DNA of 26,060 nt from a virus. The translations under genes were made by a program, and so were the position numbers. Below, piece after piece: positions 1 through 26,060 of the stretch. The stretch covers positions 1-26,060 of the IMG/VR virus record IMGVR_UViG_3300021961_000554; one strand, given 5' to 3'. The notes under the pieces were generated by a model. That model was not told the DNA's origin and searched no databases. It was given only the letters and a program-made list of their open reading frames with translations. Every line of letters begins with the position of its first letter. Position 1 is the stretch's first letter.

Positions 1-390
1 AAAAACAACGGTGTGAATATAAATTTTATACAACCACAATTAGAAAAACTAGATTACGGATTTGAGTCATTTGTATTGAACTATCACAATATAGTTTTCA
101 AAAAAACTAGACATTGGAGAGGTCCTGCTGTTTTTACTTTAAAAAGTATTGCTCATACAAATTTTATTGGTTATAATTTTCCAGGTATAATACTAAAGTA
201 TGAAAATCTAAGACAAGATTTTGAACAAATACAGGAAATTACCAAATGTAAATCCCCCTTGCCATTTGATAACATCACAGATTATGCAAATAAACACAAA
301 TGGAAAAAATATTATAATAACACAACTGTTGAAGCTGTATATAATATTTTTAAAAAAGATATAGAATTGTTCAATTATAAATTTGATTAA
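1..390 (+). CDS. Sulfotransferase-like protein, C-terminal part (5' end outside window)
   Basis: The reading frame is open to the left edge of the window, so this is the tail of a longer gene; the GTG at 13 is probably internal. The end of the protein looks like the C-terminus of the sulfotransferase family 2 type: a KYENLRQDFEQI segment (a common strand-helix with an E-N-L motif), then LPFDN, then KKYYNN and a final helix ending DIELFNYKF, close to the usual D-I-E-L-F-x-Y ending. Such enzymes move sulfate from PAPS to a carbohydrate or other acceptor. The PAPS-binding N-terminus is not in the window, so activity cannot be judged. It runs against the neighbouring minus-strand gene and the two stop codons overlap by four bases. 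Family assignment is by recollection of the family ending, not by a search. Confidence 0.55.
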   Translation, partial: KNNGVNINFIQPQLEKLDYGFESFVLNYHNIVFKKTRHWRGPAVFTLKSIAHTNFIGYNFPGIILKYENLRQDFEQIQEITKCKSPLPFDNITDYANKHKWKKYYNNTTVEAVYNIFKKDIELFNYKFD

Positions 391-842
391 AGACTAGCAT
401 CTTCCATGCCAGCAACTCTTAGTTTGACAATGTTAGTAAGATGCCATTGTTTTTGGTCTAATGCTTTGATTATACCCAACCATTTATTGCGTAATAATGC
501 CCACTCGTTTACAATAGACTCATAATCGCATACTTCATCCTCTCCTTCTGCATACTTTTCTGCATCGCGAGATGTTAATGCTCTTTGATAGTTTTCTAGA
601 TATTTTTTATAGTGTTTGGTTTTTAATCGACGAAGTTGTATTTCAAGGTGTTTTAGAATACCTTCTATTTCTTGTAATTGTCTAAATCTTTCTTCTACTA
701 CCCCGGGCATCGATGCAGATTGTTTTTCAATATTGCCAATTAATTTGACCTCTAGACTAGCTGCATCTAGTTCGTGTTCATAGTGTGCAATAGCATCGGG
801 TATTTTTGATAAGTCTTGTGATATTATAGAATACCAGTTCAT
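387..842 (-). CDS. uvsY: UvsY-like recombination mediator
   Basis: A 151-residue, mostly helical, charged protein. It has a central coiled-coil-like stretch (about residues 55-90, rich in E, L, R and K), a KKYLENYQRAL segment, and a C-terminal part resembling proteins annotated as UvsY in marine T4-like phages. In T4, UvsY (137 residues) loads UvsX onto DNA covered with gp32. Position supports this: it is the last gene of a block reading gp32, uvsX, small acidic protein, uvsY. Its ATG overlaps the stop of the preceding gene (ATGA), indicating translational coupling. No catalytic motif is expected. The call rests on context plus general resemblance, so a different helical phage protein remains possible. 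Confidence 0.6.
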   Translation of the reverse strand: MNWYSIISQDLSKIPDAIAHYEHELDAASLEVKLIGNIEKQSASMPGVVEERFRQLQEIEGILKHLEIQLRRLKTKHYKKYLENYQRALTSRDAEKYAEGEDEVCDYESIVNEWALLRNKWLGIIKALDQKQWHLTNIVKLRVAGMEDASL

Positions 843-1066
843 GCGTCTTCGTATTCATCTTCATCTTCATTTTCATCAATATCTAGATTGTAACGAATGG
901 CTTCGTCTAACTCATCATCGTTCCCCATTAATTCTTTGAGTTCTTCATCTAAAATTCCATTATCCATGGCAATGTCTACGAATTTCTCAGCAACTACGGA
1001 TTTATCTTTGGCAGGAACATAAGACTTGATCAGCCCCCACACATCAATTAACATCTGTGTCTCCAT
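839..1066 (-). CDS. Small acidic protein of unknown function between uvsX and uvsY
   Basis: A 75-residue protein with a strongly acidic C-terminal third rich in D and E (ending DENEDEDEYEDA). I place the start at the ATG at 1066 (METQMLID); a TTG four codons upstream (1078) would lengthen it slightly. It overlaps the end of uvsX by 23 bases and its stop overlaps the uvsY start, so all three are probably translated from one message. The acidic tail recalls the acidic tails of single-strand DNA-binding proteins and DNA-mimic proteins, but I do not recognise the family. A role in assembly or control of the recombination complex is only suggested by position. Confidence 0.7.
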   Translation of the reverse strand: METQMLIDVWGLIKSYVPAKDKSVVAEKFVDIAMDNGILDEELKELMGNDDELDEAIRYNLDIDENEDEDEYEDA

Positions 1067-2132
1067 CTTGTTGTTCAACAGCAGTTTTTTCTGTTTCTGT
1101 CTCCTTATTAATCGAATTACTTACCTCAGACATGACAATTTCAAGATTGTCTTTGCCCCAATTTTTTCGATAATCCAATATTTCTTTACCATCTGCTGTT
1201 ATATATTTCAATCTATTGCCTGATTGTGTTATAAGATTTTTCTTTTCGAATAGATCTAACAATCCTGAATATGGATCCATGCCTGTATCATAAGGAATTT
1301 TTAATTGCACTCCTTCGAATGGTTTTGAAAATCTGGTCTTCATCACTTTACAAGCAGAACGGATTCCTCGAACATCTGTCACTTTGTTGCCATCTTCGTC
1401 CTCTTTGAGTTTTAACTTCTTCATTGCTACAACTATTGATGATGCATATATAAAACCTTGACCACCACTTATTTTATCATCTGGATCAAACATATCTTGT
1501 GATGCATAGGTATGGTTAGTTGCAACCAGTCCTACATTGTAGGATCCAAACATATTCACACAGTTACGCACTAGTGCTGTAAGAGCTTTAGGTTTTCTTC
1601 CTAGATCACCTTTCATATCGCCTTTTTCAAACTGATCAACATCCGTGGGAGTCAGCATCATACCCAATGAATCTAATACAAACAAAACTTTAGGTCTATC
1701 ACCGGGTTCTTTATCTCCGTAATCTGCTTTGTATTCCTTCATAAAATTTGATATAGTTTTAGCCACATCATCTATCATGCTCATACCTAATCTAAGTAAT
1801 TTGTCATCTGAGGTATCAACTCCTAGTGCTTGTAACCAAGCTTCGTCTAGTGCATTCTCTGAATCGATTAGTATTACAAATATGCCTTTTTTCTGTGCTT
1901 CTCTAATAATATTGCCTGAACAAATATAAGATTTTCCCGATCCTGATTCACCGGCAAATACTGTTACTTTGCCTAATGGAATACCTTTATAAAAATCTCC
2001 TGATATCAAATAGTTTAAGGCATGATTGCCTGTGGAAATCCAATCTGTTGGATCATTAAATCCAATACCCAAACCTTCGATCGATTTGGTTATTGATTTT
2101 CTAAATTTTGTTACATCAAACGGTTTGACCAT
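1044..2132 (-). CDS. uvsX: UvsX RecA-like recombinase
   Basis: A 362-residue RecA/UvsX strand-exchange ATPase. The Walker A motif GESGSGKS is at residues 61-68. A catalytic glutamate lies in DSENALD (about residue 92). The Walker B strand KVLFVLDSLG is at about 148-157. A later Gly-rich stretch (KISGGQGF) corresponds to the DNA-binding loop region. Length is close to T4 UvsX (about 390). It drives homologous pairing for recombination-dependent replication, with gp32 and UvsY as partners encoded on either side. It has its own consensus sigma70 promoter (2152-2180). The ATG at 2132 is preceded by AAAGGA with about 7 bases spacing. No missing key residue is seen. Confidence 0.95.
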   Translation of the reverse strand: MVKPFDVTKFRKSITKSIEGLGIGFNDPTDWISTGNHALNYLISGDFYKGIPLGKVTVFAGESGSGKSYICSGNIIREAQKKGIFVILIDSENALDEAWLQALGVDTSDDKLLRLGMSMIDDVAKTISNFMKEYKADYGDKEPGDRPKVLFVLDSLGMMLTPTDVDQFEKGDMKGDLGRKPKALTALVRNCVNMFGSYNVGLVATNHTYASQDMFDPDDKISGGQGFIYASSIVVAMKKLKLKEDEDGNKVTDVRGIRSACKVMKTRFSKPFEGVQLKIPYDTGMDPYSGLLDLFEKKNLITQSGNRLKYITADGKEILDYRKNWGKDNLEIVMSEVSNSINKETETEKTAVEQQDGDTDVN

Positions 2133-2151
2133 GTGTTAAATCCTTTTGTTT

Positions 2152-2180
2152 ATTATATGTGAAATCTGTCATTGTGTCAA
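2152..2180 (-). promoter_or_regulatory. Consensus sigma70 promoter for uvsX
   Basis: On the minus strand TTGACA (2175-2180) is followed by exactly 17 bases and TATAAT (2152-2157): both hexamers match the bacterial consensus with ideal spacing. The expected start of transcription is near 2145, only about 13 bases before the uvsX ATG, so the leader is very short and the AAAGGA ribosome site sits at its 5' end. It indicates early expression by unmodified host RNA polymerase. Confidence 0.85.
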
Positions 2181-2181
2181 C

Positions 2182-2199
2182 GGGGGCATTTCTGCCCCC
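2182..2199 (-). terminator. GC-rich hairpin with GAAA loop after gp32
   Basis: A perfect 7-bp stem GGGGGCA / TGCCCCC closes a GAAA (GNRA) tetraloop on the minus strand, starting 9 bases after the gp32 stop codon. It is the strongest GC stem I found in this AT-rich window. No U-tract follows on the minus RNA, so it is not a classical intrinsic terminator; it may act as a 3' stabiliser or a partial terminator. It directly abuts the -35 hexamer of the uvsX promoter (one base between). Confidence 0.5.
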
Positions 2200-2207
2200 T
2201 TATTGAT

Positions 2208-3202
2208 TTATGACTTCTGTTGTCGTGCTCTAATCATTGCTAGAATATCTTCTGCTTTCGAATTACCGCCACTTGTTGGTGCTGGTTGTTCTTGAACAGA
2301 TTCTGGCTGTGGAGCAGAACTAGGCTCGGGCGTCGCAGTCACAGTTGGTTGAGCAGTTTCTACTTTTACTGTTTCACCTTGTGGAAGTGCTGTGGTTCCA
2401 CTACCGGTAGCAGGTGCTTTAAAACCGCCTGGTCTAAAATACTGTGAATATTTTTCTGCATCGTAAGGCTCACCATCCACTGATGCCCTAAACATTTCTT
2501 CCATTACTTTAATTTCAACTTCGGTTGGTTTTTTAGGTAAGAAATCTGACAAATTAAATAAACCGTTAGTGTTTATTGCATTGTTTTGTTCTTCGGTTAG
2601 TGGAGTTGTTTTTCTTGACCATTTGGATGTTGAGTAGTCAGCATAACCACCTTTTGTGGTTTTATTGATTCTAAAGTCAACACCTCTGGTGTAGTCTGTT
2701 GGTAGATCTTCCATTTCAGGATCCATTAGTGCAGACTTGATAATATTAAAAATCTGCGGACCAATAATGAATCTTCTGATTGGATTTTCTGGAGTAGCAT
2801 CTTCCTGTAGTGGAGATGATACTACAAAACCTTGAAATATATATGAACGTTTTTTCCAATACTTTCTGCCTAATTCTTCCAATGATTTGTCTTTAAACCA
2901 TTGTCTTACTTCTGCAAGTATTGGACATGCTTCGTTGTACATCTCCATGCATGGAACTTGTACTTGAACTGGTCCCGAAGCGGCATCTCCTTTTACTGAA
3001 TTGAAAGGTAATTTAATCATTGCTCTTTCAGTCCAAAAGAAAGTGTTATTACTATTACCGTCTGGTAAAAAACGTATTACTGCTTCTGAATTTTCTGAAT
3101 ATTCCAGTGTGGATATATTGCGTTGTCTCCAATTTGCCCTTCACCTGATGGTTTAGAGTTTTGAGCTTGGAGTTTTGCTCTTATTTCTGTCAGTGTTGCC
3201 AT
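2208..3202 (-). CDS. 32: gp32 single-stranded DNA-binding protein, apparent -1 frameshift near 3077-3100
   Basis: gp32 coats single-stranded DNA and organises phage replication and recombination. The start is ATG at 3202, with AGGAGG at 3211-3216 at ideal spacing. The first frame reads MATLTEIRAKLQ then IYPHWN and stops after 41 codons (stop at 3077-3079). The rest of gp32 continues in the -1 frame: SENSEAVIRFLPDGN, then TFFWTERAMIKLPF, the CMEMYNEACP segment, the SYIFQGFVVSSP and NPIRRFI core motifs, and a low-complexity Pro/Gln/Thr tail with a basic end. One missing base between HWN and RFLPDG restores a continuous protein of about 331 residues, close to T4 gp32 (301). The ATG at 3020 is internal, not the real start. 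A sequencing or assembly deletion is the simplest reading; a true mutation or recoding is possible. Only two of the cysteines expected around the zinc site are evident. Confidence 0.85.
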
Positions 3203-3246
3203 AATGTAAGCCTCCTTTGTTGTTGCCTAGTGTGTATCACTGTAAT

Positions 3247-3259
3247 GTGTATAATACAC
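3247..3259. repeat. Palindrome GTGTAT-A-ATACAC over the gp32 promoter -10 element
   Basis: A perfect inverted repeat with 6-base arms and one central base covers the -10 hexamer of the gp32 promoter. A further GTGTAT half-site lies at 3232-3237, 15 bases away (start to start). Position and symmetry are those of an operator for a dimeric repressor, but no regulator is identified in the window. Confidence 0.4.
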
Positions 3260-3279
3260 AAAACTGTTTATTCTGTCAA
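3251..3279 (-). promoter_or_regulatory. Sigma70 promoter for gp32
   Basis: On the minus strand TTGACA (3274-3279), 17 bases, then TATTAT (3251-3256): perfect -35, 5 of 6 at -10, ideal spacing. The predicted start near 3244 gives a leader of about 40 bases with a strong AGGAGG site. The promoter fits in the 81-base gap between the 758-residue gene and gp32. This is host-type, early expression, in line with the uvsX promoter. Confidence 0.8.
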
Positions 3280-3283
3280 GAAA

Positions 3284-5560
3284 TTATTTTAAGCCTGATA
3301 ATCTAATTATATCGCCAAGTTCATGAGATTCTTGTTCAGATTTTTTTGTTGGTGCTTCTTTGACGCCTTTGAGTTTGGCTGTATCAGCCTTGAATTGTTG
3401 ATACAGTGTTTTGATCTTTGGTGCTATGTTTTTGTCCACCCCAATTGCATCACCCTGTCCTTTGAAACCACCTGCTGAGTTGATGGCATCTGTTACCAAT
3501 TCCCAAAACTTGCTGTAATGATCAGGCATGTCTGCCTGTTCCAAGTATTGCACAAGGTCTCCATATGAGAACATGTCATCCTCTGCAATGTCTTCACCAG
3601 CCATTATGGTTTGATACACGTCTTTCATATTCCACAGTGCGGCATTTACTAATGCTGTTTGATCTTCGCCTTCGTTGTGATCATAAGGGTTGTCATTAAT
3701 GCCTGTGGCTCTTCTGGTCTTGCCTTTTTTGCCCACTGCTACTGTGCCTGTGCTCATATCATCTTCTGCTAATCCTAAATCATTTAATTTGTCAGCCAGC
3801 CAAACATATGGATCACCATCACGTGCTTTCATTGTACCATATGGCATTTGGTCTGACGCATCTGATGATGAAAAATAAGCAAATAATTTTTCATAAACAG
3901 TAGGAGCGTCCATTAGGTCTCCTGTTTCTAAAAACTTTTTGTATTCTTCAGGATTTTGTTGAATAATCATTTTTACATAACCGTGATCTTGATTTTCAGA
4001 TAATTGAGTCTTTGCAAAAGCATCATGATACTCGGATACATCAATATCATCATCTTCGATTAATATGTTCAACCCGTCAATTTGTGAGTTAATCCATGCT
4101 TCGAATTGTTCGGATTCATTTTTATATTTTCTTAGATATTCCCTGCCTAGTTTTCCTTTTTGAATTTCTTTACCTTTTATGTCTTTGTATGCTTTTACAT
4201 CTTCTGGCGATTTTCTAACTTCATCTTTGTATGAGTCATCTGTTTTGATTCGTTTCATATCTAATAGATATTTGTTTGCTAGTTTTATTGCTGTGCCTTT
4301 TAATTTTTTAAGTTCTGGACTAGGTTTGGCAAATAATTCTCCTGACATTGCAATTTGTTGTTCCATATCCGAAGCAAAATTGACCACTGCATCGTCTTCA
4401 GGATCACCTGAAATAAATCTTGTTGCAATATCTCTTAGAATAGTTCCTAATTTTAAATTTGTATCTTTCTGTTGTGATCTTAAATTATTTTGAAATTCAT
4501 CATACGAGTCGTCTTTTTTAAGAATTAATCTTTTATTTGGATCATTTAAAAACTTTTCTACACTAGGTTGATACCTGCTTGAAGATGAGGCTTGTTTCAT
4601 AATGTCTTGTCTGCTCATACCATCTAATTCATCAGATGGTTTGAATTCATTTATCGGTAGTAATTTAAGTGCTGATAAAATAGAATCGTCAAAAGTTTCT
4701 TTTGTAAATTTCTTTTTAAAATCTGCAATATCGTCTTCTGATATTTCTTGTTCTTTTACATCTAAATTTTCTAACGCTGTTTCATATGCATTGGATTTTG
4801 ATAATTGATTTAAAATAGATAGATTATTTTCTATAATGTCTTTGGCAGCTTCGACGTAAGGAGATGTTGTTTCGTCAAGCAATCCTTGTCTCACTGTGTA
4901 AGAGTTAAAGTTTCTTAAATTACGAATTTCTTCTACTTTTTTAACAATCGATTCACCAACTGCATCATAAGGATTACCTCCTTTGGCCACATGCATCATC
5001 ATTGCTCTCGCACCTTTTAGATAATTGTATGGGAATCGAAATCTTTCGCCCTGTGCATTTTCAATGAATATACATTCTATATTTCTGGACCTAGCTCCGG
5101 GTATAGTTTCGTCTACTTGTTTTGAGTGACGTATAATCATCTTGGTTTTGTCTAGTTTGTCGTAGGATGTTTTAGGTGTTCCGTGCATTTTACTTTCCTG
5201 TACTGTATTTACTTGCGAAAGGAATTCAAAGTCCCCTTGTTCTAGATCTAATTTTTCTACATCTTGGGGTTTAAAACCTATGTTATGAGATATAGCAAAT
5301 TCACGCATATAGCTCGCAAATTGGTACCATTTATCTTCTAGATCTTTTTCTATAGAATCTGTTAGGTTTTTGTTGTAAATTAATCGCAAATTATCCTCAT
5401 CTATTGATATAGAAACTGCATTATTATTCCAATTAAACTTGAAAAACCTTGCTGATTGAGGATCTGTGGTTGCATTGGCCTCATTATCGCCCAAAGTAAG
5501 GTTACTAAACCTTGATTTTAGTTCGTCAAATAAGTCCTGTGCTACTGCGTTGAGATCCAT
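3284..5560 (-). CDS. Large conserved-type phage protein of unknown function (758 aa)
   Basis: I do not recognise this protein. It is 758 residues, hydrophilic, highly charged and mainly helical, with no signal peptide or membrane segment and no nucleotide-binding motif. Acidic and lysine-rich stretches alternate (for example about 270-300 and 405-470). It ends in a short hydrophobic helix, GDIIRLSGLK. It directly follows the large terminase gene and has a late-type promoter box 5 bases before its ATG, so it is expressed with virion genes. A virion-internal or virion-associated protein, or a packaging accessory, is the best guess from position and timing. It is not an obvious homologue of any T4 protein I can name. 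Confidence 0.85.
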   Translation of the reverse strand: MDLNAVAQDLFDELKSRFSNLTLGDNEANATTDPQSARFFKFNWNNNAVSISIDEDNLRLIYNKNLTDSIEKDLEDKWYQFASYMREFAISHNIGFKPQDVEKLDLEQGDFEFLSQVNTVQESKMHGTPKTSYDKLDKTKMIIRHSKQVDETIPGARSRNIECIFIENAQGERFRFPYNYLKGARAMMMHVAKGGNPYDAVGESIVKKVEEIRNLRNFNSYTVRQGLLDETTSPYVEAAKDIIENNLSILNQLSKSNAYETALENLDVKEQEISEDDIADFKKKFTKETFDDSILSALKLLPINEFKPSDELDGMSRQDIMKQASSSSRYQPSVEKFLNDPNKRLILKKDDSYDEFQNNLRSQQKDTNLKLGTILRDIATRFISGDPEDDAVVNFASDMEQQIAMSGELFAKPSPELKKLKGTAIKLANKYLLDMKRIKTDDSYKDEVRKSPEDVKAYKDIKGKEIQKGKLGREYLRKYKNESEQFEAWINSQIDGLNILIEDDDIDVSEYHDAFAKTQLSENQDHGYVKMIIQQNPEEYKKFLETGDLMDAPTVYEKLFAYFSSSDASDQMPYGTMKARDGDPYVWLADKLNDLGLAEDDMSTGTVAVGKKGKTRRATGINDNPYDHNEGEDQTALVNAALWNMKDVYQTIMAGEDIAEDDMFSYGDLVQYLEQADMPDHYSKFWELVTDAINSAGGFKGQGDAIGVDKNIAPKIKTLYQQFKADTAKLKGVKEAPTKKSEQESHELGDIIRLSGLK

Positions 5561-5565
5561 TGTAA

Positions 5566-5573
5566 TATTTATC
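5566..5573 (-). promoter_or_regulatory. Late promoter box GATAAATA, 5 bases before start
   Basis: GATAAATA matches the T4 late box TATAAATA at 7 of 8 positions. It ends 5 bases before the ATG at 5560. T4 late transcription starts about 5 bases after the box, so the mRNA would begin at the start codon. No ribosome site is seen. The box touches the gp17 stop codon. Confidence 0.6.
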
Positions 5574-7159
5574 TATAATCCACTAATGATAATAGGCATT
5601 GGCATTGTTAATTCTTCTTCAGAATCTCTCAGTCTTTCAAATAAATTTTGATCCCACGCTGATATGGTATTAGCCATACGTATTGCTAGTAAAGTAGCCA
5701 TGATTAAATCATCATGTTCACCGGGTTTTGCATTAAATGTATTACCTGAAGCAACAAAATTTTTAAGTTCTGATATAAGATTTTTTGAGTTTATTTTTAA
5801 TGTGTCGTTTTCCACCATTTGTTTAAATTTTGCACAAGTAGTCACTTTAGAAAGATGGGTGGTATTGTACCCTTTTCTAAACTTTCTTACATGACCTTTT
5901 CTAATAGACTCTGACAAAAATGTGCCTGGAATATTTTCTTCCCCTATATCTGAAATAGCTACGATTCCGGCTTCGCCTATTGAATTATTTTCTATAGAAT
6001 AATAAATTTCTGGTTGTAAAATTCCTTGTTGTTTGAGTTGTTCTGCAATATTTTCTATAATTTGTTTTAAAATTCTAATTTGACCTTGAATGGGTGTAGA
6101 ATTATGTTGCCATTCTCCAACTTGTTTCATCTCTGGTAGTTGGAATACTTCAATTGCGGCATAATCTCCTCCGGTCCCCATTGCTGGATCTAATGCAACA
6201 ACATATGCTTTATTTTTGGTTATTTTATCGAACCATCTTACATGTCCGTGTCGTTCTATAGGCTCAATACCTTGCAAATCGGATAATTTGATCGGAGCAA
6301 TAAGTGTTTCGTCGTATATGATAAATTCACAATCATGTTCACGTCTAAATCTTTCTTCGCCAATTCTCGATCTTTCTTCTTTAGCCCATTCTTCTGTTCT
6401 TTCTGGATGTTCACGCCACGATGCTTTAAAAGCTGCAAATCCGTTTTTGCCAACAGGCTGTTCATTGCCATAATCATCCAATCTCTTATTGGCTTCTTTC
6501 CATATCAGTGCAAATTGATCTTCGTCTGAATTAGGCGTAGATGTGATAATACACTTACCGCCGGTTGCTAGTGTAGGTGCCAGTGATGTCCAAAACTCAG
6601 ATGCTTTGGAAGGTGGATTCACAAATGCAAACTCGTCACAGTATATTACAGACAGTGACATACCTCTACCTGTGTTTTCTGTTGTGGTGGTTGCTTTGAT
6701 TCTGGATCCGTTGTCAAACTCTAATGTATTTCTATTGTATGAATATGCTCCTGCTCGCAAAAAGTCGGGTAGATTTTCATACACAAATCTCACTCTGTTC
6801 ATGATGTCTTGAGCACCTGTAAACTTGTGAGCGGCAATTAGTATCTGTGAGTCAGGCACGAACATGGCGTACCACACAAGGTAAGCGGCGGCACAAGTTG
6901 TTTTGCCTGTCTGTCTAGGCAACATAGCAATAGCAAATCTGTTATCATGATAAGTTTTTACTAGTCCTTCTTGATATTTGAACATTTCAAATTTCATTGC
7001 TCCTTTGGTAGGATGTTGAATCATGCAATAATTTTTACAAAAATATAGAGGTCCGGTTTTTGGATCCATACACTTGTTGAGTTCAAGAATATGATCTTCT
7101 GTAAATTTAGATTTTTGATGAGCTCTTTTGGTAAGATTTCCTTGAAGACTTTGTCCCAT
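5573..7159 (-). CDS. 17: Terminase large subunit gp17 (packaging ATPase/nuclease)
   Basis: This is the motor that cuts concatemeric DNA and pumps it into the prohead. The ATPase domain shows Walker A PRQTGKTT (81-88), Walker B VIYCDEFAF (171-179, catalytic D175/E176) and coupling motif TSTPN (about 207-211). The RNase H-like nuclease domain shows the three acid positions: VALDPAMG (D324), SIENNS (E390) and EHDDL (D483/D484). Length is 528 against 610 for T4 gp17. A late box lies 5 bases before its ATG. Small terminase gp16 lies upstream with one gene between. All key residues are present. Confidence 0.96.
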   Translation of the reverse strand: MGQSLQGNLTKRAHQKSKFTEDHILELNKCMDPKTGPLYFCKNYCMIQHPTKGAMKFEMFKYQEGLVKTYHDNRFAIAMLPRQTGKTTCAAAYLVWYAMFVPDSQILIAAHKFTGAQDIMNRVRFVYENLPDFLRAGAYSYNRNTLEFDNGSRIKATTTTENTGRGMSLSVIYCDEFAFVNPPSKASEFWTSLAPTLATGGKCIITSTPNSDEDQFALIWKEANKRLDDYGNEQPVGKNGFAAFKASWREHPERTEEWAKEERSRIGEERFRREHDCEFIIYDETLIAPIKLSDLQGIEPIERHGHVRWFDKITKNKAYVVALDPAMGTGGDYAAIEVFQLPEMKQVGEWQHNSTPIQGQIRILKQIIENIAEQLKQQGILQPEIYYSIENNSIGEAGIVAISDIGEENIPGTFLSESIRKGHVRKFRKGYNTTHLSKVTTCAKFKQMVENDTLKINSKNLISELKNFVASGNTFNAKPGEHDDLIMATLLAIRMANTISAWDQNLFERLRDSEEELTMPMPIIISGL

Positions 7160-7164
7160 ATTAA

Positions 7165-7172
7165 TATTTACA
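7165..7172 (-). promoter_or_regulatory. Late promoter box TGTAAATA before gp17
   Basis: TGTAAATA (7 of 8 to the T4 late consensus) ends 5 bases before the gp17 ATG at 7159, in the 27-base gap after the 181-residue gene. No ribosome-binding site lies between box and start, so a leaderless transcript is predicted. Confidence 0.6.
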
Positions 7173-7186
7173 GATTAAATTTTTAA

Positions 7187-7732
7187 TTATTTAGAGTTTG
7201 GAACTGGGGAATTTTTATCTTCAGCACCCATTTCAACTATTTTGCCGTCGCCATGGTGATTTTCTTCTTGTCTACGTAACTTCATTAATTCTTTAAACAT
7301 TGACATATTATATTCATCGCCATATAAAGGTTTATTGATAGATGTGTCGTCTTTGTAATCTACTTCAGTGGATAATTTTTTTATGTATTCTTTGTCGTTT
7401 GTTGATACTTCTTCTGTAGGATCGGCAGGGTGTTTGACTTTAATATGATCTTGTGGAATGCCAAATGTTTCTGCAAGTACTTGTTCTAATTGTGCAAAGG
7501 TTACCGGATATTGTACTGTAGCATCAAAAATGTAAACTTCTTTATTTTTTAGTCTAGGAAATTCATGAGGATGTTCTTGTACTGGTGTTTTAGTTAATTT
7601 TTTAAAAGAAACAATGTTGTATTTTTCTAACAAATTTTTTAAATCTGCTTCACTCAGTTCATGTTCAGCAACTTTGATTCTAAGATCATAGGTTTTGGTC
7701 GACTCTACAAGATATTCTTTGAATGTTTTCAT
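7187..7732 (-). CDS. Unknown protein with capsid-targeting-like N-terminus (candidate prohead-internal protein)
   Basis: A 181-residue soluble protein starting MKTFKEYLVES. This closely resembles the capsid-targeting peptide of T4 internal proteins (as I recall it, MKTYQEFIAE), which the prohead protease gp21 cuts after a (L/I)-x-E site; here LVE followed by S would fit. The rest has a small alpha/beta region (about 15-100, with a YDLRIKVAEHEL strand-helix start and a TFAQLEQVLAETFGIP helix) and a charged C-terminus. I do not know the family. It sits between gp16 and gp17 and has a perfect late box TATAAATA 6 bases before the ATG, so it is a late gene. A protein packaged in the head is an inference from the N-terminus and timing. 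Confidence 0.75.
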   Translation of the reverse strand: MKTFKEYLVESTKTYDLRIKVAEHELSEADLKNLLEKYNIVSFKKLTKTPVQEHPHEFPRLKNKEVYIFDATVQYPVTFAQLEQVLAETFGIPQDHIKVKHPADPTEEVSTNDKEYIKKLSTEVDYKDDTSINKPLYGDEYNMSMFKELMKLRRQEENHHGDGKIVEMGAEDKNSPVPNSK

Positions 7733-7738
7733 GTAATG

Positions 7739-7746
7739 TATTTATA
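7739..7746 (-). promoter_or_regulatory. Perfect T4-type late promoter box TATAAATA
   Basis: TATAAATA on the minus strand, 8 of 8 to the T4 late consensus, ends 6 bases before the ATG at 7732. No ribosome-binding site follows. A TTGACA lies directly upstream (7747-7752) but has no -10 partner at the right distance. Confidence 0.75.
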
Positions 7747-7779
7747 TGTCAATCTTTACTTAAATGATATGATTAGAAT

Positions 7780-7801
7780 GCATTTTAAACTTGTAAAATG
7801 C
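7780..7801 (-). terminator. AT-rich hairpin after gp16
   Basis: An 8-bp perfect stem GCATTTTA / TAAAATGC with a 6-base loop begins at the last base of the gp16 stop codon. It is AT-rich and no clear U-run follows, so it is at most a weak terminator or a 3' end stabiliser of the gp16 message. It lies before the late box of the next gene. Confidence 0.35.
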
Positions 7802-8298
7802 TATTTTTCTTTAGTGGTTTTAGCATTTATTATTTGTTTGATTAGTTCATTTCGATCTGCAATTATAGATCCTGTGCCTGTTACAGCATCTTCGTCGGGT
7901 TTGTTTTGGTCAATCTTCATTTTTTTTAACTGTAGTTCTATCATTTTTAATTTTTTATCTACTTTTGTATTTTTGGCAGATATGGCATTTTGCATAAAAG
8001 AACTAGCAACTTCCATAATTCTCCCTGCAAATCTAGGATCTACATTCATGCCTAGGTCCATTAAATCTTTGTATGCTTGAAATGATTCGTTTGAATATTT
8101 GTCAATTTCTGCATCATCTTCCAATCCATCCACCTGAGGCAGAGCTGCATCAACTTTATCGAGATTCAATTTCTCTTGAATTAATTGATTTGCAAAAGTA
8201 TCATTTTTACTATCTTGCTCTTGCTCTAGTGATTCGACAAAAGATTCAGGAGTATTACTGGTTTCAAGTTCAAAAATTTCTTCAAGTTTTTTAGTCAT
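7801..8298 (-). CDS. 16: Terminase small subunit gp16
   Basis: 165 residues, matching T4 gp16 (164). The central block LNLDKVDAALPQVDGLE, then a YKDLMDLGMNVDPRFAG segment and a helix with AKNTKVDKKLKMIELQLKKMK (about residues 110-130), is the pattern I associate with gp16 of marine T4-like phages. This helical protein forms rings that recognise DNA and stimulate gp17. It follows gp4 in the transcription direction. A late box lies 6 bases before its ATG; the box overlaps the end of gp4. The 181-residue gene separates it from gp17. Confidence 0.85.
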   Translation of the reverse strand: MTKKLEEIFELETSNTPESFVESLEQEQDSKNDTFANQLIQEKLNLDKVDAALPQVDGLEDDAEIDKYSNESFQAYKDLMDLGMNVDPRFAGRIMEVASSFMQNAISAKNTKVDKKLKMIELQLKKMKIDQNKPDEDAVTGTGSIIADRNELIKQIINAKTTKEK

Positions 8299-8303
8299 AC
8301 AGT

Positions 8304-8726
8304 TTATTTAAATATATCCGATTCTGTAACAACTCGAAATCGAATGCCTTTTAACTTGCACCATTTGTTCGCTGCCTCCCATTTCGCTCTGTTTGTAATG
8401 TAGGCAGCTTGATTTTGAACATTTTTTCCAACCGATTCGTATTTGGCTTGATTATTTGGTTTAATCTCGATTAATTCTGCGACTTTTTGTTTTTTTTTAT
8501 TTTGATACACTATAAAAAAGTCAGGGACGTAGATTGTATTTTTACCAGTCAAAGGATTTCTATAAGGTATTTTAATTGATTCTGATGCCCAATTCATCAC
8601 AGCGGGGTTGTTATCACAAAATCTCATAAATGCCCATTCCCAAGACGATCGATATCTAGGTTTTTTATTGCCGATGTATTTGTCCGGATTTGTCATTTCA
8701 AACAATCCGTTAGCCCATTTGTACAT
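8304..8726 (-). CDS. 4: Head completion protein gp4 (TnsA-like nuclease fold)
   Basis: 140 residues (T4 gp4 is 150). gp4 acts at the end of packaging to finish the portal vertex before tail joining. The sequence shows the expected PD-(D/E)xK-type layout: E30 in SSWEWAF, D69 in YVPDFF, then E87 and K89 in LIEIKP. The family is related to the TnsA endonuclease N-domain and all these residues are kept, so nuclease or DNA-end binding chemistry remains possible. The NPDKYIGNKKPRYRSSWE start is typical. It lies two bases after the upstream gene, has AAGG before the ATG and no late box of its own, so it is read from an upstream promoter. Confidence 0.88.
   Translation of the reverse strand: MYKWANGLFEMTNPDKYIGNKKPRYRSSWEWAFMRFCDNNPAVMNWASESIKIPYRNPLTGKNTIYVPDFFIVYQNKKKQKVAELIEIKPNNQAKYESVGKNVQNQAAYITNRAKWEAANKWCKLKGIRFRVVTESDIFK
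8305..8312 (-). promoter_or_regulatory. Late promoter box TTTAAATA before gp16
   Basis: TTTAAATA (7 of 8 to T4 late consensus) ends 6 bases before the gp16 ATG at 8298. It lies within the last codons and stop of gp4. No ribosome site is visible between. Confidence 0.55.
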
Positions 8727-8728
8727 TT

Positions 8729-9133
8729 TTAAACCTTGATGTTACGTTGAACCAAACTTGTACTTTGACGATCAGATTTAAATCCTAATACAGAAGATTT
8801 AAATCTATTTAGATTCATAATCTCTGCAATAATTTCATTTATTTCAAGCACAGATGATTGGGAAAAACTGTCCAGTATTTTAAACACAGGCACATTGTCT
8901 ACTCTGCTTTGTTTTAAGATAATATATGCAATACTTTCGCTTGCATCTTTATCAAATCCTTTGTTTTCAAAAAATCCTTTGACTGCATCATACTCGCCTG
9001 CTGAAAACGAAATCCTGTCTCCATTAAATCCTGACAAATAATCTATAACAGATCCTGTTTCATTTGATTTAACTCCTAAGTTTGTATACTTTGGATTATT
9101 TCCTGTGCTAGATGTTTCTTTGTATATTGCCAT
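8729..9133 (-). CDS. Unknown late virion-region protein (134 aa)
   Basis: I do not recognise the family. The N-terminal 35 residues look disordered. A helical core follows (about 45-115: FSAGEYDAVKGFFENKG, then a SIAYIILKQSR helix and an EINEIIAEIMNLNR helix), and the end is a short basic tail (SLVQRNIKV). It has no catalytic motif, signal peptide or membrane segment. Its ATG overlaps the stop of the tail-tube-fold gene (TAATG) and gp4 follows at once, so it belongs to that late operon. A baseplate, neck or head-tail accessory role is likely from context only. Confidence 0.7.
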   Translation of the reverse strand: MAIYKETSSTGNNPKYTNLGVKSNETGSVIDYLSGFNGDRISFSAGEYDAVKGFFENKGFDKDASESIAYIILKQSRVDNVPVFKILDSFSQSSVLEINEIIAEIMNLNRFKSSVLGFKSDRQSTSLVQRNIKV

Positions 9134-10500
9134 TATAATTGTTGATCAGATATCAATTGATTGTAAAGATCTACATCTACATTGTAACTGATTAATCCTT
9201 GTTTAGTAAGTTCTACTGCTTGTGTGATAGACTTATCTTTATAATTTTGTTGTTGATGACTAGAAAGTTTTTTCCATTCACTGTCTATATCATTTATGTC
9301 TAAATTTTTATCTGTTCTAAAAACTACATACTTTGCAAACTTTTCTTTAGCACTTTCGTCCAGATCAAAGTAAACACTTATTTGTTTTGGGTTCAATTGA
9401 ATCTGATTTTCTTCTGTTTTATTTGATTGTTGTAAAGAATTTGTTTTAGGTTTTTGAGCAGATATGCCAGTTGTTTGCATGTCTTGATTGGTACCGTATA
9501 GTTGTGCAGTTTTTGTTTTAGTACGATCGTTTTTAGGAAATCTCACACCAGGTTTTGATGTTGCTCCAAGATTTGATCCAGATTGTTTGATTATATCTTT
9601 AGTAACCCCAATTATTTCTTCTCTTGCTCCTTTTACTGCTCTTCCTGATTTAAGTTTTGTGTACACATTACCAGCTGCCAACGCAGCTCCAAGAATGTTT
9701 CCTTTTGATAACTGTTCGATAGCCGAACCAGCTCCAGCAAATAATCCAAAAATAGAATCAGCACCTCCTCCTAATGGAGAATTTGGTGAAGGAGAGTTAT
9801 CGTAATGAAAAGATGCAAATCCTTGTGGGTTGTCTCTGCTTACACTACCTGAGTTTATTAACACACCGGAATAAGACACAGTAAAGCTGTGTTCGTTTAA
9901 CCCAGTTCCATTTGTTTGATCTAAATCTCCATTGTTCCAATCATTGCAAACTGGATTCATCATTTTGTATTCAGTAAATCTTTGTCGATTCATTTGAAAT
10001 ATAGATATAGAATTTAAAAATCGTTTTTGAATGCCAACATCTCTGCCCCATCTTTTATTGCTTATATAATTGTCATTAAAATTTGCTTGATTATATTCAA
10101 TTTCTGCTCTGTTTGTATCTACAATATAGTTTTGATAGTATGATTTAAAAAAAGCTGTTGATACGTCTCCCATATCATCATGTAAAACAATCGTGACTGG
10201 CATGTATTGAACACCTGTTTGCACATAATTTTTATAATTGTACTGATTTCTTAATTCTACATTAAAACTATATTTAGGTAAGTCACATCTTTTTACAATC
10301 ATACCTAATTCTGTTTTTTGCTGATTATTAAGAGTGTTGCCTATTGCTTGAACATTAATATTAAAAACTACATGATATAAAAATTTAGATTTGGGAGCAA
10401 GTCTAAATAAGTCATCTGTATATAAGCGAGCGGCATGTTGATAATCTTTAAGATGATCACCGCCCAATAATTGACCAAGAAAGTTGTCGCGCCAGTTCAT
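9133..10500 (-). CDS. Tail-tube-fold structural protein (gp19-like; possible gp54/gp48-type tube initiator or cap)
   Basis: 455 residues. The N-terminal half (about 35-220) follows the order of T4 tail tube proteins: a KFLYHVVFNIN strand, a VKRCDLPKYSFN segment, an NQYNYKNYVQTGVQY loop, a PVTIVLHDD strand, a helix with FKSYYQNYI, and later HSFTVSYSGVLI. The second half is different: a Gly/Ala-rich helical stretch (about 245-290), a Lys-rich region and a Gln/Asn-rich, charged C-terminal domain. Being twice the length of gp19 and encoded just after it, it is likely a baseplate-proximal tube initiator or cap, or another tail component with a tube-like domain. A late box lies 7 bases before the ATG. 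The exact T4 equivalent is not certain. Confidence 0.65.
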   Translation of the reverse strand: MNWRDNFLGQLLGGDHLKDYQHAARLYTDDLFRLAPKSKFLYHVVFNINVQAIGNTLNNQQKTELGMIVKRCDLPKYSFNVELRNQYNYKNYVQTGVQYMPVTIVLHDDMGDVSTAFFKSYYQNYIVDTNRAEIEYNQANFNDNYISNKRWGRDVGIQKRFLNSISIFQMNRQRFTEYKMMNPVCNDWNNGDLDQTNGTGLNEHSFTVSYSGVLINSGSVSRDNPQGFASFHYDNSPSPNSPLGGGADSIFGLFAGAGSAIEQLSKGNILGAALAAGNVYTKLKSGRAVKGAREEIIGVTKDIIKQSGSNLGATSKPGVRFPKNDRTKTKTAQLYGTNQDMQTTGISAQKPKTNSLQQSNKTEENQIQLNPKQISVYFDLDESAKEKFAKYVVFRTDKNLDINDIDSEWKKLSSHQQQNYKDKSITQAVELTKQGLISYNVDVDLYNQLISDQQL

Positions 10501-10507
10501 ACTGTTG

Positions 10508-10515
10508 TATTTATT
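10508..10515 (-). promoter_or_regulatory. Late promoter box AATAAATA
   Basis: AATAAATA (7 of 8 to T4 late consensus) ends 7 bases before the ATG at 10500, downstream of the terminator of gp19. No ribosome-binding site lies in the 7 bases. Confidence 0.6.
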
Positions 10516-10520
10516 GGACT

Positions 10521-10544
10521 AAAAAAAGAGGTTATTAAGAACCC
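10521..10544 (-). terminator. Intrinsic terminator after tail tube gp19
   Basis: On the minus strand a short stem GGTT / AACC (plus one possible G-T pair) with a 6-base loop is followed within two bases by seven T (A-run at 10521-10527 on the plus strand). The gp19 stop codon lies in the hairpin. The stem is short, but the U-run and place, between tail tube and the next late promoter, fit a terminator that isolates highly expressed gp18/gp19. Confidence 0.5.
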
Positions 10545-11155
10545 GTAGCTGCTGTGCCAATTGCTCTTGCTACTGCTGTGCCGATACCTGTACCTCTTGG
10601 TGTTTGAATTGCATTGTCATATCTAATTGACATTGTAATTTGTACTGGTTCGGAAGTAGCATAAGCAAGTGTTCCATATTGTACATTGTCTAGATAACAT
10701 CCATATAATTCGAATGTATCTAATACATTAGGAACATTAGCACCATTACCGCCATCTAAGATTTCTACTCTAGAAGTAAATTTATAGTCGCCGGCAGCTG
10801 CCGCTGATGATTGCTCAAAGAAATCGAATTGTCTTTGTAACTGTTCACCAACTAGTTTAGAAACTTCATTGTTCACGTCGTCTCTTACATTTAATGTAAT
10901 AGGATCCCAAGTGTGTTTTCCTGCCATGTATACTCTTGAATTGTAAGCATCTAAAGTAACCTGGTCAAATGTAATGTTAGGTCGTGTTACATCGACAACT
11001 TGTTTAGTAAGTTCTGATCTAGGAGTTGAAACACCAAAGTTTTCAAGTATCACTCTAAAGCGATACTGTAGTTTTGGCATTAGCAAGCCTTGTGATGAAG
11101 ATGATTGATCACTTGCTAGTGGTACTGTAAATTTTGATAGTGTTGATACTGCCAT
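10535..11155 (-). CDS. 19: Tail tube protein gp19
   Basis: 206 residues; T4 gp19 is 163. The major protein of the inner tail tube. It has the typical order: QYRFRVILENFG strand, RPNITFDQVTLDAYNSRVYMAGKHTWDPITLNVRDD (residues about 60-92), a helix QLQRQFDFFEQ, a VLDTFELYGCYLDNV segment and a final QITMSIRYDNA strand. The gene lies after the sheath gene as in T4 (18-19). Unlike most late genes here, its late box (11178-11185) is 22 bases upstream, leaving room for a TAGGAG ribosome site, which fits high-level production. Confidence 0.9.
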   Translation of the reverse strand: MAVSTLSKFTVPLASDQSSSSQGLLMPKLQYRFRVILENFGVSTPRSELTKQVVDVTRPNITFDQVTLDAYNSRVYMAGKHTWDPITLNVRDDVNNEVSKLVGEQLQRQFDFFEQSSAAAAGDYKFTSRVEILDGGNGANVPNVLDTFELYGCYLDNVQYGTLAYATSEPVQITMSIRYDNAIQTPRGTGIGTAVARAIGTAATGS

Positions 11156-11177
11156 TTGTTTTATCTCCTAGTAATAA

Positions 11178-11185
11178 TATTTACT
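11178..11185 (-). promoter_or_regulatory. Late promoter box AGTAAATA with leader and ribosome site for gp19
   Basis: AGTAAATA shares the TAAATA core. The 22 bases to the ATG at 11155 include TAGGAG (11165-11170). The predicted leader is about 17 bases. A second AAGGAG occurs upstream (around 11194-11200) with no start codon after it. Confidence 0.5.
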
Positions 11186-11222
11186 ATTCGTTTTCTCCTT
11201 TTTGCACTTATACCTTTAAAGG

Positions 11223-14200
11223 TTATAGTTGAGCAATTTCTCCTGTATTCTTTAGTCTAACTGGAATGTAGATAAATTCAACTGCTTTTACAGGCTCAAT
11301 AGCCACATCCACGTACAGTTCGTTTCTGTCTATTCTTGTAGGTGTGTTGTTTGATTCATCACACACAACAGCAAAGTCGTACAGTGCTCTTTGAGCAGTT
11401 AACTCTAACAAGAATGATTCTATTGATTGTTTAATTTCATTTCTTGTTAATGCATCATTAGGCTCAAATATGAACGGTCTTGCAATTTTATCTAATTGTA
11501 GTCTTATGAATGCAATTAGTCTAGCAACGTTTATTCTGTCTAATGCTGATGCAGTTAATTGTCTTGTTTTCTGACCAAAGTTTAATAATCCTGCGCCTGT
11601 AATAAATGAGATTGGATTGACATTTACAGAGTATAAAGAATCTCTTAAACCTTCTGATACTGCTGTTGTCACAAACTCTCCTTCAGAACTAATATAACCC
11701 ACAGAAGAAGCATTGTCGACAATACCACGTCTTGTACCAGCCGGTGCAAACCACGGGAAAGCAACAGTGTCATTGTAAGCAATAGTTCTTAACATCATGT
11801 GTGATGGAGGAACTGCAACAGAGTCGCCTGCAAGATCAGTTGTAAATCCTGAAGGATAAAACACACCGGTAAATGAATTAGATGATACCAGTCCATCTTC
11901 ACCATTATCGGCTGCGCCTGCTGTGTTATTTGCCCAATTTGTTACTGCTGTTGAGATTGGTTCTAATCTAAATGGACTATCTCCTACTACAAATGCAGTT
12001 TCTTTTCTGTCTGCGTTTAGTGTTTCTAAATTACCAATCAACTCTGGATAACCAGGAGCTGCAAGTAAATTAAATTCTCTTTGCTCTTCTCTTAGTTCTG
12101 TTGTTGACTCCACAGTAGCTTTCATTGCTTTTACAATGACATTTCTCTGTGCTTTTCTACCCATGTAAGGAGAACCATCTGTTTTTAACCCTGATTCTGT
12201 TAACCATGCATCTTTTTCTGTCGGTAGAGTTGGATAAGTTGTTGTGTCTGAAAAGTTAGTTCTTGTAAACCAGTTTTTAACAAACTTCTTGACATTGTAG
12301 CCTGATCTTCTTAGGTTAAATCCTAACATACCTTTTGGATATAGTGCAGGATCTGGTCTATCGATATCTACGTATGAAGATGTCAATAAATCTGTAATCA
12401 GTGTTTCCTTTTGTACAACATCTAATGTGCCTGATGAATGATAACGGAAATCTGCAAACAATATGCCGTCTTGTGATGTTTGATCTTTGTTGTCGATCAA
12501 CACCCATTCTTGTCCATCATTTTGGCTTGTGTCATATCTGTAAATTTTTGGATAGTTTTCTAAATCTGAAGTATCTAACCATATGTCACCAGAAACAAGT
12601 GCAGTACCGTCTGTTTGTGTGGTAGGTTCTGATGCTGAACAAATAGGTCCTTTTGGATCTGTTTGTCCTAAATTAAATCCTCTTGCGTCTGAAGATACAT
12701 TCTGGTAACCAGTCCATGCTGTACCGTTATGAATAAGAATGTCTACTTCATCCACAGTTGTGTTGTACCATAACTGTTTATCTGCTGGATCTTTTGTTGG
12801 TTCTACTGTAGATTGAATTGCTGTAAATGTTGTGCCTGAGTCAGGTGTATTTTCAACAGGTTTCCAACCTGATGCCATGTATGAATATGTTCCAGAAATA
12901 ATAGATGAATAATCATCTTTATCTCCTGCAGGAGCAACATAAAGGTTTGCAATTTTTTCTACTGAAATATCAGAGTTACCACCGTATGAGTTAGCATATG
13001 TGGTGTTATATCCTAGATCGCTCATAGCAGTACCAGTAGTATCTGTAAAATAGATATTGCCTCCTAGTGCATGAGTAATTGTGATTCTCTTTGTGGTTGA
13101 ATCATATGAAGCAGAAATGTTTTCAAAACCTGCAGCCGAAATCGCTGATACAAAATCGTCTGCATCTGTGCCACCTATTGTAACATTTTTTTCATTTAGT
13201 TTATTAGATGCTGTGTTCGAAGTTGCTGACTTGTTAAGAACAGTTTCAGCCATTTTAATCACGTCACCGCTTCCTACACAATTTGTCTTATCAGATATGA
13301 TGTTAGATACAATGCTAGTGCCTGCACCGGTTGCTACATTTCTTTTGAAAACAACATAATCAACTAGTTCGCCGCTATCTGCAGATGAATCATCCCATTC
13401 TGATTCTCCTGTATTAACTTGAACAAATAATGAATTTGTTGAAAGATTATAACCTCCGCCATTTTTGTCTAATTGTTGAAGTGCTTGTTCTTGTGTTTTA
13501 TAAATTGGAGCACCAACTGATTCAAAAATACCTGAAGTGTCATTGTATTTCTTCATCGAAATATTTGCACCGCTGTTAGGTAGTGTTGTTTGAATCCAAA
13601 CTGAACCTGATGGTCTTGGTTTAGAATCTGATGTTCTAAATCCATGATCTTCTGTGTGTTGACCGATGAAAAGTTTTGGTGGATAATGTCTTCCAGTTGT
13701 AATACCAGCATCAGCAAATGGAGTACCAGATACATCTTCTAAAATAATCGATGATGCAACAGCTGTGGTGGATGAATCGTCGCCTGTTGCTGTTGGAATA
13801 GAATAAATTTCTAATTTACCGTCCACAGCCGCAGCCGCCACTCCAGATATACCTGCTCCATTTATGTCGCTGGCAAAAGTGGTTGCTGTAATACCTGACA
13901 TAGCAACTGTTATACCATTAATTTTACAAGTTTCTGCTGAAGAAATTGATGGATTTGTTATTGTGCCTTTAACTGTAGGATGAGCAGACTGCCAAGATCC
14001 ATCTTTAGTTGCAGAACTAGCTGAACCAACTTGTACCCAAGTGTTAGATCTTGTTTTGTAGTACAATCTGTTGTAAGAATTTGTTGCCACAACGGCATAA
14101 TCGCCGATTGAACCTTTAGTTGTTTTTGGTGCACTACCTGTTACATCATCTGTTGAAGTAATATAGATTGGAGTTTTAACAGTAAATGCTTGAGTTGATG

Positions 14201-14651
14201 AATTCCACTCTTTGATACCCCATGATGAAGAAGCAAGATCTAACCAATAGAATCCATTGTTAGGTGTGCCACCAGGTGCACCTGCAGATCCTTCTAATTG
14301 TTTAGTGTCAATGTTTGCTCTGATTACATATGCACGATTGGCAATCCCCAAGAAGGAGTAAACAGCTTGAAGACCATATTCGTTTAATTCATAACCTTGT
14401 ATCGGTGTACCAGACGCATCCGAATAGAATGTTGGTGTACCGAAAGTTTGTGTTAGTTCTCTTTGTGAAGAAACTAAAAAAATTTCATTTGCGTTTGTGC
14501 TCAGCGTGCCTGATGCTGTGCCTGTTCCTGTGCCTGATATTTTGTTTTGAGCAGTAGCAACCACAACTAGTGGAACTGCTCCTGGTATTCCGGGCACGTA
14601 GAAAGATTCATCTACAACGGAAACCTGAACTCCTGGTGATATTAAAGCCAT
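11223..14651 (-). CDS. 18: Tail sheath protein gp18, greatly enlarged (1142 aa)
   Basis: The contractile sheath subunit. The N-terminus (1-115: MALISPGVQVSVVDESFYVPG, LVSSQRELTQTFGTP, LGIANRAYVIRANID) and the C-terminus (about 770-1142: LGFNLRRSGYNVKKF, WFAPAGTRRGIVD, FGQKTRQLTASALDRINVARL, VEFIYIPVRLKNTGEIAQL) are classic for the family. T4 gp18 has 659 residues; the extra length is a Gly/Ser/Thr-rich insert at about 130-765. The insert contains two copies of an INGI/IGG...AAG...TGT-type beta module (about 240-320 and 485-550) and several short W/Y-rich repeats (about 132-153, 182-209, 349-379, 624-649, 688-719). These probably decorate the outer sheath. It has AAGGAG before the ATG and its own late box. 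Confidence 0.95.
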   Translation of the reverse strand: MALISPGVQVSVVDESFYVPGIPGAVPLVVVATAQNKISGTGTGTASGTLSTNANEIFLVSSQRELTQTFGTPTFYSDASGTPIQGYELNEYGLQAVYSFLGIANRAYVIRANIDTKQLEGSAGAPGGTPNNGFYWLDLASSSWGIKEWNSSTQAFTVKTPIYITSTDDVTGSAPKTTKGSIGDYAVVATNSYNRLYYKTRSNTWVQVGSASSATKDGSWQSAHPTVKGTITNPSISSAETCKINGITVAMSGITATTFASDINGAGISGVAAAAVDGKLEIYSIPTATGDDSSTTAVASSIILEDVSGTPFADAGITTGRHYPPKLFIGQHTEDHGFRTSDSKPRPSGSVWIQTTLPNSGANISMKKYNDTSGIFESVGAPIYKTQEQALQQLDKNGGGYNLSTNSLFVQVNTGESEWDDSSADSGELVDYVVFKRNVATGAGTSIVSNIISDKTNCVGSGDVIKMAETVLNKSATSNTASNKLNEKNVTIGGTDADDFVSAISAAGFENISASYDSTTKRITITHALGGNIYFTDTTGTAMSDLGYNTTYANSYGGNSDISVEKIANLYVAPAGDKDDYSSIISGTYSYMASGWKPVENTPDSGTTFTAIQSTVEPTKDPADKQLWYNTTVDEVDILIHNGTAWTGYQNVSSDARGFNLGQTDPKGPICSASEPTTQTDGTALVSGDIWLDTSDLENYPKIYRYDTSQNDGQEWVLIDNKDQTSQDGILFADFRYHSSGTLDVVQKETLITDLLTSSYVDIDRPDPALYPKGMLGFNLRRSGYNVKKFVKNWFTRTNFSDTTTYPTLPTEKDAWLTESGLKTDGSPYMGRKAQRNVIVKAMKATVESTTELREEQREFNLLAAPGYPELIGNLETLNADRKETAFVVGDSPFRLEPISTAVTNWANNTAGAADNGEDGLVSSNSFTGVFYPSGFTTDLAGDSVAVPPSHMMLRTIAYNDTVAFPWFAPAGTRRGIVDNASSVGYISSEGEFVTTAVSEGLRDSLYSVNVNPISFITGAGLLNFGQKTRQLTASALDRINVARLIAFIRLQLDKIARPFIFEPNDALTRNEIKQSIESFLLELTAQRALYDFAVVCDESNNTPTRIDRNELYVDVAIEPVKAVEFIYIPVRLKNTGEIAQL

Positions 14652-14675
14652 TTTTACTTTACTCCTTGTTGCAAT

Positions 14676-14683
14676 TATTTACC
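14676..14683 (-). promoter_or_regulatory. Late promoter box GGTAAATA with leader and ribosome site for gp18
   Basis: GGTAAATA has the TAAATA core. It lies 24 bases before the gp18 ATG, with AAGGAG at 14662-14667 between. This repeats the leadered arrangement of gp19. Confidence 0.5.
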
Positions 14684-14732
14684 ATATTGGGCTGATTATT
14701 TAAGATAATTTAAAGAGTGCTGAAAAGGTGTG

Positions 14733-14740
14733 CATAAATA
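14733..14740 (+). promoter_or_regulatory. Late promoter box CATAAATA for the HNH-like gene
   Basis: CATAAATA (7 of 8 to the T4 late box) on the plus strand ends 5 bases before a GTG at 14746, which I take as the true start. The 50-odd bases between this box and the gp18 box form a divergent late promoter region. Confidence 0.55.
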
Positions 14741-14745
14741 TATGC

Positions 14746-15111
14746 GTGCTTAACGGAAAAAAACAACAAAGGCCTTTGTGTAATGAATGCAAAAGCAAGC
14801 CAGCTGCCTACAATTATCGCAAAGGCGATAAAACATATTATCGTAAAAAATGTGATGCATGCATTCGTAAAACTAATGTATCTACAATTACTACTCCTGC
14901 TTGGCAAAGAGCAGGATATCAAAAAAAGAAATCTTGTGAAATGTGCGGATTTGTTGCTCAACACCCATTTCAATTAGATGTTTATTACATAGATGCTAAT
15001 ATGACTAATAACAGTCAAAATAATTTAAGAACAGTCTGCGCCAATTGTAATAGACTGGTGCATGCAAAAAAGACAGGCTGGAGACAGGGAGATTTATCTA
15101 TAGATAATTGA
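14746..15111 (+). CDS. HNH-like zinc protein with catalytic histidines replaced
   Basis: 121 residues from the GTG at 14746; an in-frame GTG at 14728 lies upstream of the late box and is unlikely. Two CxxC pairs (C12/C15 and C36/C39) form an N-terminal zinc knuckle. A second set, C64/C67 and C98/C101, frames an HNH-type core. In active HNH enzymes the core reads about DHIDGN and later CxxCH; here it reads YYIDAN (80-85) and CANCN, so both histidines used for metal or catalysis are gone. The fold is probably kept for DNA or protein binding. Similar histidine-less proteins occur, as I recall, near structural genes of marine T4-like phages. A homing-endonuclease relic is the alternative. It converges on the dNMP kinase gene, overlapping by 14 bases. 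Confidence 0.75.
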   Translation: MLNGKKQQRPLCNECKSKPAAYNYRKGDKTYYRKKCDACIRKTNVSTITTPAWQRAGYQKKKSCEMCGFVAQHPFQLDVYYIDANMTNNSQNNLRTVCANCNRLVHAKKTGWRQGDLSIDN

Positions 15112-15691
15112 TAGTTTGATCAATTGTTTTATGTAAATCTTCTAAGTTTGTTTTGTTTTCTATAATAGAGTCGAATTTTTCAAGTGCCCATGCCCATTCA
15201 GATGCATGAACATTTTTGGGTTGAATTCCGAATTCTTCAAAATCTTTAAACCAACTTGGATCTTCACCTCTTTTTATTTTGATAACTTTTCCGCCTATAG
15301 ATTTTATCATATCAACTTCATTAGGAAATCTTACATCTGGGATCACCCAATTAGTATCTGGATTGTCTAGAATTTTCTTTTTTACTAAACTGACCCAAAT
15401 TCCATCAAAAAACCCTTCTCGCATACATTCGGTACCAAATACTTGCAGTACATATCTAGGAGTAATTTCTCGATTTATTTCGTTGGTCCAATATTCATCA
15501 GTTTTTTCTCTCCATTGTCTGCTTTCTGTTGTTTTTCCTTCTAGTAAATTTCTATCCCAATCGAAAAGTGTAGATACAGCATCTTTTAATTTGTCAGCAA
15601 AAGATATTTTTTGAAACTGATGAGACTTTATCAAATAATCAGCCACAGTACCTTTACCAGATCCTATCAAACCGCAGATGCCAATGATCAT
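15098..15691 (-). CDS. 1: Deoxynucleoside monophosphate kinase (gp1-like)
   Basis: 197 residues from the ATG at 15691. The upstream extension to 15904 lies inside gp13 and is basic, Cys/Arg/Ser-rich sequence typical of a wrong frame. The P-loop GLIGSGKGT is at residues 7-15, followed by a helix and FADKLKDA. VLQVFGTECMR and a VIPDVRFPNEVDMI segment match the phage deoxynucleotide monophosphate kinase family. The enzyme phosphorylates dNMPs to supply dNTPs for phage DNA. T4 gp1 has 241 residues. It starts 32 bases after gp13; I see no clear ribosome site or good late box, so it may be read through from gp13. Confidence 0.85.
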   Translation of the reverse strand: MIIGICGLIGSGKGTVADYLIKSHQFQKISFADKLKDAVSTLFDWDRNLLEGKTTESRQWREKTDEYWTNEINREITPRYVLQVFGTECMREGFFDGIWVSLVKKKILDNPDTNWVIPDVRFPNEVDMIKSIGGKVIKIKRGEDPSWFKDFEEFGIQPKNVHASEWAWALEKFDSIIENKTNLEDLHKTIDQTINYL

Positions 15692-15723
15692 TTCTACAGT
15701 ATATAAAATTTTAAGAAGTTTGT

Positions 15724-16509
15724 CTAGCCTATAACAAATGATAATGGAGTTCCGCCTTCGGCATAATTGCCAATTTCGGATTCTAATTTTTCCATTTCGT
15801 TTTGAGCTTCTGATTTTAAAGTGTCGCCGTTTAAAGCGCCACCGCCTTGAGGACCAGCTATTACAGCAAATTTTGATCGTGCTTCGCCTAGAGTATATTT
15901 GCACATAGCTAGTGTATATTCTCTAATCCATGGTTTGGCATAGATGTCTTGTAATAATATAAAGTCCGGTCTGTAATTTGATTGTGATAACAACACAGTC
16001 TCTCTAGAACGCTGTCTGCGGTGAATGGTTAATCTACGAGTGGGTTGATCAAAATGGAAATTAATAAATCCACCAAACATTCTCATTACTAGTTCTTGAT
16101 AACCAGCAAACATATCGTAGGTAGCTAGTCCACCAATTCTACCTGTTTGCAACAAATAAATGTTAGTATAAGCCAATTCAAATGGATCGAATGCTGTGCC
16201 ACCTTCTGACGAAGAAGCGCCTCCAACTGTACGTCTAAATATTTGATTAACTCTAATCACTTCGGAAGGTAAAATATACTGAGATTGGTCTTCTTGTAAC
16301 TCTAAAAATCCATAAGATTCTTCGACCGAATTGCTGGATCTTTGTCTGTACTTGTCCACAGCTGTTTTGAAACCCATTTCATAGTGTTTGGGGTCTAATT
16401 CAACTTCTACCATGCCATCACCCAGTCGAGTTTTGACATAATCGAATATTTCTTGTTTTGCAACCAATGTATCTTGGTCTGTAATTGTGTTATTGACTGT
16501 ATCTACCAT
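15724..16509 (-). CDS. 13: Neck protein gp13
   Basis: 261 residues (T4 gp13: 309). gp13 and gp14 form the neck that joins head and tail. N-terminal pattern: FDYVKTRLGDGMVEVELDPKHYEMGFKTAVDKYR, which aligns with the T4 start (RLG..., V-E-L-T-P-x-x-x...A-x-x-x-Y). The end, EMEKLESEIGNYAEGGTPLSFVIG, mirrors the T4 ending (EKEALREEL...PPFGILVG). The middle (YILPSEVIRVNQIFRR, MRMFGGFINFHF, RPDFILLQDIYAKPWIREYTLAMCKYTLGEAR) also fits. It is transcribed away from gp14 through a 31-base intergenic region with back-to-back late boxes. Confidence 0.85.
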   Translation of the reverse strand: MVDTVNNTITDQDTLVAKQEIFDYVKTRLGDGMVEVELDPKHYEMGFKTAVDKYRQRSSNSVEESYGFLELQEDQSQYILPSEVIRVNQIFRRTVGGASSSEGGTAFDPFELAYTNIYLLQTGRIGGLATYDMFAGYQELVMRMFGGFINFHFDQPTRRLTIHRRQRSRETVLLSQSNYRPDFILLQDIYAKPWIREYTLAMCKYTLGEARSKFAVIAGPQGGGALNGDTLKSEAQNEMEKLESEIGNYAEGGTPLSFVIG

Positions 16510-16516
16510 ACACTAC

Positions 16517-16524
16517 TATTTAAG
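16517..16524 (-). promoter_or_regulatory. Late promoter box CTTAAATA for gp13
   Basis: CTTAAATA (6 of 8, full TAAATA core) ends 7 bases before the gp13 ATG at 16509. It is separated by 2 bases from the plus-strand box of gp14. Confidence 0.5.
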
Positions 16525-16526
16525 TC

Positions 16527-16534
16527 TATAAATA
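16527..16534 (+). promoter_or_regulatory. Perfect T4-type late promoter box TATAAATA for gp14
   Basis: TATAAATA, 8 of 8 to the T4 late consensus, ends 6 bases before the gp14 ATG at 16541. The 6 bases (GTTAAA) hold no ribosome site, so the message should start at or next to the start codon. Confidence 0.75.
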
Positions 16535-16540
16535 GTTAAA

Positions 16541-17689
16541 ATGCCGCGATTATCTCTATACAAACCTGAAAAAGGCAATGACTACTTTTTTATGGACAAA
16601 ATTATATCTGAACGCTTTCAAGTGGGCGGGACAGACGCATATATTCACAAATATTTAGGCCCAGTAGATCAAGGAGAAACCAATGATGCCACACAGCCTA
16701 ATCGCGATGCAGCTGCTATATTAGAAACATCCATCCAAGATTTACTTTTTCTAGAAAACAGAGATCGCAAATATGATGTAGACGTTTACAAAGGCAGAGT
16801 AATCTACAACATACAAGATTTAGATTTTGATCTTAGCCAGTTTGGGTTGTTTTTACAAAATGATCAGTTGTTTATGGTTTTTCATCTTAATGATACTGTG
16901 GACATGCTGGGCAGAAAAATTATGGCAGGCGATGTAATTGAATTGCCACATCTTAAAGATGATCATTCTTTGATTGAAACAGACACAGAGACACTCAAGC
17001 GATATTATGTTGTAGAAGATGTTAATAGAGCAGCCGAAGGATTCAGTCAAACATGGTGGCCTCATCTTTTAAGAGTTCGTGTAAAAGGAATTTCCGATGC
17101 TCAAGAGTTTAGAGATATACTTGGAGACAAAACAGAAAATACTCATCAAAAAACCCGTGACACAGATATAGAAATCAATCAGGCAATCATTAACCAAGCA
17201 GAATCAGATGCCCCTTCTTCAGGTTATAACACCAAACAACTTCATGTTATGCCCACAGACGAAGAAGGCAAAGTTGCATTGGTCACTGTTGATGATGATA
17301 TGAAAACTGACACTGGTCATATTAATGTTGATAAAGTTTATCAAACACCAACTTCTAATGGATATCTTGAAGGATATCTAACAGGAGATGCTATACCAGC
17401 CAACGGGGAAACTTATGCAGCTGGATCATCATTTCCAGCCAATCCCGTTGAAGGTATGTATTATCTAAGAACAGACTATGCACCAAACAGATTGTTTAGG
17501 TTTGATGGAAGGAGATTTGTGAAAATAGAAGACAATGTTAGAGTGACAATGACTAATACATCTAGTCGTAAAACTCAAAAAACTGGATTTATCAACAATA
17601 CAAATACAACCACACTCAAAGATGGTTCTTCAACTACTCCTGAAAGAGTGGCGCTCAGCAAACTGTTGAAACCTAAGGCGGACAATTAA
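16541..17689 (+). CDS. 14: Neck protein gp14 with C-terminal extension
   Basis: 382 residues against 256 in T4. The N-terminal two thirds follow gp14: a start LSLYKPEKGNDYFFMDKII, a region DFDLSQFGLFLQNDQLFMVFHLND, then AGDVIELPHLKDD and a segment with NRAAEGFSQTWWPHLLRVRVKG (about 162-183), which I associate with gp14 of marine T4-like phages. About 200-270 is a polar linker. The C-terminal part has a short beta motif (about 300-331: EGMYYLRTDYAPNRLFRFDG then FVKIEDNVR) also seen in gp15 and gp18 here. gp14 completes the neck with gp13. Its stop overlaps the gp15 start (TAATG). Confidence 0.78.
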   Translation: MPRLSLYKPEKGNDYFFMDKIISERFQVGGTDAYIHKYLGPVDQGETNDATQPNRDAAAILETSIQDLLFLENRDRKYDVDVYKGRVIYNIQDLDFDLSQFGLFLQNDQLFMVFHLNDTVDMLGRKIMAGDVIELPHLKDDHSLIETDTETLKRYYVVEDVNRAAEGFSQTWWPHLLRVRVKGISDAQEFRDILGDKTENTHQKTRDTDIEINQAIINQAESDAPSSGYNTKQLHVMPTDEEGKVALVTVDDDMKTDTGHINVDKVYQTPTSNGYLEGYLTGDAIPANGETYAAGSSFPANPVEGMYYLRTDYAPNRLFRFDGRRFVKIEDNVRVTMTNTSSRKTQKTGFINNTNTTTLKDGSSTTPERVALSKLLKPKADN

Positions 17690-19170
17690 TGCAACATTTC
17701 TATGATGCTCAGATAAGAAGATATATTGTGCAATTTATTCGCATGATGTCAAACTTTTCTTATGTCACAGGAAAAAATTCAAAAGGTGTTTCTGAAACAC
17801 TTCAGGTGCCAGTCAAATATGGAGATATGTCTAGACAGGTGGCGCAGATCATCAAAAAGGGATCTGAGAATACACTGATAGCTGCTCCACAAATATCTTG
17901 TTACATTACAGCACTAACATATGACCGACCAAGAATGCAAAATCCTTATCATATAGATAAAAAACACATTCGTGAGAGAGAATATGACCCGGCAACTCAA
18001 TCATACACAGGCGCACCTGGACAAAGTCATACTATAGAACGAATTATGCCTACTCCTTTTCAAATCACATTTAAAGCAGACATATTCACTACTAATACTG
18101 ATCAAAAATTGCAAATATTAGAACAAATACTAGTTTTGTTTAATCCTGCTCTAGAACTACAAACCACAGATAATTTTTTAGACTGGACATCACTAAGTTA
18201 TGTAGAATTATCTGATATAAATTTTACTTCTAGATCTATACCACAAGGAATAGCCGACGAAATCGATGTGGCTTCTTTAACATTTACTACTCCTATTTGG
18301 TTGTCGCCACCAGCTAAACTAAAAAAACTTGGTGTGATAGAAAAAATTATTGCCAGCATATATGATGAAGATGCTGGTGTAATCGATGTTCAAGGCATAC
18401 TAGGTGAATCGCTGTTAAGCAGACAGTACGTGACTCCTGGCCAATATGCTGTGCTATTGATAGGAAACAGAATGACACTGTTAGGCACCAATCAAAAATC
18501 AGGCGGGCATGCCACAGCCACACTTAACAAAGCATTCGAATCTCAGTCGCAATATGGCAACAAAACCAATTGGCTTAAATTAGAATCGTTATATTCCAAA
18601 ACCATTAATGGCGGTCTTACACAGGTTAAGCTGCAACAGAGTGCTACCACAGTTAATGGTGATGACATCATAGTCGAAGTCACAGGTACTTGTGCAATAG
18701 ATCCACAAGACGAATACACACTGTTGTTTACAGTAGATCCAGACACAGTGCCTACCAACACCATAGATGCCGTTGATGCTGTGATAAATCCTCTAACATT
18801 TAATCCCACTGATGTAGCCAATGGAACCAGATATCTGCTTACAGAGTCTATTGGCAGTAGCAAAGATGATTCTACACAAAATACAGGACCTAGTGCTTGG
18901 GGCAATCTTATTGCAAGTGCTAATGATATAATTGAAAAAGTTGATGGTGTTTGGGTTGTGGATTTTAATACCGATTTCGATGATGGTTCTACACAACTAA
19001 CAAGAGGGGGGTTAGATTCTTCTTCTTTGGGAGACAGCACATATAAAACAATTCATTATGTGACTAATATGAAAACTGGTGTACAATACAAATGGTTACC
19101 AGATGTTGGTTATTGGGTAAAATCTTATGAAGGATTTTATGCTCCAGGAACTTGGTCTATAATATTTTAA
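17689..19170 (+). CDS. 15: Tail terminator/sheath stabiliser gp15 with long C-terminal extension
   Basis: 493 residues; T4 gp15 has 272. The first 225 residues follow T4 gp15: a start FYDAQIRRYIVQFIRMMSNF, QVPVKYGDMSRQ, ISCYITALTYDRPRMQNPYH, RIMPTPFQITFKADIFTTNTDQKLQILEQIL and a final LTFTTPIWLSPPAK. gp15 caps the finished tail tube and sheath and joins it to the neck. Residues 226-493 are an added part with beta-rich, W/Y-containing motifs (IIEKVDGVWVVDFN, VQYKWLPDVGYWVKSYEGF) like those in gp14 and gp18. It is coupled to gp14 by a one-base overlap and followed by the Nudix gene. Confidence 0.88.
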   Translation: MQHFYDAQIRRYIVQFIRMMSNFSYVTGKNSKGVSETLQVPVKYGDMSRQVAQIIKKGSENTLIAAPQISCYITALTYDRPRMQNPYHIDKKHIREREYDPATQSYTGAPGQSHTIERIMPTPFQITFKADIFTTNTDQKLQILEQILVLFNPALELQTTDNFLDWTSLSYVELSDINFTSRSIPQGIADEIDVASLTFTTPIWLSPPAKLKKLGVIEKIIASIYDEDAGVIDVQGILGESLLSRQYVTPGQYAVLLIGNRMTLLGTNQKSGGHATATLNKAFESQSQYGNKTNWLKLESLYSKTINGGLTQVKLQQSATTVNGDDIIVEVTGTCAIDPQDEYTLLFTVDPDTVPTNTIDAVDAVINPLTFNPTDVANGTRYLLTESIGSSKDDSTQNTGPSAWGNLIASANDIIEKVDGVWVVDFNTDFDDGSTQLTRGGLDSSSLGDSTYKTIHYVTNMKTGVQYKWLPDVGYWVKSYEGFYAPGTWSIIF

Positions 19171-19172
19171 AG

Positions 19173-19180
19173 TATAAAAT
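19173..19180 (+). promoter_or_regulatory. Late promoter-like box TATAAAAT within a hairpin, before the Nudix gene
   Basis: TATAAAAT ends 5 bases before the ATG at 19186 and resembles the T4 late box, with one extra A (TATAAAATA). It overlaps the right arm of a perfect 9-bp AT-only inverted repeat (19161-19169 and 19175-19183, 5-base loop) that also contains the gp15 stop codon. Weaker than the other late boxes. Confidence 0.4.
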
Positions 19181-19185
19181 ATTGT

Positions 19186-19608
19186 ATGAGTGAAATCACT
19201 GCTACTGGATCTTTATTTTATGCCAAGTCTACTAAAAGATTTTTGTTTTTAAACAGATCAATCAAACAGCGAGGCACGTGGGGAATGGTGGGCGGCAAGT
19301 CTATAGAAACAGAAACTCCATGGCAGGGTCTACAGAGAGAAATTGTAGAAGAAATAGGATTTCAGCCGTCCATTCAAAAAACTATACCATTAGAACTTTT
19401 TGTAAGCAAAGACACTCGCTTCAAGTTTCATACCTTTGTATGCGTAGTAGAACAGGAATTTCTGCCCCGTTTGAATGGAGAACACTCAGGATATGCTTGG
19501 GTTTCCATTAATGCTTGGCCCAAGCCATTGCATGATGGTGTTAAAAAAACTCTTCAAAATAATAGTATTAAAACTAAACTTCAAACAATTTTAGATTTGA
19601 TTGTTTAG
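19186..19608 (+). CDS. Nudix hydrolase
   Basis: 140 residues with a complete Nudix box at 37-59: G-x5-E-x7-RE-x-x-EE-x-G-F (GKSIETE, then REIVEEIGF), every signature residue present. These enzymes cleave nucleoside diphosphates linked to another group, such as oxidised dNTPs, ADP-ribose or mRNA caps; T4 carries NudE. The substrate cannot be read from the sequence. TWGMVGGK before the box is typical. It follows gp15 on the plus strand and converges on the fibre-region gene at 19605, with the two stops overlapping by four bases. Confidence 0.93.
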   Translation: MSEITATGSLFYAKSTKRFLFLNRSIKQRGTWGMVGGKSIETETPWQGLQREIVEEIGFQPSIQKTIPLELFVSKDTRFKFHTFVCVVEQEFLPRLNGEHSGYAWVSINAWPKPLHDGVKKTLQNNSIKTKLQTILDLIV

Positions 19609-19820
19609 GGTCTTAGCACAGGAGATATGTGTGCAGTGCCTTGAGGTGCTTTGTAGTCAGCGATGGTGCCACCGTCTGTGACCCAGCCTTGGACATGTTC
19701 GTTAGCTTCAGCAACCACTGTTCTTTTCAATCTGCCCGAGTCTGTGTATGCTACTTTTACTGTGGAAGCATCTGCTTCGTACTGTACGCCGAGTATCTGT
19801 GTTTTTGATGTGAGTGACAT
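19605..19820 (-). CDS. Small tail-fibre-region protein of unknown function (71 aa)
   Basis: 71 residues from the ATG at 19820 (MSLTSKTQILGV). The ORF could extend to 19850, but a late box (19826-19833) ends exactly 5 bases before 19820, which fixes the start. It is a small alpha/beta protein with two beta strands (ILGVQYEADASTVKVAYTD, about 9-27), then EHVQGWVTDGGTIADYKAP and a Pro-containing tail. I do not recognise it. It is the last gene of the fibre array in transcription order, so a fibre accessory or assembly role is possible. Confidence 0.6.
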   Translation of the reverse strand: MSLTSKTQILGVQYEADASTVKVAYTDSGRLKRTVVAEANEHVQGWVTDGGTIADYKAPQGTAHISPVLRP

Positions 19821-19825
19821 GTGTT

Positions 19826-19833
19826 TATTTATT
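19826..19833 (-). promoter_or_regulatory. Late promoter box AATAAATA
   Basis: AATAAATA (7 of 8 to the T4 late box) ends 5 bases before the ATG at 19820 and overlaps the stop of the preceding gene. It decides the start of that gene. Confidence 0.55.
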
Positions 19834-20248
19834 ATGGTTTGGTGGGCCAACGCAGGTTGCTGAGATCTTCTTGTAGAGCACCAGAATCTGTGGTCTCATA
19901 GTTGTTGGGTAAATCTCTCAGTGCTTGTCTGTAGGCAGTCATTTCAGCTGACATGGTTTGATCGCTCAGTGCCAGATAATCAGTTTCTGCCAGTTTGACT
20001 GTTCTTTGAGTTCTAAGATTGGCCAAGGGTTGAGCGGTAATCAGAGCAGTCTTTTCTGTACTGACCTGTGCCCAGGTGTACAATTGTGAATCACTGACAA
20101 TTGCCATACCGTTGGCATCTGCTCCGGTTATATAATCAACTTGAGCATTGTATTCTGCTTCTGTGGTGGGTTCATTTACTACAACAAATTCATATGAATT
20201 TCCATTTTTCAAATTCAATGATGTAATTGCTTTGGCTATGGTGGTCAT
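19832..20248 (-). CDS. Tail fibre assembly chaperone-like protein
   Basis: 138 residues. The C-terminal part contains ETDYLALSDQTMSAEMTAYRQALRDLPNN (about 88-116), the hallmark of phage tail-assembly chaperone-type proteins (D-W/Y-L-x-x-S-D...M...WR/YRQxLRDLP). These small proteins help fold or attach tail fibres. The N-terminal half (NLKNGNSYEFVVVNEPTTEAEYNAQV) is a small beta/helix region. Its ATG overlaps the stop of the upstream fibre gene (TAATG), suggesting it serves that fibre. Confidence 0.7.
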   Translation of the reverse strand: MTTIAKAITSLNLKNGNSYEFVVVNEPTTEAEYNAQVDYITGADANGMAIVSDSQLYTWAQVSTEKTALITAQPLANLRTQRTVKLAETDYLALSDQTMSAEMTAYRQALRDLPNNYETTDSGALQEDLSNLRWPTKP

Positions 20249-20754
20249 TATGCTAGTACCTCAATCAGTGTGAGACCCATCGTTCTCTGTTGCGACGTAC
20301 GATTGTAGTTAAATGTTAATGCTCCATTATCACACTTGCCTTGAACACCATAAGTTACAGAACTGGTTGTATTAGGACTGTCTAGATAAGTGATGCTGGT
20401 GCCTGTACTTCTGGTCCATCCTTGATATGAAGCATAAGAACTGTTGTGACCTGATGTTGTGATGTTGGTGCCATCTCTAGACAAACAGATATGAGCCATA
20501 TTGGATGTATTACTGAGTTCAATATCAGATGGTGCTGTGTGAATGATTAAAATTTTTGAACTAGTGGCGCTGGGTGTGATAGCCAGTGTGATAATTGTGT
20601 AATAACTGGTGGCCGCAACTGCCAAATTGGCGTTGCTGTCTGTGTGTACTACTTGACCAATCTTGCCCACATCAATGGCAGCTGGCAGTGATGTCAGTCC
20701 ACTCATTGAAGTTATAGCACTGGCAGAATTATTGTTCAGTCTGGTGATGGCCAT
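20248..20754 (-). CDS. Short tail fibre/adhesin-like protein
   Basis: 168 residues, rich in Ser, Thr and Asn. The N-terminus MAITRLNNNSASAITSMSGL is a common start of marine phage fibre or adhesin subunits and the C-terminal beta-rich domain (about 45-168: ATSYYTIITLAITPSATSSKILII, HICLSRDG, MGLTLIEVLA) has a jelly-roll-like strand pattern. Probably a receptor-contacting or fibre-tip protein. AGGAG lies 6 bases before the ATG, inside the end of the preceding gene. It is followed by the chaperone-like gene. Confidence 0.6.
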   Translation of the reverse strand: MAITRLNNNSASAITSMSGLTSLPAAIDVGKIGQVVHTDSNANLAVAATSYYTIITLAITPSATSSKILIIHTAPSDIELSNTSNMAHICLSRDGTNITTSGHNSSYASYQGWTRSTGTSITYLDSPNTTSSVTYGVQGKCDNGALTFNYNRTSQQRTMGLTLIEVLA

Positions 20755-20780
20755 GTTATGCTCCTATTAATTTGTATCCA
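20752..20780. repeat. Junction repeat copy 1 (29 bp)
   Basis: A 29-bp sequence identical to 21308-21336. On the minus strand it holds the last codons of a C1q-like gene (ending KLIGA), its stop, an AGGAG ribosome site and the ATG of the next gene. A 14-bp part (ttatgctcctatta) recurs at 22241-22254. It forms the boundary between gene cassettes. Confidence 0.85.
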
Positions 20781-21310
20781 AAAAATTGTGATTGATTAAC
20801 ATCACTGCCATCTATTCGAGGTGAACCAGATGCATCACTAATTCTAGCATATACTTGTACATAATCTCCCACACTTAAATCGAGCGTTGTACTTAATGTA
20901 GCTTGATATGCTTTGATATCATTACTGTTAAAATTTGTTGATATCTTGTGTTGCACAGAACCATTTTTATAAAAATACATATTACAGTTTTGTAGATTAG
21001 CCGCCGATACTGCATCAAGGTGTGTGCTAGCAAAAAAATAATATTTTCCTGCTTGACCAGAAGGGACAGTGAATTTGTAATTACTTGCTGAATTATCATA
21101 AGCACTATTTGTGTCATATAAAACAGTATCAAAAGCAACTAAAGTAATAACTTCATGTGATATGTCTTGTAAGGTATTCATTCGTGTATTAAACGCCGGA
21201 GTATTCTGCATAGCACTAGCATTTAAAGTTACATTACCACTACCATCAGATGAGAACAGAGCATTTCCGCCGGTGTCTTGGAATGTGTCTACCTTGATGA
21301 TTGATGTCAT
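20756..21310 (-). CDS. C1q/jelly-roll-like short fibre protein, paralogue A
   Basis: 184 residues. The N-terminal module (KVDTFQDTGGNALFSSDGSGNVTL then NTPAF, 6-40) is shared with the genes at 21312 and 22241. The C-terminal domain (about 45-184) shows the C1q/TNF-like order: an FDTVLYDTNSAYD strand, YKFTVPSGQAGKYYFFAS, MYFYKNGSVQHKIST, DLSVGDYVQVYARI, and a last strand FFGYKLIGA. C1q-like domains trimerise and bind receptors. Its ATG lies just after the stop of paralogue B. Receptor-binding fibre tip is the likely role. Confidence 0.75.
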   Translation of the reverse strand: MTSIIKVDTFQDTGGNALFSSDGSGNVTLNASAMQNTPAFNTRMNTLQDISHEVITLVAFDTVLYDTNSAYDNSASNYKFTVPSGQAGKYYFFASTHLDAVSAANLQNCNMYFYKNGSVQHKISTNFNSNDIKAYQATLSTTLDLSVGDYVQVYARISDASGSPRIDGSDVNQSQFFGYKLIGA

Positions 21311-21336
21311 GTTATGCTCCTATTAATTTGTATCCA
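21308..21336. repeat. Junction repeat copy 2 (29 bp)
   Basis: Identical to 20752-20780. It spans the end of paralogue B (last residues YKLIGA), its stop codon, the AGGAG ribosome site and the start of paralogue A. The coding sequences on either side have diverged much more than this junction. Confidence 0.85.
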
Positions 21337-21845
21337 TAAAAGAAACAATCTCCAGCATATAATTGAGCTGAGCTGTCATCATTTTGTCGAGAATATATAG
21401 CAACTGTATCTCCTACAGATAGATCTCGCACCATACTTCCATTAACAACTATATCTGTTGCAACACCTACTGTGTTATTTGTATAAGGTATTGTTCCTGT
21501 TAATTGAGAACCACTAATATCAAAAATTAAATCTCCTCGTTTTCCATCAGCTATCCCATTTGTGTAATATAATTGTGCGTGAAAGAAATATTTTCCTGCT
21601 TTCCCACTAGGAACAGTAAATTTATATGTTGATGTACTAAAGGTATTATCTGTATCAAAAACTATTGAATTCCATTGAACAATCTGAATTGTATCAACTG
21701 TTAATGTATAGTTTGTTGTAAATTTTACAGAAAAAGCAGGAGTATTTGTTATCGCACCACCAGAAGATATTGTTCCACTGCCGTCAGAAGTCAGCAGTGT
21801 GTTGCCGCCTCTGTCCTGGATTTGATTGACCTTTAGTATGCTCAC
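21312..21845 (-). CDS. C1q/jelly-roll-like short fibre protein, paralogue B
   Basis: 177 residues with a GTG start (21845) preceded by AGGA. Same plan as its neighbours: N-terminal module KVNQIQDRGGNTLLTSDGSG and ITNTPAF, then a C1q-like domain with IVFDTDNTF, YKFTVPSGKAGKYFFHA, a DLSVGDTVAIYSRQ strand and the end FFYGYKLIGA. The receptor-facing middle (about 95-150) differs strongly from paralogue A. Its DNA is very AT-rich compared with the gene just upstream. Confidence 0.75.
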   Translation of the reverse strand: MSILKVNQIQDRGGNTLLTSDGSGTISSGGAITNTPAFSVKFTTNYTLTVDTIQIVQWNSIVFDTDNTFSTSTYKFTVPSGKAGKYFFHAQLYYTNGIADGKRGDLIFDISGSQLTGTIPYTNNTVGVATDIVVNGSMVRDLSVGDTVAIYSRQNDDSSAQLYAGDCFFYGYKLIGA

Positions 21846-21854
21846 TGTGTATTC

Positions 21855-22220
21855 CTATGCTTTGGGGTTGTCAGTCTTGATCTGTTTGACTCTGAGATAC
21901 CAAGCAGATGTTTTGGCAGTGTCGCCAAACTTGCCGGCATCAATGTCATGATACAGTTCATCCAACTGAGCGCCCAAATCTCCGTATGATGTCTTCCTTG
22001 TGCTGTCCACACCCGCATTGGATTCTGAAGTGTTGCCCGCGGTTTCGTAGGTGGCCAGTTGTTCGGCAGTGGGTTGTGCCACTCCGCTCACGTTCCATGC
22101 CTTGATGTATGGACCTGCTCCGTTGGAATCATCCTGTAGCAACACATCCGAAGTGAAGTCCACTGAACTCACTCCATTGGCTGCCAGATACAGTTTGATT
22201 TTGGTTGATAGTTGTGCCAT
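21855..22220 (-). CDS. Fibre-associated small protein (121 aa)
   Basis: 121 residues, with a strong ribosome site (AAAGGAG at 22227-22233, 6 bases before the ATG). The C-terminal half, RKTSYGDLGAQLDELYHDIDAGKFG then AWYLRVKQIKTDNP, matches a helical motif often found in phage tail fibre or fibre-assembly proteins (Y-G-x-x-x-x-Q-L-D-x-L-x-H-D-I). The N-terminal half (SSVDFTSDVLLQDDSNGAGPYIKAWNV) looks like a small beta domain. A chaperone or connector for the adjacent fibres is likely. GC content is visibly higher than in the two flanking C1q-like genes. Confidence 0.6.
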   Translation of the reverse strand: MAQLSTKIKLYLAANGVSSVDFTSDVLLQDDSNGAGPYIKAWNVSGVAQPTAEQLATYETAGNTSESNAGVDSTRKTSYGDLGAQLDELYHDIDAGKFGDTAKTSAWYLRVKQIKTDNPKA

Positions 22221-22240
22221 TGTTTTCTCCTTTGTTTAAT

Positions 22241-22789
22241 TTATGCTCCTATTACCCTCATACCAGTAAATCTTGTGTAGTGATCCGAGGGGTCGATGGC
22301 TACTGTGCCTGATCCTTCTGTGTTGGTATAAATCTCGATGTAATCACCATCTGCTAAATCTTGATAACAACTGGCCATGGCAGTACATTTTGAAGTTTTA
22401 CCCCATAACCCTGTCGCATAAACTTGACTGCCATTTTTGTACACTAAACAAAATACTCTATCATCGTTTGATGGCACTTCTTGATACACTGATGCTATAA
22501 ACAAATATTTTCCCGCTTTGCCACTTGGCACCGTAAATCTATTGTTTGAAGTGTCGAAAGCAGAATCTGAGTCTATATAAGCAACATTAAAAGGCACTTT
22601 AGTTGGTGTGCCGGCTGAAAAACTGTGAGCTCCAGATCTTCTTGCTTCAAAAAACGGAGTGTTGGTCATGGTGCTGGGCAGTGTTGTGATCGAACTGTTC
22701 AGCGCCAGCGTGGTGGCATTGGTGGATCCCAGTGTGAGGGTCGAAGATCCCGAACGAGTGTCAATTGTGTCTACTTCGAGTTTGCTCAT
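22241..22789 (-). CDS. C1q/jelly-roll-like short fibre protein, paralogue C
   Basis: 182 residues. The N-terminus LEVDTIDTRSGSSTLTLGSTN is the longer version of the shared module, ending in TMTNTPFF. The C1q-like domain follows: VAYIDSDSAFDTSNNRFTVPSG, AGKYLFIASVYQEV, LVYKNGSQVYATG, DLADGDYIEIYTNTEG and the end FTGMRVIGA. Its ATG overlaps the stop of the upstream gene (ATGA). The stop is within the 14-bp part of the junction repeat (22241-22254). Confidence 0.75.
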   Translation of the reverse strand: MSKLEVDTIDTRSGSSTLTLGSTNATTLALNSSITTLPSTMTNTPFFEARRSGAHSFSAGTPTKVPFNVAYIDSDSAFDTSNNRFTVPSGKAGKYLFIASVYQEVPSNDDRVFCLVYKNGSQVYATGLWGKTSKCTAMASCYQDLADGDYIEIYTNTEGSGTVAIDPSDHYTRFTGMRVIGA

Positions 22790-23241
22790 AGTATGATCAC
22801 CGTTGAACCCGACTCCACAGTGAGCGTGCCGGATATCTCAACTGGTCCTCCCAGAACCGCGTTCTTGTTGGCTGCCACAGTGACGTTGGTCAGTGTGGTT
22901 GAATTCTGTGTGTAGAAAGATGTGTGTAGGTGTGAAGCAGTCACGGTGCCATCGGATGGTGCTCCCACGTCGTTGACATCGCCCAACAGCACACCCGAGA
23001 ATGTGTCGTCGGCAGCTGGTGCTGATGTGAATGTGATGGTGGAACCCGACACAGTGTAAGCAGTCACAGGATACTGTACCACACCCGATATGGATATGAT
23101 CAGAGCAGCTTCTGTGCCCGGTGTGACATTGGTGCCGTTGGTCTGGAGTGTGAAAGCAGTGGCGGAACCGTCGAATGAAGCACTGAGATCATCTATGATG
23201 GTGTAAGCGCCTTTGCTGGGTGTTTTTCCTACGTATGGCAT
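22786..23241 (-). CDS. Tail fibre protein with MPYVGKTP-type N-terminal module
   Basis: 151 residues from the ATG at 23241; the longer ORF to 23292 lies within the small gene upstream and begins MGCPRQHHH, which is implausible. The N-terminal module (MPYVGKTPSKGAYTIIDDL ... AFTLQ ... ISGVVQYPVTAYTVSG ... ITFTSAPAADDTFSGVLLG) resembles that of the 24787 gene. The C-terminal piece TVAANKNAVLGGPVEISGTLTVESGS is a beta-helix-like fibre repeat. A late box (23247-23254) ends 5 bases before the ATG. It is probably a short fibre or fibre base that the following C1q-like subunit joins. Confidence 0.7.
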   Translation of the reverse strand: MPYVGKTPSKGAYTIIDDLSASFDGSATAFTLQTNGTNVTPGTEAALIISISGVVQYPVTAYTVSGSTITFTSAPAADDTFSGVLLGDVNDVGAPSDGTVTASHLHTSFYTQNSTTLTNVTVAANKNAVLGGPVEISGTLTVESGSTVIIL

Positions 23242-23246
23242 ATCAG

Positions 23247-23254
23247 TATTTACG
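23247..23254 (-). promoter_or_regulatory. Late promoter box CGTAAATA
   Basis: CGTAAATA (6 of 8 to T4 late consensus, full TAAATA core) ends 5 bases before the ATG at 23241. It includes the stop codon of the 57-residue gene. AGGAG is just upstream of the box and so would not be in the transcript started here. Confidence 0.45.
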
Positions 23255-23423
23255 CTCCTGGATCCGTGATGGTGTTGCCTTGGGCAACCCATTCAAGTAT
23301 TTCTTGGTAGTGTCTGTTTGCTTCGTTGTGAGGTACAAATAATACATCTCCATTGATTAAAATTACTTTATAAGTATCTGCTATATTAAGACTATTATAT
23401 TGTTTTGTTACACTCTGTATCAT
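23250..23423 (-). CDS. 57-residue fibre-region protein
   Basis: A short gene starting with ATG at 23423, right after the stop of the 361-residue fibre gene. It translates to MIQSVTKQYNSLNIADTYKV, ILINGDVLFVPHNEANRHYQ, EILEWVAQGNTITDPGA. The ending, HYQEILEWVAQGNTI, is a motif I know from small marine phage fibre-region or assembly proteins (H-Y-x-x-I-x-E-W-V-A-x-G-N). A beta hairpin followed by a helix is likely. Abutting genes on both sides and the coding pattern make it real despite its size. A role as fibre-assembly helper is inferred from context. Confidence 0.75.
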   Translation of the reverse strand: MIQSVTKQYNSLNIADTYKVILINGDVLFVPHNEANRHYQEILEWVAQGNTITDPGA

Positions 23424-24509
23424 TTATAACTCCGCATCAAATCTTAACTCTGTGCTAGTTGAACCAGCTAACCAATATGAATATCCTTGTGTAAAACTTC
23501 CTGTAATATTAACTGTACAAGAATATTTGTTTAAAGATTCTGAACCAATGGCACTTGGATTACCTGATACATTATTCCCCAACCAAGTAAAACCACCGGC
23601 AGTTGAAGAACTAACTGTTGGTGCATCTCTCATAGGAACAATAAATCTATAAGGCATTCTTCCTGCTGAAGAAGTGTGAGCAGTAAATAATCCATATAAT
23701 CCATTGTCATCAGGTGTATAGTGATTAAAATAATATCTCATACATCTTATTAAATTCACATCATAAGGTAAATGCTCAAAGTCTGAAGCAGTTGTGCCCA
23801 CTTCCAGTTGTATGCCTGTGATCCAAAAATTATTGTCTGTGCTATCAGCTAGGTTTACTTGACCAACACATTCATCTCCAGCAGAATAAGTTTGCCAAGA
23901 AGTAGCTAAAGTTCCTGATTGATAATTAGAACCAGCAGATAAGAAAAAATAAACATCTAATCCAGCATTAGCAGTATTATTAATAGTGCCGCTAGGGTCG
24001 CCATCGTAAGTAATTGTTTTCTTTTCCCAAGTATTGGCTGAATTGATTGTGTAACTTTTAGAAAGTCCTCTATTGGGAGCGTTCTGATATAGTTCAACAA
24101 CATATGTTCCTGTCTTGTTAGATTTTACCCAAAAAGATAAAGTTAAACTTTCTGCATTAGCAGTTCCATATTTCAAATGTTGTAAAAATTGTGCTTCCAT
24201 TCTTTGCCATATAATATTTTGGTCAGCAGCTCCCAAAGATGTTTGAGCTGTAGTACAATCTAGTTTTAAAGATTTTACAAAACCTTGACCTGTTGGAACA
24301 TCTGTGTCTTGTGACATTGTAAATTGATACGTAGGTGCTCCACCTTCATACCATTTAAATCGATCAATCAAATACTGAGAACTTCCATTTGTTAATCCTG
24401 CAACAGAAGTACCCCTCTGTGCGATGTTCATATCACCATTGATGATGAGGTTGCGGAAGTTAAAGCCTCCGCCTGTGATGCCCGCTGATGGTATGGTTGA
24501 TATGGCCAT
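23424..24509 (-). CDS. Tail fibre/adhesin with carbohydrate-binding-like domain (361 aa)
   Basis: 361 residues. The start MAISTIPSAGITGGGFNFRNLIINGDMNIAQRGTSV is characteristic of phage fibre proteins (N-L-I-x-N-G-D-M-x-I-x-Q-R-G-T). It is followed by a beta-sandwich resembling carbohydrate-binding modules (about 45-250: LTLSFWVKSNKTGTYVVELYQN, NTWEKKTITYDGD, FWITGIQLEVGTTASDFEHLPY). The C-terminal part (RCMRYYFNHY... MRDAPTVS) is typical of the same family. Probable host surface recognition. The DNA is AT-rich, unlike the first gene of the array. Its ATG overlaps the upstream stop. Confidence 0.75.
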   Translation of the reverse strand: MAISTIPSAGITGGGFNFRNLIINGDMNIAQRGTSVAGLTNGSSQYLIDRFKWYEGGAPTYQFTMSQDTDVPTGQGFVKSLKLDCTTAQTSLGAADQNIIWQRMEAQFLQHLKYGTANAESLTLSFWVKSNKTGTYVVELYQNAPNRGLSKSYTINSANTWEKKTITYDGDPSGTINNTANAGLDVYFFLSAGSNYQSGTLATSWQTYSAGDECVGQVNLADSTDNNFWITGIQLEVGTTASDFEHLPYDVNLIRCMRYYFNHYTPDDNGLYGLFTAHTSSAGRMPYRFIVPMRDAPTVSSSTAGGFTWLGNNVSGNPSAIGSESLNKYSCTVNITGSFTQGYSYWLAGSTSTELRFDAEL

Positions 24510-24790
24510 TAGATACCAAATGCCTCCCTGATTTCATCTTCTGTAAATCCCAGTGCTATGAGTTTTGTTTTTACAGATGATAATCTTGATGTCCTATTTG
24601 TAATAGCATCGTCATATGCTGTTTGTAGGTTAGACAATCCTGTGTTACATTCTTCTTCTGTTGGTTTAGCATACTGAGAATCATGAATAATAAGATTGGC
24701 GTAAATTTTATTGTCTGGATCACTGAATCCAAACCATTGTCCTTGATGTAGACTGGCCAAATAATGTTCGATATGATTAGGTCTCATCAT
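24509..24790 (-). CDS. Small fibre-associated helical protein (93 aa)
   Basis: 93 residues. An N-terminal part (HYLASLHQGQWFGFSDPDNKIYANLIIHD) is followed by two helices (about 43-92: CNTGLSNLQTAYDDAITNR, KTKLIALGFTEDEIREAFG), the latter like the LGLTxxE endings of fibre-assembly proteins. It overlaps both neighbours (ATGA upstream; its stop overlaps the next ATG), so it is coupled to the 24787 fibre gene and the 23424 fibre gene. I do not recognise the exact family. Confidence 0.6.
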   Translation of the reverse strand: MMRPNHIEHYLASLHQGQWFGFSDPDNKIYANLIIHDSQYAKPTEEECNTGLSNLQTAYDDAITNRTSRLSSVKTKLIALGFTEDEIREAFGI

Positions 24791-25599
24791 GTCTCTCCCA
24801 GTTTCATAAATGTCATCTGTGTATAACCTTGTGTAGCATCATTGTCAAAATACACAGCAGATCCAGTCGTGTAACTAAAAATTATTTTTATTTGCGATAC
24901 ATCTGTGACATCCAGTATTGCGTTTGTGTAAGTTGAAAAATTGAATACATCGGCCGATGTGCTCTGTTGAGCAAAACTATAATTGCTGTATGAAGATCCT
25001 CCATTTGTGGAAACTCTTATTCTGCCTCCGGCATCGGCCACTGTGCCTCCGTTGGATCTACCTTGTGTTTTGAATGAAACATACCAATATCCTGTGGAAG
25101 GAAATGTGAACACACCACTGCTTTGTGACATGCCGGTTCCAAAAAACCCAAACCCATCTCCGCTCATTCTTGCTAAATTTGTTGTAATATCCACAGTAGA
25201 TGAAGTGGAAACAGTTGAAGTAACTCTCCATTGATCAACTTCTGTGATGCCATTTTTAGTAATTTCAGCTAACTTAGAAGTAGCAATAGAACCAGCCAAC
25301 ATGGCATTGGTAACAGAACCGTTTGCTGGTGTGTTGGTGGCCATGGTCTTGCCCAGATAGATGGCATACATGGCATGTCCCGAAGTGGGTGCTTCACTCA
25401 TGGTGAGTGTGTTGCCTGTGGCTGTGTAGGCCTTGCCCGATCCGGGTTCCTGCCTCACATTGTTGACGAACACCGCCAATTCATTTTCGTTGGCCACTGG
25501 ATTGTCCAGGGTGAACGCCACTGTGGAACTGTCTGGTGTGAAGGTCTGTTTGCTGAGAGTGATGTATTTCTCAGCGGGTGTGTTGCCGATATATCCCAT
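24787..25599 (-). CDS. Tail fibre protein with MGYIGNTP-type N-terminal module (270 aa)
   Basis: 270 residues. The N-terminal module (1-105: MGYIGNTPAEKYITLSKQTF, AFTLDNPVANENELAVFVNNVRQEPG, AYTATGNTLTMSEAPTSG, MYAIYLGKTM) is the fibre attachment type also found in the 22786 gene. A linker SVTNAMLAGSIATSKLAEI follows, a common repeat in fibre shafts. The C-terminal beta domain (about 125-270: FGFFGTGMSQSSGVFTFPSTGYWYVSFKTQGR, FDNDATQGYTQMTFMKLGE) is C1q-like. It is coupled to the gene upstream by TAATG. Confidence 0.75.
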   Translation of the reverse strand: MGYIGNTPAEKYITLSKQTFTPDSSTVAFTLDNPVANENELAVFVNNVRQEPGSGKAYTATGNTLTMSEAPTSGHAMYAIYLGKTMATNTPANGSVTNAMLAGSIATSKLAEITKNGITEVDQWRVTSTVSTSSTVDITTNLARMSGDGFGFFGTGMSQSSGVFTFPSTGYWYVSFKTQGRSNGGTVADAGGRIRVSTNGGSSYSNYSFAQQSTSADVFNFSTYTNAILDVTDVSQIKIIFSYTTGSAVYFDNDATQGYTQMTFMKLGET

Positions 25600-25937
25600 T
25601 ATGTTGATATAGCATCAACCACAGAGATCCAAGCATCGATCGAGTCAGCAGTGTCTGAATACACATACATGGTGTCACCACTCTGTACCACGATCTTGGC
25701 ACCGCCATCCAACACCTGTAGAGCACCGCCCACTGGTATGGGAGCATCCTTGAGGATGAATATATTGTTGGTGCCATCGTTGATGTACACCGAAGCGTTC
25801 ACTGTGGATGTGGTGATGTTGGCCAAGTTGATGCCCACCACTGTGTCATATGAGTCGAATGTGGTGGAATCGCCGGGTGCTCCTGCTGGCGTGGTGCCCA
25901 CGTTGTTGAGCGTGTATCTTCTGAAGTTTTGTGCCAT
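25599..25937 (-). CDS. Small structural protein at the head of the fibre array (112 aa)
   Basis: 112 residues. A beta-rich protein: RRYTLNNVGTTPAGAP, VGINLANITTSTVNASVYIND, NIFILKDAPIPVGGALQVLDGGAKIVVQSGD, MYVYSDTADSIDAWISVVDA. The P-V-G-G-x-L-x-x-L-x-G-x-K-x-V-x-x-x-G-D pattern is typical of small marine phage structural proteins (a virion decoration-like beta domain). It has a late box 9 bases upstream and AAGG directly before the ATG. GC content is higher than in the core phage genes. Confidence 0.65.
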   Translation of the reverse strand: MAQNFRRYTLNNVGTTPAGAPGDSTTFDSYDTVVGINLANITTSTVNASVYINDGTNNIFILKDAPIPVGGALQVLDGGAKIVVQSGDTMYVYSDTADSIDAWISVVDAIST

Positions 25938-25946
25938 CCTTGTGTG

Positions 25947-25954
25947 TATTTATG
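25947..25954 (-). promoter_or_regulatory. Late promoter box CATAAATA
   Basis: CATAAATA (7 of 8 to T4 late box) lies 9 bases before the ATG at 25937 and one base after the stop of the upstream gene. AAGG sits next to the start. The predicted leader is only about 4 bases. Confidence 0.5.
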
Positions 25955-25955
25955 G

Positions 25956-26060
25956 CTATAGGGCGATGCTCATTGCTATGGCGAATCCCGCCGAAACACC
26001 GGATTCTATGCCAGACACCTGTGTGTCCACGTATGATTTGGTGGCCGCATCCGAAGCCTG
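25956..26060 (-). CDS. Tail fibre protein, C-terminal end (5' part outside window)
   Basis: The minus strand is open from the right edge for 34 codons and ends at TAG (25956-25958). The peptide reads QASDAATKSYVDTQVSGIES, then GVSAGFAIAMSIAL. A-T-K-S-Y-V-D is the standard fibre-shaft motif in many phage tail fibres, just before the C-terminus. The short hydrophobic end (SAGFAIAMSIAL) is a usual fibre end of marine phages. The gene is probably a long fibre reading into the array. Confidence 0.7.
   Translation of the reverse strand, partial: QASDAATKSYVDTQVSGIESGVSAGFAIAMSIAL

Follow-up and report, generated by a model that had tools for sequence, protein, structure and literature searches.

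The closest described counterpart of the locus considered here is gp32 of T4-like phages, a single-stranded-DNA-binding protein (Pfam PF08804; PHROG 1192 and 224) whose gene lies beside uvsX and uvsY. The protein is essential in T4, and T4 gp32 needs its N-terminal region for cooperative binding. A second point of reference is the single-base insertion or deletion in assembled sequence; long homopolymers are the sites where such errors are commonest, and the allele seen in an assembled contig is normally that of the majority. In the literature, we found nothing on point for gp32 frameshifts in metagenomic phages or for indel errors in viral contigs. The DNA analyzed here, which we call the window, is a 26,060-base linear IMG/VR contig of a marine phage, metagenomic in origin (IMGVR_UViG_3300021961_000554) and taken at its full length. 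It is a fragment of a T4-like myovirus, because the neighbors of gp32 are UvsX (1044-2132), UvsY (387-842), the large terminase (5573-7159) and structural genes. Probably a mobile homing endonuclease, a lone HNH gene (14728-15111) is encoded on the plus strand, opposite to its neighbors, with the tail sheath gene on one side and the following minus-strand gene on the other.

In the window, gp32 has no single uninterrupted frame from its start codon. A strong Shine-Dalgarno sequence, AAAGGAGG, precedes the minus-strand ATG at 3202, which opens a frame of 41 residues (3077-3202), MATLTEIRAKLQAQNSKPSGEGQIGDNAIYPHWNIQKIQKQ, which ends at a TAA (3079-3077); codons 1-35, up to HWNI, are gp32 sequence, and the last six residues, QKIQKQ, are out-of-frame. 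The remaining 290 residues are carried by the -1 frame (2208-3080, minus strand), which is open just past the Trp-Asn-Ile codons and stops at 2208, so that the split near the N-terminus described in the sequence-only reading is borne out. This -1 frame contains the gp32 core domain (PF08804, E 1.9e-7, over the gathering score) and matches the PHROG single-stranded-DNA-binding protein (PHROG 1192, E 3.3e-58; PHROG 224 also matches). A search of solved structures with an intact relative as the query returned weak matches only, the relevant ones being the phage gp32 cores 2a1k and 2atq (E about 0.02).

Comparison with relatives locates the break precisely. The nearest contigs have 82-86% nucleotide identity and 87-93% protein identity to the window (84.7% nucleotide identity between its gp32 and that of IMGVR_UViG_3300021961_010363), and they read through the site in one frame, as does the relative L011 with MATLAEIRAKLQAQNSKPSGEGQIGDNAIYPHWNIPENSEAVIRFLPDG. 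The alignment with gp32 of related phages, proposed earlier as a check, gives one frame in the relatives and, against the nearest contigs, a single one-base gap in the window past the Asn-Ile codons, at a codon for which these contigs have Pro. In the pairwise alignments with L002-L006, L009, L011 and L012 the shortfall falls at 3092-3101 (minus strand), roughly 105 bases from the start of the coding sequence and after codon 35; against G001, a 40.6-kb relative, the gap is at gene position 107. The sequence-only reading had counted 26 bases between the HWN and RFLPDG codons and had predicted that one more would make nine codons, and the relatives do have 27. Its proposal that a missing T would restore I-S-E-N-S-E did not hold: the nearest relatives read I-P-E-N-S-E (N-I-P-E-N-S-E-A-V across the site in the closest ones), which puts the shortfall in the proline codon. 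The site is a short repeat with no long homopolymer, and it is not at a contig end.

We found no other record with this arrangement. The site is spanned by 78 of the best 80 homologous loci, and in all 78 a single frame runs across it. A degenerate pattern representing the unbroken site was found in 60 contigs, every one of them in gp32 and in frame (59 from the start Met and one from the contig end), whereas the corresponding one-base-short pattern was found in none, near-identical sister contigs possibly being outside the set searched. Genome assemblies contributed six gp32 homologues, all intact, and held none nearer to the window. As six contigs are common to the 78-locus and 60-contig sets, the total is approximately 138 intact relatives with none broken at the site, among records that may not include those near-identical to the window. 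The exact 25-mer of the window occurs in no other viral contig. These relatives, with conserved protein on either side of the break, uphold the view that this is a single gp32 gene interrupted by a one-base shortfall. Since every relative checked has an intact gene, the most likely explanation is a one-off mutation or an error in the sequence, rather than a new mechanism.

We therefore consider that the window most probably carries an ordinary T4-like gp32 gene with a one-base deletion that would be peculiar to this contig alone, and that in the living phage an intact gp32 would be translated from a single frame. We hold with high confidence that the deletion is a one-off event of either origin, as opposed to recoding or a functional split gene. 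Within this explanation, sequencing or assembly probably dropped the base; it is less likely that the contig represents a defective genome, rare in its population. The relative weights of these two origins, and of any functional reading, are our judgement rather than a computed quantity.

The selective regime of gp32 is consistent with a one-off deletion. Past the break, dN/dS is 0.05 against L011 and 0.04-0.10 across all nine relatives; the body of the gene is under strong purifying selection. Because dN/dS is this low, there is no sign of a long-dead gene, and gp32 would appear to have been working until very recently, or to be working still. A weak hint on the opposing side, too slight to press, comes from private amino-acid changes in gp32, of which the window has four and most relatives have 0-2 (L008 has six).

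The alternative that fares best, a true loss-of-function deletion in one genome, falls within the one-off deletion and is to be set against sequence error. Such a genome would survive only by complementation in mixed infection, or would be a dead end that the assembly happened to catch. We consider this unlikely, but it deserves more weight than any form of recoding. In its favor, the break is clean, the other compared genes are intact and the site is merely a short repeat rather than a long homopolymer. Against it stand the essential role of gp32 in T4, the tendency of contigs to report the majority allele and the otherwise conserved protein sequence. Across 18 genes compared with G001, the gap in gp32 is the only one that breaks a frame without compensation, and the remaining compared proteins match G001 in one frame as far as they align; beyond 19608, the genes were checked only for open frames that tile the sequence. 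The gp32 break is therefore isolated among the genes compared, and we reject a generally error-ridden contig. The absence of other frame errors fits a single isolated error and a real mutation equally well.

An apparent second frameshift, suggested by a two-frame match to G001 in the gene at 3284-5560 (minus strand), is explained by two separate G001 genes. The product of this gene, a 758-residue protein assigned to a PHROG virion structural family, is mosaic relative to G001: its N-terminal 516 residues and its residues 599-736 correspond to two G001 genes (L090, 13871-15430 and 11805-13868). Elsewhere in the collection, the gp32 copy L092, on the same contig as L012, has an in-frame stop (SVDG*P) within the last ~30 bases of its contig, which may illustrate sporadic sequence errors in the collection.

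Readings in which the contig is accurate and the lineage either makes gp32 through non-canonical recoding or lives with a shortened gp32 started at 3020 have, in our estimate, only a very slight chance of being correct; recoding and a functional split gene are both very unlikely. Programmed -1 ribosomal frameshifting would fuse the two frames into a full-length gp32, and the geometry is suitable, as the frame carrying the body is shifted by -1 from the start frame and overlaps it as far as the TAA. However, no slippery heptamer X_XXY_YYZ is present in the overlap, even by a relaxed rule, in agreement with the sequence-only reading, which had seen no canonical in-frame heptamer. In a test of pseudoknot-free folds, the RNA downstream of the break (3110-3020) appears to fold little better than shuffled sequence (z = -1.2; 23 of 200 shuffles equal or exceed its stability). 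The arrangement is not conserved either: none of the relatives spanning the site has it, and none needs a frameshift. With no heptamer, no strong pseudoknot-free fold and no conservation, we reject programmed frameshifting as highly improbable. The earlier alternatives were an indel error, true damage or recoding; the first two remain because recoding finds no support, there being no slippery site and no relative broken at this position.

Equally improbable is a functional split gene, in which a short N-terminal peptide would be followed by a shortened gp32 re-initiated at the ATG at 3018-3020 (minus strand), the sole body-frame start codon between the break and the core, 56 bases beyond the stop. 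The upstream context of this ATG, GGACTGAAAGAGCA, is a poor ribosome-binding site compared to AAAGGAGG at the true start, and in close relatives it encodes a conserved Met within the protein (ERAMIKLPF). A restart there would cost gp32 about 60 residues, among them conserved ones where the Pfam gp32 domain begins (residue 38 in L011) and the N-terminal part on which cooperative binding by T4 gp32 depends. No relative has a split organization. We reject re-initiation on account of the poor context and the conserved residues lost, and the independent protein starting at 3020 that had been entertained earlier is accordingly unlikely.

The upstream signals of gp32 (promoter, leader and Shine-Dalgarno sequence) are all intact in the window. 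A consensus promoter, TTGACA-17-TATTAT (3251-3279, minus strand), has hexamers that are kept or nearly kept in close relatives, and its -10 box sits within a palindrome, TGTGTATTATACACA. The leader (3203-3245, minus strand), AGTGATACACAC-TAGGCAA-AAAGGAGG-CTTACATT, also given as AGTGATACACA-TAGGCAA-AAAGGAGG-CT-ACATT, is strongly conserved among close relatives in nucleotide comparison. The promoter and leader region is possibly an operator. A structured RNA operator in the leader was rejected: there is no Rfam match, and 24 distinct leaders show no convincing covariation. The first 36 codons (3100-3202, minus strand) are unusually conserved at synonymous sites, with a pairwise synonymous difference per 12 codons of 0.15-0.29, versus about 0.3-0.5 over most of gp32; between the window and L011, only two of 32 comparable codons differ synonymously. 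This conservation could stem from translation initiation, from a regulatory site or from a recombination boundary. A perfect consensus promoter, TTGACA-17-TATAAT (2152-2180, minus strand), lies directly upstream of uvsX, adjoined by a GC-rich hairpin (2182-2199) between gp32 and uvsX.

The practical lesson is mainly one of caution: automated gene calling would give a gp32 of 270 residues without its start, and the interruption might pass for recoding. Were the phage viable with this base genuinely missing, it would have to make an essential replication protein by recoding, for which we find no support here.

Compared to frame-disrupting mutations and single-base indel errors in metagenomic contigs, the window break differs in lying outside a long homopolymer and away from the contig end, and resembles them in being isolated, contig-specific and shared by no relative; another gp32 copy in the collection likewise has a stop inside the gene, near its contig end. 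Compared to T4-like gp32, the window gene is one base short after codon 35, its frame being interrupted in this record only, and it is otherwise alike in the domain match over its body, its uvsX and uvsY neighbors, and its strong promoter and Shine-Dalgarno sequence.
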